From the NCBI RefSeq assembly GCF_021010565.1, contig NZ_JAJNAY010000002.1:310001-374000 (forward strand): DNA of 64,000 bases, in the 5' to 3' direction. Positions 1 through 64,000 of this stretch are shown here, piece by piece (the first letter of the stretch is position 1; every line of letters begins with the position of its first letter). The translations under genes were made by a program, and so were the position numbers. Below the pieces are notes generated by a model. It did not search any database. It was not told where the DNA came from and saw nothing but the letters and a program-made list of their open reading frames with translations. This DNA is from Chryseobacterium turcicum (lineage in GTDB: Bacteria > Bacteroidota > Bacteroidia > Flavobacteriales > Weeksellaceae).

Positions 1-26
1 GGGCTACAGGCTGGGCTGGATTGTAA
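1..26 (+). CDS. 3' end of a truncated beta-helix lipoprotein paralogue
   Basis: Reading frame 3 from the window edge gives A-T-G-W-A-G-L followed by TAA at 24-26. This closely matches the C-terminus of the full gene at 1363-2532, which ends A-V-G-W-S-G-L-Q. A tandem paralogue upstream is the simplest reading, and the perfect terminator that follows fits a gene end here. Only seven residues are visible, so the identification rests on this short match and on strand and position. Confidence 0.45.
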
Positions 27-43
27 CATATATAAATTATACA

Positions 44-86
44 AGGTCGTTCAAATTTTTTATTCAAAATTTGAACGACCTATTTT
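44..86 (+). terminator. Rho-independent-like terminator
   Basis: A 16-bp perfect inverted repeat (44-59 with 66-81, AGGTCGTTCAAATTTT and its complement) surrounds a 6-nt loop and is followed by ATTTT. It closes the truncated upstream gene and separates it from the gene at 116. Confidence 0.8.
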
Positions 87-115
87 AAATCACCAAATCA
101 TTTAAACTTAATATC

Positions 116-1144
116 ATGAAACTAAATTTAGTATTTAGCAAAATAGCATTTGCTTTTATTTTAATCAGTCAATTTGTATTTTCTCAAGATTTTAGTACAC
201 AAGCCAATTTTTCTAATTTCAAAGTAAGCTACGTAGGCCCTGATCAATTTATTCATTATAACTACGATGTTCAAGGTAAGTACAGAGGTTACAACTTAGC
301 TATGTACTTTAATACAGTATCAGACGATAAAAGAATTTTCACTAATTCTGTTTTTGATGATTCTAATTATGATCCAATTTACTATCCAACATCAACTACT
401 ATTGATACTTGGAATTTAATATGGGATGATTATTCTAAAGTAAAAAATGCTGTGAAATATATTTTGGTTATTAAAACTTGGCCTGTATATAATATTGATG
501 GCAGTATATTGATTCCAGAATTAACAAAAACTTTAGAATATACAGCTCCGACTACAACCCCAAACTTAACAGTAACATCTGTTCAAATTTACAGTAGCTC
601 AAGCGGAGTTAAAATTTTTGATTCCACTACAAGTAGCAACGGAGGACCACAATTGCAAAAAAATGCCAGTTATAAATTTAAAGTTACAGTAACTAAAACA
701 GGTAATGCTGCTATAAATAATTTGAGATTCGATTTATGTCAATATGATGCATTACAAGGAACTTATCCTGGCGTTTCTCCTCAAGCCGTAAAGACTCAAT
801 ATTTAAATATTGGACAAACTGAAAACAGTACAATAGCAGAAACTGAAACAACTATTGCAAATTTTGGTTCAAATAGTTTTATTGGAATTGCCTTTCATTT
901 AGATAAAGATAATATAATTCCAGAAACAGATAAAAATGATAACATAAAATTATTAACGGCAGCATACCATGGCAGAATAGCAAATCAAGTAGACGTTAGT
1001 GTTTATGACATGAGTGGTAATTTTCTTAAAAAACTAAAAACCACTTCAGACGATACAGATTTTATGAATGTTAAATCTCAATTAGGTTCAGGAAAATATA
1101 TTTTAAGATCTAATGAGAAATCACGTCAGGTCTTAATAAAATAA
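116..1144 (+). CDS. Secreted protein with CARDB-like domain and type IX sorting tail
   Basis: 342 aa with an N-terminal signal peptide (about residues 1-23, hydrophobic, ending FVFSQ). The middle (about 150-280) looks like a CARDB-type beta-sandwich, with the typical NLTVTSVQI opening and a DKDNIIPETDKNDN motif near its end. The last ~60 residues (VDVSVYDMSGNFLKKL ... GSGKYILRSNEKSRQVLIK) match a type A Por/T9SS C-terminal sorting domain. The protein is therefore probably exported across the outer membrane and surface-attached or released. No enzymatic motif is visible. It is a stand-alone transcription unit between two hairpin terminators. The fold is inferred from pattern only; the sorting tail is the firmest part. 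Confidence 0.75.
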   Translation: MKLNLVFSKIAFAFILISQFVFSQDFSTQANFSNFKVSYVGPDQFIHYNYDVQGKYRGYNLAMYFNTVSDDKRIFTNSVFDDSNYDPIYYPTSTTIDTWNLIWDDYSKVKNAVKYILVIKTWPVYNIDGSILIPELTKTLEYTAPTTTPNLTVTSVQIYSSSSGVKIFDSTTSSNGGPQLQKNASYKFKVTVTKTGNAAINNLRFDLCQYDALQGTYPGVSPQAVKTQYLNIGQTENSTIAETETTIANFGSNSFIGIAFHLDKDNIIPETDKNDNIKLLTAAYHGRIANQVDVSVYDMSGNFLKKLKTTSDDTDFMNVKSQLGSGKYILRSNEKSRQVLIK

Positions 1145-1171
1145 ACTTTTTTTTCTTCATATCAAATTGAA

Positions 1172-1213
1172 AACCACGCTCGGAATATATTTTCCGGGCG
1201 TGGTTATTTTTTG
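1172..1213 (+). terminator. Terminator hairpin
   Basis: AACCACGCTCGGAA (1172-1185) pairs with TTTCCGGGCGTGGTT (1191-1205) with one wobble, followed by a T-rich run. It ends the T9SS-protein gene. Confidence 0.8.
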
Positions 1214-1362
1214 CACTAAACTTAAATTTCATTTTAAATATTTCGGCTAAAATCAATTCATCCTATTTTGAATTGGGATAATAAACAGAAAAATGGTAAT
1301 TTGGTCTTCTCATTCAAAATACATTGATAAAAATACCGTTGAAAGAGAATAACCTGAGAATT

Positions 1363-2532
1363 ATGAAGAAAAATCGCTTAAAAATACTCTTCGCAGCTTT
1401 TATTATAGGCTCGTCATTAATTATTCATTCGTGCAGTAAAGATGAAGACATAACTTCTGAAATTGCAGTAGTAGGAATCGCTCAGGATCCCAACAATTTT
1501 AAAGGCGACGTTACCAACGGACAAGTGGTAACCCTTGACCCAATGAAATCTTATAAACTCACAGGTATTGTTACCATAAAAAATGGAGGTACTCTAGTTA
1601 TTCCCGCCGGAATAAAAATTACCGCCACAGCAGGCGCTGCCTCTTACATTCTTGTCGAGCAGGGTGGTAAAATCTTTGCCAACGGAACAGCCGGTTCACC
1701 GGTTTTATTTACATCAGAAACAACCGTTGCCGGAAACTGGGGCGGAATCGTCATTTGTGGTAAAGCTCCGATTAATACAGGAAGTACAGGTTCATCAGAA
1801 ATAGGAAATTTAATATATGGAGGTACCGAAGCTGATGATAATTCAGGATCTCTGAACTTTGTAAGAATTGAATATGCAGGGGCCGAATTCGCTGCCGGTA
1901 AAAAGTTTAACGGTCTTTCTCTTTTCGGAATTGGTAGCGTGACCCGAGTAGAAAGTGTAGCACTTTTAAATAATGCAGACGATGGCATTGAAATTTATGG
2001 CGGAACAGTAAATGTTTCAAACATTGTTTCAGCCTCAAATACTAATAATGCTTTCAGCTATAAAGATGGATGGATTGGTAGCGCAACCAATATTTTCACC
2101 AAAAGAAAAGCAGACGGAACCGGGAATAACGGAATTAAAGGTATCAATAACAATACAAATCCTACTGCTATACCCATTTCAAAACCGACCATTAAAAACG
2201 TAACATTAATCGGCGGAACAAATACCGGAGAATCTAATGCGTTTAAGCTATCTTCCGGAACTCAGGCAGATATTGAAAATATTGTCACTTCAAATTGGCA
2301 AACAGGTTTTAACTTTGAAGGTGATGAGACGATCACTTATTTTAATGATCAAAATAAAATAAAAGACATATTATTTAGTACAAATACGACTACTAAAGCC
2401 TCAGCAACTTCAACTGCGGGTACAGCTGTAACTATTTCACCAAATACCTACATAGAAAAAACTGATGCAACCGGAGCCGGAAACGGAATTCTAATACCAT
2501 CTTGGGCCGTTGGTTGGTCTGGTTTACAATAG
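1363..2532 (+). CDS. Right-handed beta-helix lipoprotein
   Basis: 389 aa from the ATG at 1363. An in-frame TTG at 1324 would add 13 residues, but the ATG places MKKNRLKILFAAF directly as a lipoprotein signal with lipobox LIIHSC (Cys at residue 24). The mature part is rich in Gly/Asn turns and short beta-strands (GGTLVIPAGIKITA, GNWGGIVICGKAP, GGTEADDNSGSLNFVRIEYAG). This is the pattern of Bacteroidetes secreted parallel beta-helix proteins often annotated loosely as multidrug transporter or T9SS-associated. Function unknown; surface or outer-membrane location is likely. The C-terminus (GWSGLQ) matches the truncated gene at the window start, so the two are probably tandem paralogues. Confidence 0.75.
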   Translation: MKKNRLKILFAAFIIGSSLIIHSCSKDEDITSEIAVVGIAQDPNNFKGDVTNGQVVTLDPMKSYKLTGIVTIKNGGTLVIPAGIKITATAGAASYILVEQGGKIFANGTAGSPVLFTSETTVAGNWGGIVICGKAPINTGSTGSSEIGNLIYGGTEADDNSGSLNFVRIEYAGAEFAAGKKFNGLSLFGIGSVTRVESVALLNNADDGIEIYGGTVNVSNIVSASNTNNAFSYKDGWIGSATNIFTKRKADGTGNNGIKGINNNTNPTAIPISKPTIKNVTLIGGTNTGESNAFKLSSGTQADIENIVTSNWQTGFNFEGDETITYFNDQNKIKDILFSTNTTTKASATSTAGTAVTISPNTYIEKTDATGAGNGILIPSWAVGWSGLQ

Positions 2533-2557
2533 TAAATGAATTAAAACTTAACAATAC

Positions 2558-2588
2558 AATTCCTTAGAAATTTCTGAGGAATTTTTGT
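2558..2588 (+). terminator. Terminator hairpin
   Basis: AATTCCTTAG (2558-2567) pairs with CTGAGGAATT (2574-2583) with one wobble, followed by TTTGTTT. It lies between the beta-helix gene and the convergent AraC-type regulator. Confidence 0.65.
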
Positions 2589-2597
2589 TTCAATAAA

Positions 2598-3491
2598 TCA
2601 CTCTTTGAATTGAGAAGGCGTCATTCCTGTATGTGATTTGAAAAATTTTGAAAAGCTTGCTTGATCATAAAATCCCAAATCAAAAACAATGTCTTTCACC
2701 GATTTTTCTGAAACTTTCAGAAGACGTTTTGCTTCGAGTAAAATTCGGTCTTGGATAAGAGATGAAGCCGAAGAATTGAGACTTTTTTTACAGATGATAT
2801 TCAAATAATTGGGCGAAATATTAAGTTTTTCAGCATAAAAAGAAACCGAACGTTCATCTTTAAAATGGATATCAATAAGATTTAGAAATTTCGAAAAAAC
2901 AGGATTTGCATGATAGCGTTCGTCATTTTTAAAAATAAACTCTACCGATTCGCTGATTAACAAACCAATCACCTCAGTCCTTTTTTGTATCATTTCCCAA
3001 AATATAGCTTCGCGATTCAACAGTTTTTTAATGGTTTTAAATTCATAAATCAATCCATCAAAACTTACATCCGAAAGATCAATGACCGGATGATTTTGGT
3101 AAAACAACTGTGAAAATCTTAAAGCCGGAATTAAACTTTCAAACCATTCCCTGCTGATCATCAATTGATATCCTACCGTTCCTGCTTCAATATTCCAGTG
3201 ATGCACCTGATCTGAAAATACCAAATGAATCTGATGATTTTTTACGTCATACTCTACAAAATCGATGGTATGACTGCCTTTTGCTTTTTCAAAAATATTA
3301 ATGATAAAAAAATCGTGCTTGTGCGGATGGTCAATAGAGCGCTCCCCGTAAAGATCATTAAACAGAAGATGTGCTTCCAAAGACTGGTTGTCATTGAAAT
3401 CCTGAATACCCAAAACCGGAAAATGATCTAAACGACGGCTCATCCCGAATGATTTTTGCTTAAAATTAGTGAAATTTATGCAGGAAATCAT
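2598..3491 (-). CDS. AraC-family transcriptional regulator
   Basis: 297 aa. The N-terminal ~190 residues form a cupin-like sensing region (DHPHKHDFFIINIFEKAKGSH and following). The C-terminal ~100 residues contain the two helix-turn-helix units typical of AraC/XylS: AEKLNISPNYLNIICKK, then VKDIVFDLGFYDQASFSKFFKSH and the closing GMTPSQFKE. It is the last gene of a minus-strand run: 24 bp separate it from the ankyrin lipoprotein, which is 18 bp from the amidohydrolase, so the three are probably co-transcribed and the regulator may control this operon. An internal Met at residue 17 (3443) is an alternative start. Confidence 0.85.
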   Translation of the reverse strand: MISCINFTNFKQKSFGMSRRLDHFPVLGIQDFNDNQSLEAHLLFNDLYGERSIDHPHKHDFFIINIFEKAKGSHTIDFVEYDVKNHQIHLVFSDQVHHWNIEAGTVGYQLMISREWFESLIPALRFSQLFYQNHPVIDLSDVSFDGLIYEFKTIKKLLNREAIFWEMIQKRTEVIGLLISESVEFIFKNDERYHANPVFSKFLNLIDIHFKDERSVSFYAEKLNISPNYLNIICKKSLNSSASSLIQDRILLEAKRLLKVSEKSVKDIVFDLGFYDQASFSKFFKSHTGMTPSQFKE

Positions 3492-3515
3492 GTTCAGAAT
3501 ATAAGTTGAGACCGT

Positions 3516-4181
3516 TTATGATTCTAAAATTTTCACAATCTCTTCATATGCTAAAGACTTTGCGTGTTCGAGTGCAGTAATTCCATCTTTATCTGCAATA
3601 TCTTTTGCGCCTTTATCTTTAAGAATCTGAACGATTTTTTGGTATTTTAAACTTCCGTTACCTAAAATTACCGCTTCCATCAAGGCTGTCCATCCCAATC
3701 TGTTTACATGATTGATTGGGAAACCTTCTGTATGCGCCAAAACTTTTACTGTTTCTACATGACCTCTTTCGCAAGCAGGAATTAAGGCCGTTCCGTTGTA
3801 TCTGTTGAAGACATCAAAACGAGCTCCGTTTTTTAGAAATAATTTCACCAATTCGGTCTGCCCATTTGCTCCAGCAAATAAAAACGGACTATCCAACTGC
3901 TGATCTTGTAGGTTAACATCTGCTTTATATTCTACAAGAAGTTTTGCAATTTTCATCTTTTTCCCCACTACTGCAAGCAGCAATAAAGATCGCCCTCTTG
4001 AATCTTGTGTATTGACATCTGCCCCTTTTTCCAAAGCCATTCTTAAGCCTTCTGCATCATTGTTTTTTACAAGATCAACTACATTTTTATCATCCATCAC
4101 ATTTTGTTTTACAGGCAGAGACACGTTTTTTTCGCAAGCATTAATACTGATAAAAAACAAAAGAAAAAATAAAACTTTCAT
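3516..4181 (-). CDS. Ankyrin-repeat lipoprotein
   Basis: 221 aa. The N-terminus (MKVLFFLLFFISINAC) is a short lipoprotein signal with Cys16 as the lipid site. Residues ~35-215 hold five or six ankyrin repeats (for example GADVNTQDSRGRSLLLLAV, KADVNLQDQQLDSPFLFAG, NGTALIPACERGHVETVKVL, LGWTALMEAVILGN, DKDGITALEHAKSL). It is presumably a periplasm-facing protein-binding scaffold. It sits 18 bp after the amidohydrolase and 24 bp before the AraC gene, so it is probably part of one operon. In other bacteria, ankyrin proteins beside enzymes often modulate them (catalase/ankyrin pairs are an example); that link here is inference. Confidence 0.85.
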   Translation of the reverse strand: MKVLFFLLFFISINACEKNVSLPVKQNVMDDKNVVDLVKNNDAEGLRMALEKGADVNTQDSRGRSLLLLAVVGKKMKIAKLLVEYKADVNLQDQQLDSPFLFAGANGQTELVKLFLKNGARFDVFNRYNGTALIPACERGHVETVKVLAHTEGFPINHVNRLGWTALMEAVILGNGSLKYQKIVQILKDKGAKDIADKDGITALEHAKSLAYEEIVKILES

Positions 4182-4199
4182 CGCCTGATTTTTTTTAAT

Positions 4200-5537
4200 T
4201 TAAAATACTACATTCCCTCTATAAATAAGAGATTCTACGTTTGAAATTCTGGATACCGCTTCTGCCGAACAACTTGCATTCAGCAAAACAAAATCTGCAT
4301 TGTCGCCTATTTTCGGCCATTGCTGAACGCCCTTATCGTCTAAAGGAGTTAGATTTGCCGTTGCTAATTTCAAACTTCTCGACAATAAAAACTCTGTCGA
4401 CTGACCGTAAAGCTGCGCATAAAGATTGGCTTTCTCTAGCACACTTCCTGTTCCATACGTATTCCAATGATCGATAATGCTGTCATTTCCGGTGTATACG
4501 ATTACATTATGTTTTTGTAAAGTCGGAAGCGGCATTATCAAGTTTCCTATAGGAATTGTTGAAGCAATTCCCAGTTGAGCATTCCCCAATTTCTCAGCAA
4601 TTTCTTCTTGTTTTGTTTTATCTAATTTTCCTAAAACAAAACAATGACTAAAAAATGTTTTACCTTTCAGAAAAGGATTCTCATTTACTTTATCGATAAG
4701 ATATTCTATTGTTTTCAGACCCGATTCTCCGGTTTCATGAAGATGAATATCAATTCCTTTTTGATGATCTAAAGCAAGTTGTACGGTAAAATCAATGGTC
4801 TTTTCAATCGCTCCGTCAATCGTGTAAGGATCTACTCCACCGATAAAATCAATATCCATCTGAGCCGCTTCTTTAAGATAAGGAACCGAATTTTTGTAGA
4901 AAACACCATGCTGGGGAAATGCTACAATTTCAGCTCCAAAGCTTTTCTTTTTACGCTCTAAAGCAATCTGTAAATTCTTCAAAGAATCCAGCTTGGAAGT
5001 AGGCTCTACATTCACATGACTTCTTGCAAAAGCAGTTCCTTTAGACTGAATCAACTCAATCATTTTTTCGGCTTTATAAGTAGAGTTTTTAAGTATTTCC
5101 GGCATAATTTGCTCTTCCAAAGCAATCATTCCTTTTACTCCGCCTTTTCTTCTTCTTACAGCCTGCCATTTGTCACCATAAAAAGTTTTGTCAAGGTGAA
5201 TGTGCATATCTTTAAAAGCCGGAAGCATCAAAAACCCTTTTGCATCCACCGCTTTTGCTTTGGGATTATTAGGAGCTATTTTCGTGATTTTTCCGTTTTC
5301 AGTTTCTACTAAAAACAAATCTGTCTTTGTAGCAATTACTTCACCTTCTTCATATTCAAAACCTGTTTCAAGGCGCACATTTTTAAGAATTAATGTACCA
5401 TTTACTGATGAAATTTTATCTTCAGAAAATGTATTTGCACTTACAATTGCAGGCGTTAAAGTAATTCCAGCCATTGCTAAAGCTGAGTTTTTCAAAAAAT
5501 CTTTTCGCGAAATATTATGAGACCCTTCCATATTCAA
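4200..5537 (-). CDS. Tat-exported amidohydrolase (cytosine-deaminase-like)
   Basis: 445 aa. The N-terminus carries a twin-arginine-like signal (SRKDFLKNSALAMAGITLTPAIVSA), with Arg-Lys in place of Arg-Arg. The metal-dependent amidohydrolase motifs are visible: DMHIHLDKTFYG (HxH plus the following Asp), then DIHLHETGESG, SHCFVLG and TGNDSIIDHW (catalytic-Asp region). The order and spacing are like cytosine deaminase/atrazine-hydrolase enzymes, so a ring deaminase or amidase acting in the periplasm is likely. The substrate cannot be read from sequence. It is the first gene of the amidohydrolase-ankyrin-AraC operon, with a -7-like box just upstream. Confidence 0.8.
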   Translation of the reverse strand: MNMEGSHNISRKDFLKNSALAMAGITLTPAIVSANTFSEDKISSVNGTLILKNVRLETGFEYEEGEVIATKTDLFLVETENGKITKIAPNNPKAKAVDAKGFLMLPAFKDMHIHLDKTFYGDKWQAVRRRKGGVKGMIALEEQIMPEILKNSTYKAEKMIELIQSKGTAFARSHVNVEPTSKLDSLKNLQIALERKKKSFGAEIVAFPQHGVFYKNSVPYLKEAAQMDIDFIGGVDPYTIDGAIEKTIDFTVQLALDHQKGIDIHLHETGESGLKTIEYLIDKVNENPFLKGKTFFSHCFVLGKLDKTKQEEIAEKLGNAQLGIASTIPIGNLIMPLPTLQKHNVIVYTGNDSIIDHWNTYGTGSVLEKANLYAQLYGQSTEFLLSRSLKLATANLTPLDDKGVQQWPKIGDNADFVLLNASCSAEAVSRISNVESLIYRGNVVF

Positions 5538-5548
5538 ATTCTATAGTA

Positions 5549-5556
5549 CAAAGTTA
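5549..5556 (-). promoter_or_regulatory. Bacteroidetes -7 box (TAACTTTG)
   Basis: An exact TAnnTTTG match on the minus strand, 12 nt before the amidohydrolase start. I see no good TTG -33 element at the right spacing, so this is a half-supported promoter. Confidence 0.4.
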
Positions 5557-5654
5557 GAAAGAAATGAAGGTTTAGAATTGTATGGTTTATTACATTGCTT
5601 GTATGAATTAAATATTTTTCCACAGATTTTTACGGGTGTTTCTGTTTAATTAAA

Positions 5655-5690
5655 AACAAAAAAAGGATGAAGTTTTAAACCTCATCCTTT
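5655..5690 (-). terminator. hemL terminator
   Basis: On the minus strand AAAGGATGAGGTTT pairs with the AACTTCATCCTTT arm and runs into a T-tract (complement of the A-run at 5652-5664). It lies 20 bp after the hemL stop. Confidence 0.8.
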
Positions 5691-5711
5691 ATAATTTTAT
5701 GTCTTATGATT

Positions 5712-6995
5712 TTAAGAATACTGAAATTTTCTTACTGCTTCTAAAGTCATATCAATCTCTTTATCTTTAATAGCATCGCTAATAAAATACGTTTCGTAGC
5801 CACTTGGCGGAAGATAAATTCCGTTGGTCAACATTTGATGAAAGAAATTATTAAACAGTGCATGATTAGCATTTTGAGCCTCATCAAAATTAGAAACCGC
5901 ATTGATGTGGAAGAAAACCGACATCATCGAACCTTTTCTGTTGATTCTGTGCTCAATTCCTTTTTCACTTAAAATTTTTCCGATTTCTAAGTCTAACGTT
6001 TCTGTAGTTTTCGCCAGTCTGTTAAAAAACTCAGGGTCGTTTTTAATGATTTGCAAAGTTTTTAAACCTGCTCTCATTGCCAAAGGATTTCCACTTAAAG
6101 TTCCTGCTTGGTAAACACCACCTTTTGGAGCTAAGTGGTCCATAATTTCGTTTCTTCCGGCAAAAGCTCCTACCGGAAGACCGCCTCCGATTACTTTTCC
6201 ATAAGTTACCAAATCTGCTTTCACATTATATAATTCCTGAGCTCCGCCAAAAGCAAGTCTGAAACCGGTCATTACTTCATCAAAAATCAACAAAGCTCCG
6301 TTCTCATCACAGATTTTTCTTAATTTTTGTAAGAAATTATTTTCTGGAAGTACACAACCCATATTTCCGGCAACCGGCTCTATGATGATTGCGGCAATTT
6401 CGCCCTGATGATGTCTGAACAAATCTTCAACCTGCTCAAAATCATTATATCTTGCTAATAAAGTATCTTTTGCCGTTCCTGGAGTGACACCTGGAGAATT
6501 AGGATTTCCAAAAGTTGCAGCACCACTTCCCGCCTTTATCAAAAATGAATCTGAGTGACCGTGATAACAGCCTTCAAATTTTATAAATTTATCTCTTCCT
6601 GTAAAACCTCTTGCCAATCTGATTGCGCTCATGCAAGCCTCCGTTCCTGAAGAAACCATTCTTATCTGGTCGATATTCGGAACATTTTCGGTGATGAATT
6701 TTGCGATTTCAGTTTCCAATTCAGTAGGAGCTCCAAAAGAGAAGCCTTTCTCTGCCTGAATTTTTAATTCTTCTAAAACCTCAGGATGAGTATGCCCTAA
6801 AATTGCAGGCCCCCAAGAATTAATGTAGTCTACATAGGTATTATCATCAGCATCTGTAAGGTAAGCGCCTTTCGCAGATTTCATAAAAACGGGAACTCCA
6901 CCCACTGATTTAAACGCACGAACCGGAGAATTTACACCTCCCGGAATATATTTGTAAGCTTCTTCAAATAAAGCTGAACTTCTTTGGTATTTCAT
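5712..6995 (-). CDS. hemL: Glutamate-1-semialdehyde 2,1-aminomutase
   Basis: 427 aa, the normal family length. It converts glutamate-1-semialdehyde to 5-aminolevulinate for tetrapyrrole synthesis, in the cytosol and PLP-dependent. Family features visible: [16 protein letters not shown] near the N-terminus, the [16 protein letters not shown] cofactor-binding stretch, FDEVMTGFR, and the PLP lysine in [16 protein letters not shown]. It is the last gene of a minus-strand run behind the glucosaminidase and the ACC-deaminase-like gene. A 7-bp tandem repeat sits in the 79-bp gap upstream, and a hairpin terminator follows. Confidence 0.95.
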
Positions 6996-7002
6996 TATTT
7001 TA

Positions 7003-7031
7003 GTTGATGGTTGATGGTTGATGGTTGATAG
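7003..7031. repeat. Heptanucleotide tandem repeat (TTGATGG)
   Basis: Three exact TTGATGG units (7004-7024) plus one variant (TTGATAG) lie just upstream of the hemL start. This is one of three 7-bp-unit tandem repeats in intergenic space in this window. Confidence 0.85.
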
Positions 7032-7074
7032 GAATAAGTCATTAAAACTATCAACTAAAACCTAACAACCGATT

Positions 7075-8133
7075 TTAGTTTCTAGGTTTTTTGTCGATCA
7101 GATAAATTAATTGTCCAGCGGATGGTTTTTGCCCCTCATCCATTCTGTTTTTAGCATATAATTTATTGAGTTTGATGCCAAATTTCTGTGCGATATCATA
7201 CATATCTTCGCCAGATTCGGCTTTGTAAATTGCTGTATTTCCTTCAGAATTTTTAGATTCTAAGAAAACGACTTCATTTTTCACTAATGCTGTTCCTTCC
7301 AGCTCATTCCACTTGGTTAATTTGCTTTCGCTAATTTTAAACTTCTTAGCAATATACTGTACATCAGTATCTTCAGGAATCACAATATATTTTAAACCAC
7401 CATTTGGATGACTTTTAATTAAAATTGAATTAAGAATTTCGGCTTTGGTTTTAATTCTCTCCACTCTTTGCTGTTGCTGTGCGTAAGAAGTCGCTTTGTA
7501 CGGAACTTTTACAGTAACAGGTGTTGTCGTTTTTTTAGTAGCTTTTGCGGGTTCCATTCTTGCCATGAAAGCACCATCGTCTTTCAGGTCAGGATATTTT
7601 TTCAGAACGGCATACAAAACTTCTTTAGAGCCTACCTCATCAAATTCGTAAAGCTTATATTTTTCAATTTTACTGATAAGAATTGATGCATAACGAGGGT
7701 TTGTAGCATAACCTGCTTTCTTTAAACCATGCGCCCATGCTCTGTAATCTTTCATATCAAGATCAAAAAGCTTAGTATAATATTTTCTCGTTGCTAAAAA
7801 TATAGAGTGGTCTTCATAAGATTGTTTAGGATCGTCATACACTCGGAAACATTCATTTGGCGCATCATCGGTGTGCTTCATTGTTTTCCCCGTCCAGTCT
7901 TCTTTACATTTTATTCCGAAATGGTTTTTTCCTTCCTGTGCCAAACGGCTTTGTCCGCCACCGGTTTCCAAAAGTCCCTGCGCAAGAGTAATTGAAGCTG
8001 GAATTTTATATTTTTCCATTTCTTCTACTGCATATTGAGCAAATTTCTGAATGTATTGATCATCTGTAGCCCAGTTCTGAGCTGAGAATTTTGATAAAAC
8101 TAAAAGGCTAATTAGTAAGAAAAGTCTTTTCAT
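7075..8133 (-). CDS. Glucosaminidase with LysM repeats
   Basis: 352 aa. A signal peptide (MKRLFLLISLLVLSKFSAQ) precedes a GH73-type glucosaminidase domain (about 25-165): ASITLAQGLLETGGGQSRLA carries the catalytic-type Glu, followed by NHFGIKC, FRVYDDPKQSYEDHS and KKAGYATNPRYA. Two LysM-like modules follow (about 245-295 and 300-347), the last closing AGQLIYLIDKKPRN. It is predicted to cleave peptidoglycan glycan strands in the periplasm or at the surface. It lies between the ACC-deaminase-like gene and hemL, all on the minus strand with short gaps, an order I believe recurs in Flavobacteriia. Confidence 0.9.
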   Translation of the reverse strand: MKRLFLLISLLVLSKFSAQNWATDDQYIQKFAQYAVEEMEKYKIPASITLAQGLLETGGGQSRLAQEGKNHFGIKCKEDWTGKTMKHTDDAPNECFRVYDDPKQSYEDHSIFLATRKYYTKLFDLDMKDYRAWAHGLKKAGYATNPRYASILISKIEKYKLYEFDEVGSKEVLYAVLKKYPDLKDDGAFMARMEPAKATKKTTTPVTVKVPYKATSYAQQQQRVERIKTKAEILNSILIKSHPNGGLKYIVIPEDTDVQYIAKKFKISESKLTKWNELEGTALVKNEVVFLESKNSEGNTAIYKAESGEDMYDIAQKFGIKLNKLYAKNRMDEGQKPSAGQLIYLIDKKPRN

Positions 8134-8200
8134 TTTTCTTGATTTTTTTTAAAGCCAAACCAATAATCAGTTTCACATGACTACATCATGCTTTTTGGCT

Positions 8201-9109
8201 TTATATTATTAAATTTCTATTTTGTTTTTCTAACAGCAAATTGGCACCTTCTATCCCTTGTAACCCTCCGGTATGAAAACACAGAATTTTACTTCCTTCA
8301 GGAAAATAATCAGCATCAATCATTTCAAAAATCTTCTGCATCATCTTTCCTGTGTAAACCGGTTCTAAAGGAATATCAAATTTCGCTTTAAAATCATTGA
8401 TAAAACGAACATTTTCATCATTTATTTTACCATAGCCACCAAAAGCGGCATCGGTTAGATGAAAATTTCTCTTCGAGGTTAATTCTAAAATTTTGCTTTC
8501 TAAAGAAGAATCGTCTACTACCTTACAACCTATAACCTTTTGATTATCTTCACAAAACTCTGAAATCCCCGCCATCGTACCTCCGGTTCCAACTGCCGTG
8601 CAAAGATAATCAAAATCTTTTGTATCGTCATTGAGCATCATTTTCACGCCCTGAACAGCGTTTTCATTGGTTCCTCCTTCAGGAATAATTAATGCTTCAG
8701 GAAATTCATGCTGCAGAAACTCAGTTAGCTTTTCTTTGTGACGATATTCTTCACGGGAGACAAATTTTAAATTCATCCCATTTCTTTTGGCAATAACCAA
8801 AGTGGGATTGTCACGCCATTTATGTTCTAATTCTTCCCCTCTTATAATACCTAATGTCTTGACTTTAGAAAGATTCCCCGTTGCAGAAACAGCAGAGATA
8901 TGATTAGAATATGCTCCGCCAAACGTTATGATTAAAGGATTTTCAGGCAGTGTTTCTAAATAATTATTGATATTATAAAAAAGTTTCCAATATTTATTTC
9001 CCGAAATCTGTGGGTGAATAAGGTCTTCTCTTTTGATGAAAAGCCTCACTTTTTTATTAATCGTTATTTCCTGAATGGGAATGGTTTCTGTCGGAAGTTG
9101 CAAGAACAT
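8201..9109 (-). CDS. 1-aminocyclopropane-1-carboxylate deaminase/D-cysteine desulfhydrase family
   Basis: 302 aa PLP enzyme of the tryptophan-synthase-beta fold. The PLP lysine lies in HPQISGNKYWKLFYN; phosphate and substrate-binding stretches are TFGGAYSNHISAVSATG and GTGGTMAGIS. The family includes ACC deaminase and D-cysteine desulfhydrase, and which reaction applies cannot be decided here. It is slightly shorter than plant-associated AcdS proteins, which favours a desulfhydrase-like or other function. First gene of a probable three-gene minus-strand unit ending in hemL, with a TAATTTTG box 29 bp upstream. Confidence 0.85.
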   Translation of the reverse strand: MFLQLPTETIPIQEITINKKVRLFIKREDLIHPQISGNKYWKLFYNINNYLETLPENPLIITFGGAYSNHISAVSATGNLSKVKTLGIIRGEELEHKWRDNPTLVIAKRNGMNLKFVSREEYRHKEKLTEFLQHEFPEALIIPEGGTNENAVQGVKMMLNDDTKDFDYLCTAVGTGGTMAGISEFCEDNQKVIGCKVVDDSSLESKILELTSKRNFHLTDAAFGGYGKINDENVRFINDFKAKFDIPLEPVYTGKMMQKIFEMIDADYFPEGSKILCFHTGGLQGIEGANLLLEKQNRNLII

Positions 9110-9137
9110 TTTTTAGTTTAAGTAATATTTGTTTTAA

Positions 9138-9145
9138 CAAAATTA
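9138..9145 (-). promoter_or_regulatory. -7 box (TAATTTTG)
   Basis: Exact TAnnTTTG on the minus strand, 29 nt upstream of the ACC-deaminase-like gene. A TTG lies upstream on the same strand but at longer than usual spacing (about 25 nt). Confidence 0.4.
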
Positions 9146-9299
9146 GTTTTTTTATTTAAGCCTATAAAAACAATGCAAATTTTCCCGAAAAACCAAGATA
9201 CTTGTACTGCTTTCTATTTTTAAACCACCTCGTTAAAAATTCTTTGAACTTTAGACACTCCTCAAAAGAAGAAAAATTTCGGAATGTTTACTCGAAAAA

Positions 9300-9333
9300 T
9301 AATTGATAATTGATAATTGATAATTGATAATTA
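9300..9333. repeat. Heptanucleotide tandem repeat (ATTGATA)
   Basis: Four exact ATTGATA units at 9302-9329 with partial units on both sides, abutting the stop codon of the minus-strand gene at 9334. The unit length is 7 bp, as for the other two intergenic tandem repeats. Confidence 0.85.
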
Positions 9334-9660
9334 TTATAAATATTTTCTAAAGCTCCAGAATTTTCTTTTTTTAAGATAATTTAAGTCGTGCTCCATTGCA
9401 TATGCTTCTCTTTCAAAAGAAATAGCACGATATGCTAAGTGTGCGTTTTTAAGCCTAAAAAAATGATAATAATACTCCGCAATGTACATGACGTAAAAGA
9501 AAATCAATAAAAGCTCCAGCTGCTGTCTAAGATGTATTTTTTCATGATTGATAAGTATGCTATTTCTTTTATCTTCAGGATTTTTAATGAAAATAAAAGG
9601 ATAGAGCGTAATGCCATTTATTTTTGTATTTTTGAGAAAGATTTGGCACACAATTATCAT
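9334..9660 (-). CDS. Small protein with HExxH-type motif
   Basis: 108 aa from the Met at 9660. A longer reading frame continues to 9810, but it would overlap the plus-strand DUF5522 gene, so the shorter start is preferred. The sequence has a conserved-looking HEKIHLRQQLELL (HExxH zinc-peptidase-like motif), followed by a membrane-like stretch (LLIFFYVMYIAEYYYHF) and FEREAYAMEHDLNYL. This resembles the core of M48/M56-like membrane metallopeptidases reduced to a minimum. Activity is not established. It is divergent from the gene at 9691 with 30 bp between. Confidence 0.6.
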   Translation of the reverse strand: MIIVCQIFLKNTKINGITLYPFIFIKNPEDKRNSILINHEKIHLRQQLELLLIFFYVMYIAEYYYHFFRLKNAHLAYRAISFEREAYAMEHDLNYLKKRKFWSFRKYL

Positions 9661-9687
9661 ATAACAAATATAAAAGTTTTGATTTAA

Positions 9688-9870
<183 letters not shown>

Positions 9871-9875
9871 ATAAA

Positions 9876-10403
9876 ATGAAGAAATATATTTTTATTTTGC
9901 TTGCGGCAAGTTTAGGTTTGTCGTCTTGTAGCCCCTTCAAAGTACGTTCAGATTATGCTCAAAATGCTAATTTTACGACTTATAAGACCTACAAAATCAG
10001 AATCGATGATTTAAAATTAAATGATATCGATAAAGAAAGAGTTTTAAATGAATTGTCTAAGCAATTGCAGATGAAAGGCCTTCAACCGGGAGAAAATCCT
10101 GATTTGATTGTCAACGTAAAAGCGAATCACAAAAAAATCACTGAAATTAACAGTACCAATCCATATGGAATGTGGGGCTGGGGTGGCGGTTTCGGCTGGG
10201 GTATCGGAATGAACAGAACCTGGACGAGTAATTACAACGAAGGTGCCATCATTGTAGACCTTGTAGATTCTCAAAATCAGAAATTGGTTTGGCAAGGAAT
10301 CGGTAGCGGAATTGATGTAGACAGACCGAAAGCTAAGCAAAAACAAATCCCTCAGATGGTTGCTGAAATTATGGCAAACTATCCTCCAGGAATGAAAAAA
10401 TAA
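9876..10403 (+). CDS. DUF4136 lipoprotein
   Basis: 175 aa. Lipoprotein signal MKKYIFILLAASLGLSSC with Cys18. The mature domain matches the DUF4136 pattern: SDYAQNANFTTYKTYKI near the start, NPDLIVNVKANHKK in the middle, a Gly/Trp-rich segment (WGWGGGFGWGIG) and EGAIIVDLVDSQNQKLVWQG before the C-terminus. Members are periplasm-facing lipoproteins of unknown role. It begins 5 bp after the DUF5522 gene and is followed by a strong terminator. Confidence 0.85.
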   Translation: MKKYIFILLAASLGLSSCSPFKVRSDYAQNANFTTYKTYKIRIDDLKLNDIDKERVLNELSKQLQMKGLQPGENPDLIVNVKANHKKITEINSTNPYGMWGWGGGFGWGIGMNRTWTSNYNEGAIIVDLVDSQNQKLVWQGIGSGIDVDRPKAKQKQIPQMVAEIMANYPPGMKK

Positions 10404-10424
10404 GATTTTTAAATCAATAATATG

Positions 10425-10458
10425 AAAGTCAATACAAAATTTGTATTGACTTTTTTTT
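10425..10458 (+). terminator. Terminator hairpin
   Basis: AAAGTCAATACAAA and TTTGTATTGACTTT form a near-perfect palindrome, followed by a run of nine T. It ends the DUF5522-DUF4136 unit. Confidence 0.9.
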
Positions 10459-10599
10459 TGTATGATATTGCCCGCAGAAATTGGCGAAAGATTTCACAAA
10501 AATTTAATGTATAGCATAAAAGATAATTGCTTTTAAATTCAATAAAAATGTAATTTTACACCCACCAAAGTATACAAATCTTATCAAAATTATATCAAT

Positions 10600-12393
10600 A
10601 TGAAAAAACTACTTTTATGTGTGGTATTCGCGCAGCTTGCTAATGCACAGGCTCCTGCAGGATATTACAATTCAGCGAACGGATTGTCTGGAGCTACTTT
10701 AAAAACAGCTTTAAGCAATATTATTACAAACGGTCATCAGGACAAGGGTTACGGCGGGCTTTGGACCGCTTACAAAACTACCGACATTGATAAAAATTAT
10801 GAAAATGACGGTTCGATTCTTGACATTTATTCAGAAAGACCAACTTCTACAGACCCTTACAAATACACTCCGGGAAATAATCAATGTGGCACCTACTCTA
10901 CCGAAGGAAATTGCTATAACCGCGAACATATCGTTCCTCAAAGTCTTTTTAATGAAGCTTCCCCAATGAAAAATGATATCCACTTTATCAGGGCAACAGA
11001 TGGAAAAGTAAATGGAATGCGTTCTAATTATCCTTTCGGGAAAGTTGGAAGCGCAAGTTTCACTTCTCAAAACGGGTCTAAACTGGGAAGTTCTACATCC
11101 GCAGGATTTTCAGGAACAGTCTTTGAACCGATTGACGAGTTTAAAGGAGACGTTGCAAGAATGGTTTTCTATTTTGTGACGAGGTATCAAAGTAAATTAT
11201 CAACATTTTCTACCGGAAATATGATTGGAAGCTCAGCTTTTCCAGGATTACAGACTTGGGAACTGAATGTACTTTTAGATTGGCATAACCAAGACCCGGT
11301 TTCACAAGCGGAAATCAACAGGAATAATGCTTCTTACACTTTTCAGGGAAACAGAAATCCTTTTATCGATAATCCTAGCTATGTCAATCAAATTTGGGGC
11401 GGACAAGCGCCAACAAATGATACTCAAGCTCCAACAACCGTAATGAATTTAGCTGTTTCAGGAAAAACATCAAACTCAGTTTCTCTTACTTGGAATGCTG
11501 CAACAGATAATGTAGGAGTAAGTTCTTACGATGTTTACATGAATGGAAGTTTGAAAACGAACGAGACATCAACATCAACGACAGTTACCGGATTAAACCC
11601 TTCTACTACCTACAGTTTTTATGTAAAAGCAAAAGATGCAGCAGGAAATTCGTCAACAAACAGCTCAACTGTTTCAGCGACAACCAATGCGGGAACGACT
11701 AATCCAAATCCTACAGGCTGTGTGAATGAAACGTTCGAAACAATTCCATCAAGCAGCTCAGCATCCTATTCAACAAGAACATGGACCAGCAACGGAATTA
11801 CATGGACAGCAACAGATTCCAGAACAGACCAAACGATATCCAACAAAGCAATTACCGTAAGAGATGGTTCTTTGAAATCAAGCAGCTCAGCAAACGGAAT
11901 TGGTTCATTAACGGTTACCACGCAACTTAAGTTTAGTGGAACTAACGGAACTTTCAATGTCCAAGTCAATGGAACTACAGTTGGAACAGTTCCTTACAGC
12001 ACGACGGCAACGACGACGACCATTAACAATATCAACGTTTCAGGAAATGTAATAGTAACTTTAGTAAATAATTCATCGAGCAACAGAGTAGCAATCGATA
12101 ATCTGAGCTGGACTTGCAATAATTCAGCTTCAAGACAAAGCCAAACAGCGAATGCCATTGACGAGCCAAAAGAATTACAAATTTTCCCAAATCCGGTTTC
12201 TAATCAGGAGATTTTTGTGAAAGGCGAGACGCAGAGTATCAAAAAAGCGGAAATCTATAACCTTCAGGGAAAAGTGATGCAAACAATTAATAATCCGTTC
12301 AAAAACGGAAAATCAATTAAAATAAAAAGTCTTTTGCAAGGAGTTTATATTTTAAAGCTTGATGAAGCTAGTTTGAAATTTGTGATAAAATAA
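10600..12393 (+). CDS. Secreted endonuclease I with FN3 domain and T9SS sorting tail
   Basis: 597 aa. A signal peptide (MKKLLLCVVFAQLANAQ) precedes an endonuclease I domain (about 20-265) with the His-metal motif CYNREHIVPQSLFN and the downstream NDIHFIRATDGKVNGMRSN. A fibronectin type III module follows (about 275-365; SVSLTWNAATDNVG, GLNPSTTYSFYVKAKDAAGN). Next comes a beta-rich segment with paired serines, and finally a type A T9SS sorting domain (KELQIFPNPVSNQ ... LLQGVYILKL). It is predicted to be a secreted DNase or RNase used for nucleic-acid scavenging. Monocistronic, with its own terminator. Confidence 0.9.
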   Translation: MKKLLLCVVFAQLANAQAPAGYYNSANGLSGATLKTALSNIITNGHQDKGYGGLWTAYKTTDIDKNYENDGSILDIYSERPTSTDPYKYTPGNNQCGTYSTEGNCYNREHIVPQSLFNEASPMKNDIHFIRATDGKVNGMRSNYPFGKVGSASFTSQNGSKLGSSTSAGFSGTVFEPIDEFKGDVARMVFYFVTRYQSKLSTFSTGNMIGSSAFPGLQTWELNVLLDWHNQDPVSQAEINRNNASYTFQGNRNPFIDNPSYVNQIWGGQAPTNDTQAPTTVMNLAVSGKTSNSVSLTWNAATDNVGVSSYDVYMNGSLKTNETSTSTTVTGLNPSTTYSFYVKAKDAAGNSSTNSSTVSATTNAGTTNPNPTGCVNETFETIPSSSSASYSTRTWTSNGITWTATDSRTDQTISNKAITVRDGSLKSSSSANGIGSLTVTTQLKFSGTNGTFNVQVNGTTVGTVPYSTTATTTTINNINVSGNVIVTLVNNSSSNRVAIDNLSWTCNNSASRQSQTANAIDEPKELQIFPNPVSNQEIFVKGETQSIKKAEIYNLQGKVMQTINNPFKNGKSIKIKSLLQGVYILKLDEASLKFVIK

Positions 12394-12415
12394 ATTTTAA
12401 AAAAAATACAAGTAG

Positions 12416-12450
12416 AAAAGGCTGTTTCAATTTTGAGGCAGTCTTTTTGT
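12416..12450 (+). terminator. Terminator hairpin
   Basis: AAAGGCTGTTTCAA pairs with TTGAGGCAGTCTTT (some G-T wobbles), running into TTTTGTTG. It ends the endonuclease gene. The rest of the ~380-bp gap to 12774 holds the inverted-repeat element at 12598 and no ORF. Confidence 0.7.
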
Positions 12451-12597
12451 TGATTTTTCAGATGATTGAGAATAAACTGTTGGTTTGCCACGAATATTAC
12501 AAACCATTGGCAATATGCCATTTTGTTTAGATATGAAATTTTAGAAATTCTATTTGTTTATTTTTTTCTTAATACGCTAATGACGAATACATAATTT

Positions 12598-12713
12598 CAA
12601 ACCATTAAGGGATTTAAATTTTTAAGATTTTTTAAGCGAAAAATCAAAGATTTTATTTAGCAGAACATTTACAATGAAACTCAACTTAATTTTACTTTAA
12701 CCTTAATGATTAA
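12598..12713. repeat. MITE-like inverted-repeat element, family B
   Basis: The left end AACCATTAAGGG (around 12599-12611) pairs with the right end CCTTAATGATT (12701-12711). The interior is AT-rich and non-coding. A second copy with the same AACCATTAAGG terminus lies at 47155-47245. Confidence 0.55.
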
Positions 12714-12773
12714 ATAAAAAATGTAATTCCACAGTTTTTAGTGAAGAACCATTACAATCTACAACGATTGATT

Positions 12774-13730
12774 TTAAATATTTTCAATAAAAACTTCTGT
12801 GGTGTACAAAACTGAAAATTCTTTGTAAGAATGAGCTAGATTCATTGATTTAATCATTCCGTTATTTTTAGAAATCTTTAAATCTCCTTTGAAATCTTCT
12901 TGGGTTTCTTCTTTATTTTTTAAGGTTTGATTTAAAAGAATTTCGTCATTGTTATCTGACAATTTTACGGTCTGTTGAATATTTAGTAAAGTTTGGTCTA
13001 AGGAAATTTCAAAAAAAGATTTTCCATTTTCAAAAACATTTCGAAAAGACGAAAAGTAGTTTTTCAAAAACCAATCTTCTTTCATTTTTTCATCAAAAAC
13101 ATCGGGATTCAAAACAGCATATTCAAATTCTTCGAGATATATTTTAGCATATTTATCCGGAAAAAAATCTAATAATTTGGCTTTGTTTTGATTAAAGTTT
13201 TTTAGAGTTTCTTTTGTAATTCCCACACGTACAATCTTACCTTTAATATTTACAAAAACTTCGATTGGATATAAAAACTTCATACTCTCAATCGCCAAAT
13301 TTTCCATTTTGGTTTCATTTTGATTGGAAAACTGATTTTTGGTAAAATGAAAAAGATGTTCATCCAATTCATATTTTATCCATTGTAAAGAAGCGACGTA
13401 AGAAAAACTGTTTTCGATAATTCGGCCTTCATCATTTGATAATTCTTTAATTTTAATTTTAAATTCTTCATTAAAATCAATCGGATTAAATACAATTTTG
13501 GGGTTTAGCTCAGTACTTTTAAAAGGAACGTCATTTTTATCATTGTATCCTTTTATTTTGGCAAAATCTGGAAACAATAATTTTTTTCCTGGAATTAATT
13601 CATCCATTATAAAATCGTCATTTGTACAGTGTATATTGTGAAATTCCTTAAGGTAAACGGGATTTTCAAGCTTGATTTTCTCTGCAATATTTTCGAGAGT
13701 ATCTCCGGGAAGTATAAAATGAATCATCAT
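12774..13730 (-). CDS. LysM-domain protein, probably T6SS-associated
   Basis: 318 aa. The N-terminus (HFILPGDTLENIAEKIKLEN ... ELIPGKKLLFPD) is a LysM module without a signal peptide, so it is probably cytoplasmic rather than wall-bound. The remaining ~250 residues are charged and alpha/beta, with no motif I recognise. It is the last gene in the minus-strand region downstream of the T6SS effector and lipoproteins. LysM proteins without signals occur in Bacteroidetes contractile-injection clusters, which suggests a structural or adaptor role; this is inference. An inverted-repeat element separates it from the lipoprotein gene at 13942. Confidence 0.6.
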   Translation of the reverse strand: MMIHFILPGDTLENIAEKIKLENPVYLKEFHNIHCTNDDFIMDELIPGKKLLFPDFAKIKGYNDKNDVPFKSTELNPKIVFNPIDFNEEFKIKIKELSNDEGRIIENSFSYVASLQWIKYELDEHLFHFTKNQFSNQNETKMENLAIESMKFLYPIEVFVNIKGKIVRVGITKETLKNFNQNKAKLLDFFPDKYAKIYLEEFEYAVLNPDVFDEKMKEDWFLKNYFSSFRNVFENGKSFFEISLDQTLLNIQQTVKLSDNNDEILLNQTLKNKEETQEDFKGDLKISKNNGMIKSMNLAHSYKEFSVLYTTEVFIENI

Positions 13731-13840
13731 AAGGTGTTTTTTTCTTCATTATTTTGAATTACTTAGAGCCTGTTTAAGTTTTATTAATTTAAATTCTGTA
13801 AGATTGACTTTTGATTTTTTTCAATCATTTTATATAATTC

Positions 13841-13910
13841 TCGCAGATTGTACAGATTTAGCAGATTAAAAAAAGAGCAATTATCTACTTAATCAGCAAA
13901 ATCTGCGGGA
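13841..13910. repeat. Intergenic inverted-repeat element, family C
   Basis: CGCAGATT...GCAGATT on the left faces AATCAGCAAAATCTGCGGG on the right, with an AT-rich centre. Sequence fragments of the same family (AATCTGCG motifs) occur near 31630-31660 and 42130-42170. Confidence 0.5.
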
Positions 13911-13941
13911 TAAATTATTACCATTTAAATTTAACAAGCTC

Positions 13942-14409
13942 TTATTCTTTTATCAATTCATACGTCTCATTTTCACCAACCGTTTCATTGATAAAATTGC
14001 TTTTCAAAAAATATTTTTTATCCTTTTTTGAAATAATAAAAGTGGAATCTTTCTGATTTTTAAGGGACATAATGATTTCATTTTCAGTCTTATTGATAAT
14101 TTTTAACTCTCTTTCAAAATTTTCGATATAAGTATCTAAGCCCAATTTTGCAGAATCTTTTTTAATGTTAATTCTAATCATTCCCCATCCTCTCGGGTCT
14201 GCAGATTCGTCTTTCATTCTCAAAAAATTACAGGAATAATTTCCAAGCCATGAAGTTGATTTTTGGGGAGTTTTTACCTCAACAGTAGGTTTCAATTTTA
14301 AAGAGTCTGACTCTTTTGAAACCACAATTTCCTTTGAAACTGGTTTTTCTTCCTTACAAGCCGCAAGAGATAGTATTGAAAGTACAAAAACTATATAAAA
14401 TTTGAACAT
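13942..14409 (-). CDS. Small lipoprotein, possible immunity protein
   Basis: 155 aa. Lipoprotein signal MFKFYIVFVLSILSLAAC (Cys18) followed by a charged linker (KEEKPVSKEIVVSKESDSLKLKP). The mature domain (about 50-155) begins WLGNYSCNFLRMKDESADPRGWGM and is a compact beta-rich fold; family not recognised. It is the third of three consecutive lipoprotein genes behind the predicted peptidoglycan-cleaving T6SS effector. A periplasmic lipoprotein is the expected form of immunity to such an effector, but no direct evidence exists here. Confidence 0.6.
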   Translation of the reverse strand: MFKFYIVFVLSILSLAACKEEKPVSKEIVVSKESDSLKLKPTVEVKTPQKSTSWLGNYSCNFLRMKDESADPRGWGMIRINIKKDSAKLGLDTYIENFERELKIINKTENEIIMSLKNQKDSTFIISKKDKKYFLKSNFINETVGENETYELIKE

Positions 14410-14541
14410 GATTTGTGATAAGTTACTGTGGTTCTATAAATTTAGTAAAGTTTATCTCAATTAATGGAATGATATTTTTTTTACTTGTTTGCATCTTTAG
14501 AATTTATAAAAGCCTTTTTAGCTTATATCTTATGATAAATT

Positions 14542-15027
14542 TTATTCACATTTTTTGAGAATAATTTCTTTGCTATTAGTTTCCTGTTGAAAACTATTTT
14601 CTTTGAACTCTCTTTTTTTTGTTTTTTTATTATAAAACCCATACCAATAGAAATGGTATGTTTTATCATCAATCATTTTAAAATAAGCAATCGGTTCATC
14701 ATTTATATATTCTTTCCAATTTAAATTTCTACCTATATTTCCTATATCTTCAGGTATTTCTTTCAGTTTATACGAAATACCATTCTCAAAATCAAACCTT
14801 TTAAGCTCTGTCATATCGATATAAATTTGATTATACAGAAGTATTAATGAAGCATCTTTTCCTTCTATCGTTAAACCACCAACTCCATTTTCACAGCTTA
14901 CCATCCAGCTTCCATCATTTGAATATTGAATTGTTGAAGTTTTTATATCATCTTTTATAATTGATTTCTTTTGACAATTAAAAAATACAAAAGAAAATAG
15001 TATTACTAGAATATTAACTTTTTTCAT
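14542..15027 (-). CDS. Small lipoprotein, possible immunity protein
   Basis: 161 aa. Lipoprotein signal MKKVNILVILFSFVFFNC with Cys18. The mature part has one Cys-Glu-rich turn (GSWMVSCENGVGGLTIEGKD) and ends IILKKCE; it contains several aromatic residues (KTYHFYWYGFYNKKTKK). No family recognised. It lies between two other lipoproteins on the same strand, with gaps of ~70 and ~130 bp, so each may have its own promoter. Candidate periplasmic immunity or accessory protein by position only. Confidence 0.6.
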   Translation of the reverse strand: MKKVNILVILFSFVFFNCQKKSIIKDDIKTSTIQYSNDGSWMVSCENGVGGLTIEGKDASLILLYNQIYIDMTELKRFDFENGISYKLKEIPEDIGNIGRNLNWKEYINDEPIAYFKMIDDKTYHFYWYGFYNKKTKKREFKENSFQQETNSKEIILKKCE

Positions 15028-15098
15028 GGTTTATTTAAGGTTTTCAAAATTCTTCTATCAACTGTAAATAGAATTTAAACTTTAGTCGGGAAAACATT

Positions 15099-15875
15099 TT
15101 AATCTATTAATTTAGTTGATTCAATAATACCTTTATCTTTAGTATGATAAATTTTCAAAATAGTATTTCCACCTTCAGAAGTAATATTGATTGTAATTAA
15201 ATCTTTTTTTATAGAATATTTAATTTCAGGTGTTGATAAGGTAGAATAAATTGTATCCTTTTTTGGTAATATTCTTAACAAGTCATCTTGTTGAAATTTT
15301 TCAGCAATTTGAGAATATAAAAATTTAAAATCTTTTATCCCAGAATATTCGCAGATTTCTTTGAAAGAATAATCATTGTTTTCTTTTCTATAGCATTTTA
15401 TATTATTTTGATTATTACTATTCGAATTTACATTAAGCAAACCACACAATTTAGAAATATCATTTTTCTCTAAGATTGTACTATCATATTTCAAAAGCTC
15501 CTGATTTTCAGGATCATTTGTAATATCTTGCAGCTTTTTTGTCAAAGGAAAAAACTCTAACCATCCTACAGAACTTTCTGAAACTTTTTTTTCAGCAAGA
15601 TTTTCCGAAATATCATTGGAAACATAAAGTTCTATAGAAATTTTCTCAGTGGTTAAATTATTAATTCTAACCTGTATATTTTTAAAGTTTTTAATAGCTA
15701 TTGCATTACTGGATTTTACAATATCAGTAATAGCTTCTTCACAGCTCGTGTAAATCTTATTGTCTTGAACTTCTTTTTCTTGAATAGTTTGATTATTAAC
15801 TAATAATATTTGATTAGACTTCTCTTTACACGCAAAGAAAAATATGATTACAATGAACGTTAATAGTTTTGTCAT
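15099..15875 (-). CDS. Lipoprotein immediately downstream of T6SS effector; best immunity candidate
   Basis: 258 aa. Lipoprotein signal MTKLLTFIVIIFFFAC with Cys16. The mature protein is acidic/lysine-rich with a mid-region of beta strands and a Cys pair (LCGLLNVNS, NIKCYRKENNDYS); no family recognised. It starts 10 bp after the effector's stop codon, the tightest coupling among the three lipoproteins. Effector-immunity pairs are normally adjacent and co-transcribed, and a peptidoglycan-degrading effector needs a periplasmic neutraliser, so this is the first choice for the cognate immunity protein (inference). Confidence 0.65.
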   Translation of the reverse strand: MTKLLTFIVIIFFFACKEKSNQILLVNNQTIQEKEVQDNKIYTSCEEAITDIVKSSNAIAIKNFKNIQVRINNLTTEKISIELYVSNDISENLAEKKVSESSVGWLEFFPLTKKLQDITNDPENQELLKYDSTILEKNDISKLCGLLNVNSNSNNQNNIKCYRKENNDYSFKEICEYSGIKDFKFLYSQIAEKFQQDDLLRILPKKDTIYSTLSTPEIKYSIKKDLITINITSEGGNTILKIYHTKDKGIIESTKLID

Positions 15876-15885
15876 ATTATTTTTA

Positions 15886-18865
15886 TTAATTTCCTGAAAT
15901 TTCCTGAATAAATCTATCTCTTATACCTCTAAGAGTTGTTCTATATGTGGATCGAGCTGTTTCATCAGTTTTACTAAACCATCGTTCAAAATTGCCATTA
16001 TATTTAATTATATAATTTATTTTATACCTCATTCCAGAAATAACAGAAGGTAACTGTACAAATTCTTTTTGTTTATTGGTGACCTGCGCGTTACCCCCTT
16101 GCCCACTTAATCCAGCGTTTTCGAAAGAACTCCACGTACCAATAGGCTCTTCTGTATATAAACTTCCATCCCAACCATAATGAGGGGCAGAACCAAATAC
16201 TTCCATTCCCCCAGTACCGCAATGCTTATATTGTTTTGAAGTAAAATGTGTGGTTTCCAAACGATACATTTTTTCTACAATAGTGAGAAGATCTTTACCT
16301 GTAACTTGAACTTCAGTGTCAGAGCCATTCCATTTCCAATTCCAAGTACTATTTTTATATTCATTATAAAGCTCACGAAGAGCTTCTTTACCGTCATTTA
16401 TTGTAAATAAATGATCATTTCCATCACCTATTTCACCAAAAGTATTTCTATATCCTTCTTCCAAAATAGAAAGAGGATCAATTAAATCTTTCCGTCGCAT
16501 ATATGGAGGATTATTACCCATATATATTGGATTATCTTCACCAGCACTACAATCATATATTTCAAAATGACACATGTATAGCGAATATGTTTTTTTCACC
16601 TTTCTATTATAGGCTGAAACACCTAAATGGGCTGTTTTACCTAATTCTTGCTTTTGACGAACTTGATTTCCAACTTCTAAACTTACTGAAGATTTAGCCA
16701 GCTCACAGTATTTTGCAATAAATTTTCTTCCATCAGGAAGATTATGAAGTATACTTACATACACATCATTAGCCCCAAAATATTTGTTCTTTCCAATTAC
16801 TTTTCCATCTGCAATAGCCACGATTGTAGTACTGGGATCAGTATATAAATCCCGTGCAGCATGTTTCCGCCCAATATCTTTCTTCCCATTCTAAGCCCGA
16901 ATCATTTATGGGTTTTTCTAATGTAGGGAAAATAATATATTTAGTTTTTCCTATCTCAAAATATGCCCCATCTGCTTTCAAAAATTCTTTATCATGTTGT
17001 TTTTCGCCCTGAGCTTTAGCTTGAAGATAAAGAAGTTCTTTCTCTTTTTTATAAAGTTTAAATTTAATTGTTTGGTCTTTCTGATATGTTTTTATTTCAA
17101 GAACTTTTTCAATATCATCAATGTAAGCAGATTTACCATCAGCTATTTTTTCATTGTTGGTATTTCCACTTTTTGCATTTTTCAAAATGGCTTCTGCCAC
17201 TCTTTTTTTAGAACTTTCATCAGTAACTTTATTTTCACCTCCAAATTTGTAGGTGTATTCTCCATCTTCTTTTCCTTTAGATAGTTTTTCCTTCCATTGC
17301 TTTAATTCATCATCAGATTTCGGTCTCAAATGAACAGGAATTTTTACCATCCCGTTTTCTATTTTTCCTGTGAACTCACTTTTTTCAGTTCCCGAAACTT
17401 CTCCTGTAGTCGGAGTAGCCTGATCCATTTGAGTTTCAGTAATTTCTAAAATCGGTAAAACAGAGCCTGCAGAACCTTTAATTAATCCATCTTTTTCCTT
17501 GATTATAATTGTAACTTGTTTGTCACTGAGACCTGAACCTGCCGTTTTTGCAACCAAATATAATTTTGTATCTAAAGGTGCAGAAGTGATTTTCTTTAAT
17601 TCAGCTCCAAGTTTAAAAGTTTGGAAACTTATTGTTTCATCTTTATTGTAAACTTCTTTGGAGATAGCCTGCTTAATAGCTTCCAAAGTGGTGTATTCTT
17701 TTTTGTCTGTCAATGCTTTTACAGCAGGTTTTCCTAAAATAATTTTCGCTATTTTCTCTTTTTCTGCATCGGTAGCGGTTTTATTTCCGTTACTTCCAAA
17801 CTTGTATTCTAAAGTTGTGGCAACTTCACCTGTTTGCTTGGTATATTCTTTCTTAGCAAAATAAGCATCCATTAGTTCTTCCACTGATGAATCTTGTACA
17901 ATACTTACTGTTTTTCCTTCATTAGACTGCGGAGTTGATGGTTGTTCAGCTTCAATTGTACCTTTAGTTTCCTTATAATCATTCAGTTCTTCATCAGGCG
18001 AAGTTGTATTTTCACCTACAACTCCCCTTTCTTCCATTTGCGAAGCTGGTTTTTCTGCTGCAGGAGAATTTTCAGCTCTGGGCTGCGTATTATTTGATGG
18101 AGTTTCGGGTGTTGATTGAGGCGGAGGTGTAGGATTACTTGTCGGTTGTTGTGGTCTTGGTTGAGGAGTTGGCGCAGGAGTTTGCAAAGGATTATTCACA
18201 TTTACATTATCTGTTGCGTGCTTTTTATGTGAAAAATATTCTACGGTAACATAAAATTCCAATTGCTTTACATCAAATTCTCCCTGCATTGCTTTTTGCA
18301 TCAAAGCTCTGGTAAGCACAAACTCAGCGGTCGCAACTCCAGTTCTGTCTACCGTTGCTTCTTTGGTTTCAATCAAAAGATTTTTAGCATTATGACCTTC
18401 TCGGGTTTCGTCGTCCTCCCAAAGAGTAAACTTTAATTTTTTCCCGTTTAAATTTACACATTGTGCACGAGCTCTCATTTTTTCTCTAAAACTGAAAACC
18501 GTTCCCGGTAAATCATCTACGTATTGAAGTTCTACTTTTTCAATTTTCGGAACAGCTGCAGGTTGAGGATTGATTATAATTGTAGATGCACCACTTCCTT
18601 CTGGCTCAAAAAGATAGGCTTCCAATCGATAAGTGTGTTTTTGAGCAACTTCTCCAAAAGTAAAAGTCCCAACACCCTTTTTTTTGATATCTGTGCTTGT
18701 AAATCTTCCGTTGGATCTTTTTTTAAATAATTCCCAAGTAACATTTGCCGGATTTCTTTGATTTTGTGGGGTAGAAGGATACCATTCTGTAACGGTATAA
18801 GTAACCGCCTCTCCTACTTTAGGAGAAGAATTTCCTGATATTTTTGAAACGCCTTTTTTAGCCAT
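15886..18865 (-). pseudogene. T6SS M23-peptidase effector, interrupted by a frameshift
   Basis: Two reading frames form one gene. The first (18865-16838, 675 codons) is in frame to Trp660 and then ends after an unrelated 15-residue tail. Shifting by +1 at GGG/AAG (16885-16887) restores KKDIGRKHAARDLYTDP and joins the second frame, which continues VAIADGKVIGKNKYFG to 15886, giving ~992 aa. Segments: Ig/PAAR-adaptor-like N-terminus (~1-220), Pro-rich linker (~227-262), two related ~75-residue modules (~351-420 and ~537-612), then an M23 peptidase with the HxxxD zinc motif in GRKHAARD and MCHFEIYDC at the usual HxH site. The ~190-residue C-terminus contains KMYRLETTHF, perhaps lysozyme-like. It follows the DUF4280 gene by 18 bp. 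A one-base sequencing error is as likely as real decay. Confidence 0.8.
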
Positions 18866-18883
18866 TGTTGGAAAGTTTAAAGA

Positions 18884-19387
18884 TTAATAAGCGTCGATTT
18901 TGCTTTCGGTTACCGTTTCTTTAAAATCATTCACATCCACAAGAGGATTTGCATGCCTGATTACTTTTGCATCAGCATTTTTCACATTCTTTTTACTCAT
19001 TTCACCGCGCTGTCCGTGATCTTTAATGGTAATTTTTCCGCCGGTAGCACATTGAAGTTCCGAAACTTCTGTCACACACTTCTTTCCCATCACCAAAACC
19101 TTTTCGTACGTTTTTTGCCATTTTCCGGCAGGGGCGTAAGCGCATGGAAGATAACCACCCGAACTGGGTTTTAATTTACACTTTCCAAAACTTGGACCTG
19201 ATGGATTAAACTGAAGGTCGTCTTCTGTAACGGCTAAATAATCTGCGCTGCCTGCAGAGTCATTCCAGTAATGTTTATTATGAGCATTGACGATATGCTT
19301 AGGAAACTGATCTCCCTGGTTGCACTGGCATGTTCCTTTTTGAACGACGAAATGTTTACCATCATGAGAAGATGATTGAGTAGACAT
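18884..19387 (-). CDS. DUF4280 / PAAR-like spike protein
   Basis: 167 aa from the Met at 19387 (MSTQSSSHDGKHFVVQKG); an upstream in-frame Met at 19432 would add 15 hydrophobic residues unlike family members. Sequence hallmarks are GTCQCNQGDQFPK, the Cys-rich middle (GKCKLKPSSGGYLPCAYAPAGKW), VLVMGKKCVTEVSELQCATGGKITIKDHGQ. This matches the DUF4280/PAAR-like proteins that cap contractile-injection spikes and carry effectors. It is 18 bp upstream of the effector gene, as expected for a carrier-cargo pair. A terminator-like hairpin lies between it and tssR. Confidence 0.8.
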   Translation of the reverse strand: MSTQSSSHDGKHFVVQKGTCQCNQGDQFPKHIVNAHNKHYWNDSAGSADYLAVTEDDLQFNPSGPSFGKCKLKPSSGGYLPCAYAPAGKWQKTYEKVLVMGKKCVTEVSELQCATGGKITIKDHGQRGEMSKKNVKNADAKVIRHANPLVDVNDFKETVTESKIDAY

Positions 19388-19431
19388 AATGTGATATTTG
19401 GTACTCAAAGATAACGAAAAGTATTCTAACA

Positions 19432-19462
19432 TAAAAAAACGGAAAACTAATTCTCCGCTTTT
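19432..19462 (-). terminator. Terminator between tssR and the spike/effector genes
   Basis: On the minus strand CGGAGAA (19457-19451) pairs with TTTTCCG (19446-19440) around a 4-nt loop and runs into seven T (complement of 19433-19439). It suggests the tssO-tssR unit and the spike/effector unit are transcribed at different levels. Confidence 0.65.
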
Positions 19463-19480
19463 TTATTATGTCATAACTAA

Positions 19481-21880
19481 TTAATGTTGAGTATATTCCG
19501 GCTCATCCACAGGAAGCATTGTTGGCATGAAATATTCGTTAAGCCAATAGAATTCCTGTCCGTTTTGCTTAATTTTCACCGCAGGATTATTTCTGTAAGT
19601 AAGCATTCTGTCAGCAAGATCTTTGTAATATTTAAAGTAAGTTCTTGCTTCTTCATTGGTAATAATATCAGATTTTTTCCAGCCTGCAAGCATGTATTTC
19701 GACATTTTTTCTTCGTCAGAATTATCAAAACCTGTACTTACTCCTACCGCATAAGACATAGGTTGCTTGTACAATTCTCCTTTATCTAAGAATTTCAATG
19801 TTGGATTATATTTTTTTAATAATTTCACATATTCCCTTATCGCTCTTCCTTGCTTAAAGTCTGTTCTTGCAGCACCTGTATTTTCATAAACTTCTTTATA
19901 GAAAGCTTTCAGCTGATCATATTCAGATTCCGAAACAAGAATTCCTTTTTCCATATTCTGTTTATAATCCATTAATTCTTTAGGAATATATCCTTTCGCC
20001 AAAAACGGATTTCCATAATTAATAAGTTGCGCAGCAATACCCGAAGGAACAGGATTGGTTAATCCCGGATACAGATATTTATATTTAAAATCTACTTCGG
20101 TTTTGCCTGCGCCTACCGAAGAATGGAAATAATCGTTTAGAGAATTATCAATGGAAGTATTGTCTAAAGTCACCTGAGCAATCAAGCTGTCTAACGATTT
20201 TTTAAGATAACCTGGAGCTGCGATATCCCCTTTTTTAGGGAAAATAACAAATCCCTGAGCCATACTTTGTTTTGGGAAGTCTAGAGAGAAATATCCGGCA
20301 TCACCTTCCACAAGACTAAAGTTATTTTTAGTTAAAACATCATTCTGGCTGATTATTTTCTGCTTTTTCAGCTCGGCCACATTTTTTGCAGTGTTGGTTA
20401 CGATGTTTTCAGCCATCAACACAAAATCATTGTAAGTATCTGAAGATCTAGCGCTTGTCTGAAACATAATCAATCTCGCCTGAGCCTGAGTAAGAGAATT
20501 GATTACTCCATACATATTTCCGCTTCTGTTGGCAGAAGTACCGATGGTAACCACAATATTAGTTTCATCAGAAAGTTCTGAAAGTAAATTTCCAGCACCA
20601 ATTAAACCTTCATTCAGAGGTTGATTGCCTACATTACTTGGGCAATTCATTTCATTCATTTTTTCATTAATGAAAGTCGTAATCTTATTGTAGTCTTTGT
20701 TTAAGGTTGACGCAGCTACATTATCACCACAAGAATTATTTTTGTATAAAACGACTCCATATTTTACAGAATTAAAATAAGAAGGCTTCTCAAATCTCAA
20801 CTGTAAATCTTGTAACAACGATTTCACAATGGGTGCATAAGGTGCATTGGGAGCGCTAATATCTAAAACAAAAACAATATTTACTCTTTTATTCCGTTCA
20901 GTGATTTCTCGGTATCTGTCAAAATAAATAGGCTCACCTAAAACATTATAAATAAAATTTTTACTATAGTCTAAAACATTGGTAAAATATTTCGTTTTAA
21001 GGTCAGGTTTCGCTTCCTCATTCAAAGCTAATGTTACGGGAAAAATATTTTCAAGAGGCGGTCTTTTATTAACATCTGTTAGCAAAACTGCAGTTCGATT
21101 TTCTTTATCAGAAGCTCCTGAAAAACCTTCATGAATTCCTAAAGTACTTTCTTTAATCCCGGTTGTATTTTTCATTTTCACCGCAGAACGCTCACCCCAA
21201 GCTGAGATTACATTAGAACTTACCCAGCCGTATAAGCCTGTACTTATACTGTCCATATCTATACTAGGCTTTTTTCCTACTAAAAAGCGTTTGTTATTTT
21301 CTGCTTGTTTATAAACGTAGACCATTTGCCCGTTCGGAATTTTCACATTGGCAGCTTCAATAAGACTTGGCGAATTAAACACCATGATAGAATCGTTCTT
21401 ATAATATCTCTCGGCACTTTTTATAACGTCGGGATTATTGGGAACGACCGCTACTCTTACCGGATAGCCTGTTTTTTCGCTTTTCAAAGAATTACTCCAA
21501 AGCAAAAGGTCAGATTCGGGAATCCAGCCGTATGTTTTTATTGATTTTGACGAAATTTTTTTCATTAAAGCATCAGGAACATATTCTGCCACTTTTACCA
21601 TTCCGTCTCTGTGTTTTAAAACCATTAAAGGCTCTAAAAACTTCACTTCTTTATATGATTTTTCATCATTTTTATCGAGATAAGCAGTGTTTCTTGACCG
21701 ATCTGAAATAACAATCCACGGAGCTGATTTTTTTGGAAAACCATTGATTACAGAAGCATTATCTATCTGCCCATACTGTTGTGGTTCAGGAGTTTTTTTT
21801 GATGGCAATTTTACCTGACAGCTCGTCAGCAAAACCGAAAGCCCTATATAATATGCCGCTAGAGGAAATTTATTTTTCAT
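19481..21880 (-). CDS. tssR: Type VI secretion system protein TssR
   Basis: 799 aa. Lipoprotein signal ending VLLTSC (Cys21). Residues ~45-120 form an SH3-like segment (APWIVISDRSRNTAYLD, YGWIPESDLLLWS), repeated at ~175-235 (YGWVSSNVISAWGERS). A von Willebrand A-like domain begins around residue 330 (NIVFVLDISAPNAPYAPI), and the C-terminus is helical. TssR is one of the extra components specific to the Bacteroidetes T6SSiii, thought to sit in the envelope-spanning part. It lies downstream of the PKD and TssO-like genes in one minus-strand unit. The sheath and baseplate genes (TssB, TssC, TssK, TssF, TssG, ClpV) are not in this window. Confidence 0.8.
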   Translation of the reverse strand: MKNKFPLAAYYIGLSVLLTSCQVKLPSKKTPEPQQYGQIDNASVINGFPKKSAPWIVISDRSRNTAYLDKNDEKSYKEVKFLEPLMVLKHRDGMVKVAEYVPDALMKKISSKSIKTYGWIPESDLLLWSNSLKSEKTGYPVRVAVVPNNPDVIKSAERYYKNDSIMVFNSPSLIEAANVKIPNGQMVYVYKQAENNKRFLVGKKPSIDMDSISTGLYGWVSSNVISAWGERSAVKMKNTTGIKESTLGIHEGFSGASDKENRTAVLLTDVNKRPPLENIFPVTLALNEEAKPDLKTKYFTNVLDYSKNFIYNVLGEPIYFDRYREITERNKRVNIVFVLDISAPNAPYAPIVKSLLQDLQLRFEKPSYFNSVKYGVVLYKNNSCGDNVAASTLNKDYNKITTFINEKMNEMNCPSNVGNQPLNEGLIGAGNLLSELSDETNIVVTIGTSANRSGNMYGVINSLTQAQARLIMFQTSARSSDTYNDFVLMAENIVTNTAKNVAELKKQKIISQNDVLTKNNFSLVEGDAGYFSLDFPKQSMAQGFVIFPKKGDIAAPGYLKKSLDSLIAQVTLDNTSIDNSLNDYFHSSVGAGKTEVDFKYKYLYPGLTNPVPSGIAAQLINYGNPFLAKGYIPKELMDYKQNMEKGILVSESEYDQLKAFYKEVYENTGAARTDFKQGRAIREYVKLLKKYNPTLKFLDKGELYKQPMSYAVGVSTGFDNSDEEKMSKYMLAGWKKSDIITNEEARTYFKYYKDLADRMLTYRNNPAVKIKQNGQEFYWLNEYFMPTMLPVDEPEYTQH

Positions 21881-21928
21881 CTTAATTTTCTTTATAATTG
21901 GTGTGATGTCCGATAAACGAACAATATA

Positions 21929-22840
21929 TTATTTGCTTTGATTGATGTCAACTTTGGTTACACAAGTCATTCCATCATCAAAATTTAATTTTACAGATTG
22001 TATTACTGTATTTTTATCAAACTGAAGACCTGCACAATACAGATAAAAATTATTGACTTTGCTGTCGGTAACTTTTACAATTGCATTTTCGTTGTTACAC
22101 AGATAGGTTTTCAAAAGATAATTATAATGCATATTAAAACTGTTGCCATTCGCAATCTGCTGCAAGTGGTATTTAAAATCATTGTCTTTTTTAGCATACA
22201 GCTCGTCTAAAGTAGGCTGTTCATCCTGCATAGAATTATACGCCTGCAAAATTTTTATATGGTGCTGAATAGGCTCTATATCTTTCTCTGTATAAAGCGT
22301 TACCACGTAATCTCCAGGTTTTTGAAACGCATAAATAGCCAATTTATCTTTAGCATCAATTTTTCCAGTTTCTCCAAACCTCCAGGTAAACTGTGTAGCA
22401 TCTGAAAGTGCACGAAACTGTACGTTTTCATACTGCATTGCCTGAGTTTGGGCATCAATCTTAGTCACTGCAGCAGTACTGTCTTTAGGTTTTGGAATTC
22501 CTCTTGCGGAAACCATAATCGGAAAAGATTTAGAATATTTATTATCAATAATCAAGGTTACATTATAATAACCCGGTTTATTGTAAAAATGAATTCCTTT
22601 GTCTTTATCTGAAGTCTGGCCGTCGCCAAAATCCCATTTTTTAAATTTCGCAAACGGTGTTTTATCTTGAAACGTTAATGTATCACCTGTAGAAAGCGAA
22701 GACGGGAAAACTACTCCTTCAATATCATCTGCCGAATGAATGACCTTTTTTTGCAGCCACAATGCGACGAGTGCGGCAATAAGCAATGTGGCAATTACAC
22801 CAATAATGATGTTTTTCCTATTCTTTTGAAAATAATTCAT
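21929..22840 (-). CDS. T6SS-associated PKD-domain membrane protein (TssP-like)
   Basis: 303 aa. One N-terminal transmembrane helix (about 10-30; NIIIGVIATLLIAALVALWL), followed by two PKD/Ig-like modules: FKKWDFGDGQTSDKDKG ... YNVTLIIDNKYSKSFP and FTWRFGETGKIDAKDK ... YVVTLYTEKDIEP. The last ~100 residues are helical with Cys residues (LLKTYLCNNENAIVKV). The single-TM plus periplasmic PKD layout and the position between TssO-like proteins and TssR match the T6SSiii accessory gene set. The name TssP is by context only. It is 48 bp upstream of tssR. Confidence 0.65.
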   Translation of the reverse strand: MNYFQKNRKNIIIGVIATLLIAALVALWLQKKVIHSADDIEGVVFPSSLSTGDTLTFQDKTPFAKFKKWDFGDGQTSDKDKGIHFYNKPGYYNVTLIIDNKYSKSFPIMVSARGIPKPKDSTAAVTKIDAQTQAMQYENVQFRALSDATQFTWRFGETGKIDAKDKLAIYAFQKPGDYVVTLYTEKDIEPIQHHIKILQAYNSMQDEQPTLDELYAKKDNDFKYHLQQIANGNSFNMHYNYLLKTYLCNNENAIVKVTDSKVNNFYLYCAGLQFDKNTVIQSVKLNFDDGMTCVTKVDINQSK

Positions 22841-22877
22841 AGTAATTTTTTTGTGATGTGTTTTGTATTTTATGGTG

Positions 22878-23396
22878 TTATCTTGGGTTTAAAGCATTGT
22901 TCCTATCTCTCAGAGTCTGGCTTTTTTCTTTGTACCCTAGCTGGCAGTCTTCAAATTGTTTTTCAAATGTTTTGGTGGTCTCGTTCATCTTCATGATTCT
23001 GTCTTTATCAACCATATTCATTTTCAAGAATTTTCCTATTTGCGGGAAAGCCGTTTTTCGAGAATCATTCACTACAACATTCTGAAACGTATTTGCTAAA
23101 TCCTGTACTGCATATTCCGCATCGTTCTTTTCTACAGGCTGCTGAATTTCAACAGATAATCTATTTACTCTTGCAGAAGCGGTATCTATTAGTTTTAAAC
23201 CAATTTTCTGCTGCTGATCAAACTTCACTTTCTGATCTAAAATCTGCAATGCATTGGTGTCAGCCTCAGAAAAAGGCGATGCAAAACCTTTGAGAAAAAT
23301 AACTCCCAGAAAGAAAAGTGCTACAATAAGCATTAGCACGAGGTAAAAAAACTGATAATGCTTTTCTTTTTTTGATAATGTAATTTGTCCCTGCAT
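22878..23396 (-). CDS. T6SS transmembrane protein, TssO-like (second copy)
   Basis: 172 aa. One transmembrane helix near the N-terminus (about 14-35; FFYLVLMLIVALFFLGVIF), then a helical periplasmic domain (about 45-172) with coiled-coil character (LQILDQKVKFDQQQKIGLKL; MKMNETTKTFEKQFEDC). The size, topology and location next to the similarly built gene at 23419 suggest both belong to the TssO family of Bacteroidetes T6SS proteins. Direct similarity between them is weak, so family assignment is tentative. It lies 37 bp upstream of the PKD gene. Confidence 0.6.
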   Translation of the reverse strand: MQGQITLSKKEKHYQFFYLVLMLIVALFFLGVIFLKGFASPFSEADTNALQILDQKVKFDQQQKIGLKLIDTASARVNRLSVEIQQPVEKNDAEYAVQDLANTFQNVVVNDSRKTAFPQIGKFLKMNMVDKDRIMKMNETTKTFEKQFEDCQLGYKEKSQTLRDRNNALNPR

Positions 23397-23418
23397 AATT
23401 TCTAAACTTTAATTATAA

Positions 23419-23949
23419 TTATCTTCTTCGGCCTGTGAAGCTTCTGGTAGGATCTATTTTCATCTTGTTGTTAATCTGATTAGACTTCCCCTGACATTCC
23501 TGAACGTTGCGTATGGCAATCTGCTGTTTAAAAGAAACATTAATAATTTGGCTTTTCAGATTAAGCATAGGCTTAATTTTCTGCATCAATATGGCATAAT
23601 GTTTAAAATTATTAGCGCTATCGGCTCCCATAATCTGTTGAGCTTCGCGAACGTTATCAAGAATATAAGTACGTAAATAGTTGTCGTTATAGGCTTTGTC
23701 AGAGTCTAGCAGCTCCATTCTGGCATAGATACTATCAACTTGGGTATGAAGAAGATTATCCCGATACAGTAAATCGCGGTAGGTACGAACTTCGTCATCA
23801 ACACCCGTAAGCTGCCGATTATAGCTCTTAAAAAAGAAGAATACACTGGTAAATGAAATTGCAGATAAGATAACAAATGAAAGAATAAACTTCCATATAC
23901 CTAATCTTACATCAGATTTGTTTAATTTTTTTTCTGTGTTAGAAGACAT
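23419..23949 (-). CDS. tssO: T6SS transmembrane protein TssO
   Basis: 176 aa from the Met at 23949 (MSSNTEKKLNKSDVRLG); an in-frame Met 14 codons upstream is less likely. One transmembrane helix (about 18-40; FILSFVILSAISFTSVFFFF), followed by a helical periplasmic region with the acidic DDEVRTYRDLLYRDNLLHTQ start. TssO is a T6SSiii-specific inner-membrane component. It is the first gene of the minus-strand tssO-tssO-like-PKD-tssR unit. A TAATTTTG box flanked by an inverted repeat lies 50 bp upstream, on the side of the divergent regulator gene. Confidence 0.7.
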   Translation of the reverse strand: MSSNTEKKLNKSDVRLGIWKFILSFVILSAISFTSVFFFFKSYNRQLTGVDDEVRTYRDLLYRDNLLHTQVDSIYARMELLDSDKAYNDNYLRTYILDNVREAQQIMGADSANNFKHYAILMQKIKPMLNLKSQIINVSFKQQIAIRNVQECQGKSNQINNKMKIDPTRSFTGRRR

Positions 23950-23990
23950 GTTTGTGATTTGATTTGGATTGTGAAAATAGGAAAAAAACA

Positions 23991-24021
23991 TGTATGCACA
24001 AAATTAAATTCAATGCATACA
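23991..24021 (-). promoter_or_regulatory. -7 box of the T6SS operon inside an 8-bp inverted repeat
   Basis: TGTATGCA (23991-23998) and TGCATACA (24014-24021) are exact inverted repeats that flank a minus-strand TAATTTTG (-7-type box, 23999-24006). The -33 element is not clear. The arrangement looks like an operator over the tssO promoter, possibly used by the adjacent divergent regulator; binding is inference. Confidence 0.45.
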
Positions 24022-24127
24022 ATACTATTTACAATTTTTTAATGTGAAGTTTAAGTCTCAGATTCGAAAGATTTTCTTATTTTAGTGAGCAGAATTTTAT
24101 TTTGCCATACCAAATCACGAAAATAAA

Positions 24128-24799
24128 ATGAGTAAATTACTGACCAATACGGTAAGATTTTCTATTGCGGACAGCGATTTTTATTTTAAAAAAATAATGA
24201 TCAAAATGCTTCTGGAAAACCCATTTAATATGCTGCTTAATGACTGCAATAATGGTCATGAGTTGATCAATCGAATCTACAGAAAACAAGAAGATGTTTT
24301 TATCATAGAGCTATTTATGCCTGTCTTGAGTGGCATTGAAGCGATAAAATTTATCCGCAAAAACAACAGCGAAACCCCCATCATTACCTACTCTGGAACC
24401 TATCAGGAAGACATGGCAGATATTTTAGAAAAAATCCCAAACATGTATTATTGCCAGAAAAACAGCAATATTATAAAAGATATCATCAAAGGACAAATCA
24501 CATCTCAAGAATTTGATTATCAAGCTTATTCTGAAAACTGGCAGCAGCAACCTTTGGCCGTTCAGGAGTATATGAGCCGTCAGAAAAAAAGCCAACAAGA
24601 GCTTTCGTCAACAGAAATTCAGCTGATGAAATTCTGCTACGAAGGCTTCAGCAATAAAGAGATTGGTGAGCAGCTGAATTTGAGCACTCGCACCATCGAT
24701 ACGTATATTAATAGACTTACGGAAAAGCTTGGTTTAAAAACAAAACTACACCTCATACGCTTCTGTGTAGAAAACGGATATTACAATTCTAGCATGTAA
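24128..24799 (+). CDS. LuxR-family response regulator with altered receiver
   Basis: 223 aa. Receiver-like domain (about 8-125): acidic pair at Asp15/Asp17 (SIADSDFYF), the phosphoacceptor stretch reads FIIELFMPVLSG with Glu61 where Asp is normal, and Lys111 (YYCQKNSN) aligns with the conserved lysine. The C-terminal LuxR-type helix-turn-helix (about 157-218) contains MKFCYEGFSNKEIGEQLNLS and TRTIDTYINRLTEKLGLKTK. The Glu for Asp change could mimic phosphorylation or remove phosphate control. It is divergent from the T6SS operon and could regulate it; this is inferred from position only. Confidence 0.8.
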   Translation: MSKLLTNTVRFSIADSDFYFKKIMIKMLLENPFNMLLNDCNNGHELINRIYRKQEDVFIIELFMPVLSGIEAIKFIRKNNSETPIITYSGTYQEDMADILEKIPNMYYCQKNSNIIKDIIKGQITSQEFDYQAYSENWQQQPLAVQEYMSRQKKSQQELSSTEIQLMKFCYEGFSNKEIGEQLNLSTRTIDTYINRLTEKLGLKTKLHLIRFCVENGYYNSSM

Positions 24800-24877
24800 A
24801 AAAGTCTTCCTTATAATGGCACACTATACTAAACACAGAATTCTCAGTAGTTTATGTGAAACATTTTTCGACTGAAA

Positions 24878-24909
24878 TTGTTAATATTCAATTTTTTTGA
24901 CTAAATTTG
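24878..24909 (+). promoter_or_regulatory. Promoter for the HU gene
   Basis: TTG at 24878-24880 and TAAATTTG at 24902-24909 with 21 bp between, close to the Bacteroidetes consensus. The start codon is at 24940. Confidence 0.7.
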
Positions 24910-24939
24910 CACACCTAAAATTTAAAATTTACAAAGGAA

Positions 24940-25230
24940 ATGACAAAGGCAGAATTGGTAAACACCATCTCAAATAAATTGGGGACCGAAAAGAATGAGA
25001 CACAGAAAGTTGTAGAAGCTTTTATGCAGGAGATCAGAACTTCTATGTACAATGGAGATAACGTTTATCTAAGAGGTTTTGGATCTTTCATCGTAAAAAC
25101 AAGAGCAGCAAAAACGGGAAGAAACATCTCTAAGAACACTGCAATAGAAATTCCTGCACACAATATTCCTGCTTTCAAGCCATCAAAATCTTTTGTTGAG
25201 AAAGTGAAAACTAAAGTTGCAGTAAAATAA
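24940..25230 (+). CDS. HU-family DNA-binding protein
   Basis: 96 aa, normal HU size. The N-terminal dimerisation helices (MTKAELVNTISNKLGTEKNE) and the DNA-binding arm region (GSFIVKTRAAKTGRNISKNT, IEIPAHNIPAFKPSKSF) are typical. It bends and compacts DNA as a dimer. A purine-rich AAAGGA just before the ATG is unusually Shine-Dalgarno-like for this phylum. Followed after 48 bp by the tiny basic protein gene, so the two may share a transcript. Confidence 0.95.
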   Translation: MTKAELVNTISNKLGTEKNETQKVVEAFMQEIRTSMYNGDNVYLRGFGSFIVKTRAAKTGRNISKNTAIEIPAHNIPAFKPSKSFVEKVKTKVAVK

Positions 25231-25278
25231 AAAGAGAAATAATTAATATTAACTAGTTACTAAAAAAAATTTAACATT

Positions 25279-25368
25279 ATGCCAAGCGGAAAGAAAAGAA
25301 AAAGACACAAGGTTGCAACCCACAAAAGAAAGAAAAGAAGAAGAGCGAACAGACATAAGAAAAAATAA
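25279..25368 (+). CDS. 29-aa very basic protein of the AURKAIP1/COX24 (bS22-like) type
   Basis: From the ATG at 25279 the frame reads MPSGKKRKRHKVATHKRKKR followed by RRANRHKKK, then TAA. More than half the residues are Lys or Arg. A near-identical protein occurs just after HU in many Bacteroidetes and is assigned to the AURKAIP1/COX24 family of small ribosome-associated proteins. It lies between HU and RNase G and is followed by a strong terminator. Confidence 0.8.
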   Translation: MPSGKKRKRHKVATHKRKKRRRANRHKKK

Positions 25369-25394
25369 TCTCCTTCGGGATTTTTAGTATAATA

Positions 25395-25444
25395 ATATAG
25401 TTGGTGTTTTTTAAGTTTTTAATATTCACCAACTATATTTTGTT
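25395..25444 (+). terminator. Terminator hairpin
   Basis: ATATAGTTGGTG (25395-25406) and CACCAACTATAT (25427-25438) are exact inverted repeats with a T-rich loop and a trailing TTTTGTT. Confidence 0.85.
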
Positions 25445-25527
25445 ATGTAAAACAAGTAAGGAATTGAGAAAATGAGCAATCATCATCTCAAATTTCAACA
25501 TCAATCTTTTTATCTTTAATTTTAAAA

Positions 25528-27087
25528 ATGAAGAAAGAACTAATAGTTTCGCATGAAGATGATCTTACAAAGATTGCTTTGCTGGAGGATGGTAGACTAT
25601 GTGAACTTCATGAGGAAGAAGACAAAAATGATTTTGTTGTAGGAGATTTGTTTATAGGAAAAGTGAAAAAATTAGCTCCCAATCTTAATGCTGCATTTGT
25701 AAATATCGGATACGACAAAGATGCATTCTTGCATTATCAGGACTTGGGACCACAATATCTTACTTACCGAAAATTTTTAAAAGATTCGGTTTCCAACAAA
25801 CAGACTTCATCAGGTCTCAAAAATTTTGAGATACAGCCTGAAATCGACAAAAATGGTACTGTAGATAAAGTCATCGCTAAAGATGATATCGTTTTATTAC
25901 AAATTACTAAGGAGCCTATCTCCACAAAAGGACCAAGAATTTCTACCCAAATTTCTTTAACAGGACGTTTTTTAGTTTTGATACCTTTCGACAATAAAGT
26001 TTCGATATCAAAAAAAATAAGCAGTTCTGAAGAAAAAATAAGGCTTCGCACCCTGATTGACAGTATAAAACCAGAAGGTTTTGGCGTTATCATCAGAACA
26101 GTAGCTGAAGGAAAGAAAGTAGCAGACCTCCACAATGACATGAATCAACTGATTCAAAAATGGGAGAATACTTTTAAGAATATTCAAAAAAACAAAGTAC
26201 CTTCTAAGGTTCTAAGTGAAGACGATAAAGCATCGTCTATTTTAAGAGATAACTTCAATCAGGATTTTGTAAATATCATTTGTGATAACGAGCAAATGGT
26301 AGAAGAAATGAAAATTTATCTGGAAGTCATAGCTCCAGAACGAAAAAATATCGTTCAGTTTTACGACTCCCACGTTCCTCTTCTCGAATATTATAATGTA
26401 GAAAAACAGCTTAAACAAAGCTTTGGAAAACATGTAAATATTCCAAGTTCAAAGGGCGCCTATCTGGTGATAGAACACACAGAAGCGCTGCACGTAATCG
26501 ACGTCAATTCCGGAAATAATATTACCGCCGGAAACACTGCCAATAAAGAACACGCACTGAATGTGAACAAAATGGCAGCTACAGAAATAGCAAGACAATT
26601 ACGTCTTCGCGATATGGGAGGCATCATCGTTGTAGATTTTATCGACATGACTAACCCCGATCACAGAAGAGATTTGTATGAGCATTTTAAAACAGAAATG
26701 AGCCGCGACAAAGCTCGTCACAAGATTTTACCGCCAAGTAAATTTGGATTGATACAAATCACAAGACAGAGAAACCGTCCGGAAAAACAGATCGACACCA
26801 AAGAAGAAAACCCCAACAAAGACGGAGAAATAGTAGCTCCAATCGTGATTGTTGAGAAAATGGGAGACACCATCAGAACCATTATGCAGAAGGAAAAAGG
26901 AAAACTTTTCCTGCATGTACACCCTTTCGTAGAAGCTTACCTTACTAAAGGTCTTAAAAGCATTCAAATGAAATGGTTTTTGAAATATAAAAAATGGGTG
27001 ACCATTATCCCTAGGGATTCTTTCAAGTATTTAGAGTACAAAATCTACAATTCTAATAAAGAAGAATTGAGTGGATATTCTAACTAA
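25528..27087 (+). CDS. rng: Ribonuclease G (RNase E/G family)
   Basis: 519 aa. The N-terminus (MKKELIVSHEDDLTKIALLE) leads into an S1-like RNA-binding domain (about 35-125; GDLFIGKVKKLAPNLNAAFVNIGYDKDAFLHY). The catalytic DNase-I-like subdomain holds the two metal-binding aspartates in EALHVIDVNSGNN and GGIIVVDFIDMTNPDHR, with the diagnostic EIARQLRLRDMGG between them. It cleaves single-stranded RNA in rRNA maturation and mRNA decay in the cytosol. Length matches RNase G rather than the long RNase E. Monocistronic, with its own terminator. Confidence 0.95.
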   Translation: MKKELIVSHEDDLTKIALLEDGRLCELHEEEDKNDFVVGDLFIGKVKKLAPNLNAAFVNIGYDKDAFLHYQDLGPQYLTYRKFLKDSVSNKQTSSGLKNFEIQPEIDKNGTVDKVIAKDDIVLLQITKEPISTKGPRISTQISLTGRFLVLIPFDNKVSISKKISSSEEKIRLRTLIDSIKPEGFGVIIRTVAEGKKVADLHNDMNQLIQKWENTFKNIQKNKVPSKVLSEDDKASSILRDNFNQDFVNIICDNEQMVEEMKIYLEVIAPERKNIVQFYDSHVPLLEYYNVEKQLKQSFGKHVNIPSSKGAYLVIEHTEALHVIDVNSGNNITAGNTANKEHALNVNKMAATEIARQLRLRDMGGIIVVDFIDMTNPDHRRDLYEHFKTEMSRDKARHKILPPSKFGLIQITRQRNRPEKQIDTKEENPNKDGEIVAPIVIVEKMGDTIRTIMQKEKGKLFLHVHPFVEAYLTKGLKSIQMKWFLKYKKWVTIIPRDSFKYLEYKIYNSNKEELSGYSN

Positions 27088-27096
27088 AAACAATGT

Positions 27097-27127
27097 AGCC
27101 TCCAGTTTTCCTGGAGGTTTTTTATTT
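27097..27127 (+). terminator. rng terminator
   Basis: TAGCCTCCAG and CTGGAGG(T) form a GC-containing stem around TTTTC, followed by seven T. Confidence 0.9.
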
Positions 27128-27245
27128 TCAGGCATCTTATATTTCAACAAAATCAGTATATTTTTCAATAAAAGACATTAGTTTTTCATAATGAAAATTA
27201 TCTTTAATTAACATTTTCACCCTTCCTTTCTACAAGATATATTAG

Positions 27246-27253
27246 TAAATTTG
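27246..27253 (+). promoter_or_regulatory. -7 box (TAAATTTG) very close to the NUDIX start
   Basis: Exact TAAATTTG with only four bases before the ATG at 27258. If used, the transcript would begin at or within a few bases of the start codon (leaderless). Confidence 0.5.
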
Positions 27254-27257
27254 AACT

Positions 27258-27884
27258 ATGAGTTTTGGAAAAGATTTACTACGAAAAATAAAAAACGCTG
27301 AGTTGGCTGGTGCAAATGCGCATGGAATTTTCTCACCACCCTCTCGACCTATATTTACATACGATCAGGTTTTAGAAAAAAATCCAAAATTTGCTGCTGT
27401 AAATATTGTTTTATATCTGAAAGATAATGAGTGGTATTTTCCTTTAATTGTAAGAAGCACAAACGAAAGAGACCGTCACAGCGGGCAAATCTCTCTTCCC
27501 GGCGGAAAACGTGAAGAGCTGGATAAAGATTTTGCCCAAACTGCCATCCGCGAAACTTCCGAAGAAATAGGTATTGAAAGACATTACGTGAGAATTATAC
27601 GTGAGCTCTCTCCTATTTATATTCCGCCAAGTAATTTTTATGTTTATCCTTTTATTTCTTACACCAAAAAAAATCCTGAATTCATTTTGCAGCAAAGTGA
27701 AGCTGTAGAAGTAATAGAATTTCCTATCACTTCATTTTTAAATTTACCGGATAATCCTGAAATCATGGCACTTCCGGGAGCAGGTGGGCATGAGGTTCCG
27801 GTCATCAATTTTAACGGATACATTATTTGGGGAGCTACAGCAATGATCTTAAGCGAATTCAGCCAGTTGATTAAAAAAATGTAA
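27258..27884 (+). CDS. NUDIX hydrolase (CoA pyrophosphatase type)
   Basis: 208 aa. The Nudix motif lies in SGQISLPGGKREELDKDF followed by QTAIRETSEEIGIERHYV, and the upstream PLIVRSTNERDRHSG resembles the UPF0035 signature of CoA/ADP-ribose pyrophosphatases. It probably hydrolyses CoA or a related nucleotide diphosphate in the cytosol. It is 28 bp upstream of the plsC-like gene, and with the lipoprotein and mpl forms a plus-strand run of four closely spaced genes. Confidence 0.85.
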   Translation: MSFGKDLLRKIKNAELAGANAHGIFSPPSRPIFTYDQVLEKNPKFAAVNIVLYLKDNEWYFPLIVRSTNERDRHSGQISLPGGKREELDKDFAQTAIRETSEEIGIERHYVRIIRELSPIYIPPSNFYVYPFISYTKKNPEFILQQSEAVEVIEFPITSFLNLPDNPEIMALPGAGGHEVPVINFNGYIIWGATAMILSEFSQLIKKM

Positions 27885-27912
27885 CTTTGCAACTATTATG
27901 TTTAATTGAAAA

Positions 27913-28719
27913 ATGGCGAAGAAGAACATTTTTACCGATTCATTCGGAACACCTTATTTTTTAAAAAGATTAATTATTTTTATTCTGGGAATTATTTCTT
28001 ACAGAAGATTTAATGGTTTCAACAAGCTTAAAATTACAGGAACAGAAAATCTGGTAGACCTTCCGGATTCTAATGTGCTTTTTGTGTCAAACCACCAAAC
28101 GTATTTTGCTGATGTTGCCGCGATGTATCATGCATTTTGCGCGGTAAACAACGGCTATCTGAATACGATTAAAAATCCTATTTATCTTTTAAACCCAAGA
28201 GTAGATTTTTATTATGTAGCTGCCGAAGAAACTATGAATAAAGGTATTCTTCCAAAAATTTTTAAAATTGCAGGCGCAGTTACCGTAAAAAGAACTTGGA
28301 GAGCGGAAGGTAAAAATGTCAACCGAATGGTAGACCTTGGAGAGATTGATAACATTATGAAAGCCCTGGATAACGGTTGGGTAGCTACTTTTCCGCAAGG
28401 AACGACTGCTGCTTTTGCTCAAGGAAGAAAAGGAACGGCAAAATTGGTTAAAAACCAGCGCCCGATTGTAATTCCTATTAAAATAAATGGGTTCAGAAGA
28501 GCGTTTGATAAAAAAGGACTTCGTGTAAAAGTAACCGGAGTAAAACCAACCATGGAGTTTAAAAAACCTTTGGATATAGACTATGACAAAGAAAATGCAC
28601 AGCAGATTCTTCTTAAAATAATGACTGCTATTGAGCAAACCGAAGATTTTAATATTCTGCATACTTATGATGAAGAAATTAAGGCTAAAAAATCTGAAGA
28701 GCGCAACTCACAAAACTAA
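27913..28719 (+). CDS. 1-acyl-sn-glycerol-3-phosphate acyltransferase (PlsC family)
   Basis: 268 aa. A membrane-facing N-terminus (LKRLIIFILGIISYRRF) is followed by the acyltransferase motif I VSNHQTYFADVAAM (HX4D). Motif III is FPQGTTAAFAQGRKGTAKL; PIVIPIKINGFRRAFDKKG follows. It transfers an acyl chain in phospholipid (or related lipid) synthesis at the inner membrane. Which acceptor it uses is not visible. It overlaps in operon with the downstream lipoprotein gene (8 bp gap). Confidence 0.85.
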   Translation: MAKKNIFTDSFGTPYFLKRLIIFILGIISYRRFNGFNKLKITGTENLVDLPDSNVLFVSNHQTYFADVAAMYHAFCAVNNGYLNTIKNPIYLLNPRVDFYYVAAEETMNKGILPKIFKIAGAVTVKRTWRAEGKNVNRMVDLGEIDNIMKALDNGWVATFPQGTTAAFAQGRKGTAKLVKNQRPIVIPIKINGFRRAFDKKGLRVKVTGVKPTMEFKKPLDIDYDKENAQQILLKIMTAIEQTEDFNILHTYDEEIKAKKSEERNSQN

Positions 28720-28726
28720 AACAACA

Positions 28727-29161
28727 ATGAAGAGGATTTTAGGGGTATTTATAATTATTCTGACTATACTTTCATGTAACAGTCAGAAAATTTATCAGGA
28801 CTTTGACATCAGTTATTCGAAAAGTGGCGGGTATGCTCCTACTTACGAAAACCTTTTAATTAAAGGCAATGATGCTCATTATTCATTTGAAGGTCAAGGT
28901 AAAAAAATCAAGAAAAGCTTTAAGGTTTCTAATGAAGATTTGAAAAATTTGGAAGAAACACTTTCTAAAAATAATTTCAGAAGAATTCAGGAAGACCATA
29001 AAAAAGTGTATGATAATGTGACCACATCAATCAACATTAAGAAAGGTGTAAATGAAGGCAGTAAGAATGACGGAAGCATGATTATGCCCAATTATAAAAC
29101 CAATTGGGAAAATATTACTGCAGAATTTCAGAAGCTCATAAACAATAACGTAAAAAACTAA
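28727..29161 (+). CDS. Small lipoprotein of unknown function
   Basis: 144 aa from the ATG at 28727; a longer in-frame start at 28631 lies inside plsC and lacks a signal. Lipoprotein signal MKRILGVFIIILTILSC with Cys17. The mature region is alternating charged and polar (YSKSGGYAPTYENLLIKGND, KSFKVSNEDLKNLEETLSKN) and has no family I recognise. It sits between plsC and mpl, 8 bp and 10 bp away, so it is part of a tight envelope-related operon. Confidence 0.75.
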   Translation: MKRILGVFIIILTILSCNSQKIYQDFDISYSKSGGYAPTYENLLIKGNDAHYSFEGQGKKIKKSFKVSNEDLKNLEETLSKNNFRRIQEDHKKVYDNVTTSINIKKGVNEGSKNDGSMIMPNYKTNWENITAEFQKLINNNVKN

Positions 29162-29170
29162 GAAAATAAG

Positions 29171-30508
29171 TTGAGAACTCATTTTATTGCTATTGGCGGA
29201 AGCGCAATGCACAATCTTGCAATTGCACTTAAAGATAAAGGTTATCAGGTGACTGGCTCGGATGATGCTATTTTTGAACCCTCAAAATCGAGATTAGAAA
29301 AGAAAGGGATTTTACCCGAAGAAATGGGTTGGTTTCCTGAAAAAATAACGTCTGATATTGATGCTGTAATTCTCGGAATGCACGCTCATCAAGACAATCC
29401 TGAGCTGGCAAAAGCAAAAGAATTAGGTTTAAAAATATATTCTTATCCTGAATTTCTTTACGAACAGTCAAAAAATAAAACCAGAGTTGTTATCGCTGGT
29501 TCTCACGGAAAAACAACCATCACTTCGATGATTCTTCATGTTCTGAATTTCCATCAGAAAGATGTAGATTATATGGTGGGTGCACAGTTGGAAGGTTTCG
29601 ACTGTATGGTAAAACTGACCGAGGATAGCGATTTCATGGTATTGGAAGGTGATGAATATCTTTCCTCTCCTATCGATTTGCGTCCAAAATTCCTTTTATA
29701 TCAACCCAATATCGCTTTAATGAGCGGAATTGCATGGGATCACATCAATGTTTTTACAACATTTGATGATTATATCGAGCAGTTTAGAAAATTTGTGGCT
29801 AGCATTACTCCAGGTGGACTATTAGTATACAATGAAGAAGATGCTGAAGTGGTAAAAGTGGTAGAAAATGCTGAAAATTATTTCAGAAAAGTACCTTATA
29901 AAACTCCTGAATACGAAATTACCAACGGAAAAGTACTTCTTAAGACCGAAATGGGTGATATTCCGCTCTCTGTTTTTGGAGCGCACAACTTATTAAATCT
30001 TGAAGGAGCCAGACATATTTGCCATACGTTGGGAATTATGGATGAAGACTTCTATGATGCCATTATGAGCTTTAAAGGTGCTTCAAAACGTCTCGAAAAA
30101 GTAGAACGTGAAGATAAAGGAATTCTTTATAAAGACTTTGCACACGCACCAAGTAAAGTGAAAGCTGCTGTAAAAGCATTCTGTGAGCAATTTAAAAATG
30201 AAAAAAAATACGGCTTTCTTGAACTTCATACCTATTCAAGTTTAAATCCTGCTTTTCTTGAGCAATATGACCACGCAATGGACGGATTAGACGAAGCCAT
30301 TGTTTTCTATTCTGAAGATGCTTTAAAAATCAAAAGAATGGAGCCTATTTCTCCGGATTTAATCAAAGAGAAATTTAAAAATGAAAACCTTAAAGTATTT
30401 ACCAACGCCCAAGAACTTCATGCGTATTGGGATTTATTAGATAAAACTCAGGGCGTTTACATGATGATGAGTTCCGGAAATTTCGGAGGCTTAGATTTAA
30501 CGAAATAA
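29171..30508 (+). CDS. mpl: UDP-N-acetylmuramate:L-alanyl-gamma-D-glutamyl-meso-diaminopimelate ligase
   Basis: 445 aa Mur-ligase family. It reattaches the recycled tripeptide to UDP-MurNAc in the cytosol, part of peptidoglycan recycling. N-terminal HFIAIGGSAMHNLAIALKDK is the Mpl/MurC Rossmann start, VVIAGSHGKTTITSMILHVL the ATP loop, EGDEYLSSPIDLRPKF a metal/substrate region. The start codon is TTG at 29171: an in-frame stop lies four codons upstream, so no ATG is available near the conserved start. It follows the lipoprotein gene by 10 bp and ends at a bidirectional terminator. Confidence 0.92.
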   Translation: MRTHFIAIGGSAMHNLAIALKDKGYQVTGSDDAIFEPSKSRLEKKGILPEEMGWFPEKITSDIDAVILGMHAHQDNPELAKAKELGLKIYSYPEFLYEQSKNKTRVVIAGSHGKTTITSMILHVLNFHQKDVDYMVGAQLEGFDCMVKLTEDSDFMVLEGDEYLSSPIDLRPKFLLYQPNIALMSGIAWDHINVFTTFDDYIEQFRKFVASITPGGLLVYNEEDAEVVKVVENAENYFRKVPYKTPEYEITNGKVLLKTEMGDIPLSVFGAHNLLNLEGARHICHTLGIMDEDFYDAIMSFKGASKRLEKVEREDKGILYKDFAHAPSKVKAAVKAFCEQFKNEKKYGFLELHTYSSLNPAFLEQYDHAMDGLDEAIVFYSEDALKIKRMEPISPDLIKEKFKNENLKVFTNAQELHAYWDLLDKTQGVYMMMSSGNFGGLDLTK

Positions 30509-30547
30509 GTCATTGCAAGTAAAGCAATCTCTTAATTTATATACAAT

Positions 30548-30586
30548 AAAATAGCTTTCAGAAGTACTGAAAGCTATTTTTTATTT
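30548..30586. terminator. Bidirectional terminator between mpl and the convergent gene
   Basis: AAAATAGCTTTCAG (30548-30561) and CTGAAAGCTATTTT (30567-30580) form a 14-bp stem with T-tracts on both strands. Confidence 0.9.
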
Positions 30587-30596
30587 CTGGTGATTT

Positions 30597-31322
30597 CTAC
30601 CAACGTTCCTTATTAAGTTTGTAATCATAAGGAATATTCTGGCTAAAATCTGATACATACCAAACATTTGGCTCAGATTTATACTGCACAAAATCATAAA
30701 TCACATCGAGCGGCATCTGAATATTTCCCAAATTTCCACGCTCTTTATTAAACGCCGAAACCATTGCCGTAACTCTTACCAATTCATCTTGCGATTGTAA
30801 TGGTGCATTGTAAGCCGTTCCCATCTGAATATGGGCTTTATATTCGTCTAGAAGTTTACTTACTTCATTTTTATAATGAGTAATAATAGCATTTTGAGCT
30901 TCTTCACTGGTTGGTTTATTTTCTGCCAAAATCAGTTTAGAAAAATCCCTTGCCTTATACCTATTAATTTCTGACAAAACCTCATCAGGAATATAATCTT
31001 TATTTTTTATCGTATTTTCCCATATCAAGGTATCAATCGGACTTTCCGGAGCAGCACTTGCAACATCAGTTATATTCGAATTGACTGGAGAACTTGCCAA
31101 AATCCGCTTGTTGTTTTCATAATTTGCCCAATCTTCTTTGTTGTACGTAAGATGTTGCTGAATTTTATAAAGCGGCGTTTCTTTTTCGTTTCGGTAAATA
31201 TATTCTGCGATGCCTAAACCGAGGATTAGTATCAAAAATAAAACTCCAATGATTTTAACTATTTTTTTAACCGCAGATTTTTTTGTTGCATTTTTTTCAA
31301 AATCTTGTTGTGATGATTTCAT
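30597..31322 (-). CDS. Membrane-anchored protein of unknown function
   Basis: 241 aa. A single transmembrane segment near the N-terminus (VKKIIKIIGVLFLILILGLGI region, about residues 22-42) leaves a periplasmic or outer domain of ~195 residues, helical and charged (ITHYKNEVSKLLDEYKAHIQ). A C-terminal segment contains NVWYVSDFSQNIPYDYKLN. No catalytic motif recognised. It stands alone, facing mpl convergently and separated from the downstream nitronate monooxygenase gene by an inverted-repeat element. Confidence 0.65.
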   Translation of the reverse strand: MKSSQQDFEKNATKKSAVKKIVKIIGVLFLILILGLGIAEYIYRNEKETPLYKIQQHLTYNKEDWANYENNKRILASSPVNSNITDVASAAPESPIDTLIWENTIKNKDYIPDEVLSEINRYKARDFSKLILAENKPTSEEAQNAIITHYKNEVSKLLDEYKAHIQMGTAYNAPLQSQDELVRVTAMVSAFNKERGNLGNIQMPLDVIYDFVQYKSEPNVWYVSDFSQNIPYDYKLNKERW

Positions 31323-31437
31323 TTAATAATTTGTGATGTTGTGATGTTAATATTATAACCAATTTAAGTTTAATTTTTGTAAACTTAAATTACAGATTAC
31401 CAAAATTTATATTATAAACTTGTTTAAACTTTTTATT

Positions 31438-31594
31438 AAACCACAAAAGATTTAGATATTTCTATTAAAGCTTATTTTTAAAATGAAAAAAAGAACACAT
31501 AAGCTTTCAAAAATCTTTGATTTTTATTCTTTTGAGAACTTTGAATATCTAATCATGTACATTTCAAATATCTTTTGCTGCTCTTTTGCGGTTA
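31438..31594. repeat. MITE-like inverted-repeat element, family A
   Basis: The left end AACCACAAAAGA (31439-31450) pairs with the right end TCTTTTGCGGTT (31582-31593); the ~130-bp interior is AT-rich and non-coding. A second copy with better-preserved ends lies at 54149-54288. It occupies most of the 337-bp gap, which has no ORF. Confidence 0.6.
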
Positions 31595-31659
31595 AACGAA
31601 AATTAGTTTAAACAGCTTTTATTTAAAAAATTTGTTAAATCCGTAAAATCTGCGAGAAT

Positions 31660-32715
31660 TTAAAAACATTCCTGAATTAATTTTTCTAAAATATCTTGGG
31701 TTGAATCTTCGCTGTAGTTAACAATTGATTGCCCTGCCCAAAGATTAACAAACTCATCATTTTTCACCGTTCTTGCTATTTTCCTCAATTCTCCGGTCAA
31801 TTTATTTTGATAAGGATAAGGCAAAATATAATCTGAGTTTTCAATCGTTTCAATAAATTTATTTTTAATACCTCTTGCATACCGTCCCGAAAAACTTTTC
31901 GTTAAAACAATATCTTTTTCTTTTACGTTTTTCAGCCTTGCCTTTTCAAAATCCAGCAAAGCGCTTTCCTGAGAAGCTAATAAAAGACTTCCTATCTGAA
32001 AACCTTGCGCCCCCAATTCTTGTGCCGCTTTTAAAGTTTTCCCGTTATAAATTCCACCTGCATAAATTAATGGAACTTTTAAAGAATCATACACCTGAGA
32101 AAGTAAAGAAAAACCTCCAATTTGTAGAATATTTTCCGGAACAAAGCTTCCACGATGACCACCTGCTTCAATTCCCTGAACACAGATAATGTCAATTCCT
32201 GATTTTTCAAGAACTAAAGCTTCTTCTACAGAAGTACAGGTTCCGATTAAAATAGTTCCGTTTTCTTTTAATTTTTGAATACTTTTATTATCAAGGTTTC
32301 CAAAAGTAAAGCTTAGGATTTTACATTTCTCTTCAACAATTACATCAATTTGCTCATGATAAGAATTGATTTTAAAATCTTCTAAATTGGGAAGCTGAGT
32401 GTAAATATTATTTTCCTGAGCTAAATCTTCAAGATATTTTTTCGTTCTAGCATATTGTAATTTTAATTCGTCTGTGATTTCAGGAATTTCGTGAACAAAA
32501 ATATTAGCAGCAAAAGGCTGATTGGTTAGTTTTTTCGTTCTTCGTATCAATTCAACCGATTTTTCAGCAGTAAGGTCTGCCAATGCTAGCGAACCCAAAC
32601 ATCCTGCTTTTGTTGCTGCTGCAGTCATTTCTGGCGTACTTACGCCAAACATTGGCGCTTGTATAATGGGATATTTTATATTTAAAATTTCGCTGATGGT
32701 TTTTGAGAAAAGCAT
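31660..32715 (-). CDS. Nitronate monooxygenase
   Basis: 351 aa TIM-barrel flavoenzyme of the 2-nitropropane-dioxygenase family. FMN-binding hallmarks are YPIIQAPMFGVSTPEMTAAAT at the N-terminus, CVQGIEAGGHRG (phosphate contact, catalytic-His region), PLIYAGGIYNGKTLKAAQEL, and GAQGFQIGSLLLASQESALL. It oxidises alkyl nitronates, a detoxifying activity, in the cytosol. The exact substrate is not visible and some members act on other substrates. Single gene; a GNAT gene starts divergently. Confidence 0.85.
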   Translation of the reverse strand: MLFSKTISEILNIKYPIIQAPMFGVSTPEMTAAATKAGCLGSLALADLTAEKSVELIRRTKKLTNQPFAANIFVHEIPEITDELKLQYARTKKYLEDLAQENNIYTQLPNLEDFKINSYHEQIDVIVEEKCKILSFTFGNLDNKSIQKLKENGTILIGTCTSVEEALVLEKSGIDIICVQGIEAGGHRGSFVPENILQIGGFSLLSQVYDSLKVPLIYAGGIYNGKTLKAAQELGAQGFQIGSLLLASQESALLDFEKARLKNVKEKDIVLTKSFSGRYARGIKNKFIETIENSDYILPYPYQNKLTGELRKIARTVKNDEFVNLWAGQSIVNYSEDSTQDILEKLIQECF

Positions 32716-32822
32716 ACAATTTCTTTTATTTAAAATTAATCAATTATTCTTTTCCCATATCCTTCAGAAAATATGATTTTCATTTAGCTTATTAATTTTT
32801 TACATTTAAACAAAAAAAAGAA

Positions 32823-33260
32823 ATGTCATATACAACTAGAATAGCAACGGTTGAAGATTATCCAAAACTGATTGAAATTTGGGAATCTGCTGTAAAAGCT
32901 ACTCATGATTTTTTATCGGAAAGTGATTTTGAATATTTCAAAAAAGCAATTCCTGAGCAGTATTTTCCTCAACTCGAGGTTTATATTATTTCTGAAAACA
33001 ATCATCCGAAAGGTTTCGGTGCAGTTTCAGACGATACTTTAGAAATGCTTTTTATACACAATGACGCTCGTGGAAAAGGTTTAGGAAAAAAACTTTTTCA
33101 ATATTTACATGATAAAACGGGCTGTACAAAAGTAGATGTGAACGAGCAAAACCCACAAGCAATAGGATTCTATGAAAAAATGGGTTTCAGAAAAACAGGA
33201 AGGTCAGAAAAAGATGGCACTGGGAAAGATTATCCATTGATTCATATGAATATAAATTAA
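32823..33260 (+). CDS. GNAT-family N-acetyltransferase
   Basis: 145 aa. The acetyl-CoA loop is seen in LEMLFIHNDARGKGLGKKLF (the R/QxxGxG/A pattern), followed by VDVNEQNPQAIGFYEKMGF, the usual C-terminal motif B. The N-terminus begins YTTRIATVEDYPKLIEIWES. It is a small-molecule or protein acetyltransferase; the acceptor is unknown. Starts divergently from the nitronate monooxygenase. Confidence 0.85.
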   Translation: MSYTTRIATVEDYPKLIEIWESAVKATHDFLSESDFEYFKKAIPEQYFPQLEVYIISENNHPKGFGAVSDDTLEMLFIHNDARGKGLGKKLFQYLHDKTGCTKVDVNEQNPQAIGFYEKMGFRKTGRSEKDGTGKDYPLIHMNIN

Positions 33261-33330
33261 TCACGCCACAATAAATCAAACATTCTTGAGTTGTATTGAA
33301 GTTCCCAAACGATTTTATAATCAAATTTTT

Positions 33331-35733
33331 ATGAAAAAAAATATTTTAGTTGCAATTTTCATCTTTTTATGTTTTCAGTTAAATGCTCAAAATTTTCAGT
33401 CTAAATATATTTTGCTCGGAGAACCCACTCATGGCGACGGTACTGTATTTGATGAGAAAGTAAAAATAATCAAGAAATTACACAAGGAAAATCAATTTAA
33501 AACAATCTTATTTGAAGCTGGATTTTATGACAACTATAAAGTTTGGGAGTTGCTAAAAATAGCAAAAGATTTCAGTCTTTACAGTCAAAGTATTTTTCCA
33601 ATATGGTCTGAAACCAAAGCTTTTCAGGAACTTATAGATTATGTACAAAAAAATCCCGACATGAAGATATTAGGTATCGACTGTCAGGAAGGTGAGATTT
33701 TTCAAAATTACTACCTCAATGATTTAAAAGGATTTTTAAAACAGAACAATATTTATTTTACTGAAGATGAATTTCAAATTATTGATAAAACTTTAATTTA
33801 TAAAGATTTAGAATATTTAAAAAATAATAAAACTGAAATTCAAAAATTACATTCTGTTTGTAATAAGTTTCTTACAGCTTTAGCCTCTATTAAAAATAAA
33901 GATTTCAAGGGAAAAGTTATTGAGCAGGCTTTCAAAAGCTCAAAAGCAGAAGTAGATTATATGTTGACCATAATTAATGGTGATAAATTTTCTGTTCAAA
34001 ACCCACGGGACAAACAAATGGCAGAGAACTTTATTTTTCTTCAGAAAGAATTGAAAAATGAAAAACTACTTCTTTGGGCAGCAAATTATCATATCGCCAA
34101 TGATTTAAGTACATTCAAAATGTCTGATATCAGCCTTGATTATATAAAAAGGATGCATGTTCAGGAGAAAAACCTTACAGGACATAATGAATCTTCATTA
34201 GACCAGAATCTTAAAAACATTAATGAATTAAAAGATGCTGTTTCAATGGGGAAAATCCTTAAAGATTACTATAAAGATGAATTATTTTCTCTAGCATTTA
34301 CGGCATATTCAGGAAATTATTTGGGACAACACGACACTGTAATGCCAATTTTAACACCTCCTTTAAATAGTTTAGAATCTGATTTATTTTCAAAAAATAG
34401 TCCTACCGTTTTAGTTGATTTAAAAGAATATCCGAAAAATGAATTTTACTCTTCTACACTCGGATACTTCCCTATTTTAATGAAGTGGAAAAACGTTTAT
34501 GATGGCATTTTTTATATCCCGAAAATGCACCCTCCTGAAAAAATTACTTATAAAAAAGCTTTACAAGAAGAATTTAAAACCAAGAACAATTCTAAAATAA
34601 AAGGCAAAATAATGAGTTTGGAAAACATTCCAATTTCTTATGCTGATGTTTATTATAAATCAAATAAGAAAAGCGTGGTAGCCAATGAAAATGGAGAATT
34701 TTATATTTCAAAATCACCTTCATTAGATGATTACCTAGTATTTTCTGCGATGGGTTACCAAAGTGATTCTATTCAGGTTAAAAACTCAAAATCAGAGAAT
34801 AATATTTATCTGAAGCCTTCTTCCGAAAAAATAATATCTATTGAGGAAGTTATTTTAAAAGGAAAAAAACTTCTATCTGCGAAAGAAATTTTAGAAAAAG
34901 CAAAAGATAATGTAACACAAAATTACATTCAAACTCCTTACAATCAAAAATTTTATGTAAGCGAACAACGATATAATGACAAAGATATTTTAAAATATAA
35001 TGAAGAAGCATTGATTGAAATATTTTATAAAAATGGATTAAACAGCTCAAACAGTCCTGAAAATAATATTTTTGGTGAAATTTTACAATACAAAAGTCAA
35101 ACAGAAAATTCTGCAAAAAATAAAGAAAGCGGTATCGGAAACTTGTGGACACAGCTGAATCGTGATATTATTTTAAGTAAAGCCAATGTATTGTACAGAA
35201 CCTCCTCTTACGATTTAACGGAAAATAAAATAGTTGATTATGATGGAAAAAGAGTCTATAAAATCAGTTTTATCAATAATTCACCCGGAGTTTATTCTAC
35301 TGGCTATGGTTATCCCGCTCCAGAAAGCTCAACCGGAACAATATATATCGACAGCAAAAATTTTGCAGTCATTCGCTATGAACATTGTATTGTAAGAAAA
35401 ACACATCAATATAAAAATTCTAAATATCCATCCCAAACCTTTCATAAAATCATTCAGACTTACAAAGAATCTGACGGAAAATACTTTCTTAATTTCTACA
35501 AACAGATTGATAAAAGCAATTATCTGAATGAGGGTAAAGTAATCTCAACATTTTACGGAAACTTCTACCTCATGTCTGAAGATATTACACTGAATATCGT
35601 TAAAAAATATGCTCAACCGATTATGAAGATTAAAAACGATTTTTCACCAAAAACAAATAATGAATTCTGGGAAAACAATAATTTTTATATAGAAGACAAA
35701 GATTATAAATTTGAAAATTGTAACTTTAAATAA
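33331..35733 (+). CDS. Exported erythromycin-esterase-like protein with carboxypeptidase-like regulatory domain
   Basis: 800 aa from the ATG at 33331 (MKKNILVAIFIFLCFQLNAQ, a clear signal peptide); an upstream in-frame Met adds 15 non-signal residues. Residues ~20-330 resemble an erythromycin esterase: LLGEPTHGDGTVFDEKVKII carries the family's GE-x-THG motif, followed by FKTILFEAGF and LLWAANYHIAND. Residues ~425-500 are a carboxypeptidase-regulatory/TonB-plug-like module (KIKGKIMSLENIPISYADVY, DDYLVFSAMGYQSDSIQV). The C-terminal ~300 residues are beta-rich and unassigned. The combination of an esterase-like head with a surface-protein module is unusual. Function, including any macrolide activity, is unproven. 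Confidence 0.7.
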   Translation: MKKNILVAIFIFLCFQLNAQNFQSKYILLGEPTHGDGTVFDEKVKIIKKLHKENQFKTILFEAGFYDNYKVWELLKIAKDFSLYSQSIFPIWSETKAFQELIDYVQKNPDMKILGIDCQEGEIFQNYYLNDLKGFLKQNNIYFTEDEFQIIDKTLIYKDLEYLKNNKTEIQKLHSVCNKFLTALASIKNKDFKGKVIEQAFKSSKAEVDYMLTIINGDKFSVQNPRDKQMAENFIFLQKELKNEKLLLWAANYHIANDLSTFKMSDISLDYIKRMHVQEKNLTGHNESSLDQNLKNINELKDAVSMGKILKDYYKDELFSLAFTAYSGNYLGQHDTVMPILTPPLNSLESDLFSKNSPTVLVDLKEYPKNEFYSSTLGYFPILMKWKNVYDGIFYIPKMHPPEKITYKKALQEEFKTKNNSKIKGKIMSLENIPISYADVYYKSNKKSVVANENGEFYISKSPSLDDYLVFSAMGYQSDSIQVKNSKSENNIYLKPSSEKIISIEEVILKGKKLLSAKEILEKAKDNVTQNYIQTPYNQKFYVSEQRYNDKDILKYNEEALIEIFYKNGLNSSNSPENNIFGEILQYKSQTENSAKNKESGIGNLWTQLNRDIILSKANVLYRTSSYDLTENKIVDYDGKRVYKISFINNSPGVYSTGYGYPAPESSTGTIYIDSKNFAVIRYEHCIVRKTHQYKNSKYPSQTFHKIIQTYKESDGKYFLNFYKQIDKSNYLNEGKVISTFYGNFYLMSEDITLNIVKKYAQPIMKIKNDFSPKTNNEFWENNNFYIEDKDYKFENCNFK

Positions 35734-35792
35734 TTAAAAAATTAAGCTAAAGACTTAAGTTTTAAAACCAAGCTTATACAATTTTAATTACA

Positions 35793-37196
35793 ATGCCCGC
35801 ACAAACCTCTACCCGACAAACTGTAAAAAAAGTTCTTCCGTTAATATTAGCGACTGCTATTTTTATGCAGATGCTCGATTCTACCATTCTAAATACTTCC
35901 CTGCCTTCGATTGCCAGAGATTTAAATGAATCTCCGCTGAATATGCAGAATGCAATTATCAGCTATGTTTTGACATTAGCGGTTTTCATGCCTGCAAGCG
36001 GATTTTTGGCAGACCGCTTTGGGACGAGAAGAGTTTTTATCTTTGCATTGGTACTTTTTAGTTTAGGTTCTATATTTTGTGCACTTTCTCAAAACCTTAC
36101 TCATTTGGTTATTTCACGAGTTATTCAGGGAGTTGGTGGAAGCTTGATGACGCCTGTTGGAAAATTAGCTTTAATTAAAACTTTTAATCGAAACGAATTA
36201 CTCAAAGCAATGAATTTCGCCATCGTTCCCGCTTTGATTGGTCCAGTTCTCGGTCCTTTGGTGGGTGGATATATGGTAGACTATCTTTCATGGCACTGGA
36301 TTTTTCTCATCAATATTCCCATTGGAATTTTAGGAATTGTTTTAGGCTTAAAATACATGCCCAATTATAATTCAAGAGATACTGATTTCGATTTAAAAGG
36401 ATTTTTAATTTTTGCAGCAGCTTCACTTTTACTTTCTGTTTCTCTCGAGCTTTTCGGAGACATGCAAAATATCACACCGGTATTGATTGTTTTCATTTTA
36501 GGATTTTTATTTCTTTACTATTATTACCGTCATGCAAAAAGGGGCAACAATCCTATTTTTCCTTTAAGTTTATTTCAGGTTCGAACCTTCAGGGTTGGGA
36601 TTATAGGAAATCTTGCCACACGATTAGGAATCAGCTCGGTTCCACTATTGCTTCCTTTAATGATTCAGATTGCATACGGTCAATCGGCCGTAATTTCAGG
36701 CTGGATAATTGCACCAATGGCATTAACAGCGATGTTTGGAAAATCGTCGGTCATTAAAATTTTAAATAAATACGGTTACAAACGAACTTTAATGGTGAAT
36801 ACATTTATCATCGGAATATTAATTTGTTGCCTTGCCATTCCGGATATTCACAGTTCCATATTTTGGTTTGTTCCAGTGATTGCTATTTTAGGATTTTTCA
36901 ATTCAATCCAATTTACATCGATGAATACCATTTCTATTGCAGATTTACGAAACTTTCATACCAGTAGTGGAAATTCTTTAATTTCTGTTAATCAACAGTT
37001 AGCCATCGGATTCGGGATTGCTTTTGGTTTAATTGTCTTAAAAATCTACGAAAACAACCCTGAATTAATCAAACACGAAACCCACAACGCATTCCGTTAC
37101 ACGTTTCTTACCGTAGGAATTCTAACAATTCTATCAAGCTTAGTCTTCAGAAGATTACACACCTCTGATGGCAGAAACATGAAATCTGAAGAATAA
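35793..37196 (+). CDS. DHA2-family MFS multidrug transporter
   Basis: 467 aa with about 14 predicted transmembrane segments. The start LPLILATAIFMQMLDSTILNTSLP includes the D-S-T-I-x-N motif (motif D1) of the EmrB/QacA group. The motif A loop reads GFLADRFGTRRVF, and motif C-like GPVLGPLVGGY is present. It is a proton-driven drug exporter in the inner membrane. No adjacent membrane-fusion protein or TetR gene is present, so its substrate range is open. Confidence 0.88.
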   Translation: MPAQTSTRQTVKKVLPLILATAIFMQMLDSTILNTSLPSIARDLNESPLNMQNAIISYVLTLAVFMPASGFLADRFGTRRVFIFALVLFSLGSIFCALSQNLTHLVISRVIQGVGGSLMTPVGKLALIKTFNRNELLKAMNFAIVPALIGPVLGPLVGGYMVDYLSWHWIFLINIPIGILGIVLGLKYMPNYNSRDTDFDLKGFLIFAAASLLLSVSLELFGDMQNITPVLIVFILGFLFLYYYYRHAKRGNNPIFPLSLFQVRTFRVGIIGNLATRLGISSVPLLLPLMIQIAYGQSAVISGWIIAPMALTAMFGKSSVIKILNKYGYKRTLMVNTFIIGILICCLAIPDIHSSIFWFVPVIAILGFFNSIQFTSMNTISIADLRNFHTSSGNSLISVNQQLAIGFGIAFGLIVLKIYENNPELIKHETHNAFRYTFLTVGILTILSSLVFRRLHTSDGRNMKSEE

Positions 37197-37304
37197 ACCC
37201 TAAACTTGTCACACTCTAAAACTCTCAAACACTAAAGCCCTCCAACTGTAAAACTATAAAATCCGAAATTACCACACATCAATGTAATTCTCTTCCCACT
37301 GTTC

Positions 37305-37312
37305 TAAATTTG
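37305..37312 (+). promoter_or_regulatory. -7 box (TAAATTTG) for the pirin gene
   Basis: Exact TAAATTTG 22 bp upstream of the ATG at 37335; no clear -33 TTG. Confidence 0.5.
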
Positions 37313-37334
37313 TTTAAAATTAAAAACATCTATT

Positions 37335-38210
37335 ATGACAACAAAAAAAGTAGAAATAGTAATTCCTCCAAAGCCTGCTCATTTTGTAGGTGATGGTTTC
37401 AGAGTACACAATTTTATTCCGGGAGCTCATCATTTAGATATGAAAAGAATGGATCCGTTTATCATGCTCGATTACAATTCTAAATTTCATTTCAATGGTT
37501 CAGAAACACCTCGTGGAGTCGGCGTACACCCGCACAGAGGTTTTGAAACAGTTACGATTGCTTACCAAGGAAAAGTAGAACATCACGACAGCGCAGGAGG
37601 TGGTGGTATTATTGGTGAAGGCGACATACAATGGATGACAGCAGCAAGCGGAGTTTTACATAAAGAGTATCACGAAAAAGAATGGTCAAAAAACGGAGGT
37701 ATTTTCCAGATGGTACAGCTTTGGGTAAATCTTCCCGCAAAAGATAAAATGAGCAAGCCAAAATATCAGGCGATTAAAAACTCAGAAATAAAAAGAGCAG
37801 AGTTAGGTGAAAACGGATTTGTGGAAATTATTGCTGGAGAATTTCAGAATATAAAAGGTTCTGCATCTACATTCAGTCCGGTTAATTTGATGAATGCCAA
37901 ATTAAAATCAGGTGGAAAAGCAGAATTTAATTTTCCTGCTAATTTTAATACCGCAGCATTGGTTATTGAAGGAAACATCTTAGTGAATGGTGAAGAAAAA
38001 GTAAAAACTGACCATTTAGTTTTGTTTAAAAATGAAGGCGAAACTTTCACCATCGAAGCAACGGAAGATTCTGTCGTATTAATTCTCAGCGGAGAGCCAT
38101 TAAATGAGCCTATTTTCCCTCATGGTCCTTTTGTAATGAATAGCAGAGAGGAAATTATGCAGGCTTTTGAAGATTTCAATACCGGAAAATTCGGGTATTT
38201 GGAAGATTAA
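37335..38210 (+). CDS. Pirin-family protein (first copy)
   Basis: 291 aa bicupin. Metal-ligand stretch is GVHPHRGFETVTIAYQGKVEH (HxH plus the later HH and Glu), with DIQWMTAASGVLHKEYHEKE characteristic of pirins. Pirins have been described as quercetinases or redox-sensitive regulators; the actual role here cannot be read. First of a plus-strand group: pirin, small GNAT, pirin, beta-lactamase, FMN reductase, OsmC, small GNAT, which suggests a stress or redox-related set. Confidence 0.88.
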   Translation: MTTKKVEIVIPPKPAHFVGDGFRVHNFIPGAHHLDMKRMDPFIMLDYNSKFHFNGSETPRGVGVHPHRGFETVTIAYQGKVEHHDSAGGGGIIGEGDIQWMTAASGVLHKEYHEKEWSKNGGIFQMVQLWVNLPAKDKMSKPKYQAIKNSEIKRAELGENGFVEIIAGEFQNIKGSASTFSPVNLMNAKLKSGGKAEFNFPANFNTAALVIEGNILVNGEEKVKTDHLVLFKNEGETFTIEATEDSVVLILSGEPLNEPIFPHGPFVMNSREEIMQAFEDFNTGKFGYLED

Positions 38211-38240
38211 TTTTAATAAAATCATATTCATAAAAATTAG

Positions 38241-38316
38241 AATAGTGTTTGTCATTCCGTAGGAATCTAGCCTTATTTTTAAATATTAAGATACATTCAG
38301 GATGACAAACATTATT
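38241..38316. repeat. Inverted-repeat element, family D
   Basis: AATAGTGTTTGTCATTCC (38241-38258) faces GGATGACAAACATTATT (38300-38316). The GTTTGTCATTCC/GGATGACAAAC core is an exact match. It lies between the first pirin and the small GNAT gene. Confidence 0.65.
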
Positions 38317-38348
38317 TTCTTTTATAAAACTTAAAAAATATAAACATC

Positions 38349-38666
38349 ATGAAACCAGAATTTGAAAACATTCCATTAGTAAAAAACGAAGATAAAAAAA
38401 GATTTGAAATCGAAGTAAACGGTCATTTTGCCTTTATTGATTACAAAGAAACAAGTCATCAAATCGCTCTTATTCATACCGAAGCCGAACCTGAATTGGC
38501 AGGAACCGGAGCGGCAGCGGCAGTGGTTGAAAAAACATTAATCTACATTGAAGAAAGTGGTAAAAAGTTGCTTCCATTTTGTCCGTATGTTTTTGCGTTT
38601 ATTAAAAAAAATCCAGACTGGAAACGTATTGTAGACCAAAGATTTGAAGGGTACGACAAACTTTAA
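38349..38666 (+). CDS. Small GNAT-like acetyltransferase (YjdJ/COG2388 type), copy 1
   Basis: 105 aa. The family pattern EAEPELAGTGAAAAVVEKTL (acetyl-CoA loop), followed by GKKLLPFCPYVFAFIKKNPDW, is that of the minimal GNATs known as GCN5-like YjdJ proteins. A similar protein is at 41688. It probably acetylates or binds a small molecule or protein; the target is unknown. It lies between two pirins. Confidence 0.85.
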   Translation: MKPEFENIPLVKNEDKKRFEIEVNGHFAFIDYKETSHQIALIHTEAEPELAGTGAAAAVVEKTLIYIEESGKKLLPFCPYVFAFIKKNPDWKRIVDQRFEGYDKL

Positions 38667-38741
38667 TTTTTATTAATTCGCCTTAAATGGCAGAAATTTT
38701 AACTAAATTAGCTTTACACAAAAACTAAAATCACAATATTC

Positions 38742-39641
38742 ATGTCAAATATCGGACTTATAATAGAAGAAAAATCCGCAGATATCGGAAATTTTTTAGT
38801 GGGAAGACTATTACCCTTCCGTGAAAAAAGAGCGGTTGGTCCTTTCGTTTTTATCGATCACATGGGGCCTGCAGAATTAAAAGATTATCAGAATCTTGAT
38901 GTTCCGCCACATCCTCATATTGGTCTTTCTACGTTAACTTATCTTTTAGAAGGATCTATTTTTCACAGAGACAGCATTGGAAGTGCTCTTGAAATAAAAC
39001 CAGGCGCTATAAACTGGATGACGGCAGGAAAAGGCGTAGTACACTCAGAAAGAACACCTGAATATTTAAGAAATACCGATAAAAAACTCCACGGATTTCA
39101 AATTTGGGTAGGTCTTCCAAAACATTTGGAGCAAAGCGAACCTACTTTTCATCATATTGAAGCTGATGAACTTCCTGTTTGGGAAGATGGTGATATTCAA
39201 TATAAATTAATTGCTGGCGAGGCTTTCGATAAAAAATCTCCCGTTCCGGTTCACAGTAAATTATTTTTTATTGAAATTAAAACTAAAACCGCACAGAAAA
39301 TCAGCATTGGAAAAGATCTTTACGGAGAAGCTGCGATGTATGTTTTAGACGGAACAGTAAATATTGAAGATAATTCTTACGGTTCAAAACAATTGCTGAT
39401 TGCCAAAAACACAAAACTTTGTGAGTTTGAAATGAGCGAAAACGGAACTGTTTATCTTTTCGGAGGCGAACCTTTTGATGAAGAACGTTTCATTTTCTGG
39501 AATTTTGTAAACTCAGACAAAGAATTAATTGACAAAGCAAAAGTAAACTGGAATGACCAGAACCATGATGCTTTTCCTTTGGTTCCAGGAGATGAAGAGG
39601 AATATGTTCCGCTTCCTAAAGCCATTTTAAATAGAAAATAA
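38742..39641 (+). CDS. Pirin-family protein (second copy)
   Basis: 299 aa bicupin. Metal-ligand stretch VPPHPHIGLSTLTYLLEGSIFH and AINWMTAGKGVVHSERTPE are the pirin hallmarks. It is not a near-duplicate of the pirin at 37335: the two share the motif order but differ clearly in sequence, so an old duplication or separate subfamilies is likely. It precedes the beta-lactamase by 33 bp. Confidence 0.88.
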   Translation: MSNIGLIIEEKSADIGNFLVGRLLPFREKRAVGPFVFIDHMGPAELKDYQNLDVPPHPHIGLSTLTYLLEGSIFHRDSIGSALEIKPGAINWMTAGKGVVHSERTPEYLRNTDKKLHGFQIWVGLPKHLEQSEPTFHHIEADELPVWEDGDIQYKLIAGEAFDKKSPVPVHSKLFFIEIKTKTAQKISIGKDLYGEAAMYVLDGTVNIEDNSYGSKQLLIAKNTKLCEFEMSENGTVYLFGGEPFDEERFIFWNFVNSDKELIDKAKVNWNDQNHDAFPLVPGDEEEYVPLPKAILNRK

Positions 39642-39674
39642 AAACAAAATTTTATAAACAGTGCGATTTTACAG

Positions 39675-40547
39675 ATGAAAAACCTGACACTTTTATTTTT
39701 ATTATGCCTATCTTTTTTTGGAACTGCACAAACTGTAACAGAGCCTAAAAATAATCCGGCAGATTGGTCAAAAGACTATCAACCTTTTAAAATTGTAGGT
39801 AATCTGTATTATGTAGGGACTTACGACCTTGCATCTTATCTTATCGTGACCGATAAAGGCAATATTCTTATCAACACAGGTTTGGCAGATTCTTATTCTA
39901 CCATTAAAAAGAATATAGAAAAGCTAGGTTTTAAGTATAAAGACATTAAAATTCTTACCTTAACGCAGGCTCATTATGATCACATGGGGGCGATGGCTCA
40001 GATAAAAAAAGACACCGGTGCTAAACTTTATGTGGATGAAAAAGATGCAGAAGAGCTGAAAAGTGGAGGAAAATCTGACTACGAATTGGGAAAATACGGG
40101 GTTACTTTTCAGCCCGTAATCCCTGATTTTCTGTTAAAAGATAAAGCTCAAATAAAATTGGGAAATACGGTCTTAACATTACTTCATCATCCCGGCCACA
40201 CAAAAGGATCATGCAGTTTCTTATTTGAAACCAAAGAAGGAAACAAAAATTACAAAGTGCTAATTGCCAATTTACCGTCGATTATTATTGACCATAAATT
40301 CTCGGATGTAAAGAAATACCCTACCATTCAGAAAGATTATGCACAGACTTTTGAAGCGATGAAAAAAATCAATTTCGATGTATGGGTAGCTTCACACGCA
40401 AGTCAGTTTGACCTTCATAAAAAGCGAAAAGAAGGAGATGTTTACAACCCTAAATTATTTATGGATAAAGAAAATTATTTTAAAAGACTTAAAAGTCTTG
40501 AGGAAGATTATTTCGAAAAAGTAAAAGAAGATTCAAAGAAAAAATAA
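39675..40547 (+). CDS. Subclass B3 (GOB-like) metallo-beta-lactamase
   Basis: 290 aa with a signal peptide (MKNLTLLFLLCLSFFGTAQT), so periplasmic. The zinc site reads LTQAHYDHMGAMAQI: Gln98-Ala-His100-Tyr-Asp102-His103, that is the HxHxDH motif with Gln in place of the first His. Further ligands are His175 (HHPGHTKGS) and His241 (ASHASQFDLHKK). Gln at the first position is the known feature of the GOB enzymes of Elizabethkingia. Length and the ASHASQFDLH C-terminal motif also match. Probable intrinsic carbapenem-type resistance; substrate range is not predicted. It lies between a pirin gene and an FMN reductase. Confidence 0.85.
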   Translation: MKNLTLLFLLCLSFFGTAQTVTEPKNNPADWSKDYQPFKIVGNLYYVGTYDLASYLIVTDKGNILINTGLADSYSTIKKNIEKLGFKYKDIKILTLTQAHYDHMGAMAQIKKDTGAKLYVDEKDAEELKSGGKSDYELGKYGVTFQPVIPDFLLKDKAQIKLGNTVLTLLHHPGHTKGSCSFLFETKEGNKNYKVLIANLPSIIIDHKFSDVKKYPTIQKDYAQTFEAMKKINFDVWVASHASQFDLHKKRKEGDVYNPKLFMDKENYFKRLKSLEEDYFEKVKEDSKKK

Positions 40548-40587
40548 TCAATTCAGGATACTTTTTTAAAATTTAAAACAAATAAAC

Positions 40588-41118
40588 ATGAAAATATTAG
40601 CATTTGCAGGAAGCACTTCTTCCACATCCATCAATAGAGAGCTGGTAAAGTTTGTTCTGAAAAACTTTCAGGATGATGAAATTAATTTCATTGATTTAAA
40701 TGATTATGATATGCCCGCTTTTTCTGTAGATCGAGAAAAAAAAGGATTTCCCGATGAAGCACACAACTTTTTAAAGCAAATTGAAGAATGTGATGTTATC
40801 ATCTGCTCTTTAGCGGAACATAATCGTTCTTATTCGGCAGCTTTTAAAAATGTATTCGACTGGGCTTCTAGAATCAACGTAAAAGTTTTCCAAAATAAAT
40901 CAATGTTGTTGATGAGTACTTCTCCGGGAGGTTATGGTGGCGGAAATGTAATGAATACTGCCAAAACTTTTTTCCCACAGTTTGCAGCAGAAGTGAAAGA
41001 AACTTTTTCATTGCCTAAATTTTACGAAAATTTCGATTTGGAAAGTGGGGTGATTAATCCTGAAATGCTGAAAGATTTAAATGACAAAATAGAGAGTTTT
41101 AAAAATCAAATAATCTAA
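40588..41118 (+). CDS. NADPH-dependent FMN reductase
   Basis: 176 aa flavodoxin-like fold. The FMN phosphate loop is FAGSTSSTSINRELVKF, and the second loop LAEHNRSYSAAFKNVFDWASR is the family's signature, with LMSTSPGGYGG in the C-terminal part. It reduces flavins or quinone-like substrates with NADPH in the cytosol. Located in the stress-type cluster between the beta-lactamase and OsmC. Confidence 0.85.
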   Translation: MKILAFAGSTSSTSINRELVKFVLKNFQDDEINFIDLNDYDMPAFSVDREKKGFPDEAHNFLKQIEECDVIICSLAEHNRSYSAAFKNVFDWASRINVKVFQNKSMLLMSTSPGGYGGGNVMNTAKTFFPQFAAEVKETFSLPKFYENFDLESGVINPEMLKDLNDKIESFKNQII

Positions 41119-41234
41119 ATTCAATATTTCACCACAATAGTCACATTTTTTTTAAAACACATGAGTTACATTAGTTTTAAGTTTAAAATTTACTGCTAAT
41201 TGAGAACACATAAGTTTTGAAAATCAAAGATTTT

Positions 41235-41280
41235 CTAACATCTAACATCTAACATCTAACATCTAACATCTAACATCTAA
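41235..41280. repeat. Heptanucleotide tandem repeat (CTAACAT)
   Basis: Six exact CTAACAT units (41235-41276) plus a partial one, ending six bases before the OsmC start at 41287. Together with the repeats at 7003 and 9300 this is the third intergenic tandem repeat with a 7-bp unit. Confidence 0.9.
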
Positions 41281-41286
41281 AAATAT

Positions 41287-41685
41287 ATGGCTGTAACTGT
41301 AAAAGCAAGTTTAGGCAAAACAAAATATTACACAGAAGTTGTGGCAGGCGAAAATACGCTTATCACTGACGAACCCATCGACAAAGGCGGACAAAATAAG
41401 GGGTTTAATCCTTTTGAAATCCTCGCAACCTCTTTGGCAAGCTGTACTGCGGCGACACTTAGAATGTATATTGACCGAAAAGAATGGAACGTTGAAAAAA
41501 TTGACGTAGAAGTTGAATTGGAAAATTTCCCTTTAACAAAATTGGCAGTTTTTAAAAGAAACATTAGTTTTGAAGGAGAAGACCTAAGCGCAGATCAGCT
41601 GAAAAGACTTCATACCATTGCCGACGCTTGTCCCGTGCACAAAATATTAAATAACGAAATAGAAATTCAAACCAAATTTTCTTAA
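41287..41685 (+). CDS. OsmC-family peroxiredoxin-like protein
   Basis: 132 aa. Family motifs: GFNPFEILATSLASCTAATLRMY with the first redox cysteine and ADACPVHKILNNEIEI with the second. It probably detoxifies organic hydroperoxides in the cytosol. Its ATG follows the heptanucleotide repeat directly, so its 5' leader would contain or border the repeat. The COG2388 gene starts two bases after its stop. Confidence 0.9.
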   Translation: MAVTVKASLGKTKYYTEVVAGENTLITDEPIDKGGQNKGFNPFEILATSLASCTAATLRMYIDRKEWNVEKIDVEVELENFPLTKLAVFKRNISFEGEDLSADQLKRLHTIADACPVHKILNNEIEIQTKFS

Positions 41686-41687
41686 TT

Positions 41688-41969
41688 ATGATAGACGTAA
41701 AACAAAACAACGACGAAAAACACGGAAGCTTTGAAGCATTGATCGATGGAAGAAGAGCTGGATTAATGACCTATACTTGGGCAGGTGAAGACCGATTCAT
41801 CATCGATCATACCGAGGTGGAAGAAGCCTACAACGGAAAAGGAGTAGGAAAAGAAATGCTGATAAAAGCGGTAGAATTCGCAAGAGAAAATGGTAAGAAA
41901 ATCATTCCTCTTTGTCCGTTTGCAAAGGCAACATTCCAGAAAAATGAAGATTTGCGAGATGTTTTATAA
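41688..41969 (+). CDS. Small GNAT-like acetyltransferase (COG2388 type), copy 2
   Basis: 93 aa. EEAYNGKGVGKEMLIKAVEFA is the acetyl-CoA loop and GKKIIPLCPFAKATFQKN is the C-terminal CPxA/CPYV-type motif shared with the protein at 38349. It begins two bases after osmC, so the two are co-transcribed. Confidence 0.88.
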   Translation: MIDVKQNNDEKHGSFEALIDGRRAGLMTYTWAGEDRFIIDHTEVEEAYNGKGVGKEMLIKAVEFARENGKKIIPLCPFAKATFQKNEDLRDVL

Positions 41970-42060
41970 AGCTGGATGCTAGATGATGGAAGCTGGAGGT
42001 AAAACATCCACAGATTTTGAGATATATCATTGCCACATCATCTACTGAAATAAATAAATT

Positions 42061-42120
42061 GCCACGAATGCACGAATTTTATTAATCAAAAATTAAATTT
42101 GTGCATTCGTGGCATTTTTT
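42061..42120. repeat. Inverted repeat with terminator-like tail
   Basis: GCCACGAATGCAC (42061-42073) and GTGCATTCGTGGC (42101-42113) are exact complements, followed by ATTTTTT. It lies 90 bp downstream of the small GNAT gene and could end its transcript. The rest of the ~300-bp gap to 42269 has only AT-rich fragments of the family-C repeat (AATCTGCG near 42160) and a promoter box. Confidence 0.75.
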
Positions 42121-42240
42121 CACCAAACAATTGCGTAAAGAATCCGTGTAAATCTGCGAAATCTGTGGGAAACCTTAAACACTATTCTACATCCATCATC
42201 CTGCTTCCAACATCCTGCATCTTCACTTCTCAAAAAAAAC

Positions 42241-42248
42241 TATATTTG
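42241..42248 (+). promoter_or_regulatory. -7 box (TATATTTG) for the symporter
   Basis: Exact TAnnTTTG 20 bp before the ATG at 42269; the -33 element is not obvious. Confidence 0.5.
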
Positions 42249-42268
42249 CTAAAATTTAAATTCTAAAC

Positions 42269-43843
42269 ATGAATTCCGGAACTATACTTTTGCTATTTGT
42301 TTTTGTTTATTTCATTGGTCTTTTGGTGATTTCCTATTTCACTAGCCGAAACTCTGATAACCAGTCTTTTTTCATCGGAAACAAAAAAAGTAAATGGTGG
42401 CTCGTTGCCTTCGGAATGATTGGAACCAGTTTAAGTGGCGTGACCTTTATTTCCGTTCCCGGAACAGTAGGGAAAATGACCGGAAGCGAATATATTTTCG
42501 GTGGTTTCGAATATTACATGATGGTGATCGGGTTTTTCATCGGATATTTTATTGTGGCTGCGATATTACTCCCACTCTATTATAAGATGAATCTGACATC
42601 GATTTACACCTATTTAGGAAAAAGATTCAATGTAGAAGCACATAAAATTGGTTCTGTATTTTTTATTGTTTCAAGAGCGATTGGTGCAACCGCAAGATTA
42701 TATTTAGTAGTCAACGTTTTACAGATATTTTTATTGGAAGGGTTAGGTGTTCCGTTTTGGGTAACCGCTTTGGTGCTTCTATTAATGGTGCTTTTATACA
42801 CTTTTGAAGGTGGTGTAAAAACCATTGTTATTACCGACACCTTGCAGACTTCGTTTATGATCATTAGCTTAATTGCATGTATTGTTTACATTTTATCTAA
42901 TTTAAATTTATCTTTTGGTGAAGCTTACACCATTTTAGAACAGAAAAATTATACTCATTTCATCAATTTTGATCCCAATTCCAAAACATTTTTCCTGAAA
43001 ACAATTCTAGGTGGAATTTTCATCACCATTGCGATGACCGGACTGGATCAGGAAATGATGCAGAAAAATATTTCGGTTGATAATCTTCAGAACTCAAAGA
43101 AAAACATGCTGACTTTCGCAGGAACTTTGCTTTTTGTAAATCTTGCATTCTTATTTTTAGGAGGTCTACTTTATCTTTTTGCCCTACAAAATGGAGCAGA
43201 ATATTCTCAAATCACGAATATGGTAGAAGGTAAAGAAGTTGTTTCTAATGTTTTTGGGTTCAAAGATGCTGCAGGAAATATCAAAAATGTAATGGGCGAC
43301 GATTTATTTCCTTCCCTATCACTTCAAGGGCATTTCCCAATGATTATTTCTGTAATTTTTATTATTGGATTGATTTCCGCTTTATTCCCTTCTGCGGATG
43401 GAGCTTTAACGGCGGTTACAAGTTCATATTGTGTGGATCTTTTAAATCTTAATGAAGACAAAAGTAAAACTGAAAAAGAAAAAAAACGCCTGAGAATGAA
43501 AGTTCATTTGATTTTCACAGTGGTTTTCTTTGTTTTAATTATGGTTTTCAAAGCAATGAATGATAAATCAATTGTTTATTTGATCATGGAGATTGCAGGT
43601 TATACGTACGGACCACTTTTAGGTCTTTTTGCCTTCGGAATTTTCACCAAATTTAAAATCTCAAAAAAATATTCAATTCTTACAGTTACACTTTTAGCCC
43701 CGATTTTAACTTACATTATCAACATGTTGGTCACCAATTACACAGATTATAGAATCGGTGTAGAACTGATTATCCTGAATGGATTACTAACTTTTATTGG
43801 ATTGTGGTTGGTGAAGAATAAAAATTATTTGAAGGTTGTTTAA
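42269..43843 (+). CDS. Sodium:solute symporter (SSS family)
   Basis: 524 aa with about 13 transmembrane segments. SSS hallmarks: SRNSDNQSFFIGNKKSKWWLV near the N-terminus, GMIGTSLSGVTFISVPGTVGK (sodium-site helix 1), GGVKTIVITDTLQTSFM and ALFPSADGALTAVTSSYCVDL. It imports a solute with sodium in the inner membrane. The solute is not visible; SSS proteins carry sugars, amino acids, nucleosides or sialic acid. Single gene with its own -7 box. Confidence 0.9.
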   Translation: MNSGTILLLFVFVYFIGLLVISYFTSRNSDNQSFFIGNKKSKWWLVAFGMIGTSLSGVTFISVPGTVGKMTGSEYIFGGFEYYMMVIGFFIGYFIVAAILLPLYYKMNLTSIYTYLGKRFNVEAHKIGSVFFIVSRAIGATARLYLVVNVLQIFLLEGLGVPFWVTALVLLLMVLLYTFEGGVKTIVITDTLQTSFMIISLIACIVYILSNLNLSFGEAYTILEQKNYTHFINFDPNSKTFFLKTILGGIFITIAMTGLDQEMMQKNISVDNLQNSKKNMLTFAGTLLFVNLAFLFLGGLLYLFALQNGAEYSQITNMVEGKEVVSNVFGFKDAAGNIKNVMGDDLFPSLSLQGHFPMIISVIFIIGLISALFPSADGALTAVTSSYCVDLLNLNEDKSKTEKEKKRLRMKVHLIFTVVFFVLIMVFKAMNDKSIVYLIMEIAGYTYGPLLGLFAFGIFTKFKISKKYSILTVTLLAPILTYIINMLVTNYTDYRIGVELIILNGLLTFIGLWLVKNKNYLKVV

Positions 43844-43869
43844 TTATTAATCATTTAAACAACTTAAAG

Positions 43870-44871
43870 ATGTTATTAAATAAAACAAGATTATTAATCA
43901 CAATAATTACATTATTAGTTGTTACAAGTAAAGTTTCTGCCCAAGATTACATGGCTCAATTTTCTGACAAAATAGATTTTAATATTCTTAATGAAATTAT
44001 TAAAATGTCAGATGATACAGTTTATGTTAGCAACAAAAATCATTTATCAGAAGATAGCCTTTTCTATTTTTATGATAAAAATGGGAATAAAGCAATTGAA
44101 ATAGGTTATGAAGTTGCTTATCCCTTTACAGGAAAATCGGCAATTGTTAAAAACAACGGCAATTGGGGGCTTATCAATCGTCTCGGTGAATTTATTTATC
44201 AGTCACAATTTCCTGTTCCAATAAAGTTATCTTCTTATGAAAAATATGGAATTTTCGATGATGGAGAAATTTTTGATAATGGTAAAGTTATATATAACTT
44301 AAGAAGTGGGACACAACAATCCGGATTCATCAACTGCGCAGAGCCTGTAACTCCCGATTATTTTATTCTCAAAACAAAAACAGGAAAATATAAACTGATT
44401 TACCGAAAAGAAGAAAAATCTATTTTTAAAACAGAAATGGATTCAATTATTTCACATAACTTTTTAATGTATAACAACAGACCTAATTTACTCATCTTAA
44501 AAAAGAAAGATAAATACGGATTATATCTTTCTGATGGTAATGAGATTTTGAAAATTAAACATGAAAAAATTCAGTTCTTAGGAAAGTATATAATGTTACT
44601 TGAAAATAAAGTTTGGAAATACTACTTGTTTGAAAACAACAAGTTAAACTTAATTATTTCTTCAGAATTTCAATGTACTAGTCCTACTTATCAAAGCAAT
44701 GCTATTGGTGTATATTCAAAAGATAAAAAATACAATATATTAAAAATCAATGGTAAAAATTTATCTCAAGAATTCGATTACATTAGTGTTGAGGGAACTT
44801 TTGGAATTAAGAATAATTCTGTAATGATATTTAACTCAAAAGCTGATTTTCATATATTTTATAAACAATAG
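43870..44871 (+). CDS. Secreted WG-repeat-like protein
   Basis: 333 aa. A signal peptide (LLITIITLLVVTSKVSAQ) is followed by repeated beta-strand units; the clearest is AIVKNNGNWGLINRLGEFIY, a WG-repeat pattern (x-Gly-x-Trp-Gly-x-Ile-x-Gly/Glu), with weaker ones at KYGLYLSDGNEIL and GKYKLIYRKEEKS. It is probably a periplasmic or surface beta-propeller-like protein. Function unknown. It lies 26 bp after the symporter and may be co-transcribed. Confidence 0.65.
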   Translation: MLLNKTRLLITIITLLVVTSKVSAQDYMAQFSDKIDFNILNEIIKMSDDTVYVSNKNHLSEDSLFYFYDKNGNKAIEIGYEVAYPFTGKSAIVKNNGNWGLINRLGEFIYQSQFPVPIKLSSYEKYGIFDDGEIFDNGKVIYNLRSGTQQSGFINCAEPVTPDYFILKTKTGKYKLIYRKEEKSIFKTEMDSIISHNFLMYNNRPNLLILKKKDKYGLYLSDGNEILKIKHEKIQFLGKYIMLLENKVWKYYLFENNKLNLIISSEFQCTSPTYQSNAIGVYSKDKKYNILKINGKNLSQEFDYISVEGTFGIKNNSVMIFNSKADFHIFYKQ

Positions 44872-45137
44872 AAAATAAAATACTTACCAAGTTTCTGTTT
44901 AAATATTTTTCATCATTTTTTTTAGTATAATTCAGATACAGAGATGACGGAGCGACGACGGAGAAACCATAGAAGAAAATATTCTATCAAAAAGGCATTA
45001 TTCTGAGTTTGTTTAATTTTTCAGGTAATATAGTTTTAACTTAGCTTTTAATAATTGGGCTAAGGCTCATTTTTTTTTTTAAAAGTATCACTCATAAAAA
45101 TTTTGTCAAAGATTTTCAACTTTAACAAAGGGTGCAT

Positions 45138-45166
45138 AAAAATCCGGATTTAATGTCCGGATTTTT
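45138..45166 (+). terminator. Terminator-like hairpin
   Basis: AAAAATCCGGA and TCCGGATTTTT are exact inverted repeats around a 7-nt loop, ~270 bp after the WG-repeat gene. Apart from this and the promoter region at 45194, I see nothing in the ~350-bp gap 44872-45222. Confidence 0.7.
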
Positions 45167-45193
45167 ACATTTCCATAAGCCGACAAAAAATTG

Positions 45194-45210
45194 TAAATTT
45201 GCATGCAAAT
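45194..45210 (+). promoter_or_regulatory. -7 box overlapping a 14-bp palindrome, upstream of transketolase
   Basis: TAAATTTG (45194-45201) overlaps ATTTGCATGCAAAT (45197-45210), a perfect 14-bp palindrome. The ATG is at 45223. The palindrome could be a repressor or activator site covering the transcription start; this is inferred. Confidence 0.5.
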
Positions 45211-45222
45211 AAATCCTAATAT

Positions 45223-46074
45223 ATGAGTAAAAGTATTGAAGAGCTGAAATCTCTTACAACACAAATCAGAAGAGACATTTTAAGAATGGTTCACGCTGTA
45301 AATTCGGGGCATCCAGGTGGAAGTTTGGGCTGTACTGAGTACTTCACAGCATTGTATGGTAAAGTAATGAACTACAATCTTCCATTCACCATGGAAGGTA
45401 AAAATGAAGATCACTTCTATCTTTCAAACGGACATATTTCGCCGGTTTTCTATTCTACTTTAGCTAGATTCGACTTCTTTCCAGTTGACGAGTTGAAAAC
45501 TTTCAGAAAATTAGATTCAAGATTACAGGGTCACCCAACGACTCACGAAGGTCTGGAAGGAGTAAGAATTGCTTCAGGATCTTTGGGACAAGGGCTTTCT
45601 GTAGCTTTAGGTGTTGCACAAGGAAAAAAATTAGACGGTGACCAATCTTTGGTATACTCTCTTCACGGAGACGGAGAATTGCAGGAAGGACAAATCTGGG
45701 AAGCTTTGATGTACGCTGCTGCCAACAAAGTAGACAACATTATTTCTACGATTGATTATAACGGACAGCAAATTGACGGAAGCACAGAAAATGTACTTTC
45801 TTTAGGAAATCTTCATGCAAAATTAGAATCTTTCGGATGGACAGTTTTGGAAGAGAAAAACGGTAACGACCTTGAAGCGGTAATTGCAATTTTAGAATTA
45901 GCAAAAACTGAAACAGGAAAAGGAAAACCAGTGGTAATTATCCTTCATACAGAAATGGGAGCTGGTGTAGACTTTATGATGGGAACTCACGCTTGGCATG
46001 GTAAAGCTCCAAATGACGAGCAATTGGATACCGCTTTCAAACAATTGTACCTAGAAGCTCCGGCAGATTATTAG
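45223..46074 (+). CDS. Transketolase, N-terminal subunit
   Basis: 283 aa covering the thiamine-diphosphate-binding part: HAVNSGHPGGSLGCTEYFTA, LQGHPTTHEGLEG, the ThDP motif SLHGDGELQEGQIWEALMYAA with NKVDNIISTIDYNGQQIDG. The C-terminal half is a separate gene 70 bp downstream. Together they act in the non-oxidative pentose phosphate pathway. Split transketolases are common in Bacteroidetes and archaea. A palindromic operator-like site lies upstream. Confidence 0.93.
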   Translation: MSKSIEELKSLTTQIRRDILRMVHAVNSGHPGGSLGCTEYFTALYGKVMNYNLPFTMEGKNEDHFYLSNGHISPVFYSTLARFDFFPVDELKTFRKLDSRLQGHPTTHEGLEGVRIASGSLGQGLSVALGVAQGKKLDGDQSLVYSLHGDGELQEGQIWEALMYAAANKVDNIISTIDYNGQQIDGSTENVLSLGNLHAKLESFGWTVLEEKNGNDLEAVIAILELAKTETGKGKPVVIILHTEMGAGVDFMMGTHAWHGKAPNDEQLDTAFKQLYLEAPADY

Positions 46075-46144
46075 TTATTAGTAATGAATAATTGGTAATA
46101 AGTAATTTTTCAATCCTTTAAATTTTTTAATCTTTAAATTAATA

Positions 46145-47089
46145 ATGAAATATACATATACAGAAAAAAAAGATACACGTTCAGGTTTTGGGGCTGGTTT
46201 AGCAGAATTGGCTGATAAAAACCCTAATGTTGTTGCATTGTGCGCAGACCTTATCGGTTCTTTGAAAATGGAAAAATTCATCGAAAAAGCTCCTGAAAGA
46301 TTTTACCAAGTGGGTATCGCAGAAGCTAATATGATGGGTCTTGCTGCAGGTTTGAGTATCACAGGAAAAATTCCTTTTACAGGAACTTTTGCTAACTTTT
46401 CTACATCAAGAGTGTATGACCAAATTCGTCAGTCAATCGCATATTCAGATAAAAACGTTAAAATTTGTGCTTCTCACGCAGGTCTTACTTTAGGAGAAGA
46501 CGGAGCAACGCACCAGGTTTTAGAAGACATCGGGATGATGAAAATGCTTCCTGGGATGACGGTAATTAATCCTTGTGATTACAACCAGACAAAAGCTGCT
46601 ACCTTGGCAATTGCAGATCACCACGGTCCTGTATATTTAAGATTCGGTAGACCAGCAGTTCCTGTTTTTATTCCGGAAGATATGCCTTTCGAGATTGGAA
46701 AAGGTATTCTTTTGCAGGAAGGAACTGATGTAACGATTGTTGCAACAGGTCACCTAGTTTGGGAATCTTTGGTTGCTGCTGAAGAACTTGAAAAAGAAGG
46801 TATTTCTTGTGAGGTCATCAACATCCACACCATTAAACCTCTAGATGAGGAAATCATCTTAAAATCTGTTGAAAAAACAGGAAAAATTGTAACTGCTGAA
46901 GAGCATAACTACTTAGGTGGTTTAGGAGAATCAGTAGCGGGAATGTTGGCAAGAAAAAGACCTACAAGACAGGAGTTCGTTGCGGTAAACGATACTTTCG
47001 GAGAGTCTGCTACACCAGCTGAATTAATGAAAAAATATAAGATTGACGCTGCAGCTGTAAAAGAAGCAGTGAAGAGAATTTTAGCATAA
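46145..47089 (+). CDS. Transketolase, C-terminal subunit
   Basis: 314 aa with the pyrimidine-binding domain ([31 protein letters not shown] with the catalytic Glu, [20 protein letters not shown]) and the C-terminal transketolase domain ([37 protein letters not shown]). It pairs with the N-terminal subunit 70 bp upstream to make one active enzyme. Followed by a strong terminator. Confidence 0.93.
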
Positions 47090-47108
47090 TCATTTCAATT
47101 GAAATCGA

Positions 47109-47140
47109 GAAAAGCATCCAAATTTTGGATGCTTTTTTTG
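47109..47140 (+). terminator. Transketolase operon terminator
   Basis: AAAAGCATCCAAA and TTTGGATGCTTTTTTT form a perfect stem-loop with a seven-T tail. Confidence 0.92.
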
Positions 47141-47154
47141 TTATGCTAAATCTA

Positions 47155-47245
47155 AACCATTAAGGTAAATTAAGATTTTAAGATTAGTTAAGTTTAATCA
47201 TATTGATTTTTATGCTTACCATTTTCTTAAATAATTTTTAATGGT
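47155..47245. repeat. MITE-like inverted-repeat element, family B
   Basis: AACCATTAAGGTAAATTAAG (from 47155) is opposed by CTTAAATAATTTTTAATGGT (47226-47245). The end sequence matches the element at 12598-12713. Confidence 0.6.
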
Positions 47246-47262
47246 AAAAATAAATTTTTAAA

Positions 47263-47652
47263 TTATCTGAAAAACTTCCACTTTGGGATAATTGCCAACA
47301 TTCCAAATCCTGTAAAAAGAAAAAGGTTGGTCACATCGGTGTATAAAAAGGTTGACAAATAATAGTTATGCATCAGGAAGTGAAAAATCAATAAGACAGG
47401 AAAAGCAAACATCCCTATTTTTTTATAAAAAAACATCAGAACAAGGCTTATCGCCATCAACGTATCGATAGAAAAAATTACATAGAAGTACCATCTCGGT
47501 ATATTGAGGTATTCATGCTGAAGGTATTCGTCAACGTCTATGCCTAGACCCATAACGGTAAATAGCAGCAGAGAAGCCAGTGCTAAAATAAAACCCCATC
47601 CTTTCTTCGGATCTGCATCAAAATAACTGTATTCTTTATATTCCTTTTCCAT
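47263..47652 (-). CDS. Small integral membrane protein
   Basis: 129 aa with four hydrophobic segments: about residues 19-38 (WGFILALASLLLFTVMGLGI), 53-74 (RWYFYVIFSIDTLMAISLVL), 80-98 and 106-123. The N-terminus is short and charged (MEKEYKEYSYFDADPKK). I do not recognise a family; it is a single gene between the family-B repeat and the Lrp gene. Confidence 0.7.
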   Translation of the reverse strand: MEKEYKEYSYFDADPKKGWGFILALASLLLFTVMGLGIDVDEYLQHEYLNIPRWYFYVIFSIDTLMAISLVLMFFYKKIGMFAFPVLLIFHFLMHNYYLSTFLYTDVTNLFLFTGFGMLAIIPKWKFFR

Positions 47653-47720
47653 AGTGCAAAAATAAAGAACTTATGAATGACTTCATAAGTTCTTTGGTAT
47701 TTATATCGTCTAAAATTTGA

Positions 47721-48191
47721 TTAAATCGAGATTGCGTTGATCAATCTGTTTTTATCGCTTAAGAATTCTTCCATAGAGATCATAGATTCAGTTCTCATTA
47801 CGTCCTGAATGTCATCAATCTGATAGATGATTCTTTTTGCGTCGTTTGTATTTTTAGCTCTTACCTTACAGAAGATGTTGTATTTTCCTGAGATAACACT
47901 CGCTTCTATAACATTTGGAATTGTTCCCAACTCTTTCAAAACCTCTTGCGTACGGTTTGATTTTGTTAAAAGAATTCCGATAAAAGCGGTGAAATGGTAA
48001 TCTAGTTTACCATAATCAAGATTAAGAGATGATCCTAAAATAATACCTGCATCTTCCATTTTCTTCACTCTTACGTGAATTGTACCCGCAGAAACGTCCA
48101 TCTGCTTAGCAATTTCTGTAAAAGGCATTCTTGTGTTTTCTACTAAGAAATCAAGAATTTTCTTGTCTATTTCGTCCAGTTGATAGTTCAT
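47721..48191 (-). CDS. Lrp/AsnC-family transcriptional regulator
   Basis: 156 aa. The helix-turn-helix at ~4-55 is YQLDEIDKKILDFLVENTRM ... TEIAKQMDVSAGTIHVRVKK. The ligand-binding RAM domain follows (DYHFTAFIGILLTKSNRTQE, IEASVISGKYNIFCKVRAKN). It probably responds to an amino acid. A -7-like box lies 46 bp upstream. Neighbouring genes do not suggest the target. Confidence 0.93.
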   Translation of the reverse strand: MNYQLDEIDKKILDFLVENTRMPFTEIAKQMDVSAGTIHVRVKKMEDAGIILGSSLNLDYGKLDYHFTAFIGILLTKSNRTQEVLKELGTIPNVIEASVISGKYNIFCKVRAKNTNDAKRIIYQIDDIQDVMRTESMISMEEFLSDKNRLINAISI

Positions 48192-48236
48192 ATATAGTGA
48201 AATTATATTTTTCGTAAAAAATCCATAAATTTTTTA

Positions 48237-48244
48237 CAAAATTA
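48237..48244 (-). promoter_or_regulatory. -7 box (TAATTTTG) upstream of Lrp/AsnC gene
   Basis: Exact TAnnTTTG on the minus strand, 46 nt before the start at 48191. Confidence 0.4.
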
Positions 48245-48320
48245 AAAAAAATAATTAAACTAAAAAAATAATATCAAACATTAACAATAATTAACACGTA
48301 TGATAAAAATCATTAAAAAT

Positions 48321-51300
48321 TTACGGGTTTTTGCCACTTGATTTTACAGAATCTGTTTTTATTTCAGTTTCAGAAGGAGGTAACTTTTTGTCTTTTTTCT
48401 TCTTTTTGAATAAAGAATTGAAGCTTTTACTCCAAACAATACCTCCACCATACGCTTGATTTGCAGAACCATTCGTACCTACAGTTCCTACACCCATCCC
48501 GATGTTCGTTGGTTTAGAATAGCCTCTCAAGACCAATGTACCATCATTTTTCTTAGAAATATCATATTCTACCGACCCTTCACCAGAAAGATAGTTATTG
48601 CTCGTGCTTTCTGTCTTAGAAAGTGGAATTCCCAAGCCTGTTTTCACCGTAACTCGTGGTGATAAATCAAAGCTAACCCCTGCATTCGCTCGATCTCCGG
48701 CATTAGCAAGCTGATCATTTCCTTTTACGTAATTCAAATCAATTTGAAATTCGTTACTCATAGTATTCAAAACTGAGCCAAGCTGTTTCAAAATCAAATT
48801 ATAACCGGAAGATTCTGCCACATCGGCAGCATTGAAGGTTAGCCCACTCGAGTTGGTTACATTAAACATATTAAGCAAAAGTATTGAGCTAAACTGTAAA
48901 ACATTTTCACCTTCCGACTGATTAATTTTTGCGGCTAAAGTCTCTTTTACCTGGCTTGAAACATCAAGAGCAGTAACATTTAATGCAATTTTCGGATCGG
49001 TAAGTGTATTGGTAATATGGGTTTGAAGAAGAATACTTATAGGTTGCAGCTGCCCCATATTAAGATAATCCCCTGCATTAGAAACCATTCTTACATAGTT
49101 TGCAGTGATATCCAATGAAGGCTTCATCGCATCACCATCCCAACGAATACTACTGTTTTTTTGAATTTGGAAAGTTCTGTTTAAGATTGCTTTAGAGATG
49201 AAAGTTCCATTATCTACCAAATACGATCCGTTCATGCCGATATTTCCCTGTCTGTTCATTTGGAACCTCAGATTATTTGCCATTCCTTTCACGGTAATAT
49301 TTCCCACATCATCACCTACCAGAACGTTTACCGTTGTCCCTTTATCAACATCCAGACTAAAATCGATATTCATATTGGCTCCGCTTCGCTTCTTTTCATC
49401 TAAAGTTACCAAACCATCTTTTCCTTCTTTTAAAAACCTCAGCATTTTAAACTCTTCAACATTGGAAGTCGAACTTGAATTGAAAGTAAATGTACTCCCA
49501 TTTAAAGCTTTCATATTAGGCGTAGAAAGATTTAAAGCAGAAACAGGTCCGTCAACATATAAATCACCTTGTCCGTAAACTCTTCCCCAAAACAAATCGT
49601 AATCTTTTTGAGTTGTATTAAGCATCAATAAATTATCGGCTCTCATTACGAGGTTGACTCCCATTGATGATAGCGTCTCAAACTGTATCGCCCCAGAAAT
49701 CGTTCCCTGAGAATTATTTCGTCCATCATGAACGCCAATATTATTTAAAATCGCTAAACCTTTAGAAAGCGGAATTACGGTATCATCAAATGAATAATCT
49801 ACTCCCGTAAATAATAATTTTAAGCCAAATTCTTTTAAAGCAATATCACCACTGTAATCTAGATTTTTAAGAGTTCCATTAATTTTTAAATCTCCGGTTG
49901 CTTTTCCTCTTAGATTCCCAAAAATCGTTTGTACAAATTGTTGGGTAAAAGCCAAATCAAAATCTCGTAATTCTGTAGTTAAATCTATTGTTGGCGATGG
50001 TGTATTGTTATTAACCGTTCCGGTAAGATGCAGATTATTATTTCCAATTACTCCAGCTGAAGCTACTCTTACATCTACATCATAAACATTCAGAGAAAAA
50101 CCATTTACAGCAGAAATCGTCACATCTCCCATATCATTACCATTCATCATGATATTATCAACGGTAAGATCTACCAATGGCTGCAAAGTGCTTTTATCCA
50201 TTTTTATTTTCACATTACCATTAGCCAAACCTTTGATATCCATTGGGTTTCCACCCGACTGCATTTCTAAAATCTTTTCTATGGCAAAATTCTGAACTTC
50301 GGCATCTACATAAAAATCTTTGGCCGATTTAAAAATAGATTCATTAATCAACAATGAACTTTCATCCGAATAAATTTTCAAATTCTTGACTTCAAAATCA
50401 GATGTTTTTCTGCGATAACTTATATAATGATCAAGCTCAGGGCTAGTATCTATCGCCCATTTTACGTTATTCAAATCAACTTCAGTAGGTTCAAATCTAA
50501 AGATATAATCACCTTCAGGATTGGTAGACTGGTTAAAATTAATTGCATAATTTTTTAGATTGTCATTCAGCTCGTCTTCCGGATTTCCGTGTTTAAAACT
50601 GGTTGCGATTCTTAAAACTGAATTATTATCGTTTTTACCCGTAAGTATTACATCTTTCAGGATATTTTTATTGTATTCTAACCTGCTTATTTTTGCGTAA
50701 AGTTGCTGTTCGGTATTTGCGGTGTTAATTCTTACCATCACACTATCAACCATTGCGCTATCTCTTGTAACTACTACTCTATCATCAATTTTATAATCAG
50801 GATTAGCTTCTGCCAAAGCACGGTCTGCTTCGGTAATCTCCTCCTTTTTTGTCATGATATATTTTAGAGAAGCGGCATCAAGATTTAAAATTAAATTATT
50901 TGAATTTCCATCATATTCTCCTTCCACTTTTGCACCTTGCGGAAGTTTCAAATCAGGCATAAAATAAGCAACCAAACCTTGTTCAACGTCAAAATTCATT
51001 GCAAAGGTCTGTCCGCCGTATAATTTTCTAGGCTCGGGTCCTACTAAAATTTTCCCTAAACCATTCTCAACCATTCCTGCCAAATCGGCAAGATTATATT
51101 TCCCTGAAATTTTTCCGTTTACAGCGCCCGGTGCATCTACCAAAATAGAACGCTCCCCGCCTTCTACAAAGGTTTTTAATTTAGCATTCGGAATATGATA
51201 TTTTTGTTCTGCCGTTGCAAAATTCACATTAAAAGCCTCTACATCCAAATTCAAATCATTCAGGGTCGACATCGCCATTTTACCATTTACTCTGCCACTT

Positions 51301-53117
51301 ACAACCTGACTTCCGGCTTTGTCGGTAAAATAATTCATATTAAGATAAGCAACATCAGCGTCTACATTGGCAGAAATTCTTGAGGTACTAAAATCGATTA
51401 AACCTTTTACAGTCGCTTTTGCCTGCTCATCATTCACTGTAATCAAACCGTTGTATTTTTTATGATCTAAAAGACCATCCAACACCACATTATTGATTTC
51501 TTTATTCATGATTTCGATGCTTGAAATCTGAGATTTCGTACTCAAACGCATCGTATTCACATCAAAGCTTTGCCCGCCTAAATTGAATTTACCCGAAATT
51601 AAACCCACCGCTTTACTTTTGGTAATAACGGAAGTATTTAAGTCGTTCACTTCAGCGTATCCTTTATATTTAGGTAAAGCGGAGCTATAATCAGTTAAAG
51701 AGAAATTAGAGATTTTTGCCTGCCCGATTCCTGTCATCAGATTTCCTGAAGAAACTAAAACCTGTTTTGGGGTAACTTTTGCAGTTCCATTATATTTTAA
51801 TTTACCAAAATCGTCTGCAAAGTTTTTCATCTTTGAAGAAACGAAATTGGGCATCATTGCTTTTAAATCTTTGTAAGTAAAATCTGCAGAAAGATCATTG
51901 GTTTCGATTAAAAAATTACCTTTCAGTAAATCTTTAGCTTTCAGTTTTTTGGTCGCAATATTTACACTCGGATTTCTGATGAGAAAGTTTTCCAAAGTGA
52001 AATTATTCAAAGGCCCCGTCATTTTTCCGCTTGCATTAAACGGAATAAAATTATCCCAATTGGTGACAAAATAAGAGATGTCGTAACCACTTATTTGGCT
52101 TCCCAATTTCATATTCATATCCCATTTTACTTTGTTGGTAAAATCTGCCCATGAACCTTTATGTAAATTAAATTTAATGTCTCCCTGAAGAAGAGAATGG
52201 TCGGTATTTAAAGTCAAATCTCCCAAAGCTAGAAAATCTTCGGTCATCGAAAAGTCTGTAGAAAAGGTTTCTACAAAATGAGATTTCCCCCATCTTTTGG
52301 TGATGAATGTAAAATTATCAATCCGTGCATCGATGTTGACTCCGTTTACTTTTACTTTTGGCGCAATAAGGCTAACGTTAGTTGCCGTTAACCATTTTCC
52401 AGGTTCTCCCGGTGAGTTTTGATTAATAATAGAAACTTTAGAATTTAAAATCTCCAGACGTGCATTCAGTTGAAAAGGAGGTTTTTTGGGATCTCTCTTT
52501 TTTCCACTGTCAAAAAGTTGTGTAAAACGGATGAAATTTGAAATACTGTCACCTTTATACGTAATAACTTTTATATCAGCATCATTAAGCGTCAACCCGT
52601 CAAAACTTAAAGAATTGTGTTTTCCAATGTTGGTGGCTAATGAAAACCAGTCAGAATTGGCTTTAAATTCTCTAACCTTAATAAAGTCTAAATTCTTATA
52701 ATCTTTTATTTTTAAACCTTTAATGATAACATCTCCAAAAAAATCAACCTCAACACTTTCGGTAGACATTTTGGCCTTAAAATCTCTATTTACGATTTGT
52801 AAAGCCTGATCAGCAGCCCATCTTTTGGTAACCGGTAGATTAATAGCAATCAAAACAACAACGATGATAGAAAAGAGTGTCCAGAAAAGAAATAATAATA
52901 ATTTTGCCCACCAAGAATAGCTCACCACGTCTTTTGCAGCCTGTTTACCAAACTCTTGCGCAGTATCTATCGGATGATTTATAGCGTCTGAGGCCAATTC
53001 AGAAGCTTCCTTCACTGTCTCCTGAACATTTTCTACGGTCTTCTGCACCTGATCTCCCAGATTTTCAGCTACCGATTTTTTGTTCTCATTTTCGTTATTA
53101 TTCTCTAACTTTGCCAT
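48321..53117 (-). CDS. tamB: TamB-like translocation/assembly module protein
   Basis: 1598 aa from the Met at 53117 (MAKLENNNENENKKSVAENL). A frame extension to 53219 would run into the divergent tsaD gene and is rejected. The N-terminal ~65 residues are an amphipathic helix-rich stretch (QVQKTVENVQETVKEASELA), then one transmembrane helix (about 72-95; LLLFLFWTLFSIIVVVLIAI). A very long repetitive beta-rich body follows, and the C-terminal ~400 residues match the DUF490/TamB domain (VQFETLSSMGVNLVMRADN ... GSYLVDNGTFI, VSFDLSPRVTVKTGLGI). It probably forms a periplasmic lipid-transport or outer-membrane assembly bridge. It starts 4 bp from tsaD, divergently. Confidence 0.85.
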   Translation of the reverse strand: MAKLENNNENENKKSVAENLGDQVQKTVENVQETVKEASELASDAINHPIDTAQEFGKQAAKDVVSYSWWAKLLLFLFWTLFSIIVVVLIAINLPVTKRWAADQALQIVNRDFKAKMSTESVEVDFFGDVIIKGLKIKDYKNLDFIKVREFKANSDWFSLATNIGKHNSLSFDGLTLNDADIKVITYKGDSISNFIRFTQLFDSGKKRDPKKPPFQLNARLEILNSKVSIINQNSPGEPGKWLTATNVSLIAPKVKVNGVNIDARIDNFTFITKRWGKSHFVETFSTDFSMTEDFLALGDLTLNTDHSLLQGDIKFNLHKGSWADFTNKVKWDMNMKLGSQISGYDISYFVTNWDNFIPFNASGKMTGPLNNFTLENFLIRNPSVNIATKKLKAKDLLKGNFLIETNDLSADFTYKDLKAMMPNFVSSKMKNFADDFGKLKYNGTAKVTPKQVLVSSGNLMTGIGQAKISNFSLTDYSSALPKYKGYAEVNDLNTSVITKSKAVGLISGKFNLGGQSFDVNTMRLSTKSQISSIEIMNKEINNVVLDGLLDHKKYNGLITVNDEQAKATVKGLIDFSTSRISANVDADVAYLNMNYFTDKAGSQVVSGRVNGKMAMSTLNDLNLDVEAFNVNFATAEQKYHIPNAKLKTFVEGGERSILVDAPGAVNGKISGKYNLADLAGMVENGLGKILVGPEPRKLYGGQTFAMNFDVEQGLVAYFMPDLKLPQGAKVEGEYDGNSNNLILNLDAASLKYIMTKKEEITEADRALAEANPDYKIDDRVVVTRDSAMVDSVMVRINTANTEQQLYAKISRLEYNKNILKDVILTGKNDNNSVLRIATSFKHGNPEDELNDNLKNYAINFNQSTNPEGDYIFRFEPTEVDLNNVKWAIDTSPELDHYISYRRKTSDFEVKNLKIYSDESSLLINESIFKSAKDFYVDAEVQNFAIEKILEMQSGGNPMDIKGLANGNVKIKMDKSTLQPLVDLTVDNIMMNGNDMGDVTISAVNGFSLNVYDVDVRVASAGVIGNNNLHLTGTVNNNTPSPTIDLTTELRDFDLAFTQQFVQTIFGNLRGKATGDLKINGTLKNLDYSGDIALKEFGLKLLFTGVDYSFDDTVIPLSKGLAILNNIGVHDGRNNSQGTISGAIQFETLSSMGVNLVMRADNLLMLNTTQKDYDLFWGRVYGQGDLYVDGPVSALNLSTPNMKALNGSTFTFNSSSTSNVEEFKMLRFLKEGKDGLVTLDEKKRSGANMNIDFSLDVDKGTTVNVLVGDDVGNITVKGMANNLRFQMNRQGNIGMNGSYLVDNGTFISKAILNRTFQIQKNSSIRWDGDAMKPSLDITANYVRMVSNAGDYLNMGQLQPISILLQTHITNTLTDPKIALNVTALDVSSQVKETLAAKINQSEGENVLQFSSILLLNMFNVTNSSGLTFNAADVAESSGYNLILKQLGSVLNTMSNEFQIDLNYVKGNDQLANAGDRANAGVSFDLSPRVTVKTGLGIPLSKTESTSNNYLSGEGSVEYDISKKNDGTLVLRGYSKPTNIGMGVGTVGTNGSANQAYGGGIVWSKSFNSLFKKKKKDKKLPPSETEIKTDSVKSSGKNP
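53106..53113 (+). promoter_or_regulatory. -7 box (TAACTTTG) for tsaD inside the tamB start
   Basis: Exact TAACTTTG nine bases before the tsaD ATG (53122), so the transcript would have a very short leader. A TTG lies ~23 bp further upstream. The box lies within the first codons of the divergent tamB gene. Confidence 0.55.
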
Positions 53118-53121
53118 TATT

Positions 53122-54138
53122 ATGAGCGACTCTATAATTTTAGGTATCGAATCATCTTGTGATGACACTTCAGCAGCTATTATCAAAGGAAATTCTATTC
53201 TTTCAAACATTGCAGCCAATCAGGAAATCCACAAAGAATATGGTGGTGTAGTTCCCGAGCTGGCTTCACGTGCCCATCAGCAGAATATCATTCCTGTTGT
53301 TGAAAAATCTATACTTAAAGCAAATATACAACAAAATGCAATTTCTGCCATAGGCTTTACGAGAGGTCCCGGACTTTTGGGTTCTCTTCTTGTAGGAACC
53401 TCTTTTGCCAAGTCGCTTGCGATGAGTTTAGATGTTCCTTTAATAGAAGTAAATCACCTTCAGGCGCATATTTTAGCGCATTTCATTGACGATGCAAATC
53501 CTATGCCGCCAAACTTTCCGTTTTTGTGCCTTACCGTAAGTGGTGGACACACCATGATTGTCTTGGTAAAAGATTATTTCGACATGGAAGTTATTGGTAA
53601 AACGATTGACGATGCAGCCGGCGAAGCTTTTGATAAAATCGGGAAAATTTTCAATTTAGACTATCCTGCAGGCCCTATTATTGACCGATTGGCAAAAGAA
53701 GGAAATCCCGATGCGTTTAAATTTAATAAACCTAGATTAGACAACTACGATTACTCTTTCAGCGGTATTAAAACTTCAGTTCTTTATTTTATTCAGAAAG
53801 AAGTAAGAAAAAACCCTGATTTCATTAAAGAAAATATGAATGATTTGTGTGCTTCGGTTCAGAAATGCATTATCGAAATTTTAATGAATAAATTAGAAAA
53901 AGCAGCGAAAGATTTAGAAATAAAAGAAGTGGCGATTGCCGGTGGAGTTTCTGCCAATTCTGCTTTGAGAAAAGCAATGCAGGATAATCACGAAAAACTG
54001 GGGTGGAATATTTACATTCCAAAATTTGAATATACAACCGATAATGCAGCGATGATTGCGATGGTTGCTCAATTGAAGTTCGAAAGTGGAGAATTTACAG
54101 ATTTACGAACTACGGCAACCTCGAAATACGATTTATAA
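53122..54138 (+). CDS. tsaD: tRNA N6-adenosine threonylcarbamoyltransferase
   Basis: 338 aa from the ATG at 53122 (MSDSIILGIESSCDDTSAAI); an upstream in-frame Met at 53080 lies inside tamB. Family hallmarks: the ASKHA-type start, metal-binding EVNHLQAHILAHF (HxxxH), VSGGHTMIVLVKDYFDMEVI, AAGEAFDKIGKIFNLDYPAG. It installs the threonylcarbamoyl group of t6A37 on ANN-decoding tRNAs, together with TsaB and TsaE (not in this window). The gene starts 4 bp from tamB on the opposite strand. Confidence 0.95.
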   Translation: MSDSIILGIESSCDDTSAAIIKGNSILSNIAANQEIHKEYGGVVPELASRAHQQNIIPVVEKSILKANIQQNAISAIGFTRGPGLLGSLLVGTSFAKSLAMSLDVPLIEVNHLQAHILAHFIDDANPMPPNFPFLCLTVSGGHTMIVLVKDYFDMEVIGKTIDDAAGEAFDKIGKIFNLDYPAGPIIDRLAKEGNPDAFKFNKPRLDNYDYSFSGIKTSVLYFIQKEVRKNPDFIKENMNDLCASVQKCIIEILMNKLEKAAKDLEIKEVAIAGGVSANSALRKAMQDNHEKLGWNIYIPKFEYTTDNAAMIAMVAQLKFESGEFTDLRTTATSKYDL

Positions 54139-54148
54139 TTTTTTTTTC

Positions 54149-54288
54149 ACCGCAAAAGATACAAAAGAAATTATTGAAAACATTAGAAATTCAAAAGTTT
54201 ACAAAATGTAACTCCCTTGTTTACTAGCTGTTTTGTAAGCTTTTAAATAGCTGAAATTCACGCAAAATCTTTTGTTTCTTTTGCGGTT
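54149..54288. repeat. MITE-like inverted-repeat element, family A
   Basis: ACCGCAAAAGATACAAAAG (54149-54167) is opposed by CTTTTGTTTCTTTTGCGGT (54269-54287); the inverted ends agree at 18 of 19 positions. The ~100-bp interior is non-coding. Its ends match the element at 31438-31594. It occupies the gap between tsaD and the next gene. Confidence 0.75.
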
Positions 54289-54333
54289 AATATCATTCCA
54301 ATAAAAATAACGACTTAACATAAACATCTACAG

Positions 54334-54744
54334 ATGAAAATACTATTAGAAGAAAAAGTACTGGGAACGCAATCTAAAAAGAACTCAAAATATTATTGGG
54401 TTTTGGAAACGATTACCGGAAAAAATGAAGTAAGCGAACAATCTGAAGAGGATGATTATCTAATGGTGAGCTCAGAAATTGGATATATTCAAAATATAAA
54501 AGAAGAAATTATTGAAAAAATAAATTCTGAAAATGTTTTTAGCTTTGATTTTGAGCCAAAAGAAGGAGATTATTTATCCATCAAAAATAATTTAAGAAAG
54601 AATGAGTATCTGAATATGATTTTCATGAATAACGTTTGGGTTGAGGAAGTTTATATGTGTTCTTACCGTGATTGTGAAGGTGATATTTACTCTACAATAA
54701 AAACGGGAGTGGCATTTATAAGTGAAAATGAAATATTCTTCTAA
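54334..54744 (+). CDS. Small protein of unknown function
   Basis: 136 aa, acidic, no signal peptide or membrane segment. Sequence begins MKILLEEKVLGTQSKKNSKY and contains VWVEEVYMCSYRDCEGDIYS near the C-terminus. It resembles small cytoplasmic alpha/beta proteins sometimes annotated as immunity-like or DUF, but I cannot assign a family. It lies between tsaD and rsmE on the plus strand. Confidence 0.6.
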   Translation: MKILLEEKVLGTQSKKNSKYYWVLETITGKNEVSEQSEEDDYLMVSSEIGYIQNIKEEIIEKINSENVFSFDFEPKEGDYLSIKNNLRKNEYLNMIFMNNVWVEEVYMCSYRDCEGDIYSTIKTGVAFISENEIFF

Positions 54745-54822
54745 AATATTCTTCTAAAAGATTCTGCAACAGTATCAGGTTGTTTACTTTGTAAAACTTA
54801 AGCACATTCTAAATATTTATCT

Positions 54823-55521
54823 ATGAAACTTTTTTTTGGAGAAATCAATAACGGAAAAGCAATCATCAACGATGAAGAGCAGCAGCACATTGTAAAAGTT
54901 CTTCGTATGAAAGACGGTGAAGAAATTTATGTGACCGATGGAAAAGGAAATCTTGCTTCCGGAACATTAATTATTGAAGGTAAAAAAGCAGGAATTGAAG
55001 TTGTAGAAATTAAAACTGAAACTCCAGATTTTAGCCCGAAACTTCACATTGCAATTGCTCCCACCAAAAATATTGACCGAATAGAATTTTTCGTAGAAAA
55101 GGCAGTAGAAATGGGAATTTCTGAGATTACCATTCTTCAAACCGAAAAAACAGAGCGTAAAAATATCAGTATCGATAAAATCAGAAAACAGGCAATTGCT
55201 GCATCCAAACAAAGTCTAAGATTCTATTTTCCTGTCATTAATGATTTAACGAAAATTCAGGATTTCCTTAAAAATGTTGATTCTGAAACAACTTTTGTGG
55301 CACATTGCAACGAAAGTTTAGGAAGAGTGGCTTTAAATGAAATTCCTAAATTAGAAAATTACACTTTCTTGATTGGTCCTGAAGGTGATTTTTCTGATAA
55401 AGAAATTTTGTTTTTAGCCGAAAAAGGAATTAAAGCGGTTTCTTTGGGAAATCAACGCTTGAGAACAGAAACTGCGGGAGCTTTTGTTGCCGCTTGGAAT
55501 TATAATAAGATGATTAAATAG
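54823..55521 (+). CDS. rsmE: 16S rRNA (uracil1498-N3)-methyltransferase
   Basis: 232 aa, SPOUT fold. PUA-like N-terminus (MKLFFGEINNGKAIINDEEQ, QHIVKVLRMKDGEEIYVTDG) and C-terminal knot: IAPTKNIDRIEFFVEKAVEMG, TERKNISIDKIRKQAIAASK, FLIGPEGDFSDKEILF and LGNQRLRTETAGAFVAAW. It methylates U1498 of 16S rRNA. The stop codon overlaps the last codons of the convergent minus-strand gene by 8 bp. Confidence 0.94.
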   Translation: MKLFFGEINNGKAIINDEEQQHIVKVLRMKDGEEIYVTDGKGNLASGTLIIEGKKAGIEVVEIKTETPDFSPKLHIAIAPTKNIDRIEFFVEKAVEMGISEITILQTEKTERKNISIDKIRKQAIAASKQSLRFYFPVINDLTKIQDFLKNVDSETTFVAHCNESLGRVALNEIPKLENYTFLIGPEGDFSDKEILFLAEKGIKAVSLGNQRLRTETAGAFVAAWNYNKMIK

Positions 55522-56050
55522 TTTTTTCTTTAAATCTTTTTATAGGCCAAGTAATTCCCACCTGAAGAGTATTAATCGGAAAATTTTCGGCTTTCAGTAA
55601 TCTGAAATTATAGCCAACAGTCAATTTCCCTCCACTTCCACCGAATCCCAAATATGGCATCATCCGTGGAATTACTTTTTCAAAATTGGTCTGAAACTGT
55701 ACTTCAGCACCTAAAGCTATTCCCGCACTTGAACTCACCCCAATTTTAGGAGCCATAAAAAAATCATATCGATTATTAAAAATAAAATCACTGCCTGCGT
55801 ACAAAACTCTTGCAGCCCCGTGATTTCCTCCGAACTCAGTTATTTTTGCAAAAACAACCTCAATAATATGCATCTGTGATGCCCTGAATGTTTCGGTATT
55901 ATCTTTTGCGTCACCTGCATAATGATACCCCACTAATATAGCAGGAGTAACTGTAGTTTTTAATGTTCTACGAGAGAGCGTATCAAACTTCAATTGAGAA
56001 AATACAGTACCATATAAAAGCAAAAATAAAACAGGAAATAATCTCGTCAT
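55514..56050 (-). CDS. Exported protein of unknown function
   Basis: 178 aa with a signal peptide (MTRLFPVLFLLLYGTVFSQ). The mature part is Gly/aromatic-rich with alternating hydrophobic strands (TPAILVGYHYAGDAKDN, GVSSSAGIALGAEVQFQTNF, LGFGGSGGKLTVGYNFRLLK), a pattern compatible with a small outer-membrane beta-barrel. No known family recognised. It overlaps rsmE by 8 bp at the 3' ends and is 27 bp downstream of the TrmH-type gene, so probably co-transcribed with it. Confidence 0.6.
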   Translation of the reverse strand: MTRLFPVLFLLLYGTVFSQLKFDTLSRRTLKTTVTPAILVGYHYAGDAKDNTETFRASQMHIIEVVFAKITEFGGNHGAARVLYAGSDFIFNNRYDFFMAPKIGVSSSAGIALGAEVQFQTNFEKVIPRMMPYLGFGGSGGKLTVGYNFRLLKAENFPINTLQVGITWPIKRFKEKTI

Positions 56051-56077
56051 AATGATTTAAAATTTTAATAAGAACTT

Positions 56078-56749
56078 TTAAAAGTGAAAATTATTGTCTT
56101 TAAAATATTTCTCTAAAATCATCTCCCCACTTTTTATAGAATTTACCGCCCAACGAATCTTCATTCTAAGCAGTTTTTCTTCATTCAGTTTGTAATCAAT
56201 ATTAGATTTTATCAGTTTTTGTTTCAACTCATACATACAAATCGATGCCGCCACCGAAACATTAAAACTTCGGGTAAAACCATACATCGGAATCGCCAAA
56301 GTTTCATCTGCAAAATCTAAAATCTCCTGAGAAACGCCTTCCATTTCAGTTCCAAAAACCAAAGCAATCGGTTCTGTAATTTCATATTCAGGCAACATTT
56401 TCGCATTATTTTCTAATGAAACGGCGACAATTTTGTAACCTCTATCTTTAATTTTCTGAAAAGATTCCATATTTCGGGGAAGTTTTTCCACTTCAACCCA
56501 TGTATCTGCGCCTTTTGTTACTCTTAAATTGGGCTCAAAATTATTTTCTTCCTGAAGGGCAACCACTTTATGAAAACCACAGGCTTCCACAGACCTTACA
56601 ATCGCGGCTGCATTTCTAAACTGATAAACATCTTCCAAAACCGGAAATACAAAATCTGAACTTTCAGGAGCAAAATGCTCTATTTTTCTTAATCTTTCGT
56701 CCGTTAAAAACTGTTGTAAATACTTGTAAGTTTTTGCTAAATCTTCCAT
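56078..56749 (-). CDS. TrmH/SpoU-family RNA methyltransferase
   Basis: 223 aa. The SpoU motifs are VYQFRNAAAIVRSVEACGFH (motif 1), EPIALVFGTEMEGVSQEILD (motif 2) and IPMYGFTRSFNVSVAASICMY (motif 3). It is a 2'-O-methyltransferase of tRNA or rRNA; the target nucleoside cannot be fixed from sequence, though TrmH (Gm18) is plausible. The gene is divergent from the asparaginase gene. Confidence 0.88.
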   Translation of the reverse strand: MEDLAKTYKYLQQFLTDERLRKIEHFAPESSDFVFPVLEDVYQFRNAAAIVRSVEACGFHKVVALQEENNFEPNLRVTKGADTWVEVEKLPRNMESFQKIKDRGYKIVAVSLENNAKMLPEYEITEPIALVFGTEMEGVSQEILDFADETLAIPMYGFTRSFNVSVAASICMYELKQKLIKSNIDYKLNEEKLLRMKIRWAVNSIKSGEMILEKYFKDNNFHF

Positions 56750-56776
56750 CTTCTTTCAAATCTTTGCAAATTAACG

Positions 56777-56784
56777 TAATTTTG
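56777..56784 (+). promoter_or_regulatory. -7 box (TAATTTTG) for asparaginase
   Basis: Exact TAnnTTTG in the divergent gap, 49 nt before the ATG at 56834; no clear -33 at the right spacing. Confidence 0.4.
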
Positions 56785-56833
56785 GAATTCTGAACCTGAA
56801 AAGAAACTCAAAATCTTTAATTTAAATTAAAAA

Positions 56834-57850
56834 ATGAAGCGAAAAGTCCTTCTGATTTATACCGGCGGAACGATTGGTATGGAAAAAGATTACGAAACGG
56901 GAAGCCTACGTGCTTTTGATTTCGGAAATATTTTTGAGAAAATGCCCGAAATGCGACTCATGGAATGTGAAGTATTTGTGCATCCTTTTGAAAAACCTCT
57001 CGATTCTTCCGATATGGGACCCACAGAATGGAGAATGATTGCCAATTTAGTTTTTTATAATTATAAAAAATATGATGGCTTCTTAATCCTTCACGGAACG
57101 GATACTATGTCTTATACAGCTTCTGCATTGAGTTTCATGCTAAAAGGTTTAAGAAAACCGGTTATTTTAACAGGCTCACAACTTCCGATTGGAGATTTAA
57201 GAACAGATGCCAAAGAAAATCTTCTGACGAGTTTATATTATGCGAGTCTTTATGAACAAAACGATGCCGTTATTCAGGAGGTTGCGATTTATTTTGAATA
57301 TAAATTGTTACGTGGAAACCGTACTTTGAAATATTCTGCGGAGTATTTTGATGCTTATGCAAGTCCGAACTACCCTATCCTTGGGCAATCGGGAGTACAT
57401 TTGAAGATTGAAAAAGACAACCTTTTCCGATGTGACGGCAGAATTGAGTTTCATGTAGATGAGCATATTTCTGAAGACGTTCTTTTCTGGAGAATTTTCC
57501 CAGGAATGCAACTGAACCATTTTAAAGAAATCCCTAAAATGAAAGTTTTAATTTTACAAGTTTTCGGCTCAGGAACGATTTTCAGCAGTGAAAAAACATT
57601 GGAAACTTTACAGCAAATCAGAAATAACGGAACTGAAATCGTAGTGGTAAGCCAGTGTATTTCAGGTGGAATTTCTTTTGGAAAATATGAAAATTCTAAT
57701 ATATTCTCAAGAATCGGCGCCATCAGCGGAAAAGATATGACTGCAGAAGCTGCGATTACCAAAGCTATGCATCTTATTGACAACCCTAATTACAGCGGAA
57801 CTTTTGCTGACAATTTTTCAAAGAATCTTTGTGGAGAAATAAGTGAATAA
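56834..57850 (+). CDS. ansA: Type I L-asparaginase
   Basis: 338 aa without a signal peptide, so cytosolic. Motif 1 KVLLIYTGGTIGMEKDYETG carries the catalytic Thr, motif 2 YDGFLILHGTDTMSYTASAL carries the Thr-Asp pair, followed by KPVILTGSQLPIGDLRTDAK. The C-terminal part (VVVSQCISGGISFGKYE) is typical of type I enzymes. It hydrolyses asparagine to aspartate and ammonia. It is followed by the tRNA-Ser gene. Confidence 0.93.
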   Translation: MKRKVLLIYTGGTIGMEKDYETGSLRAFDFGNIFEKMPEMRLMECEVFVHPFEKPLDSSDMGPTEWRMIANLVFYNYKKYDGFLILHGTDTMSYTASALSFMLKGLRKPVILTGSQLPIGDLRTDAKENLLTSLYYASLYEQNDAVIQEVAIYFEYKLLRGNRTLKYSAEYFDAYASPNYPILGQSGVHLKIEKDNLFRCDGRIEFHVDEHISEDVLFWRIFPGMQLNHFKEIPKMKVLILQVFGSGTIFSSEKTLETLQQIRNNGTEIVVVSQCISGGISFGKYENSNIFSRIGAISGKDMTAEAAITKAMHLIDNPNYSGTFADNFSKNLCGEISE

Positions 57851-57865
57851 TTTTAAAATTAAGAA

Positions 57866-57896
57866 TTTGTTAATTCAATAAAATACTCTATTTTTG
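57866..57896 (+). promoter_or_regulatory. Promoter for tRNA-Ser
   Basis: TTTG (57866-57869) and TATTTTTG (57889-57896) are separated by 19 bp, a good match to the Bacteroidetes housekeeping promoter. The tRNA starts 16 bp after the -7 box. Confidence 0.75.
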
Positions 57897-57911
57897 CAGT
57901 CTTCAAAACAT

Positions 57912-57998
57912 AGAGAGGTGTCCGAGTGGTTGAAGGAGCTACCCTGGAAAGGTAGTATGCGGGTAACTGTATCGAGGGTTCGAATCCCTTCCTCTCTG
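57912..57998 (+). tRNA. tRNA-Ser (anticodon GGA)
   Basis: The acceptor stem AGAGAGG pairs with CCTCTCT; the discriminator G is at 57998. The anticodon stem CTACC/GGTAG encloses CTGGAAA (anticodon GGA). A long variable arm (GCGGGTAACTGT region) and the T arm GAGGG-TTCGAAT-CCCTT are typical of type II tRNAs. The 3' CCA is not encoded. A terminator follows directly. The integron-like region begins just downstream. Confidence 0.95.
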
Positions 57999-57999
57999 C

Positions 58000-58029
58000 A
58001 AAAGCGTTGATTTTTCAACGCTTTTTTTT
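58000..58029 (+). terminator. tRNA-Ser terminator
   Basis: AAAGCGTTGA and TCAACGCTTTT pair around a T-rich loop with a run of eight T. Confidence 0.92.
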
Positions 58030-58038
58030 GTTTGAAAA

Positions 58039-58178
58039 TTTGGTATTGTTAAATCATAATACATTTGATTATCTTTTCATTAAACTAATAAATTCTAAAG
58101 TATTGATAATCTGTTTTTTTTAAAGATTAAAAACATTAACAAAGTTCTACAAAACTATTTCAAATTAACAATACCAAA
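58039..58178. repeat. Inverted repeat flanking the recombinase relic, similar to the cassette repeats
   Basis: TTTGGTATTGTTAA (58039-58052) is exactly opposed by TTAACAATACCAAA (58165-58178). The GGTATTGTTAA core also occurs in the left arm of the cassette repeat at 63868, so this may be an isolated or decayed copy of the same element. The interior has no ORF. It lies between the tRNA terminator and the recombinase relic; the 479-bp stretch 58030-58508 holds this, the relic and AT-rich sequence. Confidence 0.55.
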
Positions 58179-58199
58179 AATTTCTTTCTTAATAAAATC

Positions 58200-58390
58200 T
58201 AGCTTTTTTCCAGCCTCTTTTTCTTCACCAACAAATAATATAATTTTCTATCTGTTGTTGTGTAATATCTTTGGGTTTATTTAGCAGAAAGTCTAAAGGA
58301 AAGATGAGATGTAAACGTTTTTACACCTCTATCAGCATAACTTTGCATATGGACTATGGTTATAAATTGCTCTATTAATTTTTCGTTCAT
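58200..58390 (-). pseudogene. Degraded tyrosine recombinase/integrase (N-terminal relic)
   Basis: On the minus strand from an ATG at 58390 the frame reads MNEKLIEQFITIVHMQSYAD and then RGVKTFTSHLSFRL before a stop. The next frame continues NKPKDITQQQIENYII, and the first frame returns with LLVKKKRLEKS. Together these make the SAM-like N-terminal domain of an XerC/integron-type recombinase (...YxxxTxKTYTSHLxxFL...KPKDITxxxIENYIxxLxxxKxLSxS) with two frameshifts. The catalytic C-terminal domain is absent. Its position, divergent from the cassette-like array and next to its first GTTAGCG core, is where an integron integrase would lie. Confidence 0.6.
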
Positions 58391-58499
58391 TATTGCACTG
58401 CGTTTATCCAAATATAAATAACAAACTAATTTACAAACCGTTATAAAAACATTAAATAAGATAAGCGCAATTGTATATGTTTAGTATTAACGCAATGCG

Positions 58500-58518
58500 T
58501 AAATTTGGATGTTAGCGG
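58500..58518 (+). promoter_or_regulatory. Candidate attI-like core plus promoter (Pc-like)
   Basis: TAAATTTG (58500-58507), an exact -7 box, is followed four bases later by GTTAGCGG (58511-58518), the same kind of core that ends the downstream cassette repeats (for example GTTAGCGG at 63270). A promoter here would read into the first cassette gene at 58557. No clear -33 TTG at the usual spacing. Confidence 0.5.
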
Positions 58519-58556
58519 TAATTTTAGCAGACCGAACGAAACAGAATAAGAACAAG

Positions 58557-59471
58557 ATGAAAATATTACTTTTTACACTATTATTATTTCAAAATTTCAC
58601 ATACTCACAAAGGGTAGATTTAAGAAAATTGACTTTAAATAGCAACATCATTCTTTTTGTTGAAAGAAATGACTTTGATTATTATTCAAAAATTAAAAAT
58701 GACCATTTTAGCGAGAATAAAATAAAAATAAAATCAACACAACAAATATTAAAAAATAATGTAACTGAAAATTTTCTTAACACATACATTCCTGTTCCAA
58801 AAGAAGGAAATGATTTTTATGACAACGGGAGAATAAATGGTGAGGACTTTATGGGAGTTGGCGAAATAGCAGAACCAAACAAAAAATATTACAGTATTCT
58901 TTTTTTGAAAAAACAAAAATCAAAACTCATTTTGTTAGCACATATAAACAGAAGTGATTTTGATTGGAAAGAACTCATAAAAAAAATTAATGACATTCAA
59001 GAAATAGAAAATACAACTTCACAAAAAGAAACTTACAAAAAAAACATAGATTATTACCTTAAATATGATGATTATCCCAGCTATGAATTTATTGAATATT
59101 ACAAAAATATAAATATTTTGAAATCAGATAGTTTAGTATTGGATAACAACCAATTAATTGTAGCCAAAGAAAAATTTCTAAATGGAATAGAGAGATATTA
59201 TGACTTAGTATGGAATAAATTTCCAAAAGAAATTTCTAAATATTATATACAGAAAATGAAAAAAATAAGTCAAACCGAAAATGAAGAAGAAATTTCCTTT
59301 TACGATTTTCAAGAAGCCTACGAAAGAGCAACTCACACAGGATTTATGGACGATAGTGAAATGGGAAAATTAAAGAATAAGCTTTTTGGCAATGACGAAG
59401 CAATATTTGAAGAAAAACAGAAAATAATGAAAACCTTAATCGAAAACGCAGAAAACAAAAACTACCGCTAA
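58557..59471 (+). CDS. Cassette gene 1: exported protein of unknown function
   Basis: 304 aa from the ATG at 58557 (MKILLFTLLLFQNFTYSQ, a signal peptide); an in-frame ATG at 58509 overlaps the GTTAGCG core and adds 16 polar residues. The mature protein is Lys/Asn/Glu-rich with no family I recognise (FVERNDFDYYSKIKNDHFSE, DSEMGKLKNKLFGNDEAIFE). Its stop codon TAA (59469-59471) lies within the GCTAAC core of the following repeat, as in integron cassettes. First unit of the cassette-like array, same strand as the others. Confidence 0.75.
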   Translation: MKILLFTLLLFQNFTYSQRVDLRKLTLNSNIILFVERNDFDYYSKIKNDHFSENKIKIKSTQQILKNNVTENFLNTYIPVPKEGNDFYDNGRINGEDFMGVGEIAEPNKKYYSILFLKKQKSKLILLAHINRSDFDWKELIKKINDIQEIENTTSQKETYKKNIDYYLKYDDYPSYEFIEYYKNINILKSDSLVLDNNQLIVAKEKFLNGIERYYDLVWNKFPKEISKYYIQKMKKISQTENEEEISFYDFQEAYERATHTGFMDDSEMGKLKNKLFGNDEAIFEEKQKIMKTLIENAENKNYR

Positions 59472-59597
59472 CAAGGTATTGCCAAAAGCGTGGCTGAACA
59501 GCTTCGATTGGGCATTTGTGCAAAATTCAACATTCGTTCGTCGATTGAACTTTAGTGCAAAAAATCCCCGCCTTCGGCAATACCCAGTCCGTTACTG
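59466..59597 (+). repeat. attC-like recombination repeat 1
   Basis: 132 bp starting at the core GCTAAC (59467) and ending at GTTACTG (59591-59597). Arms: GGTATTGCC (59475-59483) and GGCAATACC (59576-59584) match exactly; the stem extends with GCGTGG facing CCCCGC after a 4-nt internal loop. The loop holds a direct repeat (TCGATTG...TGCAAAA twice). Size and layout resemble an integron attC (the Vibrio repeats are ~125 bp). It follows cassette gene 1. Confidence 0.7.
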
Positions 59598-59630
59598 TAA
59601 TCTCCTCCAAAATCGCGCAATAAACTGAAT

Positions 59631-60362
59631 ATGAAAAATTTAATTATCCTTTTCGCACTTTTGATTCCCTTTATAAGTTATGCTCAAAATAAAAAATTAA
59701 ATTCTGAGACTAGGACAAAACAACTAAAATTGCAAAATCAAGAAAACGCACTGGATTTTAAAAGATTACAAAAGGAATTATCCGAAAAAGACAGCATAAA
59801 TAAAGGTCCATTTACTTATGGAATTTTCCCTTATCCTGATTATGATAGTATAAGTAAAAAAACATTCTCCGGAATTGGTACAACAGGAAATTTTTACGGA
59901 ATAAATTTAAACGGAAAAAAAATAGTTTACACAAGTTTTTCTGAGAATAAAAATAGTTTGAATAATTATAGAGTTAAGGAAAATAATAGAATATTCTTTA
60001 CGATTGTAGTTCTAACAGATTTTATTGATGAAAAAAATTTCAAGTCTATGAAATCTCAAATAGTTTCTAGAAATTTTCCAGATGTAATTGGTCAAGGATA
60101 TATAAAAACGAAAGAAAACAAAATAGATTTCTCTGCTTTTGTGACCCTTGAAAATGATGAATTCGCTATAATTAATATGAAATTGTACAACCTAAAATAT
60201 GGCAATATAATTTTAATTGCTCCTCAAAAAGAGGGAAGTTTAAGAAGTATTCAAATTTTAGCAGATGAAAACTTAACAACAGAAAATATAAAAATGAATG
60301 TTGAAAAACTTCTTAAAAATCAACAAATAAAATCATTCTTCACAAATGAAAATGTAATTTAA
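59631..60362 (+). CDS. Cassette gene 2: exported protein of unknown function
   Basis: 243 aa with a signal peptide (MKNLIILFALLIPFISYAQ). A charged helical stretch follows (NSETRTKQLKLQNQENALDF), then a mixed alpha/beta domain (YGIFPYPDYDSISKKTFSGI, FFTIVVLTDFIDEKNFKSM). No family recognised. It starts 40 bp after the GTTA core of repeat 1 and ends 12 bp before the core of repeat 2. Confidence 0.75.
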   Translation: MKNLIILFALLIPFISYAQNKKLNSETRTKQLKLQNQENALDFKRLQKELSEKDSINKGPFTYGIFPYPDYDSISKKTFSGIGTTGNFYGINLNGKKIVYTSFSENKNSLNNYRVKENNRIFFTIVVLTDFIDEKNFKSMKSQIVSRNFPDVIGQGYIKTKENKIDFSAFVTLENDEFAIINMKLYNLKYGNIILIAPQKEGSLRSIQILADENLTTENIKMNVEKLLKNQQIKSFFTNENVI

Positions 60363-60373
60363 AAAGAGACTAC

Positions 60374-60425
60374 AGTTAACAAGGTATTGTAAAAAGCGGG
60401 GCTGATGTGCTTCGATTGCCCCACC
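60374..60425 (+). repeat. attC-like repeat 2, left part
   Basis: Begins AGTTAACAAGGTATTGTAAA and continues AAGCGGGGCTGATGTGCTTC then GATTG, matching repeats 1 and 4. The usual right arm (GGCAATACC) does not follow; instead an IS110-family element begins within the next ~40 bp. The right part probably lies at 61761-61779. Confidence 0.65.
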
Positions 60426-60477
60426 ATCGCAAAGATTCTGTGTTAACTTCCAAATATTTTTTAATATTTTTACAATC

Positions 60478-61542
60478 TTAAAGCGACCCAGAGTCAGCTT
60501 CTGTAGGGTGAAAATCTTTTGTGGTTTTCGCCCTATTTTCTTCAAAATTGACCTCGTAAAATGTTTTTGTCTTGTATAAAATATACATTAATTCTAATAA
60601 TTTTCGCTGGACAGCAACCAAACCTTTCATTTTAATCCCCGTTTTGCTCACGATTCGATGAAATAATTCACGATGCTCTTGATTGAGTCTCACCGCTGTC
60701 ATCGATGGAAAATGAAGCGTTTTACGCAAATTCTTATTCCCCTTTTTGCTGATTCTCGGCTTGCCTTTTACTGATGTTCCTGATTGTTTTTCCCGAATAT
60801 CTAAGCCTGCATAACTTGTTAACTGTTTCTTGTTTCTAATCAATTCAAATCCATTGGTTTCTGCTAAAACCGCAATGGCGGTAGCTTTTCCAACACCCGG
60901 AATGCTACTCAGAAAACCCATACCCAGCGTAGCTTCACTGCTATTCCCCACTTCTTTCAGCATATCGGTATTGATTTCTTTTTCCTGCTTTTCAAGCAAA
61001 GTAATTCGTACCTTCAGACGTTTTAATGTTTTGGCATTGGGCAAAGCTTCCACTTTTTCGGCATGAAGCTGATTCATGCACACCACACGCTCGCTGATTA
61101 CTTGATTTTTCTCCCGACTAAGCTGCTGAAGCTCTTTGTACACCTTGTTGGCAGGTTGCCATTCTTCTAATTTTCTGCTCAATCCAAACTGGGCAATAGC
61201 GATGGAACAACTCTTATCGGTAATCGTTTTAATATCTAAAGTCCGCATGAAATTGCTGATCTTATTGGGCAAAACAATAACCACTTTTTCTCCTTTTGAA
61301 TGAAGATAATAAGCAAATCTTTCGTGATAAACACCTGTAGATTCCATCACAAAAAGAACTTCTACATCGACAGATTTTTTCTTAAAAACCCAATCCAGCA
61401 AAGATTTAAATCCTTTTTCAGTATTCCTGAAAACTTGATACTCTTTCGTGCATGTCGTCAAATCGTCTTGCAATTGACCTAAAGAAACCACCAATTCGTC
61501 TTGCGCAACATCAACTCCTAAAACCTGTTTTAATACTTTCAT
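60478..61542 (-). CDS. IS110-family transposase
   Basis: 354 aa. N-terminal DEDD domain: LGVDVAQDELVVSLGQLQDD, FVMESTGVYHERFAYYL, and IKTITDKSCSIAIAQFG carry the expected acidic residues (D, E, D). The C-terminal Transposase_20 domain follows with SSIPGVGKATAIAVLAETNG, QLTSYAGLDIREKQSGTSVK and LRKTLHFPSMTAVRLNQEHR. The length is normal and the frame intact, so it could be active. Members use a structured RNA from the non-coding end to pick donor and target. Confidence 0.93.
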   Translation of the reverse strand: MKVLKQVLGVDVAQDELVVSLGQLQDDLTTCTKEYQVFRNTEKGFKSLLDWVFKKKSVDVEVLFVMESTGVYHERFAYYLHSKGEKVVIVLPNKISNFMRTLDIKTITDKSCSIAIAQFGLSRKLEEWQPANKVYKELQQLSREKNQVISERVVCMNQLHAEKVEALPNAKTLKRLKVRITLLEKQEKEINTDMLKEVGNSSEATLGMGFLSSIPGVGKATAIAVLAETNGFELIRNKKQLTSYAGLDIREKQSGTSVKGKPRISKKGNKNLRKTLHFPSMTAVRLNQEHRELFHRIVSKTGIKMKGLVAVQRKLLELMYILYKTKTFYEVNFEENRAKTTKDFHPTEADSGSL

Positions 61543-61760
61543 ATCCTTAAATTTTAAAAAAGCAAAATCTTCCTCCGTTTTGTCTCCTAACTGTTATTCA
61601 AGATGTTTCTGAAACTCTTTACATTCTGTTCAAACTCTAAAAGAAGTAAAGGAATGAGGATGTTTCTTTGCGAGAATATATCTTTAAGATTATTGAGCCC
61701 CAAATCTTCTCTCATTCCTTTTGCTTTTATTCACAAATTTATTAATTTGCAAACATAGGA
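61543..61760 (-). ncRNA. Candidate IS110 bridge-RNA region
   Basis: The non-coding end upstream of the transposase (minus strand) is ~215 bp, the location of bridge RNAs in IS110-group elements. It contains an inverted repeat AAAGGAATGAG (61648-61658) / CTCATTCCTTT (61711-61721) enclosing a ~50-nt loop, and the 10-mer GAGCCCCAAA (61695-61704) is repeated at 61761-61770, next to the presumed right boundary. RNA production and target pairing are inferred, not shown. Confidence 0.45.
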
Positions 61761-61779
61761 GAGCCCCAAACAGTTAATC
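61761..61779 (+). repeat. attC-like repeat 2, right part (candidate)
   Basis: GAGCCCCAAACAGTTAATC resembles the right ends of the other repeats (CCCAAAACGTTAACT at 63984-63998), with a GTTAATC core at 61773. If correct, it is the other half of the repeat begun at 60374 and interrupted by the IS. Confidence 0.4.
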
Positions 61780-61810
61780 GACATTTTATCTAAACTCACG
61801 TCAATAAAAA

Positions 61811-62326
61811 ATGAAAAAGAAAATTTTATTTTTTTCAGCCTCAATATTTATTTTTATTATTTTTATTTCAACAAAACTAAATTTAAATCCAAATTTTGCC
61901 GATTTTGAAATTGAAAAAATATTCTATAAGAATTACTTTCCTGAACCTGCAAATACTAAAACTTACGCGTCTTCTCTTATTTATGAAAATGAGAATAGTC
62001 TAACTTTTCCGAGAAACAAACCGCAAAAAATAATTCTTTATTCAAATCATAATTGGCTGAAAAATAAGTATGAACTAAATGATGATGAAAGTTCTAAGCT
62101 TTTAAAAATCCTTAATGACAGCACAAAATATAGATGGGGAGAATTAGGTACCCCAGAAGTTCATTACTACTTTAAATACTTTGACGAAAAAAATAATCTG
62201 ATTGGAATCACAAAAATTGACCAAGAAGGTATGGCATATTCTGAACCATATTTAGCAAAAATGAAATGGTGTGAAATAAAAAATATTAATGAAATAAATA
62301 ATTTAATAAAAGAAATTGAAAAATAA
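61811..62326 (+). CDS. Cassette gene 3: membrane-anchored protein of unknown function
   Basis: 171 aa. An N-terminal hydrophobic segment (about 5-23; ILFFSASIFIFIIFISTKL) without a clear cleavage site suggests a membrane anchor. The rest (~145 residues) is polar with a GELGTPEVHYYFKYFDEKNN strand-rich part and ends with a helix (INEINNLIKEIEK). No family recognised. It lies between the IS-interrupted repeat and repeat 3. Confidence 0.75.
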   Translation: MKKKILFFSASIFIFIIFISTKLNLNPNFADFEIEKIFYKNYFPEPANTKTYASSLIYENENSLTFPRNKPQKIILYSNHNWLKNKYELNDDESSKLLKILNDSTKYRWGELGTPEVHYYFKYFDEKNNLIGITKIDQEGMAYSEPYLAKMKWCEIKNINEINNLIKEIEK

Positions 62327-62333
62327 AAACGTC

Positions 62334-62469
62334 GCGTAACAAGGATGGGTTTTGCACTAGTGGAGAGAAACTGCAAAGTTCAACGATTCTACTTCGGTTC
62401 AACATTTGTGCAAAATTGAAGTTTTGTGCTTATATTGCCTTGCCTTCAGCAATATCCAAAACGTTAACA
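62334..62469 (+). repeat. attC-like recombination repeat 3
   Basis: 136 bp from GCGTAAC (62334-62340) to GTTAACA (62463-62469). It begins ACAAGG like the others and ends GCCTTCAGCAATATCCAAAA before GTTAACA. The arms are less conserved (GGATGGGTTTTGC against GCAATATCC). The loop region has the TTCAACATTTGTGCAAAATT fragment also found in repeat 1. Confidence 0.6.
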
Positions 62470-62477
62470 ATAATACT

Positions 62478-63131
62478 ATGACCGACCAACAAGCAATAGA
62501 ACTTATTGAAAAAGAATTCAAGGAAAGGATACTTGGAGTGACTGAACAATATCTTGAAATCCACAATCCAATCTCTATAGATAATAAACTAAAAATTGAC
62601 CGTATTGACCGAGACAGAAAAGACGAAATAATTATAGCTTACCTACCAATAGTTGACGAAAGATTTTATTTTGCAGTTTACATTGACACAAAGGCACATG
62701 AAATAACAGGTATTGGAACAGAAGCATTTCACAGAGTTTGTTTCAGAGCAACATCGGAAGCTCTAACTGTGGACGACATAAAAGCAATGACACATTTGAT
62801 GCCAACTGAATTTTGGAACAAAGGAGACTTGAAGCCAAACGGAAAATCAAATCATACGTTTAGCAGTTTTAAAATCCTACCTAATCCTGAACCAGATGAG
62901 TTTGAAGACAAACTAAAAAAACTACTTGACTTTTTGGAACAAGATAAAGATGGAATAAAACAACTTACGGAAAAAGCAGAAGGCTATATTCAGGTTACTA
63001 TGGACATTCATAATGCAAATGGAATGATTGGCGGACACAACATTGACACAAACAACATACGAAGGATGAACGACTTGAAATTATCAATAAATTTTGACCT
63101 TTATGTGGGTGGAAAAAGCTTTAAGGAATAG
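62478..63131 (+). CDS. Cassette gene 4: DUF4279-like protein
   Basis: 217 aa from the ATG at 62478; an upstream in-frame TTG at 62406 would reach into the repeat and is rejected. The N-terminal ~85 residues (TDQQAIELIEKEFKERILGV) form one compact domain. The C-terminal ~110 residues, with LDFLEQDKDGIKQLTEKAEG and DLKLSINFDLYVGG, resemble DUF4279. No signal peptide, so cytosolic. It starts 15 bp after the GTTA core and ends 12 bp before the next core. Confidence 0.7.
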   Translation: MTDQQAIELIEKEFKERILGVTEQYLEIHNPISIDNKLKIDRIDRDRKDEIIIAYLPIVDERFYFAVYIDTKAHEITGIGTEAFHRVCFRATSEALTVDDIKAMTHLMPTEFWNKGDLKPNGKSNHTFSSFKILPNPEPDEFEDKLKKLLDFLEQDKDGIKQLTEKAEGYIQVTMDIHNANGMIGGHNIDTNNIRRMNDLKLSINFDLYVGGKSFKE

Positions 63132-63142
63132 AGAACTACTAC

Positions 63143-63276
63143 AGCTAACATGGTATTGCCAAAAGCAGGGCTGAAGTAATTCTCTATTGAACTTTTTGTT
63201 TATATTTAAACTGTGGTATTTCTGTTAATCTTGGATAGAAAAATTTCCGCCTTCAGCAATAGCCGGAACGTTAGCG
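63143..63276 (+). repeat. attC-like recombination repeat 4
   Basis: 134 bp from AGCTAAC (63143-63149) to GTTAGCG (63270-63276). Arms GGTATTGCC (63152-63160) and GCAATAGCC (63256-63264) pair, flanked by AAAAGCAGGG facing CCGCCTTC. The loop (AAGTAATTCTCTATTGAACT, TTTTTGTTTATATTTAAACT) is shared closely with repeat 5. Confidence 0.7.
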
Positions 63277-63322
63277 GTCAGGCTGACAGAACCCAACGAA
63301 GAACAACCTTAATAAAAATTGA

Positions 63323-63844
63323 ATGAAATTTTGGATTAGAATAATTTTACTGACAATATTCGATTTTGCAATAATTTGGTTATGGATTAAACAAATGAAC
63401 CCTGATCCAAGCATTTCAATTGGAATTTTAATACTTGTTCCATTTGTTGTTATCTTGAATTTAATTATTGCTTTGATTTTATACTTTACAAAAAGAGAAT
63501 TTGTTTCTTTATTTGTAGTCAACTCAATTATTGCTGGAATATTAATGTTCTATTTATTTGGTAAAGGCATTGATAGATATCAAAATGAAAGACTTGAAAT
63601 TTGGAGCTTTAAATTGCAAAACACGACTTATGTAATTACACATTGGAAACTCGAAAATACTTTTAGTATGAGTGAAACCAATAACCCTGGTTCTTCAACA
63701 GTTTTTTTAAACGGAAAATTTATAAAAAAAGGAAATGAATATTATCTGACGACAGATACAACTGAATTTATTATCAAGAACGAATATTTTTATAAATTCA
63801 GAACTGAAAATGACAGTATAAAGTTGACAAAAATTGAAAGATAA
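63323..63844 (+). CDS. Cassette gene 5: membrane protein of unknown function
   Basis: 173 aa with three hydrophobic segments in the first ~80 residues (IILLTIFDFAIIWLWI, ISIGILILVPFVVILNLIIA, SLFVVNSIIAGILMFYLFG), then a soluble C-terminal domain of about 90 residues rich in beta strands (TTYVITHWKLENTFSMSETN). No family recognised. It starts 53 bp after the GTTAGCG core of repeat 4 and is followed by repeat 5. Confidence 0.75.
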   Translation: MKFWIRIILLTIFDFAIIWLWIKQMNPDPSISIGILILVPFVVILNLIIALILYFTKREFVSLFVVNSIIAGILMFYLFGKGIDRYQNERLEIWSFKLQNTTYVITHWKLENTFSMSETNNPGSSTVFLNGKFIKKGNEYYLTTDTTEFIIKNEYFYKFRTENDSIKLTKIER

Positions 63845-63867
63845 CCGAACAAATAAAAAGCCCGAAT

Positions 63868-63998
63868 CGCTAACAAGGTATTGTTAAAAGAAGGACTTAA
63901 GTAATTCTATTGAACTTTTTGTTATATTTAAACTATGGTATTTCTATTGAGCTTGGATGCAAAAATTCCCGTCTTTGGCAGTACCCAAAACGTTAACT
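63868..63998 (+). repeat. attC-like recombination repeat 5
   Basis: 131 bp from CGCTAAC (63868-63874) to GTTAACT (63992-63998), at the window edge. It shares nearly the whole loop with repeat 4. The right arm reads GCCGTACC-like (GGCAGTACCCAAAA). The window ends two bases later, so another cassette probably continues outside. Confidence 0.65.
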
Positions 63999-64000
63999 GT

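What the first reader, a model, noticed from the sequence alone, without database searches (positions are those of the whole stretch)
58500..64000. Integron-like cassette array in a Bacteroidetes chromosome
Five consecutive units each hold one plus-strand gene of unknown function. They are separated by ~131-136-bp imperfect palindromic repeats starting with (G/C)(C/T)TAAC-type cores and ending with GTTA-cores. Gene starts lie 15-53 bp after each GTTA core and stops lie 0-25 bp before the next TAAC core (in unit 1 the stop codon is inside the core). A recombinase relic lies divergently upstream next to the first GTTAGCG. This is the full plan of an integron: intI - attI/Pc - cassettes with attC sites. 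Mobile integrons of Proteobacteria are well known; an array of this type in Flavobacteriia, with an extended ~130-bp site, seems little described.
Basis: partly seen in the sequence, partly recalled or inferred. Interest (0 to 1): 0.95.

Follow-up and report, generated by a model that had tools for sequence, protein, structure and literature searches.

The report
Bacteroidota integron without canonical integrase
This stretch of Chryseobacterium DNA holds five genes, each followed by a hairpin-forming site, that are likely exchangeable cassettes of a little-noticed integron-like system found in many Bacteroidota, likely moved by a recombinase that lacks the extra domain of standard integron integrases; the same kind of site also sits directly behind antibiotic-resistance genes on plasmids.

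Summary
Relatives show what it was. Intact copies sit divergently beside the same attI-like sequence and different cassettes, in four species at the same tRNA-flanked locus. In 87 cassettes the two ends are complementary (8.2 of 10 positions, against 4.7 for the two ends of one site), placing the crossover at GTTA. Reconstituted sites fold better as the bottom strand in 75 of 81. A 99.8%-identical cassette lies behind attI in one genome and inside an array in another, both ends at the core. Sites occur in 160 of 395 sampled Bacteroidota genomes, go with this recombinase (OR 9.9) and not with canonical IntI (OR 0.42). The recombinase lacks 41 residues of IntI, and most folded sites lack extrahelical bases: it works like an integron but is not a canonical one. 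The same sites follow lnu(H), arr and (as a half-site, behind an N-truncated relative of the recombinase) tet(X3) on plasmids. No recombination was assayed. The window's own array is probably immobile now.

The parts
57912..57998 (+). tRNA gene, left flank of the locus, conserved at the same place in C. aahli
   Evidence: Rfam tRNA 56 bits; window 57927-58033 is 98% identical to L048
58202..58390 (-). relic of the recombinase gene: about codons 1-66 with an in-frame stop and gaps, rest deleted
   Evidence: tblastn of P0001 E=2.6e-10; blastn 75% over 333 nt, window 58218-58533
58461..58514 (+). attI-like site: ACGCAATGCGT palindrome, TAAATTTG (resembles a Bacteroidota -7 box, recalled; promoter role inferred), then the GTTAGCGG junction
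   Evidence: a like block was found in 18 of 25 Chryseobacterium/Epilithonimonas recombinase neighbourhoods searched with one fixed motif (L109-L128, L159-L163) and in the window; sequence
58557..59471 (+). cassette 1 gene, 304 aa, secretion-signal-like N-terminus (by eye), no Pfam match
59469..59594 (+). attC-like site S1 (type A stem GGTATTGCC/GGCAATACC)
   Evidence: R1 E=1.8e-22; bottom-strand fold z -4.35 against -3.13 for the top strand
59631..60362 (+). cassette 2 gene, 243 aa, no Pfam match
60377..60434 (+). attC-like site S2, left part, up to CATCGCAAAG where the insertion element begins
   Evidence: R1 E=0.051; sequence
60478..61542 (-). IS110-family transposase gene inside site S2 (element ends not defined)
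   Evidence: PF02371 6e-24, PF01548 4e-21; only full-length copy found in the genome
61763..61776 (+). attC-like site S2, right end with GTTA 61773-61776 (left border of this piece approximate)
   Evidence: sequence
61811..62326 (+). cassette 3 gene, 171 aa, no Pfam match
62337..62466 (+). attC-like site S3, chimera of a type B 5' half and a type A 3' half
   Evidence: R1 E=3.6e-13
62478..63131 (+). cassette 4 gene, 217 aa, C-terminal DUF4279
   Evidence: PF14106 3.7e-16
63146..63273 (+). attC-like site S4 (type A)
   Evidence: R1 E=1.9e-19
63323..63844 (+). cassette 5 gene, 173 aa, membrane-protein-like (by eye), no significant Pfam match
63871..63995 (+). attC-like site S5 (type A)
   Evidence: R1 1.2e-16 in the uncut copy, L031 3865-4001

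Best explanation
This is the decayed end-product of an integron-like platform: single genes flanked by attC-like sites that were likely captured at an attI-like site by an Xer/IntI-type tyrosine recombinase lacking the IntI-specific domain. Shown from sequence: cassette ends at the GTTA core; hairpin sites whose bottom strand is predicted to fold better; near-identical cassettes in different positions and genomes; an intact recombinase plus attI plus variable cassettes at the same locus in sister species; and association of sites with this recombinase across a phylum sample. Inferred: the recombinase itself does the moving; it acts on the folded bottom strand, marked by conserved A.C/G.T positions instead of extrahelical bases; cassettes enter at attI and may be expressed from a promoter in attI. 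In the window the recombinase is a relic and one site is split by IS110, so the array is probably immobile unless a recombinase acts in trans.
For: (a) Ends: in 87 cassettes R'' plus flank is complementary to the cassette's own 5' end at 8.22 of 10 positions, against 4.70 for the R' of the same site and 4.34 for random pairs; better 74 times, worse 7, tied 6, p=3e-15; position 11 is a fixed mismatch, 3% matched. (b) Movement: G116 and G011 share 1154 nt at 99.8% from GTTA to the next core, behind attI in G011 and mid-array in G116; G105 and G116 share a cassette at 99.5%, behind attI in G105 (right end runs into N in G116); G041 and G110 share 684 nt at 92.4%, left end exact and behind attI in G041, right end not at a core. 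(c) Locus: conserved flanks, different content in C. aahli, C. luquanense, C. formosus and G093 (names). (d) Fold: bottom strand better in 75 of 81, top in 5, p=1e-13; mean -29.3 against -25.7 kcal/mol, shuffles -13.0. (e) Neighbourhood: 23 of 52 short recombinase loci hold a site; five shuffled sets 0-3 of 52; other recombinase loci of the own genome 0 of 8. (f) Association in 395 genomes: both 83, sites only 77, recombinase only 23, neither 212, OR 9.9, p=1.6e-20. (g) Catalytic residues conserved.
Against: No recombination assay. 8 of 20 recombinase neighbourhoods showed no site to the detector (L112, L115, L119, L121, L122, L124, L126, L128), though R1 found sites in some of those genomes, in G041 inside L112 itself. 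In 80 named loci 39 sites lay on the divergent-side strand and 18 on the other: outside the genus the recombinase often points the same way as the array. The detector accepts only ungapped inner stems, which biases against extrahelical bases. 12 of 81 folds do have a single-base bulge and 10 of 81 no outer stem. S2/S3 in the window look like half-site chimeras that a crossover at GTTA does not explain.
Confidence: 0.87

Rival explanations
1. A dispersed palindromic intergenic repeat (MITE- or REP-like) that happens to sit behind single genes.
For: 29 of the 85 positive genomes have a single match.
Against: A self-mobile repeat would carry matching ends within one copy; here the matching ends are those of the gene-plus-site unit. 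Whole cassettes recur with ends at the core. Sites go with one recombinase family.
Confidence: 0.04
2. A canonical integron array whose IntI lies elsewhere (a CALIN).
For: Array plan, cores and bottom-strand folding are integron-like; canonical IntI exist in other classes of the phylum (105 of 395 genomes over cut-off), and 28 genomes with sites also match TIGR02249.
Against: No TIGR02249 match over cut-off in 148 Chryseobacterium genomes, and none listed in the own order among the 395. Sites are under-represented with canonical IntI (OR 0.42, p=5e-4). In 69 of 81 folds no single-base bulge was counted in the inner stem (10 of these lacked the outer stem and were not walked).
Confidence: 0.07
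3. Units shuffled only by homologous recombination between the long repeats.
For: Sites of one type are alike over 125 bp; S2/S3 chimeras; a tandem repeat of 1723 nt in G361.
Against: Homologous exchange would not pair R'' with the cassette's own 5' end. attI shares little beyond GTTA with the sites, yet the same cassettes sit behind it.
Confidence: 0.05

Closest known systems
Sedentary chromosomal integrons (IntI/attI/attC), e.g. of Vibrio cholerae
   Same: mostly single genes in one orientation, attC-like hairpins with RYYYAAC/GTTRRRY-type cores, crossover at the R' core, bottom-strand folding, recombinase plus attI at one end
   Different: recombinase lacks 41 residues of IntI; sites have a nearly unbroken stem with fixed A.C/G.T positions and, in most folds, no extrahelical bases; end complementarity spans 15 nt with one fixed mismatch; one-sided 4-nt spacer
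CALIN (attC clusters without integrase)
   Same: the window array has no functional recombinase next to it
   Different: here a relic remains and its intact form in sister species is not a canonical IntI
Archaeal integrons (PMC9668308, passages read)
   Same: integrons outside the classical hosts
   Different: those IntI are stated to keep the additional domain; these recombinases do not have it
Xer recombinases and XerA; pdif modules
   Same: closest solved structure by sequence and by fold is XerA 5hxy, with IntI4 2a3v next
   Different: pdif sites are 28 bp with XerC and XerD arms (PMC7530245, passages); here about 130-bp hairpin sites carried with each gene
xerD-tet(X)-res unit of Acinetobacter plasmids (PMC7530245, passages read)
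   Same: in pAI01 the tyrosine recombinase in front of tet(X3) is a relative of this recombinase (53% over 182 aa) and tet(X3) is followed by a half-site of this kind
   Different: described there as associated with ISCR2; the passages read do not call it an integron or cassette

Membership tests
integron (canonical) | tyrosine recombinase with catalytic R-K-H-R-H-Y | tested here: met
   in 21 relatives R227, H250, Y259 invariant and R135, K160, H224 at least 90%; window copy is a relic
integron (canonical) | IntI-specific additional domain (patch III region; PMC9668308, passages) | tested here: not met
   41 residues missing in all 6 patchless proteins aligned with 3 canonical IntI; 18 residues where IntI4 has 61; no TIGR02249 over cut-off in 148 genus genomes
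integron (canonical) | attI beside the integrase, receiving cassettes at GTT | tested here: met
   conserved block beside recombinase; three shared cassettes begin exactly at its GTTA; comparative only
integron (canonical) | attC sites with R''/R' cores and bottom-strand hairpin | tested here: met
   (predicted folds)
integron (canonical) | extrahelical bases in L'' and an unpaired central spacer (PMC2727003, passages) | tested here: not met
   spacer present (4-nt one-sided loop in 63 of 81 folds), but a single-base bulge in the inner 20 bp in only 12 of 81; the detector is biased against bulges
integron (canonical) | mobile cassettes exchanged as units | tested here: met
   (comparative, not experimental)
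integron (canonical) | cassette promoter Pc | tested here: inconclusive
   TAnnTTTG in 16 of the 19 attI-like blocks printed (counted by eye; box recalled); function not tested
CALIN | at least two attC less than 4 kb apart (PMC9668308), no integrase nearby | tested here: inconclusive
   sites clustered and no intact recombinase of this family found in the genome, but standard attC models were not available here
Xer/pdif module | 28-bp dif-like sites with XerC and XerD arms | tested here: not met
   the sites are 125-130 bp hairpins; no separate dif search was run

The most novel reading that the evidence does not exclude
Bacteroidota possess a second, largely unrecognised lineage of integrons. 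A compact recombinase without the IntI domain reads hairpins marked by G.T wobbles rather than bulged bases. It runs across the phylum beside, and mostly apart from, canonical IntI integrons, and it has supplied mobile resistance cassettes: arr and lnu(H) on Empedobacter plasmids and tet(X3), now in Acinetobacter, are cassettes of this system. The patchless enzymes may even be the stock from which IntI arose.
Probability: 0.6. Interest if true: 0.95.

Novelty: new variant of a known kind. Interest (0 to 1): 0.9.

Why it matters
Integrons are thought to rely on the extra IntI domain and bulged bases to handle single-stranded attC hairpins. A working system with neither would be a direct test of what those parts do. 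If right, integron-like gene exchange is common in a group where the survey read here reports one complete integron in the Bacteroidetes proper (PMC9024848, passages), and it gives a concrete origin for tet(X3), a mobile gene tied to tigecycline resistance.

Tried and rejected
Simple repeat and strict-stem scans missed most sites; a first detector with free spacer lengths was too noisy and was tightened. Some low-scoring sites look like chance hits (e.g. L111 12361, L117 3027 and 3992, L118 9494); later counts used score 11 or more. Rfam found no matching family for the sites. TIGR02249 in the own genome gave only matches under the cut-off, and at that loose threshold all 14 control genomes also ring. 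A tree of 26 recombinases is unresolved: canonical IntI group with one patchless protein (89/95), Xer-like rows sit on long branches, so no claim on ancestry is made from it. The idea that cassettes break in the middle of sites (from S2/S3) was dropped. R1 in 19 genomes behind loci with non-Bacteroidota titles: 2 positive, 5 matches, best 8e-10. A site query against 50,697 phage records: no match. Match counts are capped at 22 and 8 per genome.
Full report
WHAT IS IN THE WINDOW. The window is G000:C2:310001-374000 of a 4.48-Mb genome. Genomes of the same genus carry Chryseobacterium names (matched to handles by equal contig lengths). Positions 58,461-64,000 hold an attI-like block, five plus-strand genes and five sites. 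Model R1 finds in the 64 kb only these five sites at E<=1, apart from a minus-strand echo of S4; R1 was trained on S1 and S4 among 27 sites. S2 contains an IS110-family transposase gene: the left flank ends CATCGCAAAG and the right flank resumes AGCCCC..GTTA. Insertion of IS1111-type elements into attC is known (recalled, from no call). Divergently upstream lies the relic: about 66 codons with a stop and gaps. The array runs on to about C2:375,540 with probably two more genes.

HOW IT WAS CHECKED IN RELATIVES. TIGR02249 over 148 Chryseobacterium genomes gave no match over cut-off, but 18 genomes held a Xer-like protein at E<=1e-30 in open frames of 233-363 aa. Four of these loci (L048, L050, L051, and L052, the last interrupted by stops) encode close relatives of the window relic; L048 lies behind the same gene (asparaginase, named by eye) and tRNA. 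With P0001 (279 aa, C. aahli) as query, 26 of 148 genus genomes match at E<=1e-60 and 51 of 296 in the order; the own genome has none. R1 finds sites at E<=1e-3 in 85 of 148 genus genomes, 19 matches in the own genome; 29 of the 85 have one match, 43 three or more. At least two further arrays lie in the own genome, L034 (C1:1940001-1959900) and L033 (C2:545000-560000); both hold an ANT(6)-like nucleotidyltransferase gene (named by eye).

WHERE THE CROSSOVER LIES. In an integrated cassette the 5' end carries the R' bases that belonged to its own attC (established for integrons, recalled). I tested this on 87 distinct adjacent site pairs (score >=11, 200-2600 nt apart) from 40 fetched recombinase or array loci plus three own-genome arrays. 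Own-end complementarity is 8.22 of 10 against 4.70 (same site) and 4.34 (random); 74 better, 7 worse, 6 tied; p=3e-15; 43 of 87 are perfect over the first ten positions against 5 of 87. A first run on 29 pairs gave 21 against 3. Position 11 is matched in 3%: mostly A in the 5' end (98%) and C in the 3' end (82%), that is A.C on the top strand and G.T on the bottom. Pairs are not independent where genomes share cassettes.

THE SITES. Among 111 distinct sites, inner stem position 14 is Watson-Crick in 3% and bottom-strand wobble in 86%; position 11 is bottom wobble in 54%; position 5 is top-strand G.T in 71%; over 20 positions 260 bottom wobbles against 99 top. Other positions change on both arms between site types. 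Reconstituted as in a circle, 81 sites fold at mean -29.3 (bottom) and -25.7 kcal/mol (top), shuffles -13.0; bottom better in 75, top in 5. 69 of 81 bottom folds have a helix of 25 bp or more, 63 of 81 a one-sided 4-nt spacer loop, 12 of 81 a single-base bulge in the first 20 inner pairs, 10 of 81 no outer stem. Limits: the detector asks for ungapped stems and fixed spacers, so bulged sites are under-sampled; folded in integrated form, three of the four window sites tested were weak.

MOVEMENT. 91 cassettes were compared with all array loci; hits over half the cassette or more were kept. Six non-syntenic matches between genomes: G116/G011, 99.8% over 1154 nt, left end exactly at GTTA, right end at the next core, behind attI in G011 and behind an attC-like site in G116. 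G116/G105, 99.5% over 576 nt, left end exact and behind attI in G105, right end lost in N. G110/G041, 92.4% over 684 nt, left end exact and behind attI in G041, right end not at a core. G249/G011, 80.8%, both ends exact. G099/G116, 94.2%, right end exact, left end not. G099/G116 again (L169), 96.5% over 403 nt, neither end at a core. Within G324 a cassette recurs at 94.9% with both ends exact. At the window's own locus, C. aahli, C. luquanense, C. formosus and G093 share both flanks, while the stretch between differs in sequence and length (unaligned stretches up to 4.4 kb); C. aahli and G093 share part of it at 99.1%.

DISTRIBUTION AND ASSOCIATION. Of 52 short loci around recombinases of 37-100% identity, 23 hold a site; five shuffled sets gave 0-3 of 52, eight loci of other recombinases of the own genome none, and window 1-56,000 one chance hit. 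In 395 Bacteroidota genomes R1 (E<=1e-5) is positive in 160, 88 of 170 genera; the patchless recombinase (E<=1e-50) in 106; both 83, sites only 77, recombinase only 23, neither 212; OR 9.9, p=1.6e-20. Canonical IntI over cut-off: 105 genomes, one in the own class and none in the own order; sites are rarer in the 107 genomes that match TIGR02249 at E<=1e-55 (28 with both, OR 0.42, p=5e-4). Shared descent inflates such p-values; they are descriptive. In the genus the recombinase is mostly divergent from the array; in several other families sites lie on the recombinase's own strand.

THE RECOMBINASE. Catalytic residues and a C-terminal SPxD motif are shared with canonical IntI; 41 residues (31+10) of IntI are absent. 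P0001 scores 224.5 bits on NF040815 (over cut-off, named site-specific tyrosine recombinase/integron integrase) and 208.5 on TIGR02249 (cut-off 265). An AlphaFold model (pLDDT 85.6, pTM 0.62) matches XerA 5hxy, then IntI4 2a3v, both at TM about 0.55.

CARGO AND PLASMIDS. 75 cassette proteins (median 210 aa): 41 Pfam families, at most two members each; some match PADLOC models such as AriA/AriAB and PDC-S41. A site query matched 58 plasmid records, 46 of them Acinetobacter. I opened six. Empedobacter brevis pSE1-3-20kb: a site right behind arr (R1 8e-22), another right behind lnu(H) (2e-25), a third farther on (1e-13); E. falsenii p1681-tetX: a site behind lnu(H) (1e-16) and one more (2e-31). 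pAI01, pHH1107 and pJNE5-X3: tet(X3) followed after 20 bp by the same 73-nt half-site match. In pAI01 the 5'-truncated tyrosine recombinase in front is 53% identical to P0001 over 182 aa, and a palindrome plus GTTATGTGCC precedes tet(X3). R1 scores the half-site only 0.0018. That the other Acinetobacter matches are this unit is likely but was checked only in pAI01 and pJNE5-X3. A Myroides plasmid has a site (1e-22) near a recombinase gene.

LITERATURE. Searches listed no paper on such arrays in Flavobacteriia or on tet(X) as an integron cassette; subscription papers are not held and most listed papers were not opened. Passages read: PMC9024848 (in Bacteroidetes proper one complete integron, Salinibacter), PMC9668308 (IntI domain), PMC2727003 (EHB, UCS, bottom strand), PMC8352920 (eleven attC taxon models, none for Bacteroidetes), PMC8618304, PMC10500605 (both list Bacteroidota), PMC7530245 (xerD-tet(X)-res). 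All others were seen as search listings only.

VERDICT. It works like an integron. Two features that define canonical integrons were tested and not met, so it is filed as a new variant, not as a member. The moving enzyme and the strand are inferred.

Noticed in passing
L281:2031-4073 (pAI01), L285, L286: tet(X3) lies between a 5'-truncated relative of the patchless recombinase (sequence compared in pAI01 only) and a half attC-like site, suggesting it is a cassette of this system.
   Followed up: partly
L283:2849-5135: Two-cassette array, MarR-family gene plus arr, then lnu(H), each followed by a site, on a 20-kb Empedobacter brevis plasmid.
   Followed up: partly
window 60377-61776 and 62337-62466: S2 and S3 look like reciprocal chimeras of two site types around cassette 3, as if a unit with centre-to-centre borders had been inserted.
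   Followed up: partly
L172:5730 and 8181, L173 flipped 12887, L164 flipped 5385: Sites in three genomes are followed by the same or nearly the same sequence, CGTCAGGCTGTGAAAAAAC, perhaps a shared array end or an inserted element.
   Followed up: no
L034:12468-13445: A second, different IS110-type transposase gene (by eye) lies inside the C1 array of the own genome.
   Followed up: no
L034:2212-3063 and L033 from 8785: ANT(6)-like nucleotidyltransferase gene (by eye) present in two arrays of the own genome, in decayed surroundings.
   Followed up: no
G424, G433, G471, G651, G660: Recombinase and sites on the same strand, the reverse of the Chryseobacterium layout.
   Followed up: partly
G767 (locus titled uncultured Peptococcaceae MAG): Four R1 matches in a genome labelled as non-Bacteroidota; transfer or binning error.
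   Followed up: no
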